Program-made: the position numbers and the translations under genes
Assembly: GCF_028275115.1 (NCBI RefSeq)
Contig: NZ_JAQCNH010000055.1
Coordinates: forward strand, 1 to 64,000
Direction: 5' to 3'
DNA length: 64,000 nt
DNA from: Halorientalis sp.
GTDB lineage: Archaea; Halobacteriota; Halobacteria; Halobacteriales; Haloarculaceae
Shown here: positions 1-64,000 of the stretch, one piece after another
Position numbering within the stretch: the stretch's first letter is position 1
Layout: the number at the start of each line of letters is the position of its first letter
Notes under the pieces: generated by a model
Seen by the model: the letters and a program-made list of their open reading frames with translations, nothing else
What the model was told of the DNA's origin: nothing
Databases searched by the model: none

Positions 1-793
1 TCGACACCTGGAAGTTCGGCGGCGTCGCCGGTGGGTTCAGCGTGATCTGGGCCGTAGCCGTATCGTTGGCGGTGGAGACACCGTGCGTGTAGGTGTCCGC
101 CGCCAGGCCGGTCGTGTCCACGTTGAACGTCACCGTCGTGCTGGCCCCGCTGGCCAGCGTCTCGCTCTGGGAGGCGAGCGTCTCCAGCGAGCCGTCACCG
201 TCCGTGTCCACGCCGAACTTGACGGACTGGGTGCCCTCTGCACCGCCGTCGTTCTGGACGTCAGCCGACACGGTGATCGTATCGTTGACGGTCGCCTCGG
301 CGGGTGCCTGCAGGTTCGACACCTGGAAGTCCGCCGTCGGCGATGGGTCGGGAGCGCCCACGGACTTGAGCGTAACCACGCCGTCGTCCTCGTTGATTGT
401 CCCCTCGACCGTCTCGCCGCCTCCGATGGACACCGACACGTCGACCGGGTACTGTTCACCGAAGAAGAAGAACGCTCCGACGCGCTCGGTCACGCTCTGC
501 TCCGATCCGGTGGCCGTCACGGTCTCGGTATCGCCCGCGACGTTGACCTCCACCGTCTCCCCCTCAGGAGCGGTGAATGTGACTTGTACTTTGGAAACTT
601 TCCCCGTAAAGAGGGTCTCTTTCGTTACCTCCGTAGTAACGTTTCCGAATTCCGCTTGGTCTGTCGTCTGTGTCGATACGCCTGTCGCCGCTGCGGGTTG
701 CACCGCCACCATCCCCATCGCCACAATAGCGATAAGTAGTGCCGTCAACCCGGCTGAGTACAGTAACTTACGATTTGCTTGCAAGGTTTGCAT
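1..793 (-). CDS. Secreted CARDB/Ig-like surface protein (C-terminus beyond window)
   Basis: Minus-strand gene starting at an ATG at 793 and running off the left edge; about 264 residues are visible. Residues 1-40 form a Sec-type signal peptide (basic start, hydrophobic core, then an Ala-rich VQPAAA region). A beta-rich segment of about 110 residues follows. From about residue 165 there is a CARDB-like module with FQVSNLQAPAEATVNDT and a TVTFNVDTTGL strand, and the start of another module lies at the edge. Similar modules make up the large protein at 1714-5115 on the same strand. An AT-rich TATA element lies near 826-838. The exported, adhesin-like location is inferred; ligand and anchor are unknown because the C-terminus is missing. 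Confidence 0.8.
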   Translation of the reverse strand, partial: MQTLQANRKLLYSAGLTALLIAIVAMGMVAVQPAAATGVSTQTTDQAEFGNVTTEVTKETLFTGKVSKVQVTFTAPEGETVEVNVAGDTETVTATGSEQSVTERVGAFFFFGEQYPVDVSVSIGGGETVEGTINEDDGVVTLKSVGAPDPSPTADFQVSNLQAPAEATVNDTITVSADVQNDGGAEGTQSVKFGVDTDGDGSLETLASQSETLASGASTTVTFNVDTTGLAADTYTHGVSTANDTATAQITLNPPATPPNFQVS

Positions 794-977
794 TCCGCTA
801 CCCCCAGATGTCCATAGCTCGTTCCACACATATAATATTTCTCTTCAGTCAGTAAGAAATTTACCCAGCTAGTGATGGAACAAAACCGCGAGACGGCAGT
901 GGAAAGCTGGTGAGAGAGTTTTCACTGCTGGTAACTGGCGGGTCGACTTTTTGACGGTAGCTGTCGATTTAGTGGAC

Positions 978-1676
978 GTGGCGGTCGAGACGTACAACTC
1001 ACTAGGTGGGCAGGTCGCACTCGTCACTGGCGCGACCCGCGGCATCGGGGCAGCCATCGCTGCGGACCTCTCCGACCGCGGGGCCACGGTGTACGCGGGC
1101 GCCCGAAATCTCGGGGACGTGACTGGTACGGAGTTGCTTCCGCTGGAACTCGACCTCGTCGACGAGGACGCCGTCGTCGAGGCCGTCAACCGCATCGACG
1201 ACGAGAAGGGACGTCTCGACATCCTCGTCAACAACGCCGGTGTGATGGACAGCCGATCGGCCCTCGCGGAGATGCCGACGAAGGTAATCGAAGAGACGCT
1301 CGCCACCAACCTCCGCGGCCCGCTTCTGCTCACGAAGTACGCCCTGCCGCTCCTGCTCTGGCGCGACGGCAGCCGCGTCGTCAACGTCTCCTCTGCCTTA
1401 GCAGCGCTCCGGAGTGACGCCGGCCGCGGGATGCCCGCCTACCGAATCTCGAAGTCCGGCCTGAACGCCCTGACTGCGTATCTCGACGCGGAGTACGGCG
1501 ACCAGGGCCTCATCGCAAACGCCGCCTGTCCCGGCTGGACCCGGACGGACATGGGCGGCCCGAACGCCGAGCGCAGCCCCGAGGAGGGGGCGGACACACC
1601 AGCGTGGCTCGCGCGGTTCAAACCCGATGGCCCTCGTGGGCAGTTCTGGCGAGACCGGCAGGTAATCGACTGGTGA
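978..1676 (+). CDS. Short-chain dehydrogenase/reductase (SDR)
   Basis: Classical SDR of about 232 residues, probably an NAD(P)-dependent oxidoreductase; the substrate is not predictable. It has the cofactor motif TGATRGIG near the start, NNAG in the middle, the active-site Ser in NVSS and the YxxxK pair as YRISK, then the CPGWTRT loop. The start is uncertain: TTG at 951, GTG at 972 and GTG at 978 are all in frame. I chose 978 because a T-rich TATA-like element at 946-953 would put a leaderless transcript start there. The gene sits alone between two surface-protein genes of opposite strand. Confidence 0.85.
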   Translation: MAVETYNSLGGQVALVTGATRGIGAAIAADLSDRGATVYAGARNLGDVTGTELLPLELDLVDEDAVVEAVNRIDDEKGRLDILVNNAGVMDSRSALAEMPTKVIEETLATNLRGPLLLTKYALPLLLWRDGSRVVNVSSALAALRSDAGRGMPAYRISKSGLNALTAYLDAEYGDQGLIANAACPGWTRTDMGGPNAERSPEEGADTPAWLARFKPDGPRGQFWRDRQVIDW

Positions 1677-1713
1677 GCGGCCGAAAAAATTCAGTGTTCG
1701 GTTAGCTGCCTGT

Positions 1714-4700
1714 TCAGCTCGCTTCCTGGAGGTCCAGGTAGAGGTCGAGCGAGAGTTCGTTCTGACCGGACGGACTCGGGATACCGACCTGACCGTTGAG
1801 CGCGTCGTTGAGGAACGTGCCACAACCCGACGCACCGGGCACGCTGAACGAGCCGTCGACGATGGTGGCTCTGGCAGTCGTGCCGTTGACGCTGAGCGGC
1901 GTCCCGGTGAGTCCACCACTCGTTCCGGTCGTCGCGTTCACGACGAAACTCGTTCCACAGCCAGCGCCGAGCCCTGGGACTCTGATTTGGAGCGTTCCGT
2001 TGACCGTCGCCCGACCGGTTTCGGGGTCGATCGTCCCCGAGAGGCCGTTCGGCGTCGTCACGACGATTGTGAGTTGGCCGCCGAAGGGACCCTCTGCCGT
2101 CTGGTTCGGGAACGTCACGTCCGACGGCGCGGCGGACCACGAGTCACCGTCGACCGTGGCGTCGACGCTCAGACACTGGTAGGTGTTGTTGAGCGGCTGT
2201 CCGTCGGGGCACGGCTGCAGGTCGAATCGCTGTCCGCTGGAGCCGTTAATCTCGACGTACCCGTCCTCCGCGACGCCATCGAAGCTGGTCGGCTGGATCG
2301 TCGCCGACTCAACCGTGACGGGCGTCGTCTCGCTGTCGTTGGCCGTCTCGACCGTCGCGGTGTAGTCGCCCGCGTCACCGCTCGCGGTCGTCCACGACAG
2401 CGAGACCGTCGTGCTCGCACCGCCGGCCAACTGGACAGTCCGGCTGTCACGGACCGTGTTGGCGACCGTCAGGTCGACCGTCTGTGATCCCTGCAGGTCG
2501 CCGTCGTTTCGGACGGTCGCGTCGACCGTCAGTGTCTCCGCTTCGGTCACCGGCGAGTCACTACTGGTTCCCGTGATTGTGAAGTTCGCCGAGTCGGGCT
2601 GTTCCTCGACCGTCACGCCCGTCGAGTCGGTGTCGTTAGTGGTCGCGACCGTTGCGGTGTACTCGCCCGCGTCGCCCGCGGCCGTCCCCCACGACAGCGT
2701 CACCTGCTGGCTCTCTCCACCGGCCAGCGTCAGCGACTGGCTCGCGCGTTCGGTCCCGCCGACCGACAGCGAGACCGTCTGGGTGCCCTCGAGGTCACCC
2801 GTGTTCGTGAGGGTCGTCGTTACCTCGACGGTGTCGCCCGCCGTCACCGGCGAGTTGCTGCTGGTGCCCGAGACGGTGAGGTTGGCCAGGTCGGGCTGTG
2901 CCTCGACGGTCACGCTCGTCTGGGCCGAATCGTTTGCGCTCACAAGGAACAGGCCGTAATCGCCCGTCTGGCCGGCCTGAGTCCGCCAGGACAGCGTCAC
3001 CTGCTGGCTCGCACCGCCCGCCAGCGTGAGTTCCCGGTTGTCTATCCGGTCGTCGACGTCACCGCCGACGGTCAGGTACACGGTCTGGGTCCCCTGCTGG
3101 TCACCCGTGTTCGTGACCGTCGCCGTCACCTCGACGGTGCCGCCGGCAGTCACCGATCCGGGTTCGGAAACCTCTGAGACCGCGAAGTTCGCGGGGTTGG
3201 GCTGTTCGGTCACCGAGACGGTCGCCGTCGCGGTGTCGTCGTCACTACGGAGCGTCAGGTCGTACTCACCAGCGTCCCCGCTCTGGGTCGTCCACGACAG
3301 CGTCACCTGCTGGCTCGCACCGCCCGCCAGCGTGACGTCCTGAGAGTCCAGCGCCGCGCTCCCGTCGGTCAGCTGGATCGTCTGGGTGCCCTCGAGGTCA
3401 CCCGTGTTCTCGACTGTGGCGGTCACTTCGACGGTGTCGCCCGCCGTCACCGGCGAGTTGCTGGAGACGCCTGACAGCGCGAAGGTGGCCGGGTCGGGCT
3501 GTGCCTCGACGGTCACGTCCGTCGACACAGTGTCGTTGGCGCTGGTGACCGAGGTCTGGAAGGTCCCCGTCTCGCCCGTGGTTGTCTGCCACGACAGCGT
3601 AACCGTCTGACTGGCGCCGCCGGCCAGCGTCACCTGCTGGCTGTCTTCGGCGACACCGTTGACGCCGAGACTCACCGTCTGCGTGCCCTCCAGATCGCCC
3701 GTGTTCTCGACGGTCGCGTCGACCGTCAGCGTCTCACCCTCCGTCACCGGCGAGTTCGACTCGATGCTCGAGACCTGGAGGTTCGCCGGGTCCGGCTGTT
3801 CCTCGACTGTCACACCGGTCGTGCCGGTGTCGTTGGCCGTCGCGACCGTCGCGGTGTATTCACCCACGTCACCTGCGGCCGTCCCCCACGACAGCGTCAC
3901 CTGCTGGCTCGCACCGCCTGCCAGCGTCACCGACTGGCTCGCGCGTTCGACCCCACCGACCGACAGCGAGACCGTCTGGGTGCCCTCGAGGTCACCGGTG
4001 TTCGTGAGGGTCGTCGTTACCTCGACGGCGTTGCCTGCTACCACCGGCGAGTTGCTACTGGTACTCGACAGCCGGAAGTTCGCGGGGTCGGACTGGGCCT
4101 CGACCGTGGCGGTGGTCGACGTCGAGTCGTCGGCGCTCACGACCGACAGGGAAAAATCGCCCGTCTGGCCGGCCCGGGTCTGCCAGGACAGCGTCACCTG
4201 CTGACTCTCCCCACCGGCCAGCGTCAGCGATTGGCTGTCGACGCGCTCGTCGACGCTCCCGCCAACGCCGAGGGAGACGGTCTGTGTCCCCTGCTGGTCA
4301 CCCGTGTTCGTGACCGTCGCGGTCACCTCGACGGAGTCACCGGCCATCACCGGGCCGGTGTTCGAGACCTGTGAGACCGCGAAGTTCGCGGGGTTGGGCT
4401 GTTCGGTCACCGAGACGCTCGTCCCAGCCGAGTCGTTGGCCGTCTCGACCGTGGCAGTGTAATTACCCGCGTCGCCTGCGGCTGTCTCCCACGACAGCGT
4501 CACCTGCTGGCTCTCCCCGCCGGCCAGGGTCAGCGACTGGCTGTCGCGCTCGACCCCGTCGACCGACAGCGAGACTGTTTGGCTCCCCTGCTGGTCGCCG
4601 ACGTTCTCGACGGTCGCGGTCAGGTCGAGCGTGTCGCCTGCTGTCACCGGCCCGTCGTCGGAGACACCGGAGAGCTGGAAGTCCACGGGCGCGGCCGGTT

Positions 4701-5115
4701 CGGTGCCGCCGTCGGACTCGTTGCCGTCGCCGTCATCGCCGTCGTCGTCGCCGAAATCGGACTCGTTGCCGTCGCCGTCATCGCCGTCATCGTCACCGAA
4801 ATCGAACTCGGGGCCGTCGTCGTCGTCACCGAAGTCGAACTCGGGGCCGTCGTCGTCGTCACCAAAGTCGAACTCGGGTCCGTCGTCGTCGTCACCGAAG
4901 TCGAACTCGGGGCCGTCGCCGTCGGATTCGTTGTCGTTACCTCCGAAATCGAAGCCCGAGTCGCCACCGTCGTCGAACCCGAAGTCCTGTGCGATATTTG
5001 CCTGGTCGCCTGTCGCTACCACTGGTGCCGTGCCGATCGCGAAAACACCGATCACGACGACCGTCGCGAGCGCCACGGAACTCCCCACGTCGCGGATCCG
5101 TTGTCCTGTATTCAT
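1714..5115 (-). CDS. Secreted protein with eight tandem CARDB-type modules
   Basis: A 1133-residue exported protein. It starts at ATG 5115; upstream in-frame sequence is not protein-like. Residues 1-36 are a signal peptide. An Asp/Glu/Gly/Phe-rich linker follows, with four copies of an 11-residue DGPEFDFGDDD unit. Then come eight modules of 99 or 102 residues, starting at DNA positions 4689, 4392, 4086, 3789, 3492, 3195, 2889 and 2592. Each has TATVxNTGDxxGTQTV and TLAGGxSQQVTLSW motifs typical of CARDB/Ig-like adhesion folds. A unique C-terminal domain of about 195 residues contains four Cys (PCPDG, YQCLS, AGCGTS, SGCGTF). No PGF-CTERM or transmembrane anchor is seen, so it may be released or held non-covalently. 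Confidence 0.85.
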   Translation of the reverse strand: MNTGQRIRDVGSSVALATVVVIGVFAIGTAPVVATGDQANIAQDFGFDDGGDSGFDFGGNDNESDGDGPEFDFGDDDDGPEFDFGDDDDGPEFDFGDDDDGPEFDFGDDDGDDGDGNESDFGDDDGDDGDGNESDGGTEPAAPVDFQLSGVSDDGPVTAGDTLDLTATVENVGDQQGSQTVSLSVDGVERDSQSLTLAGGESQQVTLSWETAAGDAGNYTATVETANDSAGTSVSVTEQPNPANFAVSQVSNTGPVMAGDSVEVTATVTNTGDQQGTQTVSLGVGGSVDERVDSQSLTLAGGESQQVTLSWQTRAGQTGDFSLSVVSADDSTSTTATVEAQSDPANFRLSSTSSNSPVVAGNAVEVTTTLTNTGDLEGTQTVSLSVGGVERASQSVTLAGGASQQVTLSWGTAAGDVGEYTATVATANDTGTTGVTVEEQPDPANLQVSSIESNSPVTEGETLTVDATVENTGDLEGTQTVSLGVNGVAEDSQQVTLAGGASQTVTLSWQTTTGETGTFQTSVTSANDTVSTDVTVEAQPDPATFALSGVSSNSPVTAGDTVEVTATVENTGDLEGTQTIQLTDGSAALDSQDVTLAGGASQQVTLSWTTQSGDAGEYDLTLRSDDDTATATVSVTEQPNPANFAVSEVSEPGSVTAGGTVEVTATVTNTGDQQGTQTVYLTVGGDVDDRIDNRELTLAGGASQQVTLSWRTQAGQTGDYGLFLVSANDSAQTSVTVEAQPDLANLTVSGTSSNSPVTAGDTVEVTTTLTNTGDLEGTQTVSLSVGGTERASQSLTLAGGESQQVTLSWGTAAGDAGEYTATVATTNDTDSTGVTVEEQPDSANFTITGTSSDSPVTEAETLTVDATVRNDGDLQGSQTVDLTVANTVRDSRTVQLAGGASTTVSLSWTTASGDAGDYTATVETANDSETTPVTVESATIQPTSFDGVAEDGYVEINGSSGQRFDLQPCPDGQPLNNTYQCLSVDATVDGDSWSAAPSDVTFPNQTAEGPFGGQLTIVVTTPNGLSGTIDPETGRATVNGTLQIRVPGLGAGCGTSFVVNATTGTSGGLTGTPLSVNGTTARATIVDGSFSVPGASGCGTFLNDALNGQVGIPSPSGQNELSLDLYLDLQEAS
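2295..4689 (-). repeat. 1197-bp four-module super-repeat, two copies
   Basis: Module spacings within the CARDB gene are 297, 306, 297, 297 bp and then again 297, 306, 297, 297 bp. Modules 1 and 5 both end in SVTEQPN. Modules 2 and 6 carry the same three-residue insertion, a VDxRxD segment and AGQTGD. Modules 3 and 7 share a GGxERASQS segment. Modules 4 and 8 share ETLTVDATV. This is best explained by one duplication of a 399-residue block, spanning 4689-3493 and 3492-2296. Confidence 0.85.
4795..4925 (-). repeat. 33-bp tandem repeat encoding acidic DGPEFDFGDDD units
   Basis: Four nearly identical 33-bp units inside the CARDB gene encode a highly acidic, Phe-punctuated linker between the signal peptide and the first module. 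Just downstream, two looser copies encode GDGNESDFGDDD-like units. It looks like a disordered spacer whose copy number could vary. Confidence 0.8.
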
Positions 5116-5446
5116 ATATGAGATTGATTCTCGGTGGCGACGCGGCGTCAGGATGGAAGACAGGTCCCAAACCCCCCTGCGATGTCGCGCAGTGTCAGCG
5201 AGCGAACGTTGCAACCGGATACCCCCTCACGACGCGGTTGCGACCGATCCACCCGGAAATCGTCCCCGTATCGTCGCCACTACAACCCCGTTTTCAATTG
5301 TATCATATTTGTTAATTCTCCCGGATATCGACGGTACTTTATTGCAGATACAGGCGGTAGAAAGAATTTCTCCGTCGTCGGCCGCTGCTGGCGACCGACA
5401 CGGAGCGTGGTCGACGGACCAGCGAGCGGTGTGGAAGGGGAGTGGC
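5116..5446. other. Intergenic region between CARDB gene and histidine kinase
   Basis: 331 bases with no convincing gene. It must hold the promoter of the minus-strand CARDB protein. An AT-rich stretch at about 5298-5345 is the strongest TATA-like sequence, but it lies nearly 200 bases upstream of that start, implying a long leader or an unrelated transcript. Confidence 0.5.
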
Positions 5447-7219
5447 TCAGTCGTCTGCCGAGAACCGGTTCTCGGTTGCGTCCATCGCCCGTCTGATTTT
5501 GGCCATCGCATCGGACTGGTCGGTGTCCTGCTCCGCCGTCTCGCTGGCGTCGGGCAACCACGCCGTGACGGTACAGCCGCGGTCGCCGTTCTCGAACTGC
5601 AGGCGACCGCCAAACTGCTCGACGGTCCAGGAAACGACCCAGAGCCCGACGCCGCTCCCGTGTTTGAGCGCCGTCTCCTCGCCCTCTTCGAGGACGGACA
5701 GTTCGTGCGGGTCGATACCCGGTCCGTCGTCGGCGACTTCGACCGCCGAGAAGCCGTCGCCCTCGCGAACCCGGACGGTTACCGCCGGCTCGTCGGTGTC
5801 GCTGTGTTCGACAGCGTTGGTGAGAAGTTCATCGAGTGCGATAGCGATGGCGGGGTCGGTTTCGGTGTCCACGTCGTCCGGCAGCTCGGCGGCGATCGCC
5901 GCCGACGGGTAGCGGTTGCGAGCGTCGCAAACCTCTCTCGTGACCGTCTCCCCGAGGTCGACCGTTGCCGTCCCGTCTTCGTCGAACGTTCGTGAGACCT
6001 GCCCCACCTTGTCGCTTTGATCGGTAATCCGGGTCGCCGTCTCCGCGATCAGATCGAGGCGCTCGCGGAGGTTCGGGTCGGCCAGTTGCCGTTCGACGAG
6101 TTCAGCGTTACCAGCGACGACGTTCATCTCGTTGCGGAGGTTGTGTCTGAGGAGGCGGTTGAGGACCTCGAGTCGCTGGCGCTGCTGGCGTTTGCTGGTC
6201 ACGTCACGGAGACTGATCAACACGCCGGCAACCACACCGTGGGCCCGATTGAGCGGCGATATCCGGACGTTGTAATACCGGACTCCCCCGTCGCTCTCCA
6301 GTGCGAGTTCCGTCTGAACACTGGTTTCGGCGCATTCCTCCAGCAGGTCGGCGAGCGCCGGAAGGACCGTCTCGAGTTGCGCCCCGATGACGGCGGCTTC
6401 CGTCCTGTCGAACAGTTCCGCGGCCGCGGGATTGATGTCCGCGACCTGCTGGTTGTCGTCCAGCACGATCACGCGATCGGCCATATTCTCCAGAATCTCG
6501 TCGCGCGCGAGGCGTCGCGCGACCGGGACGAGTTCCAGCAACTGGCCGCGCAGGATCGTACCGGCGACGATGAGCCCACTAAGCAGGAACCCGACGGTCG
6601 TCGGATCGACGCCCGGCGGGAGGTACTGAAACACGAACAACGCGTTTGCGACGAGCGGAATGAACATCGCGATCAGCAGCGCGGTAGCCTGTATCCGGTA
6701 GACGCCCTCCGCCAAGAGAATAATACGCAACAACAGGGCCCCACCGAGCAGTATCAGCAGGTACGAGTAGATGACGTGGACGTCGAACAGGACCCCGTGT
6801 GTCGCGCTGAACGCGGCGAAGCCAGCGGTCTCGATGAGCGACGTCTCCGTCCACAGAAGCGCCGGCCGAAGCAGGACCACGCCGACGATGACAACCGGTT
6901 CAATCAACAGGAGCGCGAGCACCCGTAGCGTGAGTAACTCGTCGTTGCCAGTGTACTCAAGCACCAGCGCCAGCCACGCGAGTGGGATCACACAGGTAAG
7001 CACGAATCCGACGCGAGTCCAGAGGAGCTTCGTCGCCAGCGTCGCCGCCGTGAGGTTCATTCCCTCCACGAACGACCAGAGGCTCGCACCGATCATGAAC
7101 ACGGCCAGCGACGTCGCACCCGGGCGGTCACGATGCTGGAGCGCGAACGCGCCGACTCCGAGCCCTACGATTGCCGACAGGAACACGGGCGCAGCGTAGG
7201 GCGTGTACTGAATTTGCAT
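5447..7219 (-). CDS. Sensor histidine kinase, 7TM-PAS-HATPase
   Basis: 590-residue membrane sensor kinase. Residues about 5-225 form seven or so transmembrane helices resembling the archaeal histidine-kinase 7TM sensor. A PAS domain (about 235-350) begins ILENMADRVIVLDD. The phospho-acceptor H-box has the haloarchaeal form LLRHNLRNEMN. The ATPase domain carries the N-box ELLTNAVEH, G1 DDGPGI and G2 GSGVGLW. No response regulator is adjacent, as is common for orphan haloarchaeal kinases, so the signal and output are unknown. The start at ATG 7219 has a TATA-like CTTATTC about 35 bases upstream. Confidence 0.92.
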   Translation of the reverse strand: MQIQYTPYAAPVFLSAIVGLGVGAFALQHRDRPGATSLAVFMIGASLWSFVEGMNLTAATLATKLLWTRVGFVLTCVIPLAWLALVLEYTGNDELLTLRVLALLLIEPVVIVGVVLLRPALLWTETSLIETAGFAAFSATHGVLFDVHVIYSYLLILLGGALLLRIILLAEGVYRIQATALLIAMFIPLVANALFVFQYLPPGVDPTTVGFLLSGLIVAGTILRGQLLELVPVARRLARDEILENMADRVIVLDDNQQVADINPAAAELFDRTEAAVIGAQLETVLPALADLLEECAETSVQTELALESDGGVRYYNVRISPLNRAHGVVAGVLISLRDVTSKRQQRQRLEVLNRLLRHNLRNEMNVVAGNAELVERQLADPNLRERLDLIAETATRITDQSDKVGQVSRTFDEDGTATVDLGETVTREVCDARNRYPSAAIAAELPDDVDTETDPAIAIALDELLTNAVEHSDTDEPAVTVRVREGDGFSAVEVADDGPGIDPHELSVLEEGEETALKHGSGVGLWVVSWTVEQFGGRLQFENGDRGCTVTAWLPDASETAEQDTDQSDAMAKIRRAMDATENRFSADD

Positions 7220-7290
7220 CGCGTGTTAGCAGTACAACGTAAACCCCCAGAATAAGGGTTCCCTCGTCGGTATCAAAACTGAAATCAGGC

Positions 7291-7623
7291 TTACCCCGAC
7301 CGAGACTGGACCGCCGACCAGACTGCGAGCGCGCCCAGCACGAGCGCCGGGACCAGCGGCAGGACGAGGTATGTGTTTCGCCAGCCCAGTCCGAGCGCGG
7401 CGACGCTCCCGCGGGCCGCAGGCAGCAGGTACAGCGCACCCGGGACGACTAGGAATGCGACGACGACGGCGGCGACCAGCAGCCAGCCATGCCAGTCGAA
7501 CTCTTCGTCCACGTCGCCGACGGTGTTCCGTGGGTAGACCTCGGCCGATTCCACACCGTCGTCGGTATCGCCGTCGCTTCCCTCAACGGCACCCGGTTCG
7601 TGGACGTAGCTGTCGTCGCTCAC
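7291..7623 (-). CDS. Small two-helix membrane protein
   Basis: 110-residue protein with an acidic, soluble N-terminal 45 residues followed by two hydrophobic segments (WLLVAAVVVAFLVVPGALYLL and a second rich in Leu/Val/Pro). Its start overlaps the stop of the upstream dehydrogenase gene by four bases (ATGA), so the two are probably co-translated. I do not recognise the family. It could anchor or accompany the dehydrogenase, but that is only inferred from the overlap. Confidence 0.75.
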   Translation of the reverse strand: MSDDSYVHEPGAVEGSDGDTDDGVESAEVYPRNTVGDVDEEFDWHGWLLVAAVVVAFLVVPGALYLLPAARGSVAALGLGWRNTYLVLPLVPALVLGALAVWSAVQSRSG

Positions 7624-8660
7624 AGCTCGCTGTCTGGCCGGACGACGACCTTGCCGAACCCTTCCCGGTCCTGGAGCATCTCGTGAGCGCGGCTCGTCTC
7701 GCTCATCGGCAGGGTGTCCCGGACGCGAGGCTCGAACTCGCCGTCCCAGACCAGTTCTAGGACGTCGTCGACTTCGCCGGGCGTGCCCATCGTCGAACCG
7801 ATAACTTCGAGTTGGTTCCAGAAGATGCGGTTCACGTCCGTCTCGGGATTGGGTCCCGTCGTCGCCCCGCAGGTCACCAGCCGGCCGCCCTTCGCGAGGC
7901 TGGCCAGCGATTTGCTCCAGGTGGCGGCCCCGATGTGGTCGACCACCATGTCGACGCCACGGTAGCCCGTGATGTCGCGGATGACGTCGTCGAAGTCGTC
8001 CTGCTCGTAGTTGATCACTTCGTCCGCGCCGAGTTCGCGTGCGTACTCGAGTTTTTGATCGCTGCTGGCGGTCGCGTACACTTCCGCACCGACGTACTTC
8101 GCGATCTGGAGAGCCGCGTGGCCGACGCCACCGCTGGCCCCCAGCACCAGTACCGTCTCACCGGGCTGGAGGTCTCCCCGTGTCACCAGCATCCGCCAGG
8201 CGGTCTGGAAGACCAGCGAGGCCGAACCGGCCACCTCCCAGTCGACGTGCTCCGGGACCGGGACGAGGTTGTCGGCGGGCACGGCCGCCTGCTCTGCGTG
8301 GACGCCGCGGACGTGTTCGCCGAGGATGTGGAAGTCCGCACACATCGTCGGCTCGCCGTCGCGACAGAACTCACACGAGCCACAGGAGACACCGGCCGAG
8401 ACGGCAACGTGGTCGCCCACCGCGAACCGGTCCACGTCCGTGCCCACGTCGGTGACGACGCCGGCCGCGTCGCTGCCGGGGATATGTGGCATCTGCAGGT
8501 CGATTCCCGGGAGCCCACGCCGGGTCCAGACATCGAGGTGATTGAGCGCCGCTGCCTTCACGTCCACGAGGACTTCGTCGCTGGCCGGCTCTGGGTCGGA
8601 GAACTCGCCGTATTCGATAACGTCGGTGTTGCCGTGTTCGGAAAATTTGACTGCCTGCAT
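7620..8660 (-). CDS. Zinc-type medium-chain alcohol dehydrogenase / quinone oxidoreductase family
   Basis: 346-residue MDR-superfamily oxidoreductase. The GroES-like N-terminal half contains the structural zinc cluster CGSCEFCRDGEPTMC, and a Rossmann domain begins with GASGGVG. The catalytic-zinc region is LNHLDVWTRRG instead of the Cys of classical alcohol dehydrogenases, which is more like quinone-oxidoreductase or crotonyl-CoA-reductase-type relatives; the substrate remains open. I start at MQAVKF (8660) instead of an upstream in-frame Met because MDR proteins begin this way. It heads a two-gene operon with the small membrane protein. Confidence 0.88.
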   Translation of the reverse strand: MQAVKFSEHGNTDVIEYGEFSDPEPASDEVLVDVKAAALNHLDVWTRRGLPGIDLQMPHIPGSDAAGVVTDVGTDVDRFAVGDHVAVSAGVSCGSCEFCRDGEPTMCADFHILGEHVRGVHAEQAAVPADNLVPVPEHVDWEVAGSASLVFQTAWRMLVTRGDLQPGETVLVLGASGGVGHAALQIAKYVGAEVYATASSDQKLEYARELGADEVINYEQDDFDDVIRDITGYRGVDMVVDHIGAATWSKSLASLAKGGRLVTCGATTGPNPETDVNRIFWNQLEVIGSTMGTPGEVDDVLELVWDGEFEPRVRDTLPMSETSRAHEMLQDREGFGKVVVRPDSEL

Positions 8661-8714
8661 ATCAATCTGCTTGGCCGGCGGGTGCAAAACGTTGACGACT
8701 GGCCACGCTTTCAG

Positions 8715-8867
8715 CTATGCGCCGTCGGAGGCGGCGACGAACGCCGCGAAACTCGCCTCGTGCCCCGTCCGTGAGACGTGGTCGTCCCGCCGACCCGCTG
8801 CCGACTCGCGGTCCGGCACGATCGCCTCCGCCTCGCAGTCGTGACAGACGAAGTGATACCGTGTCAT
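8715..8867 (-). CDS. 50-residue zinc-finger-like protein
   Basis: Small gene, short enough to be missed by length filters. It starts MTRYHFVCHDC and has later DH and TGHE residues, giving a C-x2-C...H...H arrangement that could bind one zinc ion. The rest is acidic and haloarchaeal in codon use. A very strong TATA element at 8889-8902 lies 29 bases upstream of the ATG, ideal for a leaderless mRNA. Similar one-finger microproteins are common in Halobacteria; some affect growth or gene regulation. The function here is unknown. Confidence 0.7.
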   Translation of the reverse strand: MTRYHFVCHDCEAEAIVPDRESAAGRRDDHVSRTGHEASFAAFVAASDGA

Positions 8868-8888
8868 TATCTACCCCATCAGTATCCA

Positions 8889-8902
8889 TTATTATTAATA
8901 TT
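8889..8902 (-). promoter_or_regulatory. TATA element for zinc-finger microprotein gene
   Basis: Minus-strand TATTAATAATAATG, centred about 29 bases before the ATG at 8867. It is one of the strongest TATA matches in the window and supports the reality of the short gene. Confidence 0.6.
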
Positions 8903-9031
8903 TTCTCCATCGGCACATATTGGACTGTTGGCGCTCACCACGGCGGCTCCGCACACCCTGTCGGGACGTCGACCGGACTGGCGCGGGGCGGCGGGCGGGA
9001 GTGTTTAGGTGGCGCGACCGGAACAATCGGT

Positions 9032-9688
9032 ATGGTCGACTTCCAGTCACGCGACACACGACGCTCGCCGAGCGAGGACGACGAAGACGAGGCCGACGAC
9101 GAGGCTGAGGCGGTCGGCACGGACGACGGGGGCGGACACGACGAGGACCACGACGACGGTCACTCCCACGACCACGACCACGACCACGACCACGATCATC
9201 ACGAACACGACCCCGAGTCCCTCGGTGTGGCCGTCGTGACGGTCTCGTCCTCACGGACGCGGGAGAACGACCCCGCAGGCGATACCATCGAATCCACGCT
9301 GACCGGCGCGGGCCACGAGGTCGTCGTCAGAGACGTGATTCGAGACGATTACGACGGCGTGCAAAACACCATCGACGCGTTCGTCGGTCGCAGCGATGTG
9401 GACGCCGTCGTCACCAGCGGTGGTACCGGTGTCACACCCGACGACGTGACCATCGAGGCCGTTCGCCCGCTGTTCGACAAGGAGCTGCCCGGCTTCGGTG
9501 AGTTGTTCAGACTCCTCTCACACGAGGAGATCGGAACCAAAGTGGTCGGGACTCGCGCCACCGCCGGCGTCGTCGACGGCGCCGTCGTGTTCTGCCTCCC
9601 GGGCAGCGAGAACGCGACCCGACTCGGCACCGAAGAGATCGTTCTCGAACAGGCCCCACACCTCGCCGGCCTCGCCCAGCGGGACTGA
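9032..9688 (+). CDS. moaB: MoaB/MogA-family molybdopterin protein with His-rich N-terminus
   Basis: 218 residues. The C-terminal 150 residues are a MoaB/Mog fold with VAVVTVSSSRT, the TSGGTG nucleotide/molybdopterin loop and the CLPGS segment. This family adenylates molybdopterin during molybdenum or tungsten cofactor synthesis. The N-terminal 70 residues are unusual: an acidic stretch followed by a GHSHDHDHDHDHDHH run that looks metal-binding. The start at ATG 9032 is supported by a TTTAGG TATA element 27 bases upstream. Confidence 0.9.
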   Translation: MVDFQSRDTRRSPSEDDEDEADDEAEAVGTDDGGGHDEDHDDGHSHDHDHDHDHDHHEHDPESLGVAVVTVSSSRTRENDPAGDTIESTLTGAGHEVVVRDVIRDDYDGVQNTIDAFVGRSDVDAVVTSGGTGVTPDDVTIEAVRPLFDKELPGFGELFRLLSHEEIGTKVVGTRATAGVVDGAVVFCLPGSENATRLGTEEIVLEQAPHLAGLAQRD

Positions 9689-9851
9689 ACCGGGACGGCC
9701 ACCTCGGGCAGCAACTGGTCCGGTCACACCGGTCTCGGTGCCGCCGCGAGCGTTCCAGGTCCCGGCCGGTTCGAGGGCCCGGTACGGGACCGGCGGTGTC
9801 CGGGGCCTCCCGTCGTCGGTCGTCGGCGGCCGGCCACGCCGTTCGGGCGTC

Positions 9852-10166
9852 TCACCCGGGGAGCGGGCAGAGACTCGCCGTCAGGATCACCACGTCGTCG
9901 GTCCCGTTTCGCGCACCGTGTGACTGGCCCCGTTCGTTGAACACCACGCCGGGGGCAGTAATCGTCTCCTCGGTGTCGCCCTGCACGACGGTCACCGTCC
10001 CGTCGAGCACGTGGAACACGTTTGCGGCCCCGTCGTGAACGTGTGGGTCCAGTTCCGCCCCCGGTCCCAGGGCAAAGACTTTCACGAGCACGTCGTCGCT
10101 GACGGCCAGTTCGTCGTCGAGCACCTCGTCTGCGTCGGGGTCAAGGTCGGGCAGTCGGTCCAGCAT
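9852..10166 (-). CDS. Small cupin-domain protein
   Basis: 104-residue single-domain cupin. The first motif appears as GAELDPHVHDGAANVFHVLDG and the second is degenerate (PGVVFNERGQSHGARN), giving His residues able to hold a metal. Such short cupins are metal-dependent enzymes or sugar/ligand-binding proteins; nothing here fixes the substrate. It lies convergent to moaB and divergent from the next gene. Confidence 0.85.
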   Translation of the reverse strand: MLDRLPDLDPDADEVLDDELAVSDDVLVKVFALGPGAELDPHVHDGAANVFHVLDGTVTVVQGDTEETITAPGVVFNERGQSHGARNGTDDVVILTASLCPLPG

Positions 10167-10465
10167 CGTATCCGGAGTGTCGGCCGGACCGGACTTAGCG
10201 GTTCCGTCGGTGACTCGCCGTTCGGGTCCGGCGTCGTTCCCGGACCGGTGTCCCCTTTTTTCCGACTGTCGTCCGCGGCGACACCGGCTTCGCTGTCGGC
10301 GCTGGCGGGACCGTCGTCGAACGCTGCCGCCCCCGACTCGAACCGGACTGCCGGCGCGTCCACAGCCGCCACGATTCGGCTAAAATCGCCGTTTCGCCAA
10401 GGCACGGCCCCGCAGGACTGTCGATTAGCATGGCTTTTAGCCACTGGCGCCCCCAGACTGCGGCG

Positions 10466-11137
10466 ATGGTAACCGAACTCGGGGACGACATCTGGTGGTA
10501 CGACCTGCGCGGGGTGAACGCCTACCTCGTCGACGACGGGGCGGTCACGTTGGTCGACGCGGGCAACCCGTGGGACGGACGCAACCTCGTCCTCGGCGTC
10601 GGTCGGGCGGGCTACTCTCTGCAGGACGTGGATCGAGTGCTGCTGACACACTACGACTTCGACCACGTCGGCGGTCTCGGCCGCCTCCGTGGCATCGACG
10701 CGACCGTCTACGTCGGCGCGGCCGACGAACCATACCTGACCGGAAAGAAGCGCCCGCCGCTCTCGAATCACAAGGGTGCGCTCCAGAACGCGCTGGGTCC
10801 GTTCCTGAAATCCCCGCCCGTTTCGGTCGAAACCGTCGCGGACGGCGAGGCGGTCGGGAGTTTCACTGCCTATCACACGCCCGGCCACACGCCCGGCCAC
10901 GTCACCTACGTCAGCGATACTCTCGACGCCGCCTTCCTCGGCGACCTCGTCACGGAGTCCGGCGGGCAACTGCGCGCCTCGCCGTGGCTCATGAGCTACG
11001 ACACCGACGCCGTCGCGGAGAGCGTCCGGGACCTGGCCGACCGTGCACCCGGGTTCTCGGTCGCGGCGATGGGCCACGGCACCCCCTTCGAGCGGCGTGG
11101 CCGCGAAGCGTTCGACCGACTGGTCGACTCGCTGTAG
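10466..11137 (+). CDS. Metallo-beta-lactamase-fold hydrolase
   Basis: 223-residue MBL-fold protein. Visible metal-site motifs are THYDFDHVGG, HTPGHTPGH, LGDL and MGHG. In the first motif the usual second His is Asp (H-x-D-x-D-H), a known variant. The family includes glyoxalase II, lactonases and many uncharacterised hydrolases. Start ATG 10466 is preferred over an upstream ATG at 10430 because a CTTTTAG TATA element at 10434-10440 lies about 28 bases upstream, implying a leaderless transcript. Confidence 0.88.
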   Translation: MVTELGDDIWWYDLRGVNAYLVDDGAVTLVDAGNPWDGRNLVLGVGRAGYSLQDVDRVLLTHYDFDHVGGLGRLRGIDATVYVGAADEPYLTGKKRPPLSNHKGALQNALGPFLKSPPVSVETVADGEAVGSFTAYHTPGHTPGHVTYVSDTLDAAFLGDLVTESGGQLRASPWLMSYDTDAVAESVRDLADRAPGFSVAAMGHGTPFERRGREAFDRLVDSL

Positions 11138-11467
11138 TCACTCCCCGCCGTTGGCGGCCTCCTCGGCTACGTCTTCGGGATCGAACAGCGCAGGGTCCAG
11201 AGCCATGTGCGCCTGTCCTTTCACGAACTCGGGGAGTGAATCGGAGGTGTACGCGATGATTCTGAGGTCGGCGGTGAGGTCGGTCGCGACTGGAATCGCA
11301 GTCGCCAGCGCGGCGTCGGTGATGACGAACAGGTCCGCGTCGTGAATCCCCGCTTCCTCCAGCGCCGGGCGGTTCGCGGTGCCCGCGGCTCGCGTGACAG
11401 AGAAACCCGCTGCCGACAGTGCCGCTCCGAGGTCGTGTTCGTCGGGACCGGCGATGACTGCGTCCAT
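11138..11467 (-). CDS. Small TrkA-N-like protein downstream of pyrG-guaAb
   Basis: About 109 residues beginning MDAVIAGPDEHDLG; an ATG three codons upstream (11476) is also possible. It reads like one half of a Rossmann/TrkA-N domain: beta-strand, GPDxHD, then DLFVITDAALATAIPVATDL and a PEFVKGQAHMALDP segment. Homologues in Halobacteria are often mislabelled as CTP synthetase because they lie near pyrG; it lacks any amidotransferase or synthetase motif. The function is unknown, with nucleotide binding possible. Its stop abuts the convergent MBL gene. Confidence 0.75.
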   Translation of the reverse strand: MDAVIAGPDEHDLGAALSAAGFSVTRAAGTANRPALEEAGIHDADLFVITDAALATAIPVATDLTADLRIIAYTSDSLPEFVKGQAHMALDPALFDPEDVAEEAANGGE

Positions 11468-11510
11468 AGTTGCCATCTGTATCCCCCAGGGCTTGGCTCT
11501 CACGGTCGCG

Positions 11511-12056
11511 TCACGTCGGCCGACCGCGGGTCGCGGACTCTGTGTATACGACGAGTTCCCCCTCGACGGCCCCCGCGGCAGGAACGCGCGGGATTCGGAG
11601 TCTGTGTCCGTCTGCGCCGTACACGTCGACGGTGCGGGTCCCGGCGAGTCGGTCGGCGAGTGTCGTCCGAATCCGCACCCGTTCGACCTCCGCCCGCGGC
11701 ACCGTCACCGCACGCGCCCCGAACGAGCGAGTGATCCACCCCGGGCTGACCGTGACGGACATCCGGGCCTTCCGGGCTCCGTCCCGGCCGACCGCGAGTC
11801 CGATCCCAGCGAGCCAGAGGACCAGTCCCGTGTGCAGCGATATCTGCGGCGACGGAAGCGGCAGGACCAGTCCGAGTCCCAACCACAGCGACACCAGGAC
11901 GGCGAGAGCGATCGCGTATATCAGTCCGGCGACGGCGACGGCCAGCGGGTTCAAAACTGGAATCGGGCGAATCTCGGCCTGGATCGGTGCCGGGCGGCCC
12001 GGCAGGTCAACGGTGGGCTGCGCCGCGGTGTCGGCGCGTCGGGCAGCGGGAGGCAT
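11511..12056 (-). CDS. Membrane protein with PH-like domain
   Basis: 181-residue protein. After a 35-residue soluble N-terminus there are two hydrophobic segments (about 36-62 and 74-90). A soluble C-terminal half follows with ISRSFGARAVTVPRAEVERVRI-like strands that resemble bacterial PH domains. No catalytic motif is seen. The start is 68 bases below the guaAb stop, and a T-tract between them could serve as terminator or as TATA element for this gene. Confidence 0.72.
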   Translation of the reverse strand: MPPAARRADTAAQPTVDLPGRPAPIQAEIRPIPVLNPLAVAVAGLIYAIALAVLVSLWLGLGLVLPLPSPQISLHTGLVLWLAGIGLAVGRDGARKARMSVTVSPGWITRSFGARAVTVPRAEVERVRIRTTLADRLAGTRTVDVYGADGHRLRIPRVPAAGAVEGELVVYTESATRGRPT

Positions 12057-12124
12057 CGGCTCTCTGAACTCGCGCCAGCGAAAAAAGCGGTGGGGGTTGG
12101 GTTACACCGTCACGCCACGGCCGG

Positions 12125-13042
12125 TCACTCGTATTCGATGGTCGCCGGCGGCTTGTGGGTCACGTCGTAGAGAACGCGTGCGACGTTCTCATTTTCGCCG
12201 GTGATGCGGCTCTGGATGCGCTGGAGGGTCTCCCAGTCGACGTTCTGTGCGCGGGCGGTCATCCCGTCGCGGCTCTCGACCGAACGGACGGCGACGACCC
12301 AGCCGTGAACGCGGTTATCACCCTTGACGCCCGTGGCTTTTCCGAGAACGGCCGCCAGCGCCTGCCACGGGTCGTGGTCCTCCAGTTCCACCTCAACCAC
12401 GTGGTTGGCTTCGCGTGCGACTGCGAGTTTCTCCTCGGTCACCTCGCCGATGATCCGCACGGCGAGGCCGGGGCCGGGGAACGGCATCCGCTCGGCGATG
12501 ATCGCCTCGAGGTCGAGATCGCGCGCAACCTCCCGCACTTCGTCCTTGTAGAGGTCCCGCATCGGCTCGACGATGCCCTCGAAGTCGACCACGTCGGGCA
12601 GACCCCCGACGTTGTGGTGGGACTTGATCGTCCCCTCGCTCTCGATACGGTCGGGGTAGATCGTTCCCTGGACCAGATAGTCGGCGTCGACCTCTCGGGC
12701 GACCGTCTCGAACTCCCGGATGAACTGCTCGCCGATGGCGTGGCGCTTCTCCTCGGGGTCGGTGATTCCCTCGAGCGCATCGAGGAAGCGGTCTTTCGCC
12801 TGCACTATCCGCAGCGAGTCCATGTAGTCGAACGTCTCGCGGAGCTGCTCGGTCTCGCCTTTCCGCATCAACCCGGTGTCGACGTAGACGGGAGTGAGCT
12901 GATCGCCGATGGCCTCGTAGGCCAGGGCGGCGGCCGTCGAGGAGTCCACGCCACCCGAGAGGGCGATGACAGCGTTCGCGTCGCCCACCTCGGTCGCGAT
13001 TTCGTCGACTTTCTCCTCGACGAAGGAGTCCACGTCGACCAT
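12125..13042 (-). CDS. guaAb: GMP synthase, ATP-pyrophosphatase subunit B
   Basis: 305 residues. It converts XMP to GMP in the cytoplasm using ammonia supplied by a separate glutaminase subunit, as in the split archaeal enzyme. The PP-loop [11 protein letters not shown] is near residue 30, the [10 protein letters not shown] segment near 195, and the conserved C-terminal [10 protein letters not shown] end is intact. The class I glutaminase subunit (guaAa) is not in this window. The start overlaps the pyrG stop by one base (TGATG), pointing to translational coupling of CTP and GMP amination. Confidence 0.95.
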
Positions 13043-14691
13043 CAGGCCTCGACCTCCTGGACCGCGAGGTCGGCTTCGTCCAGTACCGCTTCCAGCAGGC
13101 CGACGAAGGGTGGGCTGGCACGGCCGGGTCGCGAGCGGAACTCGGGGTGGAACTGCGTCCCGAGATAGTAGGGGTGATCCGAGAGCTCAAGAATCTCCAT
13201 GCGGTTGTTTGTGTGGCCCGAGAAAACGAGGCCGGCGTCTTCGAGGTCGTCGATGTACTCGGGGTTGACCTCGTAGCGGTGGCGGTGGCGCTCGGTGCAG
13301 GAGGTATCGCCGTAGACGTCGTGGGCCAGCGTCCCAGAGTCGATATCCGTCTCGTGGGCACCGAGTCGCATCGTCCCGCCCATGTCTTCCAGGTCGTACT
13401 GCTTGGGCAGCAGGTCGATTACCGGGTGTGGCGTGTTCTCCTCGATCTCCGCGGAGTGAGCGTCTTCGAGGTCGAGGACGTTCCGTGCGTACTCGACGAC
13501 GGCCATCTGGAAGCCCAGACAGAGCCCCAGCCACGGCAGGTCGTTCTCGCGGGCGTACCGGCAGGCTTCGACTTTCCCCTGGATGCCACGGGAACCGAAG
13601 CCACCGGGGACGACGACGCCGTCCACGTCGTCGAGTTCGTCGTCACACCCGTCAGCCAGGTCCTCGCTGTGGACCCACGTCGTCTCCACGTCGACACCGG
13701 CTTCCAGTCCGGCGTGTTTCAGCGACTCGTGAATCGAGATGTAGGCGTCTTCCAGCCCGTACTTCCCGACCAGTGCGACCTCGACCTCGCCGGTCGTGTC
13801 GCGGGTGACGAGTTCCCGCCAGTGGTTGTCCCGTTCCGTCTCGGGCGGCGCCTCGGACTGTAGGTTGAGCCGGTCCATCACGTACTCGTCGAGCCCTTCC
13901 GCCTCGATCACCAGCGGGACGTGGTAGATGTCTTCTACGTCCGGATTGGAGAAGACGGCGTCCGTCGGCACGTCGCAGAACAGCGCGATCTTCTCTTTCA
14001 CGTCGGTGTGTAGTTTGTCCGCACATCGCCCGACGAGCACGTCCGGTTGGAGCCCAATGGAGCGGAGTTCCTTGACGGAGTGCTGTGTCGGCTTGGTCTT
14101 CTGTTCGCCGTTTTTCGAGTAGGGCACGAGGGTGACGTGGGTGAAGAGAATATCGTCGTCGTCTTCCTCGTGTGCGAACTGGCGGAGGGCTTCCAGATAC
14201 GGCATCCCCTCGATGTCCCCCACCGTGCCGCCCACCTCGACGATACAGACGTCGTGGCCCGCAGCGGCCTCGCGGATGCGCCGCTTGATGTCGTCCGTAA
14301 CGTGCGGGATGATCTGGACGGTCTTGCCGAGGTAGTCGCCGGCCCGTTCTTTCTCGATGACGTGCTGGTAGACTTTTCCCGTGGTGACGTTGTGGTCGAA
14401 AGTCATGTCGATGTCGAGGAACCGCTCGTAGTTCCCCAGGTCCAGGTCGACCTCCCCACCGTCTTTCAGCACGTACACTTCGCCGTGCTGATACGGGTTC
14501 ATCGTTCCAGCGTCGACGTTGAGATAGGGGTCGATCTTGACCGCCGTTACGTCGAAGCCGGCGTTTGCCAGCAGGCGTCCCGTACTCGCGGCAGTGATGC
14601 CTTTCCCCAGTCCGGACATCACGCCGCCGGTGACGAAGATGAACTTCCGACCCAGTTCCGGGTCGTAGTTCGTCTCTGATTCGGTCGGCAT
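13042..14691 (-). CDS. pyrG: CTP synthase
   Basis: 549 residues, the usual length. It aminates UTP to CTP with glutamine. The N-terminal synthetase domain carries [16 protein letters not shown] and the [13 protein letters not shown] segment. The C-terminal glutaminase domain has the nucleophile in LGLCLGFQ and a closing HPEF triad region. I use ATG 14691 ([14 protein letters not shown]) because upstream in-frame residues are not family-like. It sits between an alpha/beta-hydrolase gene (90-base gap) and guaAb (overlap). Confidence 0.97.
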
Positions 14692-14780
14692 ACCGACGGT
14701 GCGCGCGGCGCGGTCAAAACGGTTACGGGAAGCCCCGAGTGTGCAACGAATGCACACTTTCCGCTCGGGCGACCGGCCGT

Positions 14781-15362
14781 TCACTCACCGGAGAGGAACC
14801 CGGCCACGGACTCGCCGATCCGGTCGTTCTGCCCTGCGAAGAAGTGATCGCCCGGGACCGACTCGACCGTCGCCTCGTGCTCGCGGGCGCGCTCAGCCAC
14901 CGGTTCCCAGTCCACGGTCGAGTCACGCTCGCCGACCGCGACCTGGACGGGACAGGAGAGCGCGTCGAGGGCCGCCACCGTGTCCGCACCGCCGAGGGAC
15001 GCAGGTGGCGCGAGAACGGAGACGGCACTCGGCTCCGACTCGGCCGCCGCGAGCAACGCGACGCCGGCCCCGAAACTGTAGCCAAAAAGCGCGACAGCGT
15101 CGTAGTCGTCGCTGGCGGACGCGACGACGGTCAGGGCGTCCCGGCGTTCGCCCTCGCCTTCGTCCCAGGGACCGTAGTCGAACCGCAGGCACGCAACGCT
15201 CCGGTCGGAGAGCGCCTCCCCCACGGCACGGAGTCGCGGGTCCGACCGCGTCCCGCCCATTCGGGGGTGGGGCGGACAGGCGACGACGGCCCGGTCTGCC
15301 CCGGGCGTGTCGACGGTAACCCGTAACTCGCGGTCGCCGGCGAGACGGCGCTGTTCGCTCAT
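14781..15362 (-). CDS. Alpha/beta hydrolase
   Basis: 193-residue alpha/beta-fold hydrolase of the small dienelactone-hydrolase-like kind. It has a nucleophile elbow GYSFG, an acid in GERDSTVDW and a catalytic His in VPGDHFF. The [10 protein letters not shown] segment near the start resembles the oxyanion region of this family. Substrate unknown. It is the first gene of a minus-strand set leading into pyrG. Confidence 0.85.
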
Positions 15363-15418
15363 GTCGTAGGAGAATCAGGTGTGAGAGATTTAAGGGCAGC
15401 GGTACCCAAGTAGTCCAT

Positions 15419-16291
15419 ATGGGAATCCTCTCGCGCGCCTCCTACGTCATCCGCTCGAAGGTCAGCGGGCTCCTCGACAGGACCGAAGACCCCTCCGAGA
15501 CCCTCGATTACTCCTACGAACAGATGCGCGACGAACTCCAGAACGTCAAGCAGGGTATCGCCGACCTGACGACCCAGAAAAAGCGGCTGGAGATCCAGCA
15601 GCGCCGTCTCGAAGAGAACGTCGAGAAACACAACGACCAGGCCCGCGAGGCCGTTCGACAGGACCGCGAGGACCTCGCACGCCGGGCGCTGGAGAAAAAA
15701 AAACAGAAGATGAACCAGATCGAGGACCTCGAGAGTCAGATCCAGCAACTCCAGCGCCAGCAGGACGAGTTGATCGACCAGAAAGACGACCTCCAGAACC
15801 GGATCGAGCAGTTCCGCACCAAAAAGGAGACGATGAAGGCCCGATACAAGGCCGCCGAGGCCTCCAAAAGCGTCTCCGAGGCGGTGACGGGCGCCGGCGA
15901 CGAGATGGCGGACGTCGGTCGGGCCATCCAGCGGGCCGAGGAACGGACCGAGGAGATGGAGGCGCGCTCGGCCGCGATGGACGAACTGCAGGAGAGTGGG
16001 GCCTTCGAGGACGCCCTGAGCGACAAAGACCAGTTGGACCGGGAGCTCGAGGAAATTCGTACCACGGGCGAGGTCGACGCCGAACTCGACACGCTCAAGT
16101 CCGAGGTCGGGACGGACGAGGGCGCCACGACGAGCGAATCCGAGGCCGACGTGGACGCCGAAACCGACGTGGGCACCGAGGCTGATACGGACGCCGCGGA
16201 CATCGAGGCCCCCGACGCCGAGGGGGCGGCGGTCAACGAAGCGGAACTCGACACCGAACTCGAAGAGCTAAAAGAAGAGGAGAAAAACTGA
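15419..16291 (+). CDS. PspA/IM30/Vipp1-family membrane-stress protein
   Basis: 290 residues. It begins MGILSRASYVIRSKVSGLLDRTEDP, the amphipathic helix and linker typical of PspA, followed by long coiled-coil helices to about residue 215. An acidic, low-complexity tail (repeated AD/DA/TE) follows and ends with a short helix. PspA proteins assemble on the inner face of the membrane and stabilise it under stress. A TTTAAGG TATA element 27 bases before the ATG indicates a leaderless message. No pspB/C partners are visible. Confidence 0.92.
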   Translation: MGILSRASYVIRSKVSGLLDRTEDPSETLDYSYEQMRDELQNVKQGIADLTTQKKRLEIQQRRLEENVEKHNDQAREAVRQDREDLARRALEKKKQKMNQIEDLESQIQQLQRQQDELIDQKDDLQNRIEQFRTKKETMKARYKAAEASKSVSEAVTGAGDEMADVGRAIQRAEERTEEMEARSAAMDELQESGAFEDALSDKDQLDRELEEIRTTGEVDAELDTLKSEVGTDEGATTSESEADVDAETDVGTEADTDAADIEAPDAEGAAVNEAELDTELEELKEEEKN

Positions 16292-16395
16292 CCCGCCACC
16301 GCCAACCGCGAGACAGGCGCGCTCGCGACGACGGTCACCCTCGGCGGTCTTTGCGTCACCCACAGTGATTTTTGAGTCCAGGGAGACGCGGGGGT

Positions 16396-17415
16396 ATGAA
16401 CGGAGACCGCGACACGGGCTCCCGGGGCGACCCCGAGACGATGCGGCGCCGGGTTCCGGGAGGCCGGCTACGGCTGTGGATACTGCTCGAAGCGAAACGG
16501 TGGCAGGTCAGCGTGGTCATTCTGGGGCTGATATTCTCCGGTCTGGTGGTCGTCGGGGCCGTCGATCCGACTCCGCTCGGCTTGGTTATCGAGAGCTCCG
16601 ACCCGATCGAGACGTTGTTCCAGGCCCTCGTCACTGCGATTATTACCGGTGTCACGCTGGTCGTCGCTATCAACCAACTCGTTCTCGCACAGGAACTCGG
16701 GCCACTGGGTGACCAGCGCGAACGCATGACTGGGGCCCTCGACACCCGGCGGGAGATCGAGTCCGAACTCGAAGTCGACGTGGCTCCGGCCGACCCGAGT
16801 GCCTTCCTGCAGGCACTCGTCGAGTCCGTCGGGGAGCGGAGCGCGAGACTCGCGGGCGTCGAGGCGGCCGACCCGGACGTTCGCGACCGGGTCGAGTCGT
16901 TCACCGGGGACGTCGCCGACAACGCGGCGTTCGTCGGCGACCGGCTCGCGGACGCCCAGTTCGGTACGTTCGGGGTGGTCTCGGCGGCGCTGGACTTCGG
17001 CTACTCCGAGAAAATCTACGAGGCTCGACGGTTGCGCGCAGCCCACGCCGACGACCTCCCGCCGGAGGCGGACGACGCATTCCAGGACCTGCTCGACGTC
17101 CTCGAACTGTTCGGACCGGCCAGAGAACACATCAAGACGCTGTACTTCCAGTGGGAACTGATCGACCTCTCGCGGATCCTGCTGTACACGGCACTGCCGG
17201 CGCTCGTGGTCGCGGTGTCGATGATCGTCTACTTTGACGACGGAGTGGCCTCGTGGTCGGCGCTCGGGGTTGGCGGACCGGTGTGGGTCACGAGCGCCGC
17301 GACGACCGTCGCGCTGGTGCCGTTCGTCGTTCTGGTCGCGTACATCCTCCGTATCGTGACCGTCGCCAAACGGACGCTGGCGATTGGGCCCTTCGTCCTG
17401 CGGGGCGAGGATTAG
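16396..17415 (+). CDS. Four-helix membrane protein, unknown
   Basis: 339 residues starting at ATG 16396. Two N-terminal transmembrane helices (about 35-56 and 72-98) and two C-terminal ones (about 255-278 and 290-318) flank a soluble, acidic helical middle domain of about 150 residues. This layout occurs in many haloarchaeal proteins of unknown role; I see no enzyme motif. The last four bases overlap the thrS stop region on the other strand. Confidence 0.8.
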
Positions 17416-19334
17416 TCCAGGAAGTCCGGTTCCGTCCGCTGTTTTCCCACCTCGTCGTCGAGGTGGTCGCGGAAGAGCGTCGGGTCCACGTCGTTTCGCT
17501 CGCGCTCTTTCCGGTCACGCACGGAGATCGTCCCCTCGCTCTCCTCGTCGTCACCGAGGATGAGCATGTACGGGACCAGGTCTTCGTGTGCCTGGCGAAT
17601 CTTCTTTTTGACCGTCCAGGACCGTTCCTCGATGGTCACCCGGAAGTCGCCGAGGTCGCGTTTGATCTCCTCGGCGTACGGGATGTGGTCGTCGCTGATC
17701 GGGAGGATTCGGATCTGTTCGGGCGCGAGCCAGGTCGGGAACTTCCCGTTGTAGTGTTCGGTGAGGACCATGAAGAACCGTTCGTAACTGCCGTAGAGTG
17801 CGCGGTGGATCATCACCGGTCGGTGTTCTTGATTGTCCTCGCCGACGTAGGTCAGGTCGAACCGCTCCGGCATATTGAAGTCCAGTTGTACTGTCGGCCC
17901 GTCCCAGTCCCGTCCGAGTGCGTCCTCGAAGGCGAAATCGATCTTCGGGCCGTAGAAGGCCCCGTCGCCGTCCTCGACGACGTACTCCATGTCCGCGCTG
18001 TCGAGGACCGACTCGAGCTGGGACTCCGCACGTCCCCAGATCTCGTCGCTGCCGACGGACTTCTCGGGGCGGGTGGCGAACTGTACGGTGTAGTCGAGAT
18101 CGAACGTATCGAGAATGTCGAGGATGATGTCCATGATCGCCTCGACTTCCGCCTCGATCTGGTCCGGACGGACGAACAGGTGGCCGTCGTCGATGGTGAA
18201 CGACCAGACCCGCGAGAGGCCGGAGAGTTCGCCTCGCTGTTCCTTGCGGTAGACCTTCCCGTCCTCGAAGTACCGGACGGGAAGGTCACGGTAGGACCAC
18301 TGCCCCTGGTCGAAGATGGTCGCGTGACCGGGGCAGTTCATCGGCTTCAGTCCGTACTCCTCGTCGTTGACGTCGAGCAGGAACATGTCGTCGACGTAGT
18401 TCTCGTAGTGGCCCGACTTCTTCCAGAGTTCAGTGCGGAAGACGTGGGGCGTCTCGACCTCGCGGTAGTCGTTTTGCCTGTTGAGGCCGGCCACGTAGTC
18501 GGACAACTCGTTCAGGATTGTTTTTCCGTTCGGATGGTAGAGGGGCAGGCCTGGTCCGGTGGTCTCGTCGATCGAAAAGAGGTCCATCTCCTGGCCGATC
18601 CTGCGGTGGTCCCGCTCCTGGGCCTTCCGGCGCTGTTCGAGGTACTCCTCGAGGTCGTCTTCGGAGGGGAAGGCGGTGCCGTAGACGCGGGTGAGCATCT
18701 CGTTGTCCTCCTCGCCGCGCCAGTAGGCTGCGGACATCTCCAGCAGCGAGAACCCGCCAATCTCGCCGGTCGACTCGACGTGGGGCCCCTGACAGAGGTC
18801 GTAGAACTCGCCCTGCTGATAGAACTGCACGGGGTCGTCGCCGGCGGCTTCGTCGTCCAGAATCTCCCGTTTGAATCGGTTGTCCTCGTAGCGCTCGAAG
18901 GCTCCCTCGCGGGACACCATGTCTCGCTCGATGTCCAGGTCCGCCTCGATAATCGCCTGGGCTTCGGTCTCGACTTCCTCGAGGTCGTCCTCGTCGATAT
19001 CGACGCCGGCGATGTCGTAGTAGAAGCCGTCGTCGGTCCAGGGGCCGATCGTGAGTTTCGCCTCGGGGTAGAGCCGTTCCAGGGCCTGTGCGAACACGTG
19101 AGCCGCGGAGTGGCGGAGCACGTCGAGGTACTCGTCGGCACTCTCTGTGACGATCTCGAGTGCCACGTCGTCGTCGATGGGGGCGTGCTTGTCGACGAGT
19201 TCGCCGTCGACGACCCCGGCGACGGTGTCCCGACCCAATCCCGGTCCGATTTCGAACGCAACGTCCTCGACCGTCGACCCCTGCTCCATCTCGAGGGTCG
19301 ACCCGTCGGGGAGCGTGACCGTGACCTCGCTCAT
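17412..19334 (-). CDS. thrS: Threonyl-tRNA synthetase
   Basis: 640 residues, full length. A TGS domain spans residues 1-60. The second domain has the HSAAH zinc/editing-type motif ([13 protein letters not shown]). The class II catalytic core carries the zinc-binding Cys in MNCPGH and the arginine motifs, then an anticodon-binding domain. The bacterial-style N2 domain is common in Halobacteria. It charges tRNA-Thr. A CTTATCC element 27 bases before the ATG supports a leaderless transcript. Confidence 0.96.
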
Positions 19335-19436
19335 ACCCGTGGCAAGTCGACACCACGGGATAAGTGTATTGAGAGCCCGGCGGTAAACACTGGGTCGACG
19401 GCGGCGATAGGCCGGTCGCTCCGGCGGTGGCCGTCT

Positions 19437-20162
19437 CTATCGGGACTCGACTGGGCGTTCCGCCGCCGGTTCGTCGCTCCCGCCAGCGAGTTTCGCCCCG
19501 AGGCGGCGGTAGGCCTGTGCGGCGTAGCTGTCCGGCGAGGTGACCACGAGTGGCTCGTTCTCGGTCGCCACGTCGTCCTGTGGCACTACGCCCAGAATCT
19601 CCTGTCCGAGCTCGTCGCCCACCGCGGACACGTCGATGTCGTCGCGCACTTTCGTCAGGACGGCGCCGACGACTCGACCGTCGACGCGTTCGGCCAGCTC
19701 CCCGACCTTCTTGACGTCGGTCAGTGACACCTCGTCGGGCGTCGTCACGAGGACGATACCGTCCGACATTCCTGCTGGTACCAGCGTCTCGTGGGAGAGC
19801 CCCGCACCGGTGTCGACGATGACCGTCTCGTAGGAGCGTCGTAAGGCGCGCAAAACCGGTTGGAGGTTCGAGGGATCGGCCTCGGCGAACGCCTCCAGCG
19901 TGCCCCGGCCCGCCAGTACAGACACGTCTTTCGGGCCCTCGGCGATGGCGTCGGCCAACTCGGCCTCGCCGGCCAGTACGTCGTGGAGTCGCGGTTCGTG
20001 GTCGATGCCGAGCAGTTCGCTCAGGTTCGTCATCCCCAGATCCGCGTCCACGACGACAGTCCGTCTGCCCGCGTCCTGCAGTGCGATCGCCGTGTTTACC
20101 ACCGTCGTCGTCTTGCCCACTCCACCTTTGCCGCCCGCAACCGTGTACACGTCCCCAGCCAT
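19437..20162 (-). CDS. MinD/ParA-family ATPase
   Basis: 241 residues. It has a deviant Walker A GGKGGVGKTT, a DADLGMTNL switch region and VIVDTGAGLS Walker B. It lacks an evident C-terminal amphipathic membrane helix, ending in a Pro/Glu/Arg-rich tail. Halobacteria hold several MinD paralogues, involved in placing motility and chemotaxis arrays; this one cannot be assigned further. An inverted repeat at 20165-20189 sits directly upstream of the start. Confidence 0.88.
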   Translation of the reverse strand: MAGDVYTVAGGKGGVGKTTTVVNTAIALQDAGRRTVVVDADLGMTNLSELLGIDHEPRLHDVLAGEAELADAIAEGPKDVSVLAGRGTLEAFAEADPSNLQPVLRALRRSYETVIVDTGAGLSHETLVPAGMSDGIVLVTTPDEVSLTDVKKVGELAERVDGRVVGAVLTKVRDDIDVSAVGDELGQEILGVVPQDDVATENEPLVVTSPDSYAAQAYRRLGAKLAGGSDEPAAERPVESR

Positions 20163-20164
20163 GT

Positions 20165-20189
20165 GTTATCGACAATACCGTCCGATAAC
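20165..20189 (-). promoter_or_regulatory. Inverted repeat at MinD-like gene start
   Basis: GTTATCG at 20165-20171 and CGATAAC at 20183-20189 form a perfect 7-bp inverted repeat with an 11-base spacer. A TATA-like CTATTTG lies just beyond (about 20193-20200). The repeat would cover the transcription start of a leaderless message, as an operator would. Confidence 0.4.
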
Positions 20190-20328
20190 TCAAATAGATA
20201 CGGTGAGTAAAGAAGGGTAGTTTAAATGTTATGAGGATGAACGCTGTCGATACCCGATTGGAGTTGCCGGTTCGGCGGGCGCGGGGAATCCGCAACACTG
20301 AATCCGTCGCTCGCGGGACAGTTTGTCA

Positions 20329-21846
20329 ATGACCGATTCAGTCGAGCTGGTGGGGCAGTCGCTCTCCCCGGCGACGCGGGAAACCTTCGAGGACCGCGTC
20401 GACGACCAAGCAGCGTTTCTCCAGGCCGCGCTGGAGCGGGGTGACCTCGACACCGAGGGGTTCGCCATCGGGCTTGAACTGGAGGTGTACGCCGTCGACG
20501 ACGACGGCAGACTCACGCCGATTCCCGAGGGCGTATTCGAGCAGTGTAACAAGGAACTCGGGCGCCACAACGCCGAGTTGAACACGGACCCGGACCCGTT
20601 TACCGCCGATGGGCTCGACGCGCAGGCACAGGCACTCGAAGAGCAGTGGGACCTGGCGCAGACGGCAGCCAGTGACCACGGCTGTGACCTCGTGCTCGAC
20701 GCGATGTGGACGACGCCGCCGGCCGAGGGCAGCGTGGCGTACCTCGGCGACACTGCCGACCACGACGGGACCGACCTCCCGACGAACATGCGGTCGGTCC
20801 CTCGCTACTGGGCCATCGACCGCCACTGCGTAGAACTGGCCGGTGGGGCTGTCCCGTTCGACGTGCCCGGCACGTCGGTCGAGTTCCCGACGATCCTCTT
20901 CGAGTCACTGGCCACCTCGATTCAACCGCACGTCCAGATTCCCGACGCGGCGCAGTTCCCGCGGTACCACAACCTCGGGATCCGGACGCTCGGCCCGGTG
21001 TTGGCGCTCGGAACCAACTCTCCGTTTCTCCCGGGCGATATGTACGACGAGGGCGCCGACCCCGAGCAGTTGCTGGCCGAGACCCACCACGAGCTACGCA
21101 TCGCGGCTTTCGAGCAGTCGGTCAACCACACCGATCCGCCGAAAGTTCGGGTCCCTGAGGACCTGCACAGTCCGAGAGACGCCGTGGACCACGTCGTCGC
21201 GGACCCGCTGCTCGCACCCTTCCTCGCGGAGTGGGTCGAGGGGGCCAAAAAAGGGTTCACCGGCGATATCTGGGAGTTCGACCACAAGCGCGGGACCTTC
21301 TGGCGCTGGCTTCGGGGTGTCATCGGCGGCGAACACGTCGACGGCATTGGCGGCCGCCGCTCGATCCGCATCGAGTACCGCCCGCTCCCGACCCAGCCGT
21401 CGATCCGCGACACCGTGGGCTTCCAGGCGCTCGTCGGCGGCCTCCTCCGGGGCCTGGTCGCCGCCGATCACCCCCTCGGTGATCTGGACCACGACGCCGC
21501 CGAACGGAGTTTCTACGAGGCCGTCGAGAACGGACTGGACGGCGAACTGGCCTGGATCACCGCGGACGGCGAACCCACGAGCGACAGCGAGACCGTCTTC
21601 GCCGAAGTCTTCGAGTACGCCCGTCGGGGCCTCGAACAACAGGGTATCGACGACGCCACCGCCAGCCGCTACCTCGACCCGCTGGAAGCCCGCTGGGAGG
21701 CCCGGACGACCCCGAGTCAGTGGAAAATCGACCGCGCCCGCGCGGAACTTGACGCCGGCGCGAGTCTCGAAGACGCGCTCGCGACGGTCCAGTCCGAATA
21801 CGCCCGGTTGTCCCGGGACCACGACACGTTCGCAGACTGGCTGTGA
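20329..21846 (+). CDS. Glutamate-cysteine-ligase-like carboxylate-amine ligase (GCS2 family)
   Basis: 505 residues. The early strand FAIGLELEVYAVDD carries the metal-binding Glu pair of GCS2 enzymes; NAELNTDP, RYWAID, SIQPHVQI and RSIRIEYRPLPTQP match the ATP and substrate regions. The family joins Glu to Cys or another amine at the expense of ATP. At 505 residues it is longer than the typical one-domain GCS2 protein, so it may be a paralogue with a different amine substrate, not the gamma-glutamylcysteine synthetase itself. Start ATG 20329 chosen over TTG 20323. Confidence 0.85.
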   Translation: MTDSVELVGQSLSPATRETFEDRVDDQAAFLQAALERGDLDTEGFAIGLELEVYAVDDDGRLTPIPEGVFEQCNKELGRHNAELNTDPDPFTADGLDAQAQALEEQWDLAQTAASDHGCDLVLDAMWTTPPAEGSVAYLGDTADHDGTDLPTNMRSVPRYWAIDRHCVELAGGAVPFDVPGTSVEFPTILFESLATSIQPHVQIPDAAQFPRYHNLGIRTLGPVLALGTNSPFLPGDMYDEGADPEQLLAETHHELRIAAFEQSVNHTDPPKVRVPEDLHSPRDAVDHVVADPLLAPFLAEWVEGAKKGFTGDIWEFDHKRGTFWRWLRGVIGGEHVDGIGGRRSIRIEYRPLPTQPSIRDTVGFQALVGGLLRGLVAADHPLGDLDHDAAERSFYEAVENGLDGELAWITADGEPTSDSETVFAEVFEYARRGLEQQGIDDATASRYLDPLEARWEARTTPSQWKIDRARAELDAGASLEDALATVQSEYARLSRDHDTFADWL

Positions 21847-21858
21847 GCGCCGGGCCCC

Positions 21859-22038
21859 TCACGTCTCCCGCGCACCCGTCCCTGCCCGGCCCGCGTTCGA
21901 CAGGTTGCCCTCGCCACCCGGCATATCGATACCCTCGAAGGAATCGTTCGCGAGCAACAGCGACCCGTCCAGGTCGGCGTAGTCCGAAAGCGGTGTGAAC
22001 TGAGCCGCCGTCGCGGTGGACGCGTTGGTTTCGGTCAT
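21859..22038 (-). CDS. Possible 59-residue acidic protein
   Basis: Short ORF starting MTETNASTATAAQF, with strong G/C at third codon positions and an acidic, haloarchaeal composition. The coding character continues upstream in the same frame, without an ATG, right up to the stop codon of the DUF1611 gene (22120-22122). It has no promoter of its own that I can see. It may be a real small gene, a 3' extension lost by a nonsense mutation, or chance. Confidence 0.35.
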   Translation of the reverse strand: MTETNASTATAAQFTPLSDYADLDGSLLLANDSFEGIDMPGGEGNLSNAGRAGTGARET

Positions 22039-22119
22039 GCAACCGGTCGTCGCGCTGTCGAACGGTTCGTGCGGTTCGAGAGCGTACCACTCGAAGTCGG
22101 TGGTCAGGGGTATGACAGG

Positions 22120-23133
22120 TCAGTCCAGCGCGTCCAGTAGTTCGCCAGCGCCGAAGCGGACGGGGTCGGTCGCCGGCGCGTCGATGGCCGTCGCGTACTC
22201 TATCACCGCCCGATTTGCGTCGGCGTCGTCCAGCCCACTCGTGTCCAGCGAACCGGCGGCGACGGTCGTATCCGCGACGGGGGCTGCCAGGTCTTCGTAC
22301 AGTGCAGCGACCTCGGAAAGCGGTGGGATCTCGACGGACTCGTAGCCGTGAATCGCCTCGCGGCCGGCTTCGTGACAGCAGACCAGCGCGTCCGGCATCG
22401 CCCCGTGGAGGATACCACACGTCACCGCCGAGTAGGCGGGGTGGACGACCGACCCCTGTCCCTCGACGACCAGCAGGTCGTGGTCGTCGCCGCGCTCGCG
22501 GACCATCCGCTCGACCGCGCCCGCGACGAAGTCGCTCGGAACGCGGTCGACGACGACCCCCCAGTTCGCTAACAGGACACCGGTCTGGCCCGTCGGGACC
22601 AGGGCGGCGTCGAGTCCGCGCTCGCGGGCGGCCGCGACGAGTTCGGCGCTCGTGGTCATCTTCCCGGTCGAACAGTCGGTGCCGACGGTCAACACCACCT
22701 CGGCGTCGACCTCGTGGGCGCGGCCCTCGCTGACGGTGCAGTCCTCGAGTGGCCGGCGCAGGTCCCGGAGTTCCGCGCCGTGTTCGTCGGCGAGTGTGGT
22801 GAACTCCTCGTCGTCGCCGAAGAAGTAGTGCAGCCCCGAGAGAACGTCACAGCCGCGTTTGATGGCCCTACGCACGTCGGGCCGCCAGGACTCGTCGAAA
22901 TCGCCGCCGACCGGGGCGACACCGACCACCAGTGCGTCCACCGGGTGGGGCACGTCGTCGATACCCGCAACGATGGGGGCGTCCTGTCCGTCCGAGAGGT
23001 GGTCGCTGACGCGCTCGCCGGCGCAGTCGCGGTCGAGGACGGCAGTCACATCGTACTCGGCGTATCGGAGGACGCCGACGGCAGTCTTCGCGCGGTCGGG
23101 GAACCGCTCGTGTGCGAGAACGGCGACGTTCAT
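22120..23133 (-). CDS. DUF1611 family NTPase-like protein (DgcN-like)
   Basis: 337 residues beginning MNVAVLAHERF at 23133. It has an N-terminal Rossmann-like part and a P-loop-like LTVGTDCSTGKMTTS at about residue 155, then VVEGQGSVVHPAYS and CCHEAGR segments characteristic of DUF1611. Some members were shown to acetylate D-glutamate (DgcN) next to a racemase/DgcA gene; no such neighbour is present here, so the substrate is open. Confidence 0.88.
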   Translation of the reverse strand: MNVAVLAHERFPDRAKTAVGVLRYAEYDVTAVLDRDCAGERVSDHLSDGQDAPIVAGIDDVPHPVDALVVGVAPVGGDFDESWRPDVRRAIKRGCDVLSGLHYFFGDDEEFTTLADEHGAELRDLRRPLEDCTVSEGRAHEVDAEVVLTVGTDCSTGKMTTSAELVAAARERGLDAALVPTGQTGVLLANWGVVVDRVPSDFVAGAVERMVRERGDDHDLLVVEGQGSVVHPAYSAVTCGILHGAMPDALVCCHEAGREAIHGYESVEIPPLSEVAALYEDLAAPVADTTVAAGSLDTSGLDDADANRAVIEYATAIDAPATDPVRFGAGELLDALD

Positions 23134-23209
23134 GCGGAGATGCTCGGTCGGCCGGGCAATAAACGCTGACACCTGGGGATTTTTGTATCAATATTACATC
23201 ACTCCGGGT

Positions 23210-24538
23210 ATGCGCCGTCTGACGACAGCGCTCCTGGTGGGGGGCGTGCTGGTACTCACACTCGTCGCCACGCCGGCGGCGGGCGCACAGTCCGCGGCCG
23301 ACAGGAACGAGACGGTCGTCGGCGTCGAAGTCGATACCTGGGCCGTCACGGGTATCACCATCGACGGGAATACAACGGAGCAGACCCGTCAAAATGTGGC
23401 CACCAACCTCAGTATCCCGGCCGACAACGTCCTGTTGCAGCCGGCGAACGGTACGGCCGAGGTGTTCGGTGCCAACCTGACGACGGCTACTATCGCAGAC
23501 GGGTTCGCCGCGACCGGTTTCTCGCCGAACGCGGTGCGTCGAGGGGCCACCGACCGCACGCGGGCGACCGTCGTCGGCATCCTACAGGCCAGACTCGAAA
23601 CGAGTGGAATCAACGCCACCGCAAGGACGGTCACCGTCGACGGGATTCCACACGTCGTCGTCACGGGCACGAACCGGACCGCGGTGGGTGCGATTCTCCA
23701 GAACCAGGGGCGGGTCGAGGTCCTCGCACGCTACCCGGTCACGGAAGACGACCGGACCGTCTACCGTGAGCGGAACATCCTCTCCAACGAGGACTTCGTC
23801 CGCGTCGGGCCGGCGGCGGCGAGTCGCCCCTTCACCAACCGGCCGACCGTCGAGGTGTTCCTCGACGTCGAATCGGCGCGTGCGGCCGCCGAGACGCTAC
23901 AGCGTGCCGGCTTCACCGACGACGGCGTCACGGGATGCCCGGACGACGCCGCCGAAAACCCCGGCGAGGCAGAGGGGTACTGTCTGTTCACCGTGTTCAA
24001 CGGCGAGGTCGTCTCCGCGAGGTCGCTGGGCGGGGGTCTAGCCTGGGCGATCAACTTCCAGGAGTACGAGGAGGACCCCTCGGTCTTTCTCATCGCCGAG
24101 TCGATAGACGAGGCCAGACAGCTGTCCGCGACGCTCCGGAGTGGTACGTTCCCGGTCCCGCTGTCGGTCACGCCGCTCTCCGAGTCGGTCAGAGACGCCG
24201 CACTGGAGACCGGGAGCGAGTCGGTCGACATCGGGACGGTCGGCGAGCCGACCGACACGCCTATCAATATTCGGACGCCCGAGACGCCTGTGAGCGTCGA
24301 GACGCCCAGTACACCCGCGAGCGTCGAGACGCCCGGTACACCCGCGACCGACGCTTCCGTGAGCGAAGACCCGGCCGACGTGACCACGGCTGACACGGCC
24401 GGAGCCGACGAGTCGACCGACGGCTCGACCGGAACGGTGACCGTCACCGACGCGAGCGGACCCGGCTTTTCCACGGCGACGGCACTGGTCGCGCTGACTC
24501 TCGCGGTCGTGTCGTTGCTCGCCGCGCGGCTCAGATAG
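23210..24538 (+). CDS. SecD-ectodomain-like surface protein with PGF-CTERM-like anchor
   Basis: 442 residues. Residues 1-26 are a signal peptide ending AAGAQS. The body lines up segment by segment with the large extracytoplasmic (P1) domain of haloarchaeal SecD: a VVGILQARLETSGI helix, an ILQNQGRVEVLARYP strand-helix, ILSNEDFVRVG, a two-Cys hairpin ending GYCLFTVFNGEVV, then DEARQLSATLRSGTFPVPLSV. The six-helix SecD membrane domain is absent. Instead there is a Thr/Pro/Glu-rich stalk and a C-terminal SGPGF-hydrophobic helix-Arg tail like an archaeosortase (PGF-CTERM) signal. A TATA element lies at about 23184-23195. Probable role on the cell surface in export or folding is inferred only. Confidence 0.8.
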   Translation: MRRLTTALLVGGVLVLTLVATPAAGAQSAADRNETVVGVEVDTWAVTGITIDGNTTEQTRQNVATNLSIPADNVLLQPANGTAEVFGANLTTATIADGFAATGFSPNAVRRGATDRTRATVVGILQARLETSGINATARTVTVDGIPHVVVTGTNRTAVGAILQNQGRVEVLARYPVTEDDRTVYRERNILSNEDFVRVGPAAASRPFTNRPTVEVFLDVESARAAAETLQRAGFTDDGVTGCPDDAAENPGEAEGYCLFTVFNGEVVSARSLGGGLAWAINFQEYEEDPSVFLIAESIDEARQLSATLRSGTFPVPLSVTPLSESVRDAALETGSESVDIGTVGEPTDTPINIRTPETPVSVETPSTPASVETPGTPATDASVSEDPADVTTADTAGADESTDGSTGTVTVTDASGPGFSTATALVALTLAVVSLLAARLR

Positions 24539-25418
24539 TGCGTAACTGCACGGTCCAGAAGTCCCGGAACGCGTCCCTCAACGCGGGTTCCGGGTCCCCG
24601 GTTGCGTCGACTGTGGCTGTCACGTCCGCGACCGTCGAGAACTCCGGGAGGACCGTGCGCTCGCCGACGACGTACAACGGGTCGGTCGTCCGCTCCTCCA
24701 GGGCCTCCAGACAGCGGTCGAGGTGTGAGTCGATCTGTTCGTCGCGGAGTCGCTCGAACCGGGCCTGCGAGAATCCGCCTTTGGAGTGCTGGCTCGTGAG
24801 GGCCGAGTCAAACCCGTGGAATGCGGTTCGCTCGCGTCCGGCGTACTCGCCCATGGCGAACAGGTCCGACCGGACCAGCGCGAGGGTGAACGACTCGCGG
24901 GGTGTGAACCACGACCGGGCCAGTTGGAACCCGTCGTCCCACTCGACGAACGGGTCGGGCGGGGCCGGCGTGGAGAGCGTCGCGCTCACGAGGCCGGCGT
25001 CGTCGGTCACTGCGAGGCAGGGCGCGGCCTCGGCGACCAGCGTCGCACGTCCAGCGAAAGCGTCCCGCACCGCGTCGGGCGGGTCGTCGGCAACGTAAGC
25101 CGTCAGCGCACCCTCCGGGTCGGTCTCGACGGAATCGAGACGGTCCAGCACCGCAGTCAGCCGGTCGTCCTGGAGCCGTTCGCGTCGGCGGTAGTCGAGT
25201 GATGCCTCCGCGCTGTCGAGGCGCTCGACGGTGCCTTCCAGATCGGCGATGCGGTCTTCGAGGCGGTTGGCCCGCTCCTGGGCGTCCTGGCGGGCGCTGG
25301 CGGCGTCGGCGCGCCGCTCCTGCTCGGCCTCGAGTTGTCGCTCAAGGTGACGCTTCTCCTCTTCGAGTTCCTCGATTCGGTCTTTGAGTTCGGCACGCCC
25401 CAGCAACTCGTCGAGCAT
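24531..25418 (-). CDS. Vms1/ANKZF1-like peptidyl-tRNA release factor
   Basis: 295 residues. The first 80 or so residues are a coiled coil (LKDRIEELEEEKRHLERQLE). The rest matches the archaeal eRF1-domain-2-like family related to yeast Vms1: a SQHSKGGFSQARFERLRDEQ loop supplies the GG...Q element that cleaves peptidyl-tRNA. In eukaryotes Vms1 frees stalled chains from 60S subunits in ribosome quality control. ATG 25418 is preferred to the preceding GTG. The 3' end overlaps the SecD-like gene by 8 bases, tail to tail. Confidence 0.8.
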   Translation of the reverse strand: MLDELLGRAELKDRIEELEEEKRHLERQLEAEQERRADAASARQDAQERANRLEDRIADLEGTVERLDSAEASLDYRRRERLQDDRLTAVLDRLDSVETDPEGALTAYVADDPPDAVRDAFAGRATLVAEAAPCLAVTDDAGLVSATLSTPAPPDPFVEWDDGFQLARSWFTPRESFTLALVRSDLFAMGEYAGRERTAFHGFDSALTSQHSKGGFSQARFERLRDEQIDSHLDRCLEALEERTTDPLYVVGERTVLPEFSTVADVTATVDATGDPEPALRDAFRDFWTVQLRTI

Positions 25419-25445
25419 CACCGGAAAGGACGGTGGGGAGAGGGC

Positions 25446-25838
25446 TTAAATTGCGGGGCCGCCCGAGCCGTCGTCGAGGTCGTCGACTGCAACGCATCCG
25501 TCGGTCATCGCCAGCAACTGTTGGGCGCGGTCGGCCTTCGCCAACAGGACTTCCGTCAGCGTCGGCGGATTCTCGACCCGCGTGTCTTCGAGCACCGACG
25601 GTGGCACGGCAAGTGTGTCCTGCGGGATGTCCGCCGCGCCGATGACCGGAAAGTGTCGCTCGTCGACTTTCATCACCAGCGGCCGGTCGAGTCGCTCCGC
25701 ACCCTCGCCGTCGCCGTCGGCATAGAGTTCCTCCGTGACCCACTCGTGTTGTACACGACTGATAGCTGCGGTCTCACTCTCGCCCGGCGTCACGTACAAC
25801 CGACCGAGGTAGTACCCGCTCGAGAACCGCTCGAACAT
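25446..25838 (-). CDS. Haloarchaeal conserved protein (DUF5802-like)
   Basis: 130 residues beginning MFERFSSGYYLGRLYV, a start typical of a small haloarchaeal family often listed as DUF5802. It contains no recognisable catalytic motif; the middle segment has LVMKVDERHFPV and the end is acidic. Start 25838 is favoured over ATG 25862 because a CTTTTTTAC TATA element at 25867-25875 lies about 33 bases upstream of it. Function unknown. Confidence 0.82.
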   Translation of the reverse strand: MFERFSSGYYLGRLYVTPGESETAAISRVQHEWVTEELYADGDGEGAERLDRPLVMKVDERHFPVIGAADIPQDTLAVPPSVLEDTRVENPPTLTEVLLAKADRAQQLLAMTDGCVAVDDLDDGSGGPAI

Positions 25839-26129
25839 GCTATATGATGACAGGTACCACATCAGCGTAAAAAAGTCTTGGCCAGAGCGCTTATATCGTC
25901 GCGTTTTCGGCGGCCTTCGAGCCTGACAGACGGGTTCCGGTGCTGATATCGGGACGGACGGCCGGTGGCGCCGCCGGTTACGACGGAGCCGCTCGGAGTT
26001 CCATCCAGGCTCGGCAGCAGAGCAGGCCGTGTAAACGCTATTGGACGGTCTGGAGTCGTGAGAGAGGCGAGTGAACAGTGAGGACGGGTGTCCGCTTTTT
26101 TCTGCGTTACGGGAGTAGAGACGTTCAGT
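25839..26129. other. Divergent promoter region
   Basis: 291 bases separating the DUF5802-like gene (minus) and the secreted coiled-coil gene (plus). It holds the T-rich TATA element of the minus gene at 25867-25875 and a T-rich tract near 26095-26103 upstream of the plus gene. I see no further gene. Confidence 0.5.
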
Positions 26130-27092
26130 ATGAGTGCGCATGGGACGCCGCTGGTCGCAATCGCCGCCGTGGTTGGCATCGCGCTCGTCGCCGTTCCGGT
26201 AATCGGTGCCGTCGGTAGCATCGCGCCGGCGAGTGACGGAGCGGGAGCCGTCCAGGCGAACGGGACCGACAATGCGACGGCCGATACCGCGAGTCTCGGG
26301 ACCCGGATCTCGTCGTTCATGCAGGCGAGCACTGTGGAGGCCGACAGCTCCGTCGAGGCGGGCATGTGGGCCGCAGAGTACAACCGGACGGACAGCAGCG
26401 AGCGGCCGGCCGTCGTCGAGTCCCGAATCGATCGGCTGGAGCGCCGGAGTGAGCGGTTACGCGACCGGATGTCGCGACTCCAGTCGAGACACGAGAACGG
26501 CACAGTCCCGCGGGTCGCCTACAGGGCACAGGCGAGCAGACTCACCGCAGAGCTGGGCGCGCTCGACGAATCAATCAACGAGACGAGTGACAAGGCACAG
26601 AGTGTCGGCGTGAACACGTCCCAACTCGACCGGCTCAAGACAGAGGTACGGAACCTGAGCGGGCAGGAAGTCGCGGCCGTCGCGCAGGACCTCGGCGTCG
26701 GCCGGCCAGACCACGCCGGCCCGCCCGACGACGTGAGTTCGTCGAGAAACACGACGGGCGACGACCAACCGGGGCCGCCGGACGACCGGGGACGGAGCAG
26801 CGACCGACCGGCCACCGATGCGGACGACTCCTCGGCGGTCGGTGACTCGACGGGCAACAGGGACCCGAACAACAGCGAGCGCGACGGGTCCGGTGCGGAT
26901 GGCAGCGAGGGCGGTGTCGGCACCGACGGAGCGGGCGATACCGCTGAGCGCGCGGCCGACGATGGTGGAGGGACGGAAGACGACGCTGACGACACTCCAG
27001 GCAGGGGCAGTTCCGAGAACGACGAATCGGACGGCGGCCAGAACGGCCGTTTCGGCGGCGGAAACGGTGGCGGCCCGCCTGGTCGGAGCTGA
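26130..27092 (+). CDS. Secreted coiled-coil protein with acidic/Gly-rich tail
   Basis: 320 residues from ATG 26130. Residues 1-36 are a signal peptide or anchor (TPLVAIAAVVGIALVAVPVIG). Residues about 70-190 are predicted helical coiled coil (RIDRLERRSERLRDRMSRLQSR). The last 130 residues are low-complexity Asp/Gly/Ser/Glu, ending GGGNGGGPPGRS. No sorting motif is visible. Such proteins are widespread in Halobacteria and uncharacterised. An HTH regulator follows 46 bases downstream. Confidence 0.78.
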   Translation: MSAHGTPLVAIAAVVGIALVAVPVIGAVGSIAPASDGAGAVQANGTDNATADTASLGTRISSFMQASTVEADSSVEAGMWAAEYNRTDSSERPAVVESRIDRLERRSERLRDRMSRLQSRHENGTVPRVAYRAQASRLTAELGALDESINETSDKAQSVGVNTSQLDRLKTEVRNLSGQEVAAVAQDLGVGRPDHAGPPDDVSSSRNTTGDDQPGPPDDRGRSSDRPATDADDSSAVGDSTGNRDPNNSERDGSGADGSEGGVGTDGAGDTAERAADDGGGTEDDADDTPGRGSSENDESDGGQNGRFGGGNGGGPPGRS

Positions 27093-27138
27093 CTGCGGCC
27101 AGTTAGCCTTTTATTCGATCATCGCTTACGTCAGGTAA

Positions 27139-27792
27139 ATGGATTCGGCCGAGCTGCTCAATCTCCTGGGAAACGAAAACCGTAGACGTATCCTGCGGCT
27201 GCTCGCCCGGAAGCCCTGTTACGTGACCGAGATCAGCGAGTATCTCGGTGTGAGTCCAAAGGCAGTCATCGACCACCTCCGAAAACTAGAAGCGGCCGGT
27301 CTCATCGAGAGTCGAACCGACGACCAGCGCCGGAAATACTACTTCATCTCGCAGAATCTCCGGCTTGAGGTCAGCGTCTCACCGTACGGATTCGGCGCGA
27401 AAAGCGCCTATCCGGCGAGTCAGAGCCTCGACGTGACCGCCAGCTGTCGCCACCTAAAAATCGACCTGAATACACGTGATCCCGCGGACCTGACCGACGT
27501 AGCGACTGAACTCGCGCGACTCGAGCAACTGGAAAACGAACTATCGATGGCCCAGCGGTGGGTTCAGGGCCGACTCGCGGCCGTCATGGAACAACTCGGC
27601 GAGCGGCTGGACGTGGACGACACACGTCTGTACGCCGACGTCTTGAGCGCACTGGTCGACGGGCCGGAGACGACCGAAGCAGTCGTCGAAGCCGTCGAGG
27701 CACCACCGCCGGTCGTCCACGAGGCGTTGACCGAACTCGAAGAGAACGGGATTCTCGCCCGGAAGGGCGGCCGGTGGCAGCTCGTCGAGTGA
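27139..27792 (+). CDS. ArsR-family winged-helix regulator
   Basis: 217 residues. The N-terminal wHTH is clear (LLGNENRRRILRLLARKPCYVTEISEYLGVSPKAVIDHLRKLE). A central dimerisation part follows, then a second winged-helix-like C-terminal domain (ALVDGPETTEAVVEAVE ... LTELEENGILARKGGRWQL). No metal-sensing Cys cluster is present, so it is probably not a metal sensor. A CTTTTATTCG TATA element lies about 29 bases upstream. Confidence 0.9.
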   Translation: MDSAELLNLLGNENRRRILRLLARKPCYVTEISEYLGVSPKAVIDHLRKLEAAGLIESRTDDQRRKYYFISQNLRLEVSVSPYGFGAKSAYPASQSLDVTASCRHLKIDLNTRDPADLTDVATELARLEQLENELSMAQRWVQGRLAAVMEQLGERLDVDDTRLYADVLSALVDGPETTEAVVEAVEAPPPVVHEALTELEENGILARKGGRWQLVE

Positions 27793-27793
27793 A

Positions 27794-28360
27794 CTAAACA
27801 TCCCCGGTCAGCCCGGCCCGCAGGTCCCGCCCGAAGTAGTGACCGAGGAGTGCTGCGAGTGCGCCGAACCCGACGCCGACGGCGACGAGCGGCACGCCCG
27901 GCCCGACCGCCGTCAGAACCAGGTTCCCGAACAGCCAGCTAATCCCCGACGCGAGCGCGCCGCTGGCCGACACCTCGACGTAGCGGCGACGCCCGCTCAT
28001 CAGACCGGTCCCGAACGCCACCGAAGCGACTCCGAGGAGCCCGCCGATGGAGCCGAAAGGGAGGGCCATCCCCGCCAGCAGCATGCCGGCGACGCTGGCG
28101 ACCGACAGGAGCAGGAACGCCCGGAGCGAGAACAGTCCCTCGACGGGGGCGGTCAGGCGCGACGAGAGCGCGCTGAACGGCGCGCGAACGGCAGTGCGGA
28201 GTCGGCCGGTGATTCCCGAGTCGCCGGTGTCGCTGGAGGGTGGTGGCGAGGGCTCGGTCCCGGTCGCCGGTTCGTCGTCGAGTCCCAGCGTCGCGTCGTC
28301 AAGCGGGTCCTCGATGGCGTCGTCGGCCGGCCGGGTCCGTTGGTCGGAACGTTCGGCCAT
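27794..28360 (-). CDS. Membrane protein, unknown
   Basis: 188 residues. The first 65 are acidic and Pro/Ser-rich, hence disordered. Three or four hydrophobic, Gly/Ala-rich helices follow between about residues 78 and 178, with an RRRYVEVSASG loop. No family recognised. It is convergent with the ArsR gene (one-base gap) and divergent from gatD, sharing an AT-rich promoter region around 28361-28400. Confidence 0.72.
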   Translation of the reverse strand: MAERSDQRTRPADDAIEDPLDDATLGLDDEPATGTEPSPPPSSDTGDSGITGRLRTAVRAPFSALSSRLTAPVEGLFSLRAFLLLSVASVAGMLLAGMALPFGSIGGLLGVASVAFGTGLMSGRRRYVEVSASGALASGISWLFGNLVLTAVGPGVPLVAVGVGFGALAALLGHYFGRDLRAGLTGDV

Positions 28361-28468
28361 ACCTGTTATTGTTCGCCCGGCGATGTGAGTCTTTTCCCGC
28401 GGTGGCAGAGTCGGGGGCCAGACGGCCGGAAGGATGGTTTCAAGTCCGGCGGCGCGGTAGACGGAAGT

Positions 28469-29734
28469 ATGAACCCAGGGGACCGGATTCGCGTCGAGCG
28501 CGCGAACCGGACGTACGAGGGCGTGCTGTTGCCATCGACAACGGACGAGAACCTCGTCGTCAAGTTGGAGAGCGGGTACAACGTCGGCGTCACCCGAGAG
28601 GAAGCGACGGTCGACGTGCTCGAAGCCGACACCTACGACGTGGAAAGCGCACAGGACGCCGAGGGCGAGTCGGCTATCGAGTTCGACGACGACCTGCCGA
28701 CGATTTCGCTGATTTCGACCGGCGGCACTATTGCCTCGACGGTCGACTATCGGACGGGCGCGGTGACCGCACAGTTCGACGCCGAGGACGTGCTACGGGC
28801 GGTTCCGGACCTGGCCGGCCGCGCGAACTACCGGGGACGGGTCGTCGCGAACATCCTCTCGGAGAATATGACCCCCGACGTGTGGCAGGACCTCGCACGC
28901 GCCGTGCACGAGGAGATCGAAGCGGGCGCGGACGGCGTCGTCGTCATGCATGGCACCGACACGATGCAGTTCACCGCCGCCGCCCTCGCATTCATACTCG
29001 ACACCCCCGTCCCCGTCGTCTTTACCGGCAGTCAACGCTCCGCGGATCGACCCTCCTCGGACAACGTGATGAACGCCGTCTGTGCGGTCGAGGCGGCCAA
29101 GTCCGACTGCGCCGAGGTCACGGTCTGTATGCACGCCGACGAGGCCGACGAGTGCTGCGCGCTCCATCGCGGGACCCGCGTCCGCAAGAACCACACGTCT
29201 CGCCGGGACGCGTTCGAGACCGTCGGCTCGGAGCCGCTGGGCGAAGTCGACTACGAGAACTGTGAGAGCCACGAGACCGAAGCAGTCACCCTCCGCCGGG
29301 AGTACGCCGAGCGCGGCGAGACAGACCTCGCACTGCACGATGCGCTGGAAACCGACGTGAGTCTCGTGAAGTTCACGCCCGGAACCGACCCCGAGATGCT
29401 CGAAGCCGCAGCCGAGAGCGCACCCGGTGTCGTCATCGAGGGCACTGGACTGGGCCACGTCAACACCGACTGGATCGACACCGTCACAGACGTGGTCGAC
29501 GCCGGGACGACGGTCGTGATGACCAGCCAGTGTCTGGAGGGCCGGGTCTGTGACCGGGTGTACGACACCGGTCGCGACCTGCTCGACGCCGGCGTCATCG
29601 AAGGCGAAGACATGCTCCCGGGGACCGCGAAGGTGAAATTGATGTGGGCGCTCGGGAATGCCGACGACCCCGCCGGAGCCATGCGCGACCCGCTGGCCGG
29701 CGAGATACAGACCCAGTCACGGCCATGGACCTAA
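28469..29734 (+). CDS. gatD: Glutamyl-tRNA(Gln) amidotransferase subunit D
   Basis: 421 residues. With GatE (not in this window) it converts Glu-tRNA(Gln) to Gln-tRNA(Gln); GatD is the archaeal asparaginase-like glutaminase. An N-terminal SH3-like part (MNPGDRIRVE...) leads to the asparaginase core with ISTGGTIAS and MHGTDTM, the two Thr motifs of the active site, then FTGSQRSADRPSSD and the closing TSQCLEGR. Start ATG 28469 fits the family; the frame is open further upstream by chance. Confidence 0.95.
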   Translation: MNPGDRIRVERANRTYEGVLLPSTTDENLVVKLESGYNVGVTREEATVDVLEADTYDVESAQDAEGESAIEFDDDLPTISLISTGGTIASTVDYRTGAVTAQFDAEDVLRAVPDLAGRANYRGRVVANILSENMTPDVWQDLARAVHEEIEAGADGVVVMHGTDTMQFTAAALAFILDTPVPVVFTGSQRSADRPSSDNVMNAVCAVEAAKSDCAEVTVCMHADEADECCALHRGTRVRKNHTSRRDAFETVGSEPLGEVDYENCESHETEAVTLRREYAERGETDLALHDALETDVSLVKFTPGTDPEMLEAAAESAPGVVIEGTGLGHVNTDWIDTVTDVVDAGTTVVMTSQCLEGRVCDRVYDTGRDLLDAGVIEGEDMLPGTAKVKLMWALGNADDPAGAMRDPLAGEIQTQSRPWT

Positions 29735-29735
29735 G

Positions 29736-30689
29736 ATGAGCGACTCAGGGGGCGGCGACGAGAAAACGGACGCTCCAGCCGTCGGCGTCCGGCAGGCCCG
29801 CGCCGACGACCACGACGGGGTCGTCGGCTTCACCGACGACACCTGGCCGGACCGCGACGTCAGTGACTACCTCCCACGTGTGTTCCCCGAGTGGGTCGCC
29901 ACCGACGGTCCCGACCAGCGGACGTTCGTGGCGACGGTCGACGGCAGCCCTGCAGGTGTCCTACAGGCGGTACTCCTCTCCGGCCACGAGGCCTGGGCAC
30001 AGGGGATGCGTGTCGCCCCCGACGCCCGCGGACTGGGACTGGCACACCGCCTCACCGGAGCCGTCTTCGATTGGGCGGTCGGGCGGGGCGCGACCGTCTG
30101 TCGTACCCTCGTCTTCTCCTGGAACGTGGACGGGTTAGCCACTTCCAGAGGCGTCGGGTTCGAGCCCGCCACCGAGTTCCGGTGGGTGCATCCCGAACCC
30201 GATGCCCGGGCTGTGAGTGACACGAACCACACCGTCACCGACCGCGCGAGCGCGGCTTGGGGCTACTGGCAGCGCAGCGACGCCAGTCGAGCGCTCCGGG
30301 GGCTGACGCTCGCGTCCGACGAATCCTGGGCCGTCCGGGAGTTGACTCGTGAGAGGCTTCGGCGACTCGCCGACGAAAAGAGAGTGTTCACAGTGCACGC
30401 AGAACGCGGCGGGACGCGAGGGATGGCCTACCGTGCCCGCGACTACGAACCTGGCGAGGGCGACGAGCGGGTCGCGGAGTACGGCGTCGCCGCGTGGGCG
30501 AACGTGCCGGCTGCCCGTGCGCTGTTCGCCGCGATATCGCGGGACGCGGCCGCGGTCGATGCGGATCGGACCCGCGTGTTGATACCCGAAACGCCACGAG
30601 CGGTCAGCGACGCGGCCTACACGGGCGTCGAACTCGGGGCGGAACCCGACTTCGTGCTGGAGGCCGATCTGACCGGTCGCGGCGCGTGA
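29736..30689 (+). CDS. GNAT family N-acetyltransferase
   Basis: 317 residues. The N-terminal GNAT domain includes MRVAPDARGLGLAHRLTGAVFDWAV, the acetyl-CoA pyrophosphate-binding motif (R/Q-x2-G-x-G/A form RGLGLA). A second half of similar size looks like a degenerate GNAT repeat. Target unknown. It starts one base after the gatD stop, suggesting one transcript. Confidence 0.88.
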   Translation: MSDSGGGDEKTDAPAVGVRQARADDHDGVVGFTDDTWPDRDVSDYLPRVFPEWVATDGPDQRTFVATVDGSPAGVLQAVLLSGHEAWAQGMRVAPDARGLGLAHRLTGAVFDWAVGRGATVCRTLVFSWNVDGLATSRGVGFEPATEFRWVHPEPDARAVSDTNHTVTDRASAAWGYWQRSDASRALRGLTLASDESWAVRELTRERLRRLADEKRVFTVHAERGGTRGMAYRARDYEPGEGDERVAEYGVAAWANVPAARALFAAISRDAAAVDADRTRVLIPETPRAVSDAAYTGVELGAEPDFVLEADLTGRGA

Positions 30690-31006
30690 CTGTCTCAACT
30701 GTGGAAACTGTTCGAGGGCGCTGGCAGAGCTGTTCGCCTGGCCGACACGCTGTGCGACCCGACGATTAGGGCCTCGTGCGGTGTCGTGTTGTGCAGTTCG
30801 CCGGTGCTGTCCGCCCTCACTGAGGCACTGACGGGTGCTTCGGGTGACTCGTGGCTTGCCGGGACGCCTCTGGAGACCCCTCTCACGAACGGGTCCGTCG
30901 GTCTCGGGTCGTTCGTCGCGTCCGAGGACGTCGTCTGTGTGACCGGTGTCAGCCATGCCCGGGCCGTGCTGGCCGAGGGTCATGAGCCGCGTGACCGATT
31001 TCGAGT
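30690..31006. other. Gene-poor interval
   Basis: 317 bases between a GNAT gene and the SAMP1-like gene. Open frames exist on both strands but none has a convincing start, haloarchaeal composition or known motif. It may contain decayed coding sequence; I can name nothing in it. Confidence 0.4.
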
Positions 31007-31285
31007 TTACCCGCCGCTGACCGGTGGGAACAACGCGAGTTCGTCGCCTGCCTCCAGTTCGGTGTCCCGGCCCTCGGCGGAGACAAACGGGTTGTCCCCG
31101 TTGTGGAGGACGCGGATGTGGTCGCGCAACTCGCCGTCGTCGTCCAGAACCTCCGCGGCGAGTTCGGGGTGGGCGTCGAGCAGTGCGTCGAGCGCGTCGC
31201 CGAAGGTCGCCCCCGGCTGGACGTCGACCGCGACGTCCGACTGGCCGACGACTTCCTTGAGGTTGGCGAACAGCTTCCACTCCAT
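31007..31285 (-). CDS. samp1: Ubiquitin-like small archaeal modifier protein, SAMP1 type
   Basis: 92 residues starting MEWKLFANLKEVVGQ. It ends in DELALFPPVSGG, the exposed di-glycine tail that E1-like UbaA activates. The beta-grasp fold of ThiS/MoaD is evident, and the sequence closely follows Haloferax SAMP1, which is both a protein modifier and the MoaD-type sulfur carrier for molybdopterin synthase. It could therefore act with the MoaB encoded near 9 kb. The upstream in-frame residues before this ATG are not conserved-looking. Confidence 0.9.
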   Translation of the reverse strand: MEWKLFANLKEVVGQSDVAVDVQPGATFGDALDALLDAHPELAAEVLDDDGELRDHIRVLHNGDNPFVSAEGRDTELEAGDELALFPPVSGG

Positions 31286-31419
31286 ACCGGCAGGAGCGGC
31301 CGCGGCGATAAAAGCGGTTCTGCTTCGCTCGTCGCCCACGCCGTTCGCGGGCGCGTCCTACCCAGCCCACGTTCGACGGGCCTTTCGACGGACGAGTCAC
31401 GCGGCTCACGGGTCCCGAC

Positions 31420-31690
31420 GGTCACCGTTCGCTCGTTCGGCGACGCACGCTTCGAGTTCCGAGGCGCACAGGGCTACCAGGACTGTGGACGACGTCCCGC
31501 GAATCTCGGCTCTGAACTCGTCGGACAGCGGCGAGTCCCTCCACGTCCGACACGTCGCCGACCACGTCGATGTGGACCTGTCCCGCCGCGACCAGATCGA
31601 GACCCCGGTGACGTAATTGAACCCGAAGCCCGGAGTCCGCGTGACCGGCGCGGGGACGACACCGGTGAGAAACTCGACGTGGCCTCCTCC
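31420..31690 (-). pseudogene. Possible frameshifted gene remnant
   Basis: In one minus frame the sequence reads GHVEFLTGVVPAPVT and later DEFRAEIRGTSSTVLVALCASELEAC; between them a second frame gives the more halophilic GLDLVAAGQVHIDVVGDVSDVEG. Third-position G/C is high in each piece. This fits an old gene with two frameshifts, but short open pieces also arise by chance in GC-rich DNA. No family recognised. Confidence 0.25.
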
Positions 31691-31706
31691 TCGTCATAAA
31701 CGGAGC

Positions 31707-31745
31707 GGGAGCGAAGCTCCCTCAAGCAGTCGGGCGTAGCCCGAC
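31707..31745. repeat. Pair of perfect hairpins
   Basis: GGGAGC-gaa-GCTCCC at 31707-31721 and GTCGGGC-gta-GCCCGAC at 31729-31745, seven bases apart. Tandem hairpins of this kind occur at the 3' ends of haloarchaeal IS200/IS605 (TnpB) elements. No tnpA or tnpB reading frame survives here, so the assignment is tentative. Confidence 0.45.
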
Positions 31746-32057
31746 GACGGCGAGGCTCCCCGAACCACACCGCAGGTTTGGGAGAGTTGCTGGTTTGCAG
31801 ACCGGTCGGCATAACGGGTCTCCTGGCGGGGCCAGACCGCCGTTACTCCTATCCACAGAGGGATTCGGAGTTACCGTAATTAGGAATCCAGCGGCCCGAA
31901 GGGGATTCCCTCGAACGTGGATTTCCCGAATCCAATAGTATTCGGTTACTCGGGCGGTTGAGGCCGCTTCGGTGTATATCATGATATATGTTCAAGGAAA
32001 GTAAATCTCAGGATGGAGAAAACGGGTGAATGCGTCCTGAGGTGGACGCGATTCACG

Positions 32058-32075
32058 CCCGCCGTGAACGGCGGG
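32058..32075. repeat. Perfect palindromic hairpin, possible IS605-type end or terminator
   Basis: CCCGCCG-tgaa-CGGCGGG, a 7-bp GC stem with a TGAA tetraloop, flanked by ATTCACG on the left and GATTCTC on the right. It resembles the subterminal palindromes of IS200/IS605-family elements. It could also stop transcription. Confidence 0.4.
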
Positions 32076-32227
32076 ATTCTCTCGCTGTATCAAGATAGAT
32101 TCCGAGCAGAATCTCGACCGGAACGAACGCTACGGGCTGGCTGAGACCGCCTCGTCGAAGACAGTACCGCCAGGTGGCGACCGTCCGGTCCGGCGGCTTT
32201 ATCAGCTCTCACGTCGGACGAGAGCGT

Positions 32228-33394
32228 ATGGCGTCCCGGCGCGCGTTGTTCGGTACTCGGGTGACGGTGTTGCTGGTGACGCTCGTCGCGGTCCTCTCGT
32301 TCGCAACGGGTGTCGTCTATATTGGGACGACACAGGTCGGCCCTCTCGACGCGTACGTCCCCGAGAGTGTCGAACAGGCTGCCGGCTTCACCGGCGCACT
32401 CACGGGATTCCTGATGCTCGCGAGCGCGCTCGGCCTCAGGCGAGGGCTCCGCGTCGCCTGGTACTCGACCGCACTGCTGTTGCCCGCCACTGCGGTCCAG
32501 GGACTGGCTCAGTCGGGTCAGAGCCGCTACCCGCTCGCACTCGTCGCCCTCTCCCTGCTCTCGCTCCCGTTCGTTTTGCGCGACTACGGCCGGTTCGACC
32601 GGCGGGTGGACCTCTCGATAACGCAACTCGCGGCGATGGCCGCGCTCGTGGGTACGACGGTGTACGGGACCGCCGGAACCTATCGGCTCCGCGCGGAGTT
32701 CGAGAACGTCGAGACCCTCCTCGACGCCGTCTACTACACCATCGTCACTGCGAGCACGGTCGGGTACGGCGACGCGGTCCCTGTCACACAACAGGCCCGC
32801 CTTTTTTCAGTCTCCGTGCTGATTCTGGGCGTGGCGAGTTTCACCCTCGCGCTGGGGTCGCTGCTGGGCCCGGCCGTCGAAGCGCGGTTCGCGCACACAC
32901 TCGGTATCATGACAGAACGACAGTTCGGACTGCTCGAGGACCACGTCATCGTTCTCGGCTACGGCGATATGACGGAAGCGATCATCGAAGAACTCTCCGG
33001 GTCGACACCGTTCGTCGTCATCACACCGGATCAGGACGCGGCGGCGGCACTCAGCGCCCGCGACGTCGCGGTGCTGTCGGCCGACCCCAGCGACGAGGAA
33101 CCGCTCCAGCGCGCGAGCATAGAGAACGCCCGCGCGATGGTCGCCGCAACCGACAGCGACGCCAACGACGCGCTGGCGATTCTCACCGCCAAGTCACTCA
33201 CCCCCGAGGTCCGGGTCGTCGCCGGTGCGACGGATCGGGAGAACGTCGAGAAACTCAGGCGAGCAGGCGCAGACACGGTCATCAGCCCCATGGTCATCGG
33301 CGGCCACCTGCTCGTCGAGTCGGCACTGGGCGACGACGACGTGGAGTCGCTGGCCGGGCAGTTGAGCGGTGACGAGACCGGGGAGAACAACTGA
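32228..33394 (+). CDS. Potassium channel with RCK (TrkA-N) domain
   Basis: 388 residues. About four N-terminal hydrophobic helices precede a classic two-helix pore module with selectivity filter STVGYGD (about residue 180). A cytoplasmic RCK/TrkA-N Rossmann domain begins DHVIVLGYGDMTEA and runs to about residue 370. The RCK domain gates K+ flux in response to ligands such as NAD(H), nucleotides or Ca2+. Halophiles keep molar K+, so such channels matter for osmotic balance. A GGCTTTATC TATA element 28 bases before the ATG implies a leaderless mRNA. Confidence 0.93.
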   Translation: MASRRALFGTRVTVLLVTLVAVLSFATGVVYIGTTQVGPLDAYVPESVEQAAGFTGALTGFLMLASALGLRRGLRVAWYSTALLLPATAVQGLAQSGQSRYPLALVALSLLSLPFVLRDYGRFDRRVDLSITQLAAMAALVGTTVYGTAGTYRLRAEFENVETLLDAVYYTIVTASTVGYGDAVPVTQQARLFSVSVLILGVASFTLALGSLLGPAVEARFAHTLGIMTERQFGLLEDHVIVLGYGDMTEAIIEELSGSTPFVVITPDQDAAAALSARDVAVLSADPSDEEPLQRASIENARAMVAATDSDANDALAILTAKSLTPEVRVVAGATDRENVEKLRRAGADTVISPMVIGGHLLVESALGDDDVESLAGQLSGDETGENN

Positions 33395-33397
33395 CCG

Positions 33398-35032
33398 TCA
33401 GCGGTAGCGGTTGCGGTCCACGATGGCCACGTCGCAGTCCAGGTCGCGGATGCGCTCGAACGTCGGCGGGGAGACCAGCCGCGAGGCGCGACTCCGGTCC
33501 ATGCTCGCACCCAGAAACACTATGTCGTGGTTGGTTGCGGTTTCGGACAGGAACTCCTTGATGTGGTCGCGCGAGACACGCGTCTCGATTGAGCCCTCGA
33601 ACGTCTCGACCAGATCCGAGAGCATGTTCTCGGCGCGGCGGCGGTTCCCGTCGCCGTGCAGACAGTGTGCGACGCCAACGCGGCCGGTCCGGCCGGTCAG
33701 TCTGAGTCCGAAGTCGATCATCGCGTGGGCCACGTCGCCCGCCTGCCGAACTGGCACGAGAACGCGGTGCCAGCGGGTCTGGCCCGCGGAGGACCGGTGG
33801 ACGAGCACGTCCACGTCGCCGCGAAAGAGGACCCGGACGAACGACGAGAGGCTGCCGTGGTGCTGTTCGTACGGCGTCGCAATCAGGTCGCAGTTCGTCT
33901 CGTGTGCGGTCGAGAGTACCGTCGAGGCGGGCGTCCCGCCAGTCGTGGTGACGACGGCTTCGCACGGCACGCCGACTTTCGTTTCGATCTGTGCGGCCTG
34001 TTCTTCCAGTCGGCTGGCGGCAGTCGAGGCGGCGCGATGCTCGGCCATCTCGTCGAGCGGGTTTGTCTCGAGTTCGTCGTCTGCGGTCGGAGTGACCGGG
34101 TCGCTGGCGTCCGAGTTCGCCTCCGGGTCCGTGTGGCCACCGTCGGGTCTGTGCCCCAGGGAGGCCTCACTCGCGTCACTCGTCCGAGCGCCGTTGGTAT
34201 CGACGCTGTCCCTCCGTTCGAGCAACCGTCGCTCGGCGGCGGCCACCTGTTCGTCGTCGACAAGGTCCAGCAGGACGACCTTCCCGGCTTCGTGGGCACC
34301 CGCCAGTTCCGCGGCCAACATCGCCGTCGCCTCGGCCTCGTCGGTCCGCATCGGAACCAGTACGTGGTCGTCGCCTTTGGTCGACTGGTAGAGATACCGT
34401 GCCCGTTCCTCGAAGAAGGCCTCGCGCCACACCAGAAAGACGCCGGCGACCAGCGTCGAGGAGGCGAGGACACTCCCGACGTGCGCCAGGCGCGGCGTGA
34501 GCGCAACCGACACGCCCGCCAGCACGTCGAGCGTAAGGGAGTTCGCGCCGCTGACGTCGATGACGTGAACTAACAGTGCGCTTGAGTACGCGGATGCTTC
34601 TTCGACGGTGAGTAGCCAGGTAACGAGTCCCGTCAGGAAGACGGAAAACGCCGCGGCGCCGGGGTCCACGGCGGTCCGGCCGGGCGTCGCCCAGAGTCCA
34701 GTCGCGACACCGTACGCGAACCAGCCACAGAGCGCGCCGACGGTCAGGCCACCGACGAATCGTGTCGGCGAGGCGTACTCACTCTCCGGTCTGGCAAAGA
34801 GCGTGTACGTCCCCGCGGCCAGTGGCGGAAAGAGCAGGAAGGGCAGCACCGACACCAGGTTCGAGAGCCACGTGACGACGGCGATGAGCAGCGGAACGAA
34901 CACTAGTACCGAGAGGTGAGCTAGGTTCCGTGTGTTCTCCAGCCAGCGACGGACGGTCCACAGTTCGCGGCGCTCGAACCGGCGTACCCGTGCCCGCGCC
35001 GACGCGAGACGTTCACGCACCCGGTCGCGCAT
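33398..35032 (-). CDS. HPP-family membrane protein fused to universal-stress domains
   Basis: 544 residues from ATG 35032. Residues about 30-215 form an HPP-type integral membrane domain (LLFPPLAAGTYTLFARPESEYASPTRFVGG...). Two USP-type alpha/beta domains follow: the first (about 220-440) is interrupted by a disordered acidic insert, the second (about 445-540) begins WHRVLVPVRQAGD and contains VFLGASMDRSRAS. HPP proteins include nitrite transporters of chloroplasts and cyanobacteria. The combination suggests a transporter regulated by nucleotide-binding stress domains; the substrate is unknown. It is convergent with the K+ channel gene. Confidence 0.85.
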   Translation of the reverse strand: MRDRVRERLASARARVRRFERRELWTVRRWLENTRNLAHLSVLVFVPLLIAVVTWLSNLVSVLPFLLFPPLAAGTYTLFARPESEYASPTRFVGGLTVGALCGWFAYGVATGLWATPGRTAVDPGAAAFSVFLTGLVTWLLTVEEASAYSSALLVHVIDVSGANSLTLDVLAGVSVALTPRLAHVGSVLASSTLVAGVFLVWREAFFEERARYLYQSTKGDDHVLVPMRTDEAEATAMLAAELAGAHEAGKVVLLDLVDDEQVAAAERRLLERRDSVDTNGARTSDASEASLGHRPDGGHTDPEANSDASDPVTPTADDELETNPLDEMAEHRAASTAASRLEEQAAQIETKVGVPCEAVVTTTGGTPASTVLSTAHETNCDLIATPYEQHHGSLSSFVRVLFRGDVDVLVHRSSAGQTRWHRVLVPVRQAGDVAHAMIDFGLRLTGRTGRVGVAHCLHGDGNRRRAENMLSDLVETFEGSIETRVSRDHIKEFLSETATNHDIVFLGASMDRSRASRLVSPPTFERIRDLDCDVAIVDRNRYR

Positions 35033-35102
35033 AGCACCGATTAGCGAGCCGTCCACTTCAAACGCCCGCCGACGATCGGTATCGAGGCGGTCGGCACCGA
35101 CC

Positions 35103-35828
35103 TCAGACGGTCGTCGCGGCGTCCAGCGATATTTCGATCGCTCGCTGGATGTTGTTTTTGGCCTTCGCCGGGAGTTCGTCGTCCTCTGTCTCGCCTTTCT
35201 GTGTGCCGTCGACCAGATTGCCGTCGACGGTGCAGATGGCACCCGCGGCCATGTTCTTGCGCCGGGCCAGTGAAAAAATCGCCGCGGCCTCCATCTCGAC
35301 GGCCAACAGTCCCGCAGCCTCCCAGCGCTCGACGTACTCCTCGGTTTCGGCGTAGAAAGCATCGTCCGTGGTGACCGGCCCGACGTGGACGTCCTCGTCG
35401 TTCGCTTCCGCGCTGTCCACCAGTGCCGAGAGGACGGCGTAGTCGGGGACTGCGGGCACCGTATCGGCCTCGTAGCGACCGGTCGTCCCCTCGTCTTTGG
35501 CCGCCCCGGTCGCGACGACCATGTCGCCGATTTCGATGCCGGACTGGAGCGCGCCGGTCGTCCCGACCCGAATTACCGTCTCGACGCCGACCGCGTGGAG
35601 TTCCTCGACCGCGATAGCAGCCGACGGACAGCCGACTCCGGTCGAGCAGATCGTCAGGTCCTGCCCCTCGTAGGTGGCGTTGACGAGTTTGTATTCGCGG
35701 TTCTGCGTGACCGTCGCCGACTCGTCGCAGGTGTCGGCGATGCGGTCGACGCGACCGGGGTCACCCGGCAGAAGCGCGACGTCCGCCAGGTCTCCCGGTT
35801 CGACCAGTAGGTGTGGTTGTTTGGCCAT
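35103..35828 (-). CDS. udp: Uridine phosphorylase (nucleoside phosphorylase family)
   Basis: 241 residues of the PNP/UDP family. Motifs include LLPGDPGRVDRIA at the phosphate site, ICSTGVGCPSAAIAVEEL, RVGTTGALQ and the substrate-binding VEMEAAAIFSLA. It splits uridine (or a related nucleoside) with phosphate in salvage. deoC, acting on deoxyribose phosphate, lies 2 kb away and may share the pathway. Confidence 0.92.
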   Translation of the reverse strand: MAKQPHLLVEPGDLADVALLPGDPGRVDRIADTCDESATVTQNREYKLVNATYEGQDLTICSTGVGCPSAAIAVEELHAVGVETVIRVGTTGALQSGIEIGDMVVATGAAKDEGTTGRYEADTVPAVPDYAVLSALVDSAEANDEDVHVGPVTTDDAFYAETEEYVERWEAAGLLAVEMEAAAIFSLARRKNMAAGAICTVDGNLVDGTQKGETEDDELPAKAKNNIQRAIEISLDAATTV

Positions 35829-35873
35829 ACTCGTGATTTAGCCAGCGACTACAAAATGGGCAGGGGTCGGCAC

Positions 35874-36542
35874 TCAGGACTTCGAGTCGTCACGGCCCAG
35901 CAGGCGACCAACCGGGCCGACGAACTGCGAGAGTGAGAGGTCGGTCGACTCGAAGTACTTTTTCCCTCGGTACGCGCCACGAGCGGGGAACCCGATGAGG
36001 AAAAAGACAGCCGCAGTCAGAAAGATCGGAACCGGCGACACCGGTAGCAGTGACTGCTGGACGATTCCCTCTACGAGCAACAGACCGAGCAGGAATACGC
36101 CTGCCAGGACCGAATGCCGGCCGAGGCTCCCGATAAACGCCCAGCGTGGGCTGTCGGTCTCCAGCGGTTCGTCGGTGTCGTCGACCCCAACCGACGGGGA
36201 CGACGGCGTGCCAGACGCCTGGTCCGGGGTAGCAGGTGCAGGTCCGCCATCGGCCGTGTCGGTGGGCCCTGCCTCCGGTTCAGCCGCTACGGAGTCCGGT
36301 TCGGGCACTGCGCGCCACCACACGCGGCCGACTCCCACGTCCTTCGAGTCGAGTTCGTTCCGGGTTACGAGGTCTTCCAACCGGTTCAGGGTGGCCCGCT
36401 TCCCGATCGGCAGCTCCTCCGCGACCTCCGAGGTGGTCAGGACCGGATCGTCCGTCCCCTCGAAAACACTCAGAATGTTCTCGTCCCGCGCCTTCTGGGC
36501 GGGTGCCCGCGGATACTCCTCGGAACCGGAGTCAGAGGGCAT
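35874..36542 (-). CDS. Membrane-anchored winged-helix protein
   Basis: About 222 residues. Residues 15-75 form a wHTH (NILSVFEGTDDPVLTTSEVAEELPIGKRATLNRLEDL). A disordered acidic Pro/Ser linker follows, then two transmembrane helices (about 135-155 and 160-182) and a basic tail. This suggests a DNA-binding domain tethered to the membrane, perhaps a one-component sensor. Start uncertain: 36542, 36563 and 36569 are in frame. A TATAAAAT element at about 36582-36590 places transcription start near 36558, which favours 36542. Confidence 0.8.
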   Translation of the reverse strand: MPSDSGSEEYPRAPAQKARDENILSVFEGTDDPVLTTSEVAEELPIGKRATLNRLEDLVTRNELDSKDVGVGRVWWRAVPEPDSVAAEPEAGPTDTADGGPAPATPDQASGTPSSPSVGVDDTDEPLETDSPRWAFIGSLGRHSVLAGVFLLGLLLVEGIVQQSLLPVSPVPIFLTAAVFFLIGFPARGAYRGKKYFESTDLSLSQFVGPVGRLLGRDDSKS

Positions 36543-36650
36543 ATAAACCCATATTTCTTCCATACGCATTAATCTATGGGATTTTATACGTCCGCGTCGG
36601 GCCTGTCTGGTCCGAATTTCGTCTTTACGAAGTAAGGTTCACGAGCAGTA

Positions 36651-36660
36651 ATCTTTATAC
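36651..36660 (+). promoter_or_regulatory. TATA element before structured-RNA candidate
   Basis: ATCTTTATAC on the plus strand. Initiation would be expected near 36682, seven bases before the long stem described in the next entry. No protein gene in this direction starts nearby. Confidence 0.45.
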
Positions 36661-36681
36661 TCTCGGGAGAATAGATATGCG

Positions 36682-36765
36682 ATGAGGGCGTCCGGTGGGA
36701 GTAGGAGTACGCCACTCCAGGTAACCACCGCGCGTCCGAAACCTCACCGGACGGACCACACCCAA
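36682..36765 (+). ncRNA. Candidate structured small RNA
   Basis: An 11-bp stem (one G-U) pairs 36689-36699 with 36743-36753. Its 43-base interior has a second hairpin, GGAGT (36704-36708) with ACTCC (36714-36718) around a 5-base loop. The start is inferred from the TATA element and the 3' end is unknown. The ATG-led reading frame through it gives a basic, His/Arg/Ser-rich peptide unlike any protein of this genome, so a non-coding RNA is more likely. No tRNA T-arm or known RNA class is recognised; an ACA trinucleotide follows the stem. Confidence 0.35.
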
Positions 36766-36834
36766 CACCACGGGGCTGACCGGTACCGACCCTCACTCTC
36801 CTTCCCTTTCGGAAAACTCACTCCACAGCAAAGC

Positions 36835-37677
36835 TTACGCCAGTCCTGCCGCGGCGAACAACAGAAGATTGTGCGTTCCCGGCCCGAGTCCGACGGCCGC
36901 GACTACGCCGAGCGCTGCGTTGCCCTGCACTGGATCCTCCTGAATAAAGTCCGCGAACAACAGCAGGACGGCGGCCGCAATCAGGAGTTTCACGAGGACG
37001 AACAGCCACCCTTGGCCGATGGCCGACGCCGTCGGTAACGAGCCGGCGAACTCCATAATCGCCGCCGGAATCGGGCTCCGCTCACCGCTCCCGAGCAGGT
37101 CGACACCGACGGCCGTCGAGACGCCGTCAAGTGCGTGACCGAACACCGCGACCACTCCAAGTGTACCGGTCCGTGCCGTGGCCGTTGAGCGGACCTGATA
37201 GAGGAGTGCGTAGGTGACGACCGCGGCGACTGTCGACACGACCAGCGCGACCAGGGGCACGACCGGGGCAAACGTCCCCCGAGCCGTCGCCGTCTGCACG
37301 ACCAGTGCGGCAGCGGCCAGCGTCGTCACGCCTCCGGTCACCGCGAGCGGGGTCGAGGCCCGTCGGTCGGCGAGAGCCAGTCCGGCCCAGACGAGGCTGG
37401 CGACGAGGAACGTCGTCGCGTACACCGCAGGCGCGCTGAACAGTGGCGCGAGAGCGGCCGGCAGCGGCTGAACGTCCGGACGCTGCTGTAACTGGTAGAG
37501 AACGTGAAACGCGGCACCGGCCGTCATCCAGGGCGTGAACGCAACGACCAGTCGCTGCGTGACCGGTGGACGACGAGTCAAAAGCGCTGCACCGACGATG
37601 GTACCGACGACCGCCAGGCCGAGGAGATACGGCACCCCGGGGACGACCAGCCCTTCGGGGAGTATCTGGAGTAACAT
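36835..37677 (-). CDS. DUF63 family membrane protein
   Basis: 280 residues with about eight transmembrane helices. Signatures of the archaeal DUF63 family are visible: [17 protein letters not shown] near residue 50 and [30 protein letters not shown] near residue 180. DUF63 is nearly universal in Euryarchaeota and its function is unknown; the conserved His/Asp/Glu in membrane-border loops suggest an enzyme or transporter. It is divergent from deoC. Confidence 0.9.
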
Positions 37678-37757
37678 GGCGAACGGGGGTCGCGCAGCGG
37701 CCGAAAGCCTTCCGGTCGGCCACGTCGATTTTTACTCCGCGGGACGCTATCCCGTGT

Positions 37758-38408
37758 ATGGACGTACCTGGGCGGGTCGACCACACGGTGTTGGGACCGG
37801 CGACCACCGGCGAAGACGTACTAGCCGTTCTCGACGAGGCAATCGCGTACGGCACGAACGCCTGCATTCCCCCGTGCTACGTCGAGCTGGCGTCGAGCTA
37901 CGCACCCGAGACGACGGTCGCGACCGTAATCGGCTTTCCGCACGGGCAGCACACACCGTCGACGAAGGCCGAGGAAGCCGAACTCGCCTGGGAGGACGGC
38001 GCCGACGAGCTCGACCTCGTCGCCAACGCGGGTCGTCTGCTCGCCGGCGAGGACGACGACTACCGGAACGAGGTCGCCGAGGTCGTCGCGGCGACGCCCC
38101 TGCCGGTGAAAGTCATCGTCGAAGCCCCGCTCTTGACTGACGAGGAGAAAACACGGGCGGCCGAACTTACCGCGGCGGCCGACGCCGACATGCTCAAGAC
38201 CGCCACCGGGTTCACCGACGGCGGCGCGACGGTCGCCGACGTGGAGTTGCTGAGCGAGTCCCTGCCGGTGAAGGCGAGCGGTGGAATCGGTTCCTGGGAG
38301 CGCGCGGAGGCGATGCTCGACGCTGGGGCGGAACGAATCGGGGCTAGCAGCGGCGTCGCCATCGTCGAAGAGTGGCGGGCGGCGACCGGCGGGTCCGAGA
38401 GCGCGTGA
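37758..38408 (+). CDS. deoC: Deoxyribose-phosphate aldolase
   Basis: 216 residues. A class I TIM-barrel aldolase cleaving 2-deoxyribose-5-phosphate to glyceraldehyde-3-phosphate and acetaldehyde. The Schiff-base Lys is in MLKTATGF, with the second Lys in PVKVIVE and later PVKASGGIG. Start ATG 37758 lies 27 bases after a GATTTTTACT TATA element. It acts with nucleoside phosphorylases such as udp. Confidence 0.95.
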
Positions 38409-38456
38409 CCGATTCGTCGCGTTTTTGCTCGGCGAGCACGGAGTAATGGGTAGCGA

Positions 38457-39716
38457 ATGGCCCGCTATCACATCGAGACGTACGGGTGTACCTCAAACAG
38501 AGGTGAGACCCAACAGATCGAGCAGGCGCTGCGTGAGGGGGGCCACCACCCTGTCGACGGCCCACAGGCGGCCGACGTGGCCATCCTCAACACCTGCACA
38601 GTTCTCGAAAAAACGGAACAGAATATGCTCCGGCGGGCCAAAGAGTTGGACGCAGAGACTCCCGGAGACCTCGTAGTGACTGGCTGCATGGCGCTCGCAC
38701 AGGCCGACCTCTTCCACGACGAGGATGTCGACGCCGAGATTCTCCACTGGGACGAGGTGCCTGACCACGTGCTGAACGGCGAGTGCCCGACCGTCACCGA
38801 CGGGACCGAACCCGTCCTGAACGGGGTCGTCGGCATCCTCCCCATCGCCCGGGGCTGTATGAGCGACTGCTCGTACTGCATCACCAAGCAGGCGACCGGT
38901 CGAATCGACAGTCCTTCGATCGAAGAGAACGTCGAGAAGGCCCGCGCGCTCGTTCACGCAGGCGCGAGAGAGATTCGTATCACCGGTCAGGACACCGGCG
39001 TTTACGGCTGGGACACCAATCAGGGCGAGAGTCTGCTGCCCGAACTGCTCGACCGGGTCTGTGATATCGACGGCGAGTTCCGCGTCAGGGTTGGGATGGC
39101 TAACCCGAAGGGCGTTCACGGCGTCCGCGAGGACCTCGCCGCGGTGTTTGCCGAGAACGACGAACTCTACAACTTCCTGCACGCGCCCGTCCAGTCGGGG
39201 AGCGACGACGTCCTCGCAGACATGCGCCGCCAGCACGCCGTCGCCGAGTACGTCGAGGTCGTCGAGGCCTTCGACGACCGTCTGGACTACTGGACGCTCT
39301 CGACGGACTTCATCGCCGGCTTCCCCACCGAGGAGCCCGAAGACCACGAGCAGAGTCTGGCCCTGATGGCGGAGACCCGACCCGAGAAGATCAACGTCAC
39401 GCGGTTCTCGAAACGGCCCGAGACCGACGCCGCCGAGATGAAGGGGCTGGGCGGCCAGACGAAGAAGGACCGCTCGAAGGCGCTGACGAACCTGAAGATG
39501 GACCTCGTAGGACAGGCCCACGAGGAGATGGTCGGCACCGAGCAGTCGGTGTTGCTGACCGAAGACGGCACCGAGACGTCACTGGTGGGCTACGACGAGG
39601 CCTACCGGCAGGTCGTCATCGCCGACGCCGAAGAGCGAGGGCTGACAGTGGGCGACACCGTGGACGTGGAGATTGCGAGCCACAATACGGTGTACGCGTT
39701 CGGTGAGCCGGTCTGA
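38457..39716 (+). CDS. Radical-SAM tRNA methylthiotransferase (t6A37 type)
   Basis: 419 residues. An N-terminal UPF0004 domain contains the Cys of YGCTSN, NTCTV and TGCMA. The radical-SAM cluster is ARGCMSDCSYC, and a C-terminal TRAM domain ends DVEIASHNTVYAFG. It inserts a methylthio group on t6A at position 37 of ANN-decoding tRNAs, as the archaeal/eukaryal CDKAL1-like enzymes do. It follows deoC by 48 bases. Confidence 0.93.
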   Translation: MARYHIETYGCTSNRGETQQIEQALREGGHHPVDGPQAADVAILNTCTVLEKTEQNMLRRAKELDAETPGDLVVTGCMALAQADLFHDEDVDAEILHWDEVPDHVLNGECPTVTDGTEPVLNGVVGILPIARGCMSDCSYCITKQATGRIDSPSIEENVEKARALVHAGAREIRITGQDTGVYGWDTNQGESLLPELLDRVCDIDGEFRVRVGMANPKGVHGVREDLAAVFAENDELYNFLHAPVQSGSDDVLADMRRQHAVAEYVEVVEAFDDRLDYWTLSTDFIAGFPTEEPEDHEQSLALMAETRPEKINVTRFSKRPETDAAEMKGLGGQTKKDRSKALTNLKMDLVGQAHEEMVGTEQSVLLTEDGTETSLVGYDEAYRQVVIADAEERGLTVGDTVDVEIASHNTVYAFGEPV

Positions 39717-39731
39717 CCCAACTCGGTGCGG

Positions 39732-40471
39732 TCAGAGCCCGCGGTCGATAGCCGACTCGAACTTCCGGGCCAGTTTCTCCTCGTCGTCGACACCCTCGAA
39801 AGAGACCGTCGTCACGGACTCGTCGGCACCGGTCGTCTCGACCAAGGCGTCGGCGTCGCGGTCGACATCGACGATGAACTCCACGCTGTCCGCGTCGGGC
39901 AGCGGCACGACTTCGAGTTCGTCGAGTTCACCGACGTACTCGCCGGTCCGGGGCTCGAACTCGAACTCCTGAACGAAGTTGTACTCGGTCGTCAACCGGC
40001 CGTGTTCGTCCGCGATGTTTTCACACTGTCGTAGCGGAAACCGAGTGCGTCCATCGCTTCCAGCAGGTCACGAGTGCGCTCGTCTGGCTGGACCCGCAGG
40101 TCGTCCGTATCGTCCGGGTCGACCGAATAGGCGATGTCGAGACCGGTTTCGACCCAGACGCTCGCACCGCCCATCGTCACAGGCGTCGCCGGTGGAATCT
40201 TCAGTTCCACGTCCACAGCCCACTCGTCCCCGGCCTCGACGGTGAACCCCTCGACGAGAGTGCCCTCGTCGACGACGCCCGTCCGGCGCGTGTCGTCTGC
40301 GGAGTACCGCGTGAGGAGCGCGTAATACACCTCCTCGGTCGTCTGGTCGGAACTCCCGCCGACGACCTCGACGTCGGCGTCGACCGTCTCACCCTGTGTG
40401 ACGGTGGTATCCGAGAGAACGAGGTCGACCGCCGCGGAACCGGTTCCGACGCTCGACAGGATTCATTTCAT
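39732..40471 (-). pseudogene. Spo0M-like gene with nonsense and frameshift lesions
   Basis: Conceptual translation from ATG 40471 gives a full Spo0M (arrestin-fold sporulation-control) protein of about 245 residues: ILSSVGTGSAAVDLVL, the YYALLTRYS and VWVETGLDIA segments, then NFVQEFEFEPRTG and LDELEVV. Two lesions break it. Codon 3 is TGA (40463-40465), where relatives have Lys or Arg. A one-base deletion between 40019 and 40027 shifts the frame so that the first part ends at a TGA near 39992. Both could be sequencing errors, but a TATA element (about 40499-40507) is preserved. Spo0M-like proteins exist in non-sporulating prokaryotes; their role in archaea is unknown. Confidence 0.8.
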
Positions 40472-40961
40472 TACGCCTGTTGGTTCGCTCACCTGAGTTG
40501 TATATTTGCAGGTTATCGGAGTCCAGACACTACCGGCAGGGGGTTCGTTCGGCGGCCTCCTCGTCTCCCTCGCCGAGTTCCACCCACAGGAGTTGCCTCG
40601 AGTCGAATCCGGCACCAGCGGCCGGTCAGGGGCGACACGGCGACGACCGCCAGACTCGGCCGGTCGGTCGGAACGATGCCGATACCGACGCGTGAGACCG
40701 AACGCTCGAGGGAGCCAGCATGGTAGACACGGGCGCACGGCCCGTCGTCGCGGCTCGGAGGGTGCGTCTCGAGTGCCGGCGCTCGCGACGGGCGTCGTCC
40801 GACCGTTCCCGCCAACGCAGGCGGAGACTCACCGGAACCCGATCAAAAAACACGGCGTAGAATGCGTACGTGGACGAGACGGTGTCGGTCAGTGACGGCG
40901 ACGTTGGCGGACGGGGAGCCGAGATTGTCGTCACCGTTCGCGGTCTCGCAAAGCCGAACAG
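40472..40961. other. Intergenic region
   Basis: 490 bases between the spo0M-like pseudogene and the CDF gene. It holds the pseudogene promoter near 40499-40507. Open frames on both strands are Arg/Ser-rich and unlike host proteins. A GATCAAAAAAC tract at 40839-40850 may be a regulatory or terminator site. Confidence 0.45.
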
Positions 40962-41897
40962 TCAGGACCGGCCGTCGGGATTGGGGCCGTGGTCGGTCAA
41001 CCGGTCGACCTCCTCGTCGGGTTTCCACTCGCCGGCCTCTTTCGGGTCGATGTGGACGAACACGTCGTCGACCTCCGAGAGTTCCTGTATCGACCCGATC
41101 ACCGCCGTCTCGATGTTGTGGGCCTCTAGCAGCGTCCGGGTGCCTTCGACCTCGATGTGGAGGCTCACGTCGATTTCCGGGCCGACGTAGTGAGCGATCA
41201 CGTCGTGTGCGCCCTCGACATCGGGGTGTGCGAGCGCCCGCCTGACGATCTCGGCCCGGAGGTCCTCGGGCGGGGCCGCCCCGACCAGATAGTCCAGATT
41301 GTCGCGGACCACCTCGACGCCGGTGTAGAGGATGCCGACCCCGACGAGTGTGGCGGCGACGGGGTCTAACAGCGGGAAGCCGAGCGCCGCGCCGACGACC
41401 CCGCCCAGCGCCGCCACGGCGGTGAGAATATCGTTGCGGTTGTCTAGCGCAGTCGCCACCAGGGCGGGCGAGCGGTAGTTCTCACCGGCGGCCTGGCAGT
41501 AACGATAGAGGAGAAACTTCGCGACGGCAGCCACCACGAGGACGGCGACGGCGGCCGGACTGGACGTGGTGGGAGTCGGGCCCGAGAGGACAGCTGTGAG
41601 GGCCTGCCAGATAACAGCGGCACCGGCCGCGAAGATGCCCAGCGCGACGAACAGCCCTACGAACGGTTCGATTCGCTCGTGCCCGTGTGGATGCTCGAAG
41701 TCCGGCGGCCGGGTAGTGAGGTAGAGCCCAGCGACGATGACGACGCTGTAGACGGTGTCGGCAAGGCTGTTGACGGCCTCGGACCCGACGGCGAGGCTCC
41801 CGGTGACGTACCAGACTCCGCCCTTTGCCAGCGCGAGCAGGACGTTGGCCCCGAGGACCACGAGGCCGACCCGTCGTAGCGCCGTCGAGCGTGCCAT
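40962..41897 (-). CDS. Cation diffusion facilitator transporter
   Basis: 311 residues. Six transmembrane helices span residues about 10-205 and a cytoplasmic ferredoxin-like domain follows. Metal-site residues are seen as GSEAVNSLADTVYS in helix 2 and ALDNRNDILTA in helix 5; both sites have Asn where zinc-selective members carry Asp or His, pointing to Mn or another divalent ion. A PHGHERIEP loop follows helix 2. It exports divalent cations in exchange for protons. Confidence 0.92.
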   Translation of the reverse strand: MARSTALRRVGLVVLGANVLLALAKGGVWYVTGSLAVGSEAVNSLADTVYSVVIVAGLYLTTRPPDFEHPHGHERIEPFVGLFVALGIFAAGAAVIWQALTAVLSGPTPTTSSPAAVAVLVVAAVAKFLLYRYCQAAGENYRSPALVATALDNRNDILTAVAALGGVVGAALGFPLLDPVAATLVGVGILYTGVEVVRDNLDYLVGAAPPEDLRAEIVRRALAHPDVEGAHDVIAHYVGPEIDVSLHIEVEGTRTLLEAHNIETAVIGSIQELSEVDDVFVHIDPKEAGEWKPDEEVDRLTDHGPNPDGRS

Positions 41898-41943
41898 CGT
41901 TCGGGTTTGGACACCCGGGCAGAAAAGTCGCCCTGTCGGCTGG

Positions 41944-42486
41944 CTACACGAACTCGACCGCCCGGTCGTCACCCGGGACCGTCGCGCCGTCCTGCTCGGC
42001 GAAGGCCTCACGAAGGCGGCCGTACGTGTCTTCGACGGCTTCGACGATGACACTGGTCTCCGCGATGACCGGCATGAAGTTGGTGTCACCCTCCCAGCGC
42101 GGGACGACGTGGGTGTGCAGGTGGTCGTCGATGGAACCCCCTGCCGCCCCGCCGCCGAGATTGAGTCCGGCGTTGAATCCCGCTGGCCGGAGACCCGTCT
42201 CCATGGCCTCGATGGTCCGTTGTTTGAGGCGGGCGTGGTCCGTGAGGGTCGCGTCGTCGAGGTCGCGGTAGTCACCGGTGTGTTGGTGAGGGATCACCAT
42301 CGCATGCCCCGGATTGTACGGGTAGTTGTTCAGGAGAACGAAGGCGTGGTCGCTCCGGGCGACCACGTTGTGTTCCCGGTCGTCGTCGTCCGCGGCGAAC
42401 GCACAGAACACACAGCCGTCGATTCCCTCGTTCTTGTCGGGTCGCTCGATCCAGTCGATCCGCCACGGTGCGAACACCTGCTCCAT
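41944..42486 (-). CDS. HIT-family nucleotide hydrolase/transferase
   Basis: 180 residues. The histidine triad appears as DDHLHTHVVPRW. The N-terminal CVFC pair (GCVFCAFA) and the YNPGHAMVIPHQH segment resemble archaeal/actinobacterial Ap4A phosphorylase-like HIT proteins. It probably acts on dinucleoside polyphosphates or related nucleotides. A perfect 12-bp palindrome (42529-42540) lies in its presumed leader. Confidence 0.9.
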   Translation of the reverse strand: MEQVFAPWRIDWIERPDKNEGIDGCVFCAFAADDDDREHNVVARSDHAFVLLNNYPYNPGHAMVIPHQHTGDYRDLDDATLTDHARLKQRTIEAMETGLRPAGFNAGLNLGGGAAGGSIDDHLHTHVVPRWEGDTNFMPVIAETSVIVEAVEDTYGRLREAFAEQDGATVPGDDRAVEFV

Positions 42487-42722
42487 GCCAGCCCTGTGGC
42501 CGCCCGTGGCTTAATCACCACGGAGAGCACCGCCGGCGGTACCCCGCCCGACTCCGCAGGCGGCAGTCATAGTATATAACCCGTTCGGCCGTTCTCCAAT
42601 TTAATACCAGTTCGGCGACTCGAGAGCCGTCGATAAACGATTTCGTATCTTCTCGTAGCGTTTCGTAGAGAATCACGAGACTGCGAGCGGAAATCACGTG
42701 AACGAAGCCGAACGGATTGGGG

Positions 42723-42732
42723 TTTTTATACT
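42723..42732 (+). promoter_or_regulatory. TATA element for small zinc-ribbon gene
   Basis: TTTTTATACT, centred 30 bases before the ATG at 42758. It decides the start codon of the short gene downstream in favour of 42758. Confidence 0.6.
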
Positions 42733-42757
42733 CTGCTCGGCGGAAGAGCGAGATACG

Positions 42758-42958
42758 ATGTCAGCGATAGACGACGGCAACAACGGGATGACAGAGGAGT
42801 GCGAGGAGTGTCGTCGCGAGACACCGCACGAGGTGTCGGTGCAAATCCTCACCGAAAGCGCGGCCCGGAAAAACGCCGAGTACTCGCGCGAGCCATACCG
42901 GGTCAGCGAGTGTCGCGTCTGTAGCGCGCGGACCGTGTTACGGATGAACGACGCCTGA
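42758..42958 (+). CDS. 66-residue zinc-ribbon protein
   Basis: Small protein with two Cys pairs, ECEEC and CRVC, about 35 residues apart, giving a four-Cys zinc ribbon. Between them is a helical EVSVQILTESAARKNAEYSREPYRV segment. This arrangement recurs in haloarchaeal small proteins of unknown role, possibly in nucleic-acid or ribosome contacts. Confidence 0.82.
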   Translation: MSAIDDGNNGMTEECEECRRETPHEVSVQILTESAARKNAEYSREPYRVSECRVCSARTVLRMNDA

Positions 42959-42994
42959 GGCTGGCATCGACATCACAAAAACGAAGCGCGGCCG

Positions 42995-43888
42995 CTACAA
43001 CCGCGTCGTAACCTGGCAGCCGTTCTCGGTTACGATGATCGTGTGTTCTTTCTGGCTAACCAGACACCCGGCTTCCTCTTTCAGCACAGGATAGCCGTGG
43101 AGGATGTCCCCCTGTTTCAGTCGACGCAGGGCCATCTCGGCCCGGCGAACGTCGAGCCAGCGGGTGGCGAACGGTAGCGTCTTGAACTCCTCGGTGACCT
43201 GGTTCAGTGCCTGTCGAGCCGCGCGGTTCCGGACCGAGCCCTCGGATTCGAGCGCGAAGATCTCCTCCTCGCTGCCTTCCCGGACCTTGCCGCCGCCGTC
43301 GGTTGCGAAGGGTTCGATGGCGACCACGTCGCCGACTTCGAGTTCGATACTCTGGTCGACCGCACGGTTCGGGATGTTCGGCGGCGTGTGCTGTTGCCAG
43401 TGGCCCAGACCGTGGCCCGTGAGGTTCACGACCGGGTTGAACCCGTAGCCGTCGATGGTCTCTTCGATGACCGCGCCGATTTCACCGGTCTCGACGCCCG
43501 CTTCCACCACGTCGAGCGCGGCGTTGAGAGCGGCCTCGGACGCCTCGGCCAGTTCGGCGTTTCCGGAGAGGTCGACCGTGACGGCGGTGTCGGCTAGCCA
43601 GCCGTCGACGTGGACTCCGATATCCAGGTTGACCATGTCTTCGCCGAACGTCGTCGCGTCGTCGACGCCGGGCGTGGCGTGGGCGGCTTCCTCGTCGATG
43701 CTGATGTTCACCGGGAACGCCGGTTCGCCGCCGAGTTCGCGGATTCGGTCCTCGGCCCACTCGGCGACTTCCAGGTGGCTCACTCCGACTTCGACCCGGT
43801 CGGCGGCCTCGTTGCGGACCTGTGCGAGGATTTCGCCCGCTTCCCGGTTTTTTTCGTACTCCTCGGCGTCTAAGTCCACGTCGGTCAT
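42995..43888 (-). CDS. map: Methionine aminopeptidase, type II
   Basis: 297 residues from ATG 43888. It removes the initiator Met from nascent proteins. Metal ligands of the pita-bread fold are visible: Asp pair in VNLDIGVHVDGWLADTA, His in GHGLGHW, Glu in AIEPFAT and the final Glu in QKEHTIIV. A 60-residue insert between the later ligands is that of type II enzymes. Confidence 0.95.
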   Translation of the reverse strand: MTDVDLDAEEYEKNREAGEILAQVRNEAADRVEVGVSHLEVAEWAEDRIRELGGEPAFPVNISIDEEAAHATPGVDDATTFGEDMVNLDIGVHVDGWLADTAVTVDLSGNAELAEASEAALNAALDVVEAGVETGEIGAVIEETIDGYGFNPVVNLTGHGLGHWQQHTPPNIPNRAVDQSIELEVGDVVAIEPFATDGGGKVREGSEEEIFALESEGSVRNRAARQALNQVTEEFKTLPFATRWLDVRRAEMALRRLKQGDILHGYPVLKEEAGCLVSQKEHTIIVTENGCQVTTRL

Positions 43889-44213
43889 ACCCAATTGTTC
43901 GGCAAAGAACGGCAAAGGAGTTGCGTTCCGGCGGGTACACCGGTGCGTCTCGGGACCCCCGCCCGGACCGGCAGGGACCGACCCGAGACACCCGGCTCGG
44001 TACCTACCCGACCACACAGAGCGTCCCGTCCTGCAGCAGGGTTCACACCCAGGTGGAACCCGATTTTGCGTCCGCGCCTATATAGTTACATACAGACGAG
44101 GGTACTAGTATTAGTAATATCCTTAGTACCAGTAGCACAAAGAGAGTATATGGACGTAGTCGGAGCAACGGGACGTGACGGGTATCGTACGTGGAACCGG
44201 GCAGGGAGCGCGC
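43889..44213. other. Divergent promoter region
   Basis: 325 bases between map and the phosphatase gene. The left half is GC-rich with no gene. The right half is strongly AT-rich, with a CTATATAGTTA TATA element near 44079-44090, the palindromic cluster at 44101-44130 and a second TATA-like AGTATATGG near 44145. Confidence 0.55.
44101..44130. promoter_or_regulatory. Nested inverted repeats, operator-like
   Basis: GGTACTA (44101-44107) pairs with TAGTACC (44124-44130). Inside, TACTA (44103-44107) also pairs with TAGTA (44112-44116). The cluster lies about 20-45 bases after a strong TATA element and before the phosphatase gene, covering the likely transcription start. Confidence 0.4.
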
Positions 44214-44912
44214 ATGACTGAACCGGGTGGGCGCGTCGAGTTCTGTGACCCGGTTTCGTCGCTCCACCGCCACATCGACGCGGACCGGTACGACGAACTG
44301 TACGTTGTGGGCGACGTACACGGCTGTCTCGACGAGTTACGACGACTCTGGGCGGCGATGGGCCCCACAGAGGACGATCTCGTGGTCTTCGTCGGCGACC
44401 TCGTGCGAAAGGGGCCAGCGAGCCGCGCGGTCGTCGAGTTCGTCCGCGACCGCGACAACGCCACGACCGTCAGAGGGAACAACGAGGCCAAACTGCTGAA
44501 CGGCGAGGTGTCGCGTCCGGAGCTCGACCCCGTGCGGGAGTACATCGAGGACGCACCGGTCGCGCTCTCCTGGGACGGCGGCCTCGTCGTCCACGGGGGC
44601 GTCGACCCCACGCGACCGCTGACGAGCCACAGCGCCGAGGACCTGCTCGAGACCCGGTCGATTCCGGCCGGGAACGGGTACGACGGGCCCTTCTGGTTCG
44701 AGCAGTACGAGGGACCACCACGGGTGTTTTTCGGTCACACGGTCCTCGGCGAGCCGATCGATACGACGTGGGCGGTTGGTCTCGACACCGGCTGTGTGTA
44801 CGGCGGGTCCTTGACCGCGCTCGCGACCCGCGCCGGCGAGTGGTTCAGCGTCGACGCCACCCGGACCCACCAGCAGCGCGCCGACCGGAAAATCGTCGAC
44901 CCGACCGTCTGA
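44214..44912 (+). CDS. Calcineurin-like metallophosphoesterase (PPP/ApaH-like)
   Basis: 232 residues. All signature motifs of the phosphoprotein-phosphatase/ApaH superfamily are present: GDVHGCLDEL, GDLVRKGP, RGNNE, VHGGVDP and FFGHTVLG. It is likely a Ser/Thr phosphatase or a dinucleoside-polyphosphate hydrolase. ATG 44214 is preferred over GTG 44175. The spacing of the palindromic cluster upstream suggests regulated expression. Confidence 0.9.
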   Translation: MTEPGGRVEFCDPVSSLHRHIDADRYDELYVVGDVHGCLDELRRLWAAMGPTEDDLVVFVGDLVRKGPASRAVVEFVRDRDNATTVRGNNEAKLLNGEVSRPELDPVREYIEDAPVALSWDGGLVVHGGVDPTRPLTSHSAEDLLETRSIPAGNGYDGPFWFEQYEGPPRVFFGHTVLGEPIDTTWAVGLDTGCVYGGSLTALATRAGEWFSVDATRTHQQRADRKIVDPTV

Positions 44913-44916
44913 GGAT

Positions 44917-45270
44917 GTGCGGGAACGGCTTCAGCCAGCAATCGAGGCCGTCAGTGACGCCGTTTCGGTGGGCGCCGTCGTCGGGCGCTTTTCCGGACAC
45001 TCCCGTACCCGCTACGTCGGAAACAATGAAGCCGTCGACGAGCCGCTTTGCCGGCGACTTCGGGCACTCCTGACGGACGTGTTCGCGGACGACCCGGGCG
45101 CGTCGAAGACGGGGCCGGATGGCGGTTCCACGCGGGTCACCCCCACCGAGCGCGAACCGGTCAGAGACGGGCGGGAACTGCTCGTGGCCCGAACCGAACA
45201 GCCGATGACCAGCGGACGCGCGATGGGCGACGACGATTCGCCTTCGACCGGAAGGACCCACGCAGACTAG
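44917..45270 (+). CDS. Hypothetical acidic protein, possible operon partner of the phosphatase
   Basis: 117-residue frame with a GTG start four bases after the phosphatase stop and a GAGG sequence just before it. Third-position G/C is high and Asp/Glu are plentiful (ALLTDVFADDPGAS, MGDDDSPS). I do not recognise it. The C-terminal half is disordered-looking. It may be real or a chance frame in GC-rich DNA. Confidence 0.4.
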   Translation: MRERLQPAIEAVSDAVSVGAVVGRFSGHSRTRYVGNNEAVDEPLCRRLRALLTDVFADDPGASKTGPDGGSTRVTPTEREPVRDGRELLVARTEQPMTSGRAMGDDDSPSTGRTHAD

Positions 45271-45411
45271 CCGATATCGGCGTGGACCGTGACAGGCCGG
45301 TTCATTTAGTGCGGGTCGTTCCGAATCTGTCGATGGAGAATCTCACGGTCGTTCTGTACAGTCTCCCGGGAAGCGGTAGGCCTTTTAGCCCGACGTGTGA
45401 TGTTCAGAGAT

Positions 45412-46674
<1,263 letters not shown>

Positions 46675-46689
46675 CCGAACCGTCGGGAC

Positions 46690-47469
46690 TTAAGACTTCG
46701 CCAGATACTGCGACAGCGCAGCGACCACCGCGTCCTCGTTCTCGATATCTGCACGCGGAAGCACGTACTCTCGTGGGAACCAGCCGTCGTCCCGGATGAC
46801 CAGTTCGTCGTCAGTCATCTCGTAGGTCTCGAAGTCGTCCCAGGGTCGGACCGACACGCCCTGTTTCAGCCCCGCGTCGAGAACGACCAGTTCCGAGCGG
46901 CGTTGAGCCGTAAGGAATGGAATCAGCCCCGCGAGTGTGGCGAACAGCCAGGTCGTGTCGAGGCCGTCGCCAAGCAGCGCAAGTGCCAGGGCGACGACTC
47001 CGAGAGCCAGAGCGGCCAGTTGCCACCGTGTTCCCGGCCCGTTCGCACTCGGGTCCGGGAGAACCACGTGTACGTCGCTCTCGGCTTCGACGCGGGCGGC
47101 GTACCGGCGTTCCCCGGCGTGGAGTACCGTCACCGCGCCGAGAAAGGCGACGCCGAGGCCGATAACACCGGGCCAGAACACGTCCCGGCCAAGCCCCAGC
47201 AGGTCGTGGTGGGCAGTCACGACGGCTGCCGTCAGGACGACCAAGCCGACGACCACCGATACCTGCACACGCGAGGACTGGAACCGCTCGACGCGGCTGG
47301 GAGTCGACAGGCGCGTCGCGGCGGCGGTGACGGCCAGCGAAATCCCGACAGCGACGCCGGCGACGACGGCGAGCGACGACGGCGTGGAGGCGGTCAGGAC
47401 GAGCGCTGTCCCGACTGTGCCGGCGACGTAGCCGCCGGCGCCGAGGGCGAACAGGGAAGACTCGCGCAT
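46690..47469 (-). CDS. Membrane protein with C-terminal PH-like domain
   Basis: 259 residues from ATG 47469. Four to six hydrophobic Val/Ala/Leu-rich helices occupy residues about 5-190 in pairs. A soluble C-terminal domain with FLTAQRRSELVVLDAGLKQGVSVRPWDDFETYEMTDD-type strands looks like a small PH domain. Unknown function. It is convergent with icd, 15 bases apart. Confidence 0.75.
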   Translation of the reverse strand: MRESSLFALGAGGYVAGTVGTALVLTASTPSSLAVVAGVAVGISLAVTAAATRLSTPSRVERFQSSRVQVSVVVGLVVLTAAVVTAHHDLLGLGRDVFWPGVIGLGVAFLGAVTVLHAGERRYAARVEAESDVHVVLPDPSANGPGTRWQLAALALGVVALALALLGDGLDTTWLFATLAGLIPFLTAQRRSELVVLDAGLKQGVSVRPWDDFETYEMTDDELVIRDDGWFPREYVLPRADIENEDAVVAALSQYLAKS

Positions 47470-47703
47470 ACTGGCCGATTCCGCCGAAACCCAGGTGTGT
47501 TTTGTGGTTCGTGCCACCGCTCGGAGCGGTTTCGTCCGCCTCAGTGGCGGGTCGTGACGGCAGGGGGGGAGGCGGGCGTCACGGTGACGGGAGCGCCGGT
47601 CGCGGCCGGCTCCAGGGCTGGTCCCGGTCCCGGTCGGTTCGTCTCCGACACCGAGTGGGAGTGTTTTATTATGGAATCGGCTCGAACGGTCCGTTCGGTC
47701 CGG
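47470..47703. other. Intergenic region
   Basis: 234 bases between two minus-strand genes. A minus-strand TATA-like ATAATAAAAC lies at 47663-47672, far from the next ATG (47469). A GTG-led 36-codon frame follows it, too short and too Pro/Thr-biased to call. Confidence 0.4.
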
Positions 47704-48501
47704 TCAGGGCTCGGACTGCGCCGCCGCTTCGGCCCAGGTCGGTCGCTCGACGGTCGTCGCGCCGAGGTCGGTGAAGCGAACGCGGCGAACGACCCGAACC
47801 GGTTCCGAGACGGCGCTCGCATCGGCGTCGTACGCGAGGCGGTAACTACGGATATATCCACGGTCGTCGACGAGCGCGGTCAGCGTGGCATTTCGCGGCG
47901 ACCCGACGAACGACGGCGTCGGTGCGGTCTGTGGGTTACTGAGCCGTACCGTGGTCAGCCGGACCGGCCCATCCCCGAGTGTGCGGTTAGGTTGCAACTC
48001 GAACGATTTGAAGATACGGGCGATGCCTCGGTGGCTCGTCGGGTCATTGAGCGGGCCGGACGGACCAGCCGAGAACCGGTCGACCCGTATGCCCGCGCCG
48101 GTCCCGATTCGCTGGACGACGGTCGTCCCGTCGTACCAGTAGGTCAACACCGGGGCAAGCGACGAGGTAGGGAAGCCGCTGGCGTACTGGGTGCGCCGAA
48201 ACAGGTACCGGTCCGCACCCTGGGAGACACGTCGGTTTCGGGTGGCGTTCCGCAGGACGGTCCCGTTCGTCGTAATGACCTCACTGACCCGGACGGTGTA
48301 GTTCGTCGACCCGAGGACGACGTCGTGGCTCGCGGCCAGCGTCGACGCGTCGACCTCGTCGGCCGTAATCCCGGTAGGAACGGACGCGTTTCCGACTTCG
48401 ACGGGCGCAGGCGTCGCCCTGTCGTCAAGGACACCCCCGCAGCCAGCCAGAACGGCGAGGAGGCACAGCGCAGCCGCGGCCGTGGCGTGGGCGTGTCCCA
48501 T
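47704..48501 (-). CDS. Secreted lipoprotein, unknown
   Basis: 265 residues. A signal peptide ends in the lipobox LAVLAGCGG (Cys near residue 21), so the mature protein is probably lipid-anchored on the outside. The mature part is beta-rich with several N-x-S/T sites (NASVP, NYTV, NATRN, NRTL) that could be glycosylated, and resembles the LolA/LppX-like fold families of haloarchaeal lipoproteins. Ligand unknown. Confidence 0.82.
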   Translation of the reverse strand: MGHAHATAAAALCLLAVLAGCGGVLDDRATPAPVEVGNASVPTGITADEVDASTLAASHDVVLGSTNYTVRVSEVITTNGTVLRNATRNRRVSQGADRYLFRRTQYASGFPTSSLAPVLTYWYDGTTVVQRIGTGAGIRVDRFSAGPSGPLNDPTSHRGIARIFKSFELQPNRTLGDGPVRLTTVRLSNPQTAPTPSFVGSPRNATLTALVDDRGYIRSYRLAYDADASAVSEPVRVVRRVRFTDLGATTVERPTWAEAAAQSEP

Positions 48502-48591
48502 TCGTGTGTCAAGTAGGGACCGGATACACCTAACCGTTCGCGTCTTGAATCGGACGGCACATTCTTCCGGGAACAGGCCTCAGTTCCGAGT

Positions 48592-49116
48592 ATGTACGCG
48601 GTCGTCGGGTGTAGCGAGTGTGACGCGCTCCGGGTCGTCGAGGGACGGCCCGAACGGTCGGAGTGTCCCCGCTGTGGGACGACCAGGGCATTCTCGAAAC
48701 TCAAGCAGTTCGTCACGACGGACGACCCGGACCACGCCCGGGAAGTTCGGGCGGCGATGCTGGCCAAGCGCCAGGGCCACGAGGACGCGTTCGCAGACCT
48801 CGATTCGTTCACCGAGATGGACCGCTATCTCGACGAGGCTGGCGTCGACGAGACGGAGTACCTCGAAAAATCGGGCGTCGATACGGCGGCAGTCGGTGCG
48901 GCCGCAGACCGCGCCGGGCGCGGGGTAGGGGGCGGACAGAGCCGCAAGGACACGGTACTGGCGGCGCTCCGCGAGCAGGACGCTCCGACCGAAGCGAGCG
49001 TGGTCGACTACGCGACCGAGCGCGGCGTGCCGGCCGGGTACGTCCGGGACGCACTGAAAAAACTCGTCCGTCGAGGCGAGGTGACCGAGCGCGACGGCAC
49101 CTACCGCCGGCTATGA
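48592..49116 (+). CDS. Zinc-ribbon plus winged-helix protein (DUF5817-like)
   Basis: 174 residues beginning MYAVVGCSECDALRVVEGRPERSECPRCGT: a four-Cys zinc ribbon (C-x2-C, C-x2-C). A helical middle region (KQFVTTDDPDHAREVRAAMLAKRQ) follows, then a C-terminal winged helix (VLAALREQDAPTEASVVDYATERGVPAGYVRDALKKLVRRGEV). It is probably nucleic-acid binding. It overlaps the next gene by four bases (ATGA). Confidence 0.88.
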   Translation: MYAVVGCSECDALRVVEGRPERSECPRCGTTRAFSKLKQFVTTDDPDHAREVRAAMLAKRQGHEDAFADLDSFTEMDRYLDEAGVDETEYLEKSGVDTAAVGAAADRAGRGVGGGQSRKDTVLAALREQDAPTEASVVDYATERGVPAGYVRDALKKLVRRGEVTERDGTYRRL

Positions 49117-49472
49117 GTCTCGCCGACTACGAGATCGACTACGCGTCCGCGGCCGTCGGTACGCTCGTCGGACTGGCGGGCCTGCTGTTTCTGGTCGAAC
49201 CGGTGGTCGGGCCGCTCGCGCTCGGCGGACTCCAGGTCAGACCCATCGCGCTCTCGACGGTCGTCCTCTCGCTGGGCTTCGGTCTCGGCGGCGTGGTCTA
49301 TCTGCGACGTGGACAGCGCCTGATCGGAATCGCCCACGCCGTCGGCGGCGTCGGCTGGGGGTTGCTCGCGCTCGCGCCCGCGGTCGGGAGTGAGACGGCA
49401 CTGGTCCTCGGCCTGGCCGTGGTCGTCGGCGGGTCCGTCGCGCTGTTCGTCCAGGTCTCTCGGAACCGGTGA
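49113..49472 (+). CDS. Small four-helix membrane protein
   Basis: 119 residues with about four transmembrane helices filling nearly the whole chain and a short YLRRGQR cytoplasmic loop. Start ATG 49113 overlaps the stop of the zinc-ribbon/HTH gene, so translation is probably coupled. Family not recognised. Confidence 0.8.
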   Translation: MSLADYEIDYASAAVGTLVGLAGLLFLVEPVVGPLALGGLQVRPIALSTVVLSLGFGLGGVVYLRRGQRLIGIAHAVGGVGWGLLALAPAVGSETALVLGLAVVVGGSVALFVQVSRNR

Positions 49473-49488
49473 TCGGTCGCAGGGCGGG

Positions 49489-50700
49489 TCAGCGGCCCAG
49501 TTCCTCGTGGGCGCTAGAGAGGTGTCTCGAGGCCAGCGCCGCGAGCAGGGAGAGTTCACCGGCCAGCGTGGCGGTGGCGATTACCTCCGCCAGCGCGTCG
49601 GCGTTGCTCCCGGCTGGGTCGCCACCGCCGGTGACACCGACCACGTCGAGGGCCTCAGCCTGCGTGGCGAGACCGGTCCCACCGCCGACAGTGCCGACTT
49701 CTAGCGAGGCGATAGTCAGACTAGCGTAGAGACCGTCTTCGCGCTCCTCGACGGTGGTGATGGCATTCGAGCCCTCGACCACCTGTGCGATGTCTTGGCC
49801 CAGTGCGAGGAAGGCGGCGGCGACCGTGTTGGCGGCGTGGGCGTTGAACCCCAGACTACCGGCTTTGGCGCTACCGAGGAGATTCTTGCGGGTGTTGGCC
49901 TCCGCGATGGCGTCGGCGGTGGTGTTGAACCACTCCTCGACGAGGTCGTGGGGGATGTACACGTCGGCGGCGACGGTTCGTCCGCGACCTTCGACGGCGT
50001 TGATCGCGGCGGGTTTCTTGTCGGCACAGAGGTTGCCCGACAGCGCGACCAGCGACGCGGGCGTCTCGGCCTCGACCACGCCACTGGCCTCCTCGGTCGC
50101 GATAGTGGCCATGTTCATGCCCATGGCGTCTTTGGTGTCGTAGGTGAACCGCAGAAACACCGAGTCCCCGACGACGTACGGCGTCACGTCCGTCAACTCG
50201 CCGTGGCTGGTGGTCGATTCGGCGGCCTCGGCCAACCGGTCGGTGTGCTCACGGACCCAGGCGGCGACCGTCGCGGCCTCACCCACGTCCTCGACGGTGA
50301 ACACTGGTGCGCGGGTCATACCGTTTTTGAGGACACGCGCAGTCGCGCCGCCGGCGGCCCGGATAGCCGAGCAGCCGCGGTTGACGCTGGCGATCAACGC
50401 GCCCTCGGTGGTCGCCAGCGGGAGGTACCGCTCACCGCCGACGGCGCCGCCGTCGATTTCGATGGGGCCGACGACACCGACGGGCACCTGCGTCCCGCCG
50501 ATCATGTTCTCGATGTTCGGTTCGGCGGTCTCGGCGTCGAAGGCGTACTCGCCGACGGTTTCGAGGTCGGTATCGGTCTCGTGCTCGACGAACAGTCGGC
50601 GTGCCCTGGCGGCCGTCTCGGAGTCGGCGTGGTCGTCCAGTTCGTGGAGCCGAAGTTCGCCCTCGCGGACGCGGCGAGCGAGGTCGGACGGATCGGTCAT
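49489..50700 (-). CDS. hmgA: HMG-CoA reductase (NADPH, class I)
   Basis: 403 residues. It makes mevalonate, the committed step to archaeal isoprenoid lipids. Catalytic residues are visible: Glu in TTEGALIASVNRG, Lys in DTKDAMGMNM, Asp in GQDIAQVVEGSNA and His near the C-terminus in SRHLSSAHEEL. No membrane anchor, as in all archaeal forms. Statins target this enzyme. Confidence 0.96.
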   Translation of the reverse strand: MTDPSDLARRVREGELRLHELDDHADSETAARARRLFVEHETDTDLETVGEYAFDAETAEPNIENMIGGTQVPVGVVGPIEIDGGAVGGERYLPLATTEGALIASVNRGCSAIRAAGGATARVLKNGMTRAPVFTVEDVGEAATVAAWVREHTDRLAEAAESTTSHGELTDVTPYVVGDSVFLRFTYDTKDAMGMNMATIATEEASGVVEAETPASLVALSGNLCADKKPAAINAVEGRGRTVAADVYIPHDLVEEWFNTTADAIAEANTRKNLLGSAKAGSLGFNAHAANTVAAAFLALGQDIAQVVEGSNAITTVEEREDGLYASLTIASLEVGTVGGGTGLATQAEALDVVGVTGGGDPAGSNADALAEVIATATLAGELSLLAALASRHLSSAHEELGR

Positions 50701-50807
50701 ACCCGACTCTGAGGCGGTGGCACCCTAATGGTTTCCGTTGAACAGCCCCCGACACCGTCGTTTCAGTCTCCAAAAACTTTTGAGCGCGGTCGACAACGGT
50801 CGGACAG

Positions 50808-52928
50808 ATGACCGATACACCACTCACGGAGAGTCGGTCGATCCTGGAGCTGTCACCCAGCGAGCGGGCAGCGGAGGGGATCGACGCGACAGCAGTGGAG
50901 AACGCCCTGATCGAGGTGATTCGGTACGGCGAAGGCGAGCAGAAGGTGTTCGAGGGTCGATCTTTCCCCTATCTCGAACTCGATTATCTCGACGTTGGGC
51001 GGGAGAACAACCATCCGGTCGAGTTCCGAAACTGCACCTTCCGGAACGGAATCAGCGTCGAACACGCGGACGTGATGCTCCCGCTCGTCTTCGAGGAGTG
51101 TGAGATCGGCGGTCTCGAAATCGAGGACGCTCGCTTCGAGTACGATGTCGAGATTGTCGACTCGACGGTCACCGGCCCGGTGGCGGCCGAGGAGTCACGG
51201 TTCGACCGCGACTGTGAGTTCTCCGACACCGTCTTCGAGGCCGAGACGCGTCTGGAGGAGATTACCTGCGGTGACGACACCTGCTTCGAGAGTGCGGTCT
51301 TCGAGGATCTCGTCTCTTTCCGGGGCGGGAGTTTCGCCGGTCGCTCGAACGCCATGGACGACAACACGAGTTTCGCCGGAACCACCTTCGAAGACGAGGC
51401 CGTCTTCGAGCGGGTCGAACTCCGGGCGAGCACGTTCGACGGTGCGACCTTCGAGGGCCCGGCGCGGTTCCGCGAGTGCCGTGTCGACGGCGACGTTCGG
51501 TTCACGGACACCAGCTTCGAGACACTGGCGAACTTCGCCGAGGCGCGGTTCACCGAGGACGCCACCTTCGCCGGAGCGCACTTCGCCGACGAGGCACGCT
51601 TCCAGGGCGCGGTGTTCGAGGGTGGCGCGCGCTCGCTGGAAGACGACGTGTCCTTCGAGAATGCGACCTTCGCCGGCCTGGCCCAGTTCGGCGAGGCGGA
51701 GTTCCGGTACTCCAACTTCGAGGCCGCGACCTTCCAGGGCGAGGCCGTCTTCGAGGAGACGTGGTTCATGGCCGACGCGGATTTCGTGGACGCGACCTTC
51801 GACGGGCAGGCCGACTTCGACGAGGCCCGGTTCGTCGAGGACGCCGACTTCTCGGAGGCAACCTTTCGCGGGAGGGCCGTCTTCCGGGGCGCGGAGTTCC
51901 AGGGTCACGCCAACCAGCTCGAGGACAACGCCACCTTCGACAGCGTAACCTTCGAGGAAGACGCCAACTTCTCCGGGACGGAGTTCACCTCGGCCAACTT
52001 CATGCGCGTCGAGTTCGCCGAAACGCTCGACTTCGACGACGCGACCTTCGAGGACCGCATCGACATGCTGGTGCTGGCGACCGACGGCGAGCCCTACGTG
52101 AACCTCACGGACACGACGCTCCGCGGCGGCACGATCTCCCAGCCCAAAGACGGGTGGGTCCGATACGACCTCACGCGGGCGTCCATCGGCGACATCACCC
52201 TCCAGTCGGCCGACGAGAGCGGCGGGAGCCAGCGTCTGCTCGATTACTTCCGGTTCTGTAACACCGTCTTCAGCGAGTTCGACGGCAACGAGTTCGACTT
52301 CTCGACACACACGGACTATCTCGACCGCAACGACTGGGTCCTCCACGAGTTCGACGACACCACCGACCGGACCTACGCCGTCGAGATGACGCCCGAAGTG
52401 ATCGAGACGACCTACCTCAACGCGAAAAACAGCGCCTCGGCGGCCGGCGATATGAAAGCCGCCGGTGAGTTCCGGGTGAAACGCCAGCAGTACGCCCGAA
52501 AGAAATACCTCGCCATCGCCGCCGACGGCGCGAGCGACATCAGCTCCCGGTTCAAAAACGGCGTGCGCGCCGCCGAAAACGCCTTCCTCGGGGTTACCTG
52601 TGGCCACGGCATGCGCATCTTCCGCATCTTCGCCGTGTTCGCGGTCGTCCCCTTCTTTTTCGCCTTCTTTTACACCTTCGGCGGCCCGGCCTTCGAGACC
52701 GCCCCGAGCCACCAACTCGACTCGCTCTCGCAACTGACGACGCCCGCCGGGTTCGGCGAGTTCTACACGATGGTCTCGTTTAGCTACATCACGTTCCTCA
52801 CCATCGGCTACGGCAACATCGGGGCCGACGGGTGGGCGTCCCGCATCCTGGTGGCGGCCGAGGTGTACCTCTCCGTCATCCTCGGCGGCCTCGTGCTGTA
52901 CGCGCTCATCAAGCGCTCAGAGATGTAG
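50808..52928 (+). CDS. Pentapeptide-repeat protein fused to a two-helix potassium-channel pore
   Basis: 706 residues. Residues about 45-430 are a long run of pentapeptide repeats, A(D/N)F-type units such as ATFDG QADFD EARFV EDADF SEATF, expected to form a right-handed beta helix. Residues about 530-600 are basic/helical. The C-terminal 110 residues hold two transmembrane helices (IFRIFAVFAVVPFFFAFF and VAAEVYLSVILGGLVLYALI) around a pore loop with filter TFLTIGYGN. This is the Ion_trans_2 channel layout with the beta helix as the likely cytoplasmic sensor or gate. Leaderless start: AACTTTTGAG lies about 29 bases upstream. Confidence 0.9.
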   Translation: MTDTPLTESRSILELSPSERAAEGIDATAVENALIEVIRYGEGEQKVFEGRSFPYLELDYLDVGRENNHPVEFRNCTFRNGISVEHADVMLPLVFEECEIGGLEIEDARFEYDVEIVDSTVTGPVAAEESRFDRDCEFSDTVFEAETRLEEITCGDDTCFESAVFEDLVSFRGGSFAGRSNAMDDNTSFAGTTFEDEAVFERVELRASTFDGATFEGPARFRECRVDGDVRFTDTSFETLANFAEARFTEDATFAGAHFADEARFQGAVFEGGARSLEDDVSFENATFAGLAQFGEAEFRYSNFEAATFQGEAVFEETWFMADADFVDATFDGQADFDEARFVEDADFSEATFRGRAVFRGAEFQGHANQLEDNATFDSVTFEEDANFSGTEFTSANFMRVEFAETLDFDDATFEDRIDMLVLATDGEPYVNLTDTTLRGGTISQPKDGWVRYDLTRASIGDITLQSADESGGSQRLLDYFRFCNTVFSEFDGNEFDFSTHTDYLDRNDWVLHEFDDTTDRTYAVEMTPEVIETTYLNAKNSASAAGDMKAAGEFRVKRQQYARKKYLAIAADGASDISSRFKNGVRAAENAFLGVTCGHGMRIFRIFAVFAVVPFFFAFFYTFGGPAFETAPSHQLDSLSQLTTPAGFGEFYTMVSFSYITFLTIGYGNIGADGWASRILVAAEVYLSVILGGLVLYALIKRSEM

Positions 52929-52968
52929 TAGCGGAAACCCTTATTCCGTCGCCGCCACAACAGATACT

Positions 52969-53628
52969 ATGACTTATGATACCGTCGTCTTCGACAACGA
53001 CGGTGTTCTCGTCGGTCGGACACACTTCGAGGTACTTCGTGAGGCCACCGCTGACACGTTCGCGCAGTTCGGCGTCACCGACCCGGACCCCGACCACGTC
53101 GAGGACATGACCATCGGCGCGACCCCCAGCCAGGTTTCGTCAGTGTGTAACACGTACGACCTCGACCCAGACACGTTCTGGCGCACCCGCGACCGGACGG
53201 TGTCCGAGGCCCAGCAGGAGGAGGCACGCGCTGGCCGGAAGACGCCGTACGGCGACGTGTCGACGATTTCCGACCTCGACATCAACCGGGGAATCGTCAG
53301 CTCGAATCAGCAGGCGACGGTCGATTTCCTGCTCGATCACTTCGAAATCGGTGGCCTGTTCGACGCCGCGTACGGCCGTGAGGCGACAATCGAGAGCCTC
53401 AATCTCCGGAAGCCGAACGCACACTATCTGGAGCGGGCACTCGCCGACCTCGACGCCGACTCGGCGCTGTACGTCGGCGACAACGAGTCCGACATTCGGG
53501 CCGCCGAGAACGCCGGCATCGACTCGGCGTTCATCCGCCGCCCTCACCGCACCGACTGGGACCTCAACGTCTGGCCCACGTGGGACATCGACTCACTCGA
53601 CGACCTCCACCGAATCTGTGGTACCTGA
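52969..53628 (+). CDS. HAD-family phosphatase (phosphoglycolate-phosphatase-like)
   Basis: 219 residues. Motif I is VVFDNDGVLV (nucleophile Asp and acid Asp, with Asn replacing the middle variable residue). Motif II Ser lies in GIVSSNQQ, motif III Lys in LRKPNAHY, and motif IV is LYVGDNESDI. The cap domain is helical (HAD subfamily IA). Substrate is likely a small sugar or glycolate phosphate. A CTTATT TATA element 28 bases upstream supports the start. Confidence 0.9.
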   Translation: MTYDTVVFDNDGVLVGRTHFEVLREATADTFAQFGVTDPDPDHVEDMTIGATPSQVSSVCNTYDLDPDTFWRTRDRTVSEAQQEEARAGRKTPYGDVSTISDLDINRGIVSSNQQATVDFLLDHFEIGGLFDAAYGREATIESLNLRKPNAHYLERALADLDADSALYVGDNESDIRAAENAGIDSAFIRRPHRTDWDLNVWPTWDIDSLDDLHRICGT

Positions 53629-53687
53629 CGGCGACCAGGAAGTTTCAAGCCCTGTGACGCCCCAGTTGGAGACGAACCCGCCCAGAC

Positions 53688-54296
53688 ATGAGCCCTGCAC
53701 CAGACACGGACGAGTACGAGGCGACGGTCGGCAGCGAGCGTGAGAGTGTCGACGCCGGCACCGTCGAGAGCCTGGCGGTCACCGGCGAGCGCTGTGCCGT
53801 CGACGTGACACCCGCAACCGACGAGTTCAGACTCGCGCTGGCCGGTGACAACAACTCAGTCCGCGTCCGCGGGAGCGACGAGACGGTCGTCCTCGACTGC
53901 ACCGGGGACCGTAACTCGCTGGCGCTGGGCGAGGAGATGGCGCTCCAGCGCGAGCGCGACGAGGGGGAGGCCAACTCCATCTCCCGCGAGCGTTTCGAGA
54001 CCGAGCGCGAACCCGACCTCGTACGGACGACCCGCGACGAGGCCTACGCCAGCCTTGGCTGGTTCGGGGTCGACCTCGTCTCCTACCAGACCAGTGTCGA
54101 GCGTGACCACTGCCGGTACTGCGGCCACGACGCCGAGCGCGTAATCGAGCGCCGCGAGGAGAAGGTCCTCAGCGTGTTCGGCCTGCAGTTCACCCTCGGG
54201 ACGGTCGCCAGCTCCGACGAGTGTTCGTTCTGCCGGGAGCCTGCGGACACCGGCGTCAACCTGTCGGACCGGGAGCGTCGAGAGATTTATCGCTGA
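53688..54296 (+). CDS. Haloarchaeal protein with treble-clef-like zinc site
   Basis: 202 residues. The first 90 are acidic and beta-rich (LALAGDNNSVRVRGSDETVVLDCTGDRNSL). A C-terminal four-Cys site, CRYCGHD and CSFCREP, about 40 residues apart, should bind zinc. No catalytic motif. It overlaps the convergent DUF2617 gene by ten bases. Confidence 0.78.
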   Translation: MSPAPDTDEYEATVGSERESVDAGTVESLAVTGERCAVDVTPATDEFRLALAGDNNSVRVRGSDETVVLDCTGDRNSLALGEEMALQRERDEGEANSISRERFETEREPDLVRTTRDEAYASLGWFGVDLVSYQTSVERDHCRYCGHDAERVIERREEKVLSVFGLQFTLGTVASSDECSFCREPADTGVNLSDRERREIYR

Positions 54297-54790
54297 GTCG
54301 CGTCGTCGCCGGGCCGCTCCAGTTCCGTCTCCGAGTACACCAAGCAACCGTGTTCTGGGTAGGTGTGGTACGTCTCGTAGCTGTCGCCGTCTACTGCGAT
54401 GGCAGTGTAGGCGTCGGGTTCGAACTCGTGAATCAGGTCGAACGCCCCGTCGGTGGGGTAGGTGTCGATGTGCCGGACCGAGACGGTAATCTCGGCGGTC
54501 ACCGACTCGCCGGCGTATCGGAGTCGACGGTCGTCGCCGTCCGGCACACGGAGTTCTGCCACGGCGTCGTGGGGGAGAGACTTACACGAGATGATCTCGC
54601 GAAAGCACAGGTCCGGCGCGTAGAGGTAGTGTGAGCTACCGATGACGGCCACCTCGGCGGGTGTGCCACACAGCTCTACGGACGTCTCAGCGAAGACCGT
54701 CAGCCGGGAGCAGTCGGGGCGGTCGCTCCCGAAGCCGACGAACAGCCGGTCCGTGTGAACCTCAGGGTCCGTAGTCGACGATGGTGTCAT
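54287..54790 (-). CDS. DUF2617 family protein
   Basis: 167 residues from ATG 54790. The opening DRLFVGFGSDRPDCSRLTVFAE and the later SSHYLYAP segment resemble the DUF2617 family, which in actinobacteria travels with a membrane spermidine-synthase homologue. No catalytic role is known. Its start lies 29 bases inside the upstream spermidine-synthase-like gene, so the two are translationally coupled. Confidence 0.75.
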   Translation of the reverse strand: MTPSSTTDPEVHTDRLFVGFGSDRPDCSRLTVFAETSVELCGTPAEVAVIGSSHYLYAPDLCFREIISCKSLPHDAVAELRVPDGDDRRLRYAGESVTAEITVSVRHIDTYPTDGAFDLIHEFEPDAYTAIAVDGDSYETYHTYPEHGCLVYSETELERPGDDATQR

Positions 54791-56579
54791 AGTTAGGGTT
54801 GAACACGCTGTTTGGGGCCAGGCCGCGGTACGAGGGGACCGGGTGCCACTCTCGGTCTGCGTAGCGGTCGCGGTGGCGGTCGACGTACGTCCCGCCGGCA
54901 TCGACGACGAGGGCGGGCGTCGGTCCCGGCGAGAGGGCGTAGAACAGTTCACCTCGCTCGTCGCGTCCGTCGCCGTTCGAGTCGCCGTAGGCCCGATACG
55001 GGAGATAGGAGTCGAAGCCAGCGGCCGCGACGGTCGTGAGGTAGGCGCTCCGGTGTTTCGGGAAGTCGTACCGGGAGTAGGCCCACGTTACCGCCAGTCC
55101 GTCGTCGGTGAGATGCTGGCGAACCTGGCGGTAGAACTCCGTCGAGTAGAGGTGCAGGAGGTCGTCGCTGCGCGCCCCGGGCAGGTCCAACAGGACCAGA
55201 TCGTACTGGCGGTCGGTCCCACGGAGGTAGGCGTACGCGTCCTCGTGGTGAACGGTGAGGTTCTCGTAGCGGTAGGCGCCATCGTGGTACTGCTGGAAAA
55301 ACGGGTGATGCTTGGCGTAGCGCTGGAACTCCCGGTCGGGGTCGACCATGTCGACGGTCGCGCCGTGGTCGCGCAGGTAGTTGGCGGCGATCCAGTCGCC
55401 GCCGCCGAGCAGGAGGACGCGGTCGTCGCTGAGGTTTCGGTCGGCCAGGGGCTCGAACGCGGCCGGCACGTCCACGAGGCCGTGGTGGTAGGAGTCGACC
55501 CAGCTCTCACAGAACTGGATCGCCGTGTCCAGCCGGAGACAGGTCTCGGTCCCGCTGGGGAACCGATTCGTCAGTCCGGTACCGGTCCACTCGCGGTCGT
55601 AGAGGACGATATCCTGGTATCGGGTCGTCTCGTGGTCGATGATCGAAACCGCCATGTTCCGGTCGGGGTACTCGTCTTCGATTCCCTCCTCGAGGTACAG
55701 TGTCCTGAGTTCCGACTCGACGCGGTCGTTGGCCGCAAGCGCACCCGTGTAAGCGGTCGACGCGACGACACAGACGACCAGTAGCGCCCGGACGCCGGTT
55801 CCGAACGAGGCCCTGGCCAGCGGGTCGTCGGCCGGCCGGTCCCGGTACAGGAGGTAGACGGCGAGGGCGGCCGCCGCGTTCAGCAGACCGAGAACGAACA
55901 CGGCTGCGATCAGCCCGAACGACGGGTACAACACCAGCGCGTAGGTGACCGTTCCGACGAGACTCCCGAGATAGTCCATCCCCAGAATCGCGGAGAAGCT
56001 CCCCGTCTCGTCGGGTTCGCCGCCAGAGTCGGGCGGACCCGCCGCCGCGTCGTCCGGACCGGGGACCCGGAACAGCAGACCGAGCAGTCCGTTGGCGAGT
56101 CGCCGGGAGCCACGGCCGAGTGAACCGACGACCGCGAGCGTCCCGAAGTCAACGTCGGTTTCCGCGTCGGCGAGGTCAGTGAGGAAGGGAATCTCCAGTC
56201 CGGAAAGTACGCCAACGACGACGATAGGGAGATGCGAGAGCCACAGCGACACGGTCTCGGCGACGAGTTCCACCGTCTGGGAGCCCGTGACGGGAACGGA
56301 GTTGACGGCCACGATGAACACCAGTCCGAGGGGACCGGTCAGCGCGAGGTACACTTCGAGCCGGAAGAAGTTCGCCGGGTCGTCGTCGACGTAGCGGTAG
56401 GCGAAGGCCCCGATACCGAGCGAGAACAGAAAGAGGCCGATGGTGATCGAGTATCGGGCGACTGTCCCGCCGAAGATTACCGTCAGCAGTTCCGAGTAGA
56501 CGAGTTCGTAGACGATGCTACAGAAGGCGACGACAAACGTGAGACCGAAAACCGTGCTGCGTCTGGAGGGCGTCGTCAC
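54762..56579 (-). CDS. Membrane-bound spermidine-synthase-like protein
   Basis: 605 residues. The N-terminal 270 residues hold about seven to eight transmembrane helices. The C-terminal half is an aminopropyltransferase/methyltransferase Rossmann fold: the conserved VLLLGGGDWIAANYL (GGGD), a DMVDPDREF acidic strand end, EDAYAYL and VLLDLPGARSDD, then STEFYRQVRQHL. Family members make or modify polyamines, but membrane-fused versions are uncharacterised; some residues of true SpeE (the GGGDG loop) differ here (GGGDW). It sits 6 bases after a lipoprotein gene and overlaps a DUF2617 gene. Confidence 0.88.
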   Translation of the reverse strand: MTTPSRRSTVFGLTFVVAFCSIVYELVYSELLTVIFGGTVARYSITIGLFLFSLGIGAFAYRYVDDDPANFFRLEVYLALTGPLGLVFIVAVNSVPVTGSQTVELVAETVSLWLSHLPIVVVGVLSGLEIPFLTDLADAETDVDFGTLAVVGSLGRGSRRLANGLLGLLFRVPGPDDAAAGPPDSGGEPDETGSFSAILGMDYLGSLVGTVTYALVLYPSFGLIAAVFVLGLLNAAAALAVYLLYRDRPADDPLARASFGTGVRALLVVCVVASTAYTGALAANDRVESELRTLYLEEGIEDEYPDRNMAVSIIDHETTRYQDIVLYDREWTGTGLTNRFPSGTETCLRLDTAIQFCESWVDSYHHGLVDVPAAFEPLADRNLSDDRVLLLGGGDWIAANYLRDHGATVDMVDPDREFQRYAKHHPFFQQYHDGAYRYENLTVHHEDAYAYLRGTDRQYDLVLLDLPGARSDDLLHLYSTEFYRQVRQHLTDDGLAVTWAYSRYDFPKHRSAYLTTVAAAGFDSYLPYRAYGDSNGDGRDERGELFYALSPGPTPALVVDAGGTYVDRHRDRYADREWHPVPSYRGLAPNSVFNPNYDTIVDYGP

Positions 56580-56585
56580 GACGGG

Positions 56586-57293
56586 TCAGTTCGACGTGGT
56601 TAACCGGGGCTCGACTTTCCACTTTTGTCCGGTCGTGTACTCGCCACCGTTCTCGATGACCTCGAAGTCGACGGCCGACCAGCCCAGGTTGCGGTTGCCG
56701 TTCTGTGCCTGGAGGCGGGCACCGACGCGGTACCACCCCGGACTGACGTCCTGTTCCCACCTGGCCTGGTCACCGGGGTTTTCCATCCGGGCGTTCCAGT
56801 TGCCCGGTGGCCCAGCACCCGGCAGGTCGTCCTCGTCGTCGGACGGGCGACCGACGCGAGCGAACCCGACGGCGGGGACGGCCGCCTGGTACATCTCGAG
56901 CTGACTCTGGTGGTTGTCGCGCCAGTCGTCGTCGTCGTCCTCGCCGTGCCAGATGGCACGACCGTGGGCGCCAGTGGGAGCAGCCGCAAAGGAACTCCCA
57001 CTGCCGCGACCGACGGCTCCGCGACCTTTGGCTGCGCGGGCGACTCCGATTGGGGCGAGCGACCCGACGGCGGCCGCGTCGACTGCGTTGCCGTTCGAGG
57101 TCGCGGCGGCTTCGACCTCGGGTTGCTCTTCGAGCGGCACGGTAATGGCGTTCGCCGACACCTCGACCGGTTCGAACACGTCGGACTTCCGCGGCGGCGG
57201 CAGTTCGTCCGACCCGAACAGGCCGAAACAACCGGTCAGGCTCGTCGTGCCGAGGAGGGTTCCGGTCGTAGCGAGTAACTTGCGGCGGTCCAT
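56586..57293 (-). CDS. Secreted lipoprotein of the spermidine-synthase-like cluster
   Basis: 235 residues. It begins MDRRKLLATTGTLLGTTSLTGCFG: a short signal, possibly twin-arginine type (DRRKLL), with lipobox SLTGC. The mature part has an Ala/Gly/Arg-rich segment (AAKGRGAVGRGSGSSF), an acidic DDDDDW patch and a beta-rich C-terminus. Only six bases separate it from the membrane spermidine-synthase-like gene, so it is very likely in the same operon. Function unknown. Confidence 0.8.
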   Translation of the reverse strand: MDRRKLLATTGTLLGTTSLTGCFGLFGSDELPPPRKSDVFEPVEVSANAITVPLEEQPEVEAAATSNGNAVDAAAVGSLAPIGVARAAKGRGAVGRGSGSSFAAAPTGAHGRAIWHGEDDDDDWRDNHQSQLEMYQAAVPAVGFARVGRPSDDEDDLPGAGPPGNWNARMENPGDQARWEQDVSPGWYRVGARLQAQNGNRNLGWSAVDFEVIENGGEYTTGQKWKVEPRLTTSN

Positions 57294-57485
57294 CTCTGTT
57301 TGTCATCACGGCAACCGATACTTTAATGCTACTGTTCGAACGGACGCCGAAGCGACCGCTTTGCCGGCGTACGGCTCTCTGGCGTGCGGCGAGGGTGTCC
57401 GTGGGTGGCGACACCGAGCCGCTCGGGCGACGAGGCCGACCTCGTACGGACGACCCGAAACTGTTAGTCGATGCCGACCGCGGTA

Positions 57486-59021
57486 ATGCACGTGACAGCC
57501 GCCGCAGATCGAGTCTTTACCAACGGGACCGTTCGCACGTTGACGGGCGCGCCAGCCGGCGCCGTCGCAGTCCGGGGCGGTGGCGTCGTTCGCGTCGGCC
57601 AGGCGTCAGAAATCGAGTTTCTCGTCGGCATCGAAACCGACGTGGTCGACCTCGACGGGCGCGTCCTCCTGCCCGGGTTCGTCGACGCCCACACGCACCT
57701 GCCGCTGGTCGGACGGTACGCGCGCCACGCCGACCTGCGGGACGCTGCCGACCCGGAGTGCTGCATCGCCCGACTGGCCGACGCGGCCGGCGCGCACGAG
57801 GAGTGGATCCTCGGCTTCGGCTACGACGAGAGCACCTGGGACGGTCAGTACCTCTCCCGCGACGAACTGGACGCGGTCAGCGACGAGCGGCCGGTCGCGG
57901 CGTTCCGGGAGGACCTGCACGTCGCCTCGCTCAACGGCGTCGCGCTGGACCGACTCACCCTCCCGGCCGGGGACGTGCGGACCGACGACGGCGGCTCGAC
58001 TGGCGTCGTCGTCGAGGACGCGGTAACGGCAGTGTCCGACGCCGTCGAACCGGACCGTGCGGGGACTCGCGACCGCCTCCTGGCCGGGCAGGAGTGCGCG
58101 CTGGAACGCGGTGTCACCGGCGTCCACGATATGGTCGCGCGACCCGCTGTCGCCCGCGCGTACCGCGACCTCGACCGCGCTGGCGACCTGGACCTGCGCG
58201 TGAGGCTGAACTACCAGCACGACCTGCTCGACGGCGTCGAGACCGCGGGACTCGCGACGAATCACGGGGGTGAGCGCGTTCGCATGGGGGCGATCAAGGC
58301 CTTCGCCGACGGGAGTTTCGGCGGCCGGACGGCCAGGCTCGACGACCCCTACGCCGACGCCGAAGGGAGTGACGCGAACGGGGACGCCACCGGTCAGTGG
58401 GACACCGCGCCCGACGACCTCCGCGCGTTCGCCGAGCGCGTCGACGGCGAGTTCCAGGCGGCCGTCCACGCCATCGGGGACGCGGCCATTTCGGCCGTCC
58501 TCGACGCGTTCGAGGACCGCGACGCGACGGCCCGGCACCGGGTCGAACACGCGGAACTCCTCACCGACGACGCAATCGAGCGGCTGGCCGACTCGGGGCT
58601 CGTGGTGTCGGCCCAGCCGAACTTCCTGAAGTGGGCTCGTGCGGGCGGGTTGTACGAGTCCCGTCTCGGGCCCGAGCGGGCGCGGACGTGCGACCGGTTT
58701 CGAGACCTGCTGGACGCTGGCGTAGACCTCGCGTTCGGGAGCGACTGTATGCCCCTCGGTCCACTGTTCGGAATACAGCAGGCCGTCACCGCCCCCACAG
58801 AGGGGCAGCGGCTCTCGGTGACCGAAGCCGTCCGAGCGTACACCCGCGGTGGGGCACGCGCGGGTTTCGACGAGGGCCGACTGGGAACGGTCGAAGCAGG
58901 CAAGCGGGCCGACTTCACCGTGCTGGACACCTCACCGTGGGACGTGACCGACGAGGCCATCGCCGACATCGACGTGGCGATGACAGTGGTCGACGGTGAC
59001 GTGGTCTACGACGAACGCTGA
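57486..59021 (+). CDS. Amidohydrolase (YtcJ-like)
   Basis: About 511 residues. TIM-barrel metal-dependent hydrolase: metal pair in GFVDAHTHLPL, Lys in MGAIKAFADGSFGG (ligand, perhaps carboxylated or polar), His in AVHAIGDAAI and HRVEHAELL, and the final Asp in AFGSDCMPLGPL. The closing GKRADFTVLDTSPW is typical of amidohydrolase_3 members acting on amides or formamides. ATG 57471 is an alternative start. It is 142 bases upstream of nadA and could share function only by proximity. Confidence 0.88.
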   Translation: MHVTAAADRVFTNGTVRTLTGAPAGAVAVRGGGVVRVGQASEIEFLVGIETDVVDLDGRVLLPGFVDAHTHLPLVGRYARHADLRDAADPECCIARLADAAGAHEEWILGFGYDESTWDGQYLSRDELDAVSDERPVAAFREDLHVASLNGVALDRLTLPAGDVRTDDGGSTGVVVEDAVTAVSDAVEPDRAGTRDRLLAGQECALERGVTGVHDMVARPAVARAYRDLDRAGDLDLRVRLNYQHDLLDGVETAGLATNHGGERVRMGAIKAFADGSFGGRTARLDDPYADAEGSDANGDATGQWDTAPDDLRAFAERVDGEFQAAVHAIGDAAISAVLDAFEDRDATARHRVEHAELLTDDAIERLADSGLVVSAQPNFLKWARAGGLYESRLGPERARTCDRFRDLLDAGVDLAFGSDCMPLGPLFGIQQAVTAPTEGQRLSVTEAVRAYTRGGARAGFDEGRLGTVEAGKRADFTVLDTSPWDVTDEAIADIDVAMTVVDGDVVYDER

Positions 59022-59079
59022 GTCGCGAAACACACCACTCGCGCCAGGGACGCCGGCAAAATCTGCATGAAATACCACC

Positions 59080-59122
59080 GGTACCCCATATTGAAGGCAA
59101 AATCTTTTCAATACCGGATACC
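59080..59122. promoter_or_regulatory. 43-bp palindrome upstream of nadA
   Basis: Exactly symmetric arms GGTA-N5-TATTGAA-N11-TTCAATA-N5-TACC centred at 59101. The right inner arm overlaps a CTTTTCAATA TATA-like element. nadA starts 41 bases beyond. A site of this size and position is what a dimeric repressor would use to shut off the nad operon. Confidence 0.6.
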
Positions 59123-59162
59123 GTAGGATGTGCAACACCAATCGGTGGTTTACGTGCCTGAA

Positions 59163-60284
59163 ATGGAAACAGCGCAGTTCGAGACGGACCTGAGTTTATT
59201 TAAGTACGACAACCTGGAACAGCTCCCGCCGGCGTACCGGGACCTCGACGAGGACGAGCGCACGGAGCGCATCGAGGCTGCCCTGTCGGAACTGGGTGAC
59301 GACGTCGTCATCCTGGGACACAACTACCAGCGCCGCGAGATTGTCAAGCACGCCGACTTCGTCGGCGACTCCTACCAGTTGAGCAAAGAGGCCGCCAACG
59401 CCGATGCCGATTACGTGATCTTCGGCGGCGTGACGTTCATGGCCGAGTCCGCGGACATCATCACTGACGACGACCAGTCGGTAATCCTCCCGAGCATGGA
59501 GGCGTCCTGTCCGATGGCCGGGATGGCCGAGGCGCTGCAGGTCGACGCCGCCTGGGCGGAGATTACCGCCGAGACCGACGACGACATCATCCCCATCACG
59601 TACATGAACAGCTACGCCGACCTGAAGGCCTTCTGTGCCGAGCAGGGCGGGCTGGTCTGTACCTCCTCGAACGCCCACAAGGCCTTCGAGTACGCCTTCG
59701 AGAAGGGTGATAAGGTTCTGTTCCTCCCCGACAAACACCTCGGAGAGAACACGGCACACAGGCTCGGCATGGAAGACGAAATCGTCGAGTGGGACCCGTG
59801 GGACCCAGAGGGCAAGGAGGCCAGCGCGGCCGCCGAGAACGACATCATCCTCTGGGACGGCTACTGCCAGGTCCACGAGCGGTTCCGCGCGAGCCACATC
59901 GAGGACCTCCGTGAGGAGCGTCCGGACGCGAACGTCGTCGTTCACCCCGAGTGTCGCCGCGAGGTCGTCGAGGCCGCTGACGTGGTCGGCTCCACCTCCA
60001 CGATCTGTGAGACCGTCGAGGACGCCGAGCCCGGCGACACCTGGGCTATCGGGACGGAAATCCACCTCGCCAAACACCTCGACCGCTGGCATCCGGAGGT
60101 GGAGGTCCTGCCCCTCTGTGGCGACGCCTGTATGGACTGCAACGCCATGCGTCAGATCGACCCGAACTACCTGACGTGGGTGCTGGAGGAACTGCTCGAA
60201 GGTCGCGAGCGCAACGTCATCGAAGTGGCGCCCGAGGAGAAGGAACTCGCACAGGTCGCACTCGACCGGATGCTGGAGATCTAA
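59163..60284 (+). CDS. nadA: Quinolinate synthase
   Basis: 373 residues from ATG 59163. It condenses iminoaspartate with dihydroxyacetone phosphate to quinolinate, using a [4Fe-4S] cluster. Cluster Cys candidates are in MEASCPMAG, HPECRREV and GDACMDCNAM. ILGHNYQRREI, GDSYQLSKEA and the later STSTICE also match. First gene of nadA-nadB-nadC; the gap to nadB is 14 bases. Confidence 0.96.
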   Translation: METAQFETDLSLFKYDNLEQLPPAYRDLDEDERTERIEAALSELGDDVVILGHNYQRREIVKHADFVGDSYQLSKEAANADADYVIFGGVTFMAESADIITDDDQSVILPSMEASCPMAGMAEALQVDAAWAEITAETDDDIIPITYMNSYADLKAFCAEQGGLVCTSSNAHKAFEYAFEKGDKVLFLPDKHLGENTAHRLGMEDEIVEWDPWDPEGKEASAAAENDIILWDGYCQVHERFRASHIEDLREERPDANVVVHPECRREVVEAADVVGSTSTICETVEDAEPGDTWAIGTEIHLAKHLDRWHPEVEVLPLCGDACMDCNAMRQIDPNYLTWVLEELLEGRERNVIEVAPEEKELAQVALDRMLEI

Positions 60285-60298
60285 TCTGGAACATCGAC

Positions 60299-61843
60299 AT
60301 GACAGACCACAACGAAACCGACGTACTCGTGATCGGTTCCGGCATCGCCGGCCTGGCCAGCGCCCTCGCCGCGGCCCGCGAGGGGGCAGACGTGACGGTC
60401 GCGACGAAGGCCACCCGCCCTGAGGGAGCCTCCTCGTGGTGGGCACAGGGCGGCATCGCCATCGCTCGTGACGACCCCGAGCAGTTCGAAGCCGACATCC
60501 TGGAGGCCTCCAGCGACACGGCCGACCCCGACGCCGTGAGCGCGCTGGTTGAGGACGCCAACGAGGCTGTCGAGGACGTGTTGCTGTCGACGCTCGACGT
60601 GTCGTTCGACACCGACGGCGAGGCGGCCCCCGAGTCGTCCGACGGTGACTTCGACTTCGGCCGCGAGGCCGCCCACTCCGAGGATCGTATCCTCCACGTC
60701 GACGCCTCGACGGGCAGGCATATTCACATCCCCTTCCTGAACTACCTCGAAGACCACGACGACGTGACGGTTCGGGACGACACCGCCGCGCTCGAACTGA
60801 TCCGCCACGAAGGGCGGGTCCACGGCGCGGTACTGGAGTCGGGTGGTGATTTCGAACCCACGTACGCGGGCGCGGTAGTGTTGGCGACAGGCGGCATCGG
60901 CGACCTCTACCCGCACTCGACCAATCCCGCCGGTTCGACGGGCGACGGCGTCGCCATGGCTGCGCTCGCGGGTGCGGACGTGACCGACATGGAGTACGTC
61001 CAGTTCCACCCTACGGTGTGTGTGGACGACGGCAGTCCGTTCCTCGTCAGCGAGGCCGTCCGCGGTGAGGGCGCAGTCCTCCGAAACGGGGACGGCGAAC
61101 GGTTCATGTTCGACTACCACGAGGACGCCGAACTCGCGCCCCGCGACGTAGTCGCACGCGCAGTGAAGACGGAACGCGACGCCACCGGAGAGGTTCTGCT
61201 GGACGTGTCGCCACTGGACTTCGCCGGCGAGTTCCCCGGCCTCGTCGAGAAGTGCGAGGACCACGACGTCGACTGGGCGGACGGCATCCCGGTCGCGCCG
61301 GCCGAGCACTTCCTCTGTGGCGGGGTCAGCGTGGACGAACACGGCCGAACCAGTCTCGACCGGCTTTACGCCGTCGGGGAGTGTGCCCGCACGGGTGTCC
61401 ACGGCGCGAACCGGCTCGCCTCCACCTCGCTGCTGGAGGGGCTCGTCTGGGGCCTGCGCGCCGGCGAGGACGCCGCCGGGAAGGAAATAGACGTGATCGA
61501 AGCACCGGAGTTGCTGGAGCGGGACCCGGAACTCCCCGAACGGTTCGCCGAGGAGAAGTTCCACCGACTCCGGCGCGTAATGGACGAGTACGTCGGGTTG
61601 GAACGCGACGCCGACGACTTGGGACGCGCGATGTCGGTTCTCCGCCGATTGAAGGGTGAGGTCGACGCGTACACCCGCACCCGAACTTCGCGGTCGCTGT
61701 ACGAACTCCGGGCGGCCAGCATCACTGCGCTGTTGATCGCCCGCCAGGCCGCCGAGAACGAGGAGTCTGTCGGCTGTCACCACCTGGTCGAGACGAGTCC
61801 CGACGGCGGCGACAGGACGCCGGAGCCACGAGCGGACGACTGA
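60299..61843 (+). CDS. nadB: L-aspartate oxidase
   Basis: 514 residues. FAD flavoprotein producing iminoaspartate for NadA. Dinucleotide-binding VLVIGSGIAGLASALAA, then SSWWAQGGIAIA, HPTVCV and the succinate-dehydrogenase-like RGEGA and YAVGECARTGVHGANRLAS motifs. Its stop overlaps the nadC ATG by one base (TGATG). Confidence 0.95.
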   Translation: MTDHNETDVLVIGSGIAGLASALAAAREGADVTVATKATRPEGASSWWAQGGIAIARDDPEQFEADILEASSDTADPDAVSALVEDANEAVEDVLLSTLDVSFDTDGEAAPESSDGDFDFGREAAHSEDRILHVDASTGRHIHIPFLNYLEDHDDVTVRDDTAALELIRHEGRVHGAVLESGGDFEPTYAGAVVLATGGIGDLYPHSTNPAGSTGDGVAMAALAGADVTDMEYVQFHPTVCVDDGSPFLVSEAVRGEGAVLRNGDGERFMFDYHEDAELAPRDVVARAVKTERDATGEVLLDVSPLDFAGEFPGLVEKCEDHDVDWADGIPVAPAEHFLCGGVSVDEHGRTSLDRLYAVGECARTGVHGANRLASTSLLEGLVWGLRAGEDAAGKEIDVIEAPELLERDPELPERFAEEKFHRLRRVMDEYVGLERDADDLGRAMSVLRRLKGEVDAYTRTRTSRSLYELRAASITALLIARQAAENEESVGCHHLVETSPDGGDRTPEPRADD

Positions 61844-62658
61844 TGATTCCCGACTCGAAGGTCGAAAACTGGCTCCGGGAGGACCTGGGTCACCACGACG
61901 TGACCAACGACGTTCCCGGCGAGACCACGGGCCGTCTCGTCGCCAAAGAGCCGGGCGTCGTCGCCGGCCTGGACGCCGCCTGTGCCGTCTTCGACTATCT
62001 GGGCGTGCGGGCCGAGCGGACCGCCGAGGCCAGTGACCGCGTCGAAGCCGGCGGGACGGTGTTGCGCGTGGCGGGTCCCGCACGTGAGATGTTGCGCGGC
62101 GAACGTGTCGCCGTCAATCTCGCGGGTCACGCTTCCGGGGTCGCGACGAAGACCCGTCGGGCGGTGACCGCTGCCCGTGAGGTCAGTGACGGGGTCGCCG
62201 TCGCAGCAACCCGGAAGACGACACCCGGGCTGCGCGGAATCGAGAAGCGCGCAGTCGTCGCCGGCGGCGGCGACACTCACCGGCTGGACCTCTCCCACAT
62301 GGTGATGGTCAAGGACAACCACATCGCCGAGATGGGACTGACGGGAGCCGTCGAACAGTTCCGCGAGCGGGCGTCCTTCGCCACGAAGGTAGAAGTCGAG
62401 GTCGAACGACCGGACGAAGCCCCGGTAGCCGCCGAAGCCGGCGCGGACGTCGTTCTGCTCGACAACATGCCCCCCGAGGAGACCGCGACTGCGGTAGCGA
62501 ACCTCCGCGAACACGACGACGAGACGCTAGCGGAGGCCTCGGGCGAGATCGGTGTCGAGGACGTGCCTGACTACGCGGCGACGGGCGTGGACGTCATCTC
62601 GATGGGGAGTCTGACACACTCGGCGGACACGCTAGATTACTCGTTCCGGACGGGATGA
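61843..62658 (+). CDS. nadC: Nicotinate-nucleotide pyrophosphorylase (carboxylating)
   Basis: 271 residues. It makes nicotinate mononucleotide from quinolinate and PRPP. Seen are EDLGHHDVTNDV at the start, AGHASGVATKTRR, RKTTPGLRGIEKRAV, HRLDLSHMVMVKDNHI and the final VISMGSLTHS. The 3' end overlaps the opposite-strand HTH-GNAT gene by 22 bases. Confidence 0.96.
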   Translation: MIPDSKVENWLREDLGHHDVTNDVPGETTGRLVAKEPGVVAGLDAACAVFDYLGVRAERTAEASDRVEAGGTVLRVAGPAREMLRGERVAVNLAGHASGVATKTRRAVTAAREVSDGVAVAATRKTTPGLRGIEKRAVVAGGGDTHRLDLSHMVMVKDNHIAEMGLTGAVEQFRERASFATKVEVEVERPDEAPVAAEAGADVVLLDNMPPEETATAVANLREHDDETLAEASGEIGVEDVPDYAATGVDVISMGSLTHSADTLDYSFRTG

Positions 62659-63395
62659 GGGCCGCCGAGGTCGGCCGCGAGCATAATCTCGTCGACCGGT
62701 TCGCCGTCGATCTCGAAGTGGTCGTCCCGGACGGCCTCGATGCGCCAGCCGTTCTCCTGGAGAAAGGAGACGGCGAGGTCGTTGGTCTCGGGCAGGGAGT
62801 TGTACACGCGCCGAGAGCCGTTGGCACGGGCCCACTCCATGCCGCGCTGAAGCAGGTGGCTCCCGATGCTGTACCGGCGGTACTCGACGAGGACGCCGAC
62901 AGTAATCTCGGCGGTGTGAGCGAGTTTCGCCAGCCGTGGGACCTCGACCTGACACCAGCCGACGACTTCGTCCTCGACGGTCGCCACGAAAAACACGCGC
63001 GTTTCACCGACGTTGTGCCGGAGCAGGGCGTCCTCGTACTCGATCTGCTCGGCGACGCTCTCGGCGACGATGTGTTTCCTGCTGTCTGCGATTTCGCGGA
63101 CGACGCCGAGCAGTCCCGAGGTGTCCTCCTGCCGGGCCGGCCGAATAAGATAGTTCAGACCCGCCGTCTCGTGTTCCTCGCGCTCGCCCTCCGCAAGCTC
63201 GATCCGGAGTTTCCCGCCCTCCTCGCGGAGGTAGCCGTCCCGCTTCAGGATCGACACGTGGTGCCGGAAGGTTTCGGGGTCGATACCGACGTATTCGGCG
63301 GCCTCGCTCGTGTCGACGACCCCGTGACGTTCGATGTACCGATAGATCGACATCCGGTCGTCGTCGTCGAGATCGAGAGAACCGAAAGGACTCAT
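62637..63395 (-). CDS. Winged-helix/GNAT fusion protein beside the nad operon
   Basis: 252 residues from ATG 63395. Residues 1-75 are a winged helix (DRMSIYRYIERHGVVDTSEAAEYVGIDPETFRHHVSILKRDGYL). Residues 85-250 are a GNAT acetyltransferase with ITVGVLVEYRRYSIGSHLLQRGMEWA; the usual R-x2-G-x-G/A loop is RRYSIGS. It could acetylate a target or use acetyl-CoA as effector of DNA binding. Being tail-to-tail with nadC, it is a possible but unproven regulator of the palindrome before nadA. Confidence 0.85.
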   Translation of the reverse strand: MSPFGSLDLDDDDRMSIYRYIERHGVVDTSEAAEYVGIDPETFRHHVSILKRDGYLREEGGKLRIELAEGEREEHETAGLNYLIRPARQEDTSGLLGVVREIADSRKHIVAESVAEQIEYEDALLRHNVGETRVFFVATVEDEVVGWCQVEVPRLAKLAHTAEITVGVLVEYRRYSIGSHLLQRGMEWARANGSRRVYNSLPETNDLAVSFLQENGWRIEAVRDDHFEIDGEPVDEIMLAADLGGPHPVRNE

Positions 63396-63595
63396 ATTGA
63401 CCTTTCTAAGGGCTCCCGTCGTATACAACTTACTGTCGTCTGACAGGACCTGTGAGCAGACTGGAGCGTGACCGGTTGGGGTCGCGCGCTGGCCCCGATT
63501 GACTCCTCGTCGGCGTGTCCGGGACGCTTCGTCGGTAGGCAGTCCGACCGATCCGCTTCCGGTCGGTTAAGTGGCCCGGCCCGCTCTGTGCGGAC

Positions 63596-64000
63596 GTGAC
63601 AGACGAGACGAGTGCCCCTGGCTTCGGGGTCGTAGCGATACGGTTCGCCCTCGCCGTCACGGCCGGTGGGAGCCTCGGCGTCGTCGGATACGTCGTGTTC
63701 CCGGACCCGTTCCCGGGGCTGCTCGCAGGAGTCGTGACCGCCGCCGGTATCTTCCTTCTGGTTCCGCTACTGCTCGCTCCGGACGCGATCCCGCGCGACG
63801 CGGGTGAGCGGCGGACGGTTGGGGTCGACCCCATCCCAGCCGGCGTCGCTCTCGCGGGGAGCGCCCCCCTGGTTTTCATTGGGATGTTCGTCTCGGGTTC
63901 GACCGCGCTGGCCGCGACGCTCGCGCTGTTAGGTGCGGTCGCGAGCTACCGACTTGTTTCGGCGGCCGTGCCCGAGCAACTGCCAGCCGCCGGCGAGTAA
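63596..64000 (+). CDS. Small membrane protein, unknown
   Basis: 134 residues with four transmembrane helices and a disordered, acidic linker between the second and third. The stop codon is the last three bases of the window. It starts at GTG 63596; a GGTTAAG TATA element about 28 bases upstream supports a leaderless GTG start. No family recognised. Confidence 0.78.
   Translation: MTDETSAPGFGVVAIRFALAVTAGGSLGVVGYVVFPDPFPGLLAGVVTAAGIFLLVPLLLAPDAIPRDAGERRTVGVDPIPAGVALAGSAPLVFIGMFVSGSTALAATLALLGAVASYRLVSAAVPEQLPAAGE

Follow-up and report, generated by a model that had tools for sequence, protein, structure and literature searches.

A SecD P1 domain cut loose from its membrane part and recast as a stand-alone surface protein is very probably what is encoded by an ATG-started open reading frame of 442 residues in the window, the window being the whole stretch of 64,000 nucleotides of Halorientalis DNA that was analysed. 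The most likely reading of its function, to which a probability of about 45% is assigned, is that a lipid-tethered and unpowered SecD head captures emerging polypeptides. From its N-terminus the protein consists of a predicted signal peptide, the P1 domain at about residues 34-321, a stalk rich in Thr and Pro, and a tail of the PGF type; the features are located as follows.

23210..24538, + strand: gene for the stand-alone SecD P1 surface protein (442 aa, coordinates including the stop codon)
23180..23188, + strand: TTTTTGTAT box, a candidate TATA box 22-30 nt before the ATG, with a putative promoter role
23210..23287, + strand: predicted signal peptide, residues 1-26 (MRRL...PAAGA), recognised by eye; helix 4-16 in a low-confidence model
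23309..23707, + strand: P1 base subdomain, residues 34-166, eroded, with 14 of 38 SecD-conserved positions kept
23708..24139, + strand: P1 head subdomain, residues 167-310, with 33 of 38 SecD-conserved positions kept, counting the rest of P1 to residue 321
23936..23983, + strand: two-cysteine hairpin, Cys243 to Cys258, a probable disulphide
24140..24172, + strand: closing segment SGTFPVPLSVT, residues 311-321 (AGxxPxxL in SecD), placed by SecD alignments
24212..24424, + strand: Thr/Pro-rich stalk, residues 335-405, hypervariable
24458..24535, + strand: candidate PGF-type C-terminal sorting signal, residues 417-442
22120..23172, - strand: divergent neighbour, a DUF1611 protein (PF07755, PF17396), left border of a shared slot
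24531..25421, - strand: convergent neighbour, a VLRF1-like release factor (PF18859), right border of the shared slot

The first-pass annotation had held that the protein follows the P1 domain of haloarchaeal SecD in order, and profile searching bore this out. The landmarks it named align in order to the SecD of the same genome, and the NCBIfam model of archaeal SecD (NF006215) matches residues 45-322 at profile positions 69-349 of 522 with an E-value of 1.8e-40, scoring 139 bits against a whole-protein cut-off of 666, while the genome's own SecD reaches 667.1. Direct BLASTP comparison with that SecD gave 37% identity over 248 columns (E 8e-41), and in a pairwise profile-profile comparison the head segment of four sequences matched ten haloarchaeal SecD heads at E 1e-36. 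The Pfam model of the head, PF22599 (SecDF_P1_head), matches residues 181-316 below its cut-off (E 0.023), and it appears to be weak for this clade, because the genome's full-length SecD likewise falls short of it (15.9 against 27 bits).

Searching of the PDB sequences with phmmer yielded no SecD and two unrelated matches at E 1.4, so that the link to solved structures comes through the fold. In the Foldseek search of the PDB with the full AlphaFold model, SecDF chains took ranks 1 to 8 (best 3aqo, E 9e-6) ahead of an unrelated match at E 0.03, and a model of the domain alone (pLDDT 56) again placed eight SecDF chains first, the next match standing at E 0.087. The full model is of low confidence (mean pLDDT 53, with the P1 blocks mostly at 50-82), as both models were built on only four sequences, and the TM-scores are low (0.20-0.29 by query length), for which reason the Foldseek ranking alone was used.

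The proposed loss of the SecD membrane domain was equally upheld. The NF006215 match ends at residue 322, beyond which only the stalk and the tail follow, and no match to SecD_SecF_C (Pfam) was found in the protein, against 45.7 bits for the genome's own SecD. At the start of P1, where SecD bears GG-T(R), which we take to be the motif following TM1, the SecD-conserved columns are mostly replaced (G to E34, R to V36, R to G38 and P to E40), T35 being kept. The protein is thus not counted as a member of SecD, since the membrane domain was searched for and is lacking. A search for secD and secF elsewhere in the genome recovered a complete SecD (G000:C123:15258-16844) and an adjoining SecF (SecF_Halo, 444.6 bits against a cut-off of 420).

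The stalk had been recognised correctly at the first pass, and the tail was confirmed in part. PGF is visible by eye and GPGF is invariant across four aligned Halorientalis proteins, but the tail scored alone against TIGR04126 reaches 13.2 bits with a cut-off of 24.5, and no PGF_CTERM match was listed in the whole-protein NCBIfam search; the tails of two relatives exceed the same cut-off (28.4 bits in G004 and 30.2 bits in G097). All seven other genomes of the genus encode archaeosortase A (ArtA), and a search of the draft assembly to which the window belongs (92% complete) did not recover it, perhaps owing to an assembly gap, so processing of this protein by ArtA is an inference. The wall anchoring originally suggested did not stand. 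In haloarchaeal S-layer proteins, as described in an excerpt of PMC8875312, C-terminal processing by ArtA adds a lipid and PGF anchoring is to membrane lipid, and the window protein would accordingly be tethered to the membrane rather than to the wall.

Upstream of the gene, the position of the T-rich box suggests a leaderless transcript. Close variants of TTTTTGTAT stand at a similar distance before the ATG in the eight Halorientalis copies listed and in the H. regularis copy, and the box was not seen in the three g43 copies listed. Within the stretch coding for the signal peptide lies GTGGGGGG (23237-23244), which the window contains once where 3.19 occurrences would be expected; the copies of H. 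pallida, G003, G005 and G006 retain it as well, making five with the window. In the H. regularis copy (L033 5970-6060) the G run of the signal peptide is one base shorter and the frame is shifted, which may reflect a sequencing error, decay or phase variation.

The protein had been presented as a single stand-alone SecD head; such a head it is, but it is one of many. Among 392 genomes of the order with a completeness of at least 85%, SecD heads without the membrane domain were found in at least 44, covering 22 genera and 7 families, and the heads in further Halorientalis and other haloarchaeal genomes rule out a curiosity of one genome. These 44 derive from 46 genomes with two or more matches, two of which (G093 and G094) were dropped because both pieces lay in one SecD frame, and the frames of the remaining 44 were read; the count is a lower bound, as few candidates were scored per genome (3 in one survey, 10 in the other). 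No stand-alone head of any form exceeded the threshold in the other 348 genomes.

Several forms can be distinguished. In the first, that of the window protein, P1 is preceded by a signal-like stretch at the N-terminus and followed by a tail of PGF type. The second consists of the head only (about 215-242 aa) with a signal peptide and a PGF tail, in g44 (6 genomes) and g88 (4 genomes); head-only forms recur in two families other than the window's own. Lipobox versions retaining the Cys pair occur in three genomes (G001, G143 and G021), and one frame (G275) contains the head with no readable signal at its start. The third form is a diverged head lacking the Cys pair, by eye, after a twin-arginine lipobox signal (loci L178-L197); both signs were seen by eye in all 20 copies read, and 18 of the 20 hand-copied starts satisfy a strict lipobox pattern. 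Nine of these copies, when aligned, matched the stand-alone heads with the Cys pair at E 3.8e-25 and SecD heads at E 5.5e-18 (pairwise profile-profile comparison), and two of the proteins (from L178 and L181) matched NCBIfam SecD models at E 2.3e-9 and 3e-7, with no match to the Pfam head model. Of 27 aligned heads outside the third form, H. pallida and H. regularis included, 21 end in PGF and 23 in PGF, AGF or LGF; the rest are three lipobox types without a tail and one SGF. Two anchoring signs, the PGF tail or the lipobox, are therefore carried by the same SecD domain in different copies, and either would place it outside the membrane. Neighbours of the head-only and lipoprotein forms are shared mainly within genera, and nothing Sec-like was recognised by eye in the 26 largest clusters.

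The pattern of retained positions distinguishes the two halves of the domain. At 76 columns kept in at least 75% of 51 SecD rows, divided equally between the head half and the base half, the window protein retains 33 of 38 in the head as against 14 of 38 in the base (p 1.3e-5). The same preference (p<0.1) was observed in 15 of 18 stand-alone P1 rows with gaps counted as losses and in 14 without the gapped columns, failing in G021a, G444 and G190, and the Cys pair is invariant in all 69 aligned rows (51 SecD and 18 stand-alone). These alignments suggest that the coupling of the head to a membrane engine has been released while a SecD-like constraint on the head is retained. By the NG86 method, which is crude in GC-rich genes, comparison of the window gene with five Halorientalis copies placed dN/dS at 0.31-0.48 in P1, 0.54-1.21 in the stalk and 0.26-0.59 in the tail. 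Among the controls, SecD P1 gave 0.24-0.35 in four pairs; with five pairs each, the membrane part of SecD gave 0.06-0.16, the release factor 0.15-0.18 and DUF1611 0.18-0.30. The stand-alone P1 and the tail are under purifying selection, and P1 evolves faster than SecD's own P1.

Within the genus, which includes the named relatives H. regularis and H. pallida, a full-length SecD match is present in all eight genomes and at least one extra head in seven, none being found in G007; in G003 and H. pallida two heads follow one another in tandem, and the second has lost the N-terminal portion of its base. In six of the eight the head gene is placed between the divergent DUF1611 gene and the convergent VLRF1-like gene. 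The same slot recurs in g43 (G097-G099), g10 (G156), g15 (G021) and g3 (G009), making five genera in all; DUF1611 is displaced by roughly 0.8 kb (G005) or 1.6 kb (G156), and only the right border was found in G028 (g3). A profile of 27 stand-alone heads searched against 28 release-factor loci found the head in two, both already known (G021 and G156), with no match at the other 26. The slot looks empty in G007 and several others, as judged by eye from an antisense frame marking DUF1611 that ends near the release factor. In the window the slot includes no Sec gene. Regarding its surroundings, the release factor (24531-25421, - strand; PF18859, E 4.5e-30) was found in 28 of 30 haloarchaeal genomes searched and is possibly an archaeal ribosome-rescue factor, and a secreted-looking protein with an Asp/Gly-rich end (26088-27092, + strand), which weakly matches DUF7096 below its cut-off (E 0.0055), adjoins an ArsR-type regulator. 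Two genomes of g43 (G097 and G099) each possess two full-length SecD matches besides the stand-alone head.

The faster evolution of P1 means that a changed ligand also fits, and this constitutes the main rival to the capture of emerging polypeptides: the head fold might have been exapted as a surface receptor that binds some other external target, such as a peptide, a surface protein, an ion or a neighbouring cell, with no part in export. The hypervariable stalk, the patchy presence, the very diverged lipoprotein forms without the Cys pair and the slot devoid of Sec genes agree with such a receptor, which we hold to be possible if somewhat doubtful, but the selective retention of SecD-conserved head positions speaks against it, as does the neighbourhood in G001. 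In that genome secF-secD is immediately preceded, on its own strand, by the gene of a lipobox head that stops 97 nt short of secF, and this gene order offers the best hint that such heads may take part in late export or folding. A motif within the intervening 97 nt recurs before secF in the window's genome, so secF in G001 may keep a promoter of its own, and among the relatives seen this is the only one in which the head is linked to secFD.

The origin of the family was addressed with a quick tree that joined 51 SecD rows to 18 rows of stand-alone P1, of which two lack part of the base. The copy in G190 is sister to the SecD of that genome (SH-aLRT 100) and that in G444 likewise (98), and the starred branches require no fewer than three changes. 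The AU test rejected one common origin for all 18 rows (p 1.1e-9); it presumes a group named beforehand and was applied to a tree with four long end branches. One clade was not rejected for the 10 Halorientalis rows (p 0.66), nor for 14 rows comprising Halorientalis without G001, g43, g10 and g15 (p 0.48), the two g3 copies being outside the tree. Heads have probably been detached more than once, and the lineage of the window may represent one old gene. A mobile or viral origin was considered and received no match in plasmids, phages or viral contigs, the contigs having been searched with one, insensitive, peptide pattern.

Repeated origin, fast evolution, apparent placement outside the cell and the same fold under SecD-like constraint would also agree with a decoy or regulator: the detached head might compete with SecD/SecF or cap them, or it might sequester some agent directed at the head of SecD, for instance a virus protein or a halocin. 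We regard this as unlikely; no such agent is known to us, and no head-like match emerged from phages, plasmids or viral contigs (the last with that single peptide pattern), in searches aimed at the head rather than at an agent of this kind. That the genes are merely decaying secD duplicates without function is quite improbable, for while the head is dispensable and fast-evolving, the H. regularis copy is frameshifted in the G run of its signal peptide and the G275 start lacks a readable signal, dN/dS stays below 1 on P1 and the tail, the box before the ATG is conserved, the slot is kept in five genera and nearly all copies read have open frames with a signal and an anchor sign.

The preferred reading thus remains capture by a tethered head. 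According to an excerpt of PMC9508474, bacterial SecDF is thought to set its periplasmic domain above the SecYEG exit, and P1 to matter for the proton-dependent transport of precursors; a portion of PMC8669966 marks a hydrophobic pocket in the SecD P1 head. In the proposed mechanism, the P1 domain freed from the SecDF motor would be exported by its own signal peptide, after which archaeosortase A would cut the PGF tail and swap in a lipid, leaving the folded head on a flexible Thr/Pro stalk at the outer face of the membrane. The head would then grip, as in SecD, unfolded polypeptide leaving SecYE or awaiting folding, and prevent back-sliding and aggregation as a passive ratchet or holdase, with no proton-driven stroke. 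The lipid anchoring, the polypeptide binding and the role in export are each presumed for the window protein. This reading is favoured by the SecD homology and fold, the head kept over the base, the recurrence of head-only forms, the invariant Cys pair, purifying selection, the shared slot, the secF-secD neighbourhood in G001 and the two anchoring signs. Against it count the faster evolution than SecD P1, the slot without a Sec gene, the sub-cut-off tail, the ArtA not found, the three of 18 rows in which the head-base contrast fails and the possible promoter of secF in G001; the gene is moreover dispensable, as it is absent from G007 and no head passed the threshold in 348 of 392 genomes.

On a broader and tentative view, the head of SecD would have been severed from the motor on more than one occasion in haloarchaea and fixed to the cell surface through either of two sorts of lipid anchor, the heads forming an unpowered, ATP-free layer that holds polypeptides and assumes some of the work of late export or folding outside the membrane. 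That the same domain apparently came away more than once and bears two sorts of anchoring sign makes a useful function seem likelier than an accident. 'SecDF P1 head subdomain-containing protein' is a protein name in use at NCBI, and such proteins may exist in bacteria. The domain, the anchor and the parts of the pathway are known; no published stand-alone SecD head was found in the open-licence literature searched, nor was a motor-free head apparently outside the membrane, in several forms and seemingly of more than one origin, met there. To our knowledge, little is known of the helpers of protein folding outside the archaeal cell. Archaea are described in an excerpt of PMC2910488 as lacking SecA. 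Should emerging chains prove to be bound by the detached heads, what the head contributes in SecD could be told apart from the effect of the proton-driven stroke, which is a general question of SecDF.

Compared with archaeal SecD (NF006215, PRK08343), the window protein shares the P1 base and head in the same order, the Cys pair and the identity to the genome's own SecD given above, but it has no membrane domain, most of its GG-T(R) start is replaced, a signal peptide stands in for TM1, and the stalk and the sorting tail are added. The P1 domains of bacterial SecDF (PDB 3aqo, 3aqp, 5xan, 5xap and 5yhf) furnish the best fold matches of both models; in SecDF, however, protons passing through the membrane part drive the movement of the head, and the window protein, without such a drive, would lack any proton-driven stimulation of export. 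With PGF-CTERM proteins such as the haloarchaeal S-layer glycoproteins (TIGR04126, substrates of archaeosortase A), it appears to have in common a signal peptide, a Thr-rich stalk, PGF, a hydrophobic stretch and a basic end, differing in that its cargo is a SecD domain and its tail scores below the TIGR04126 cut-off. As far as we know, the SurA family is unrelated to SecD heads. By analogy only, the proposed job resembles that of periplasmic chaperones at the Sec exit such as SurA (PMC9987972), which, as the tethered head might, hold chains exiting the translocon without ATP.
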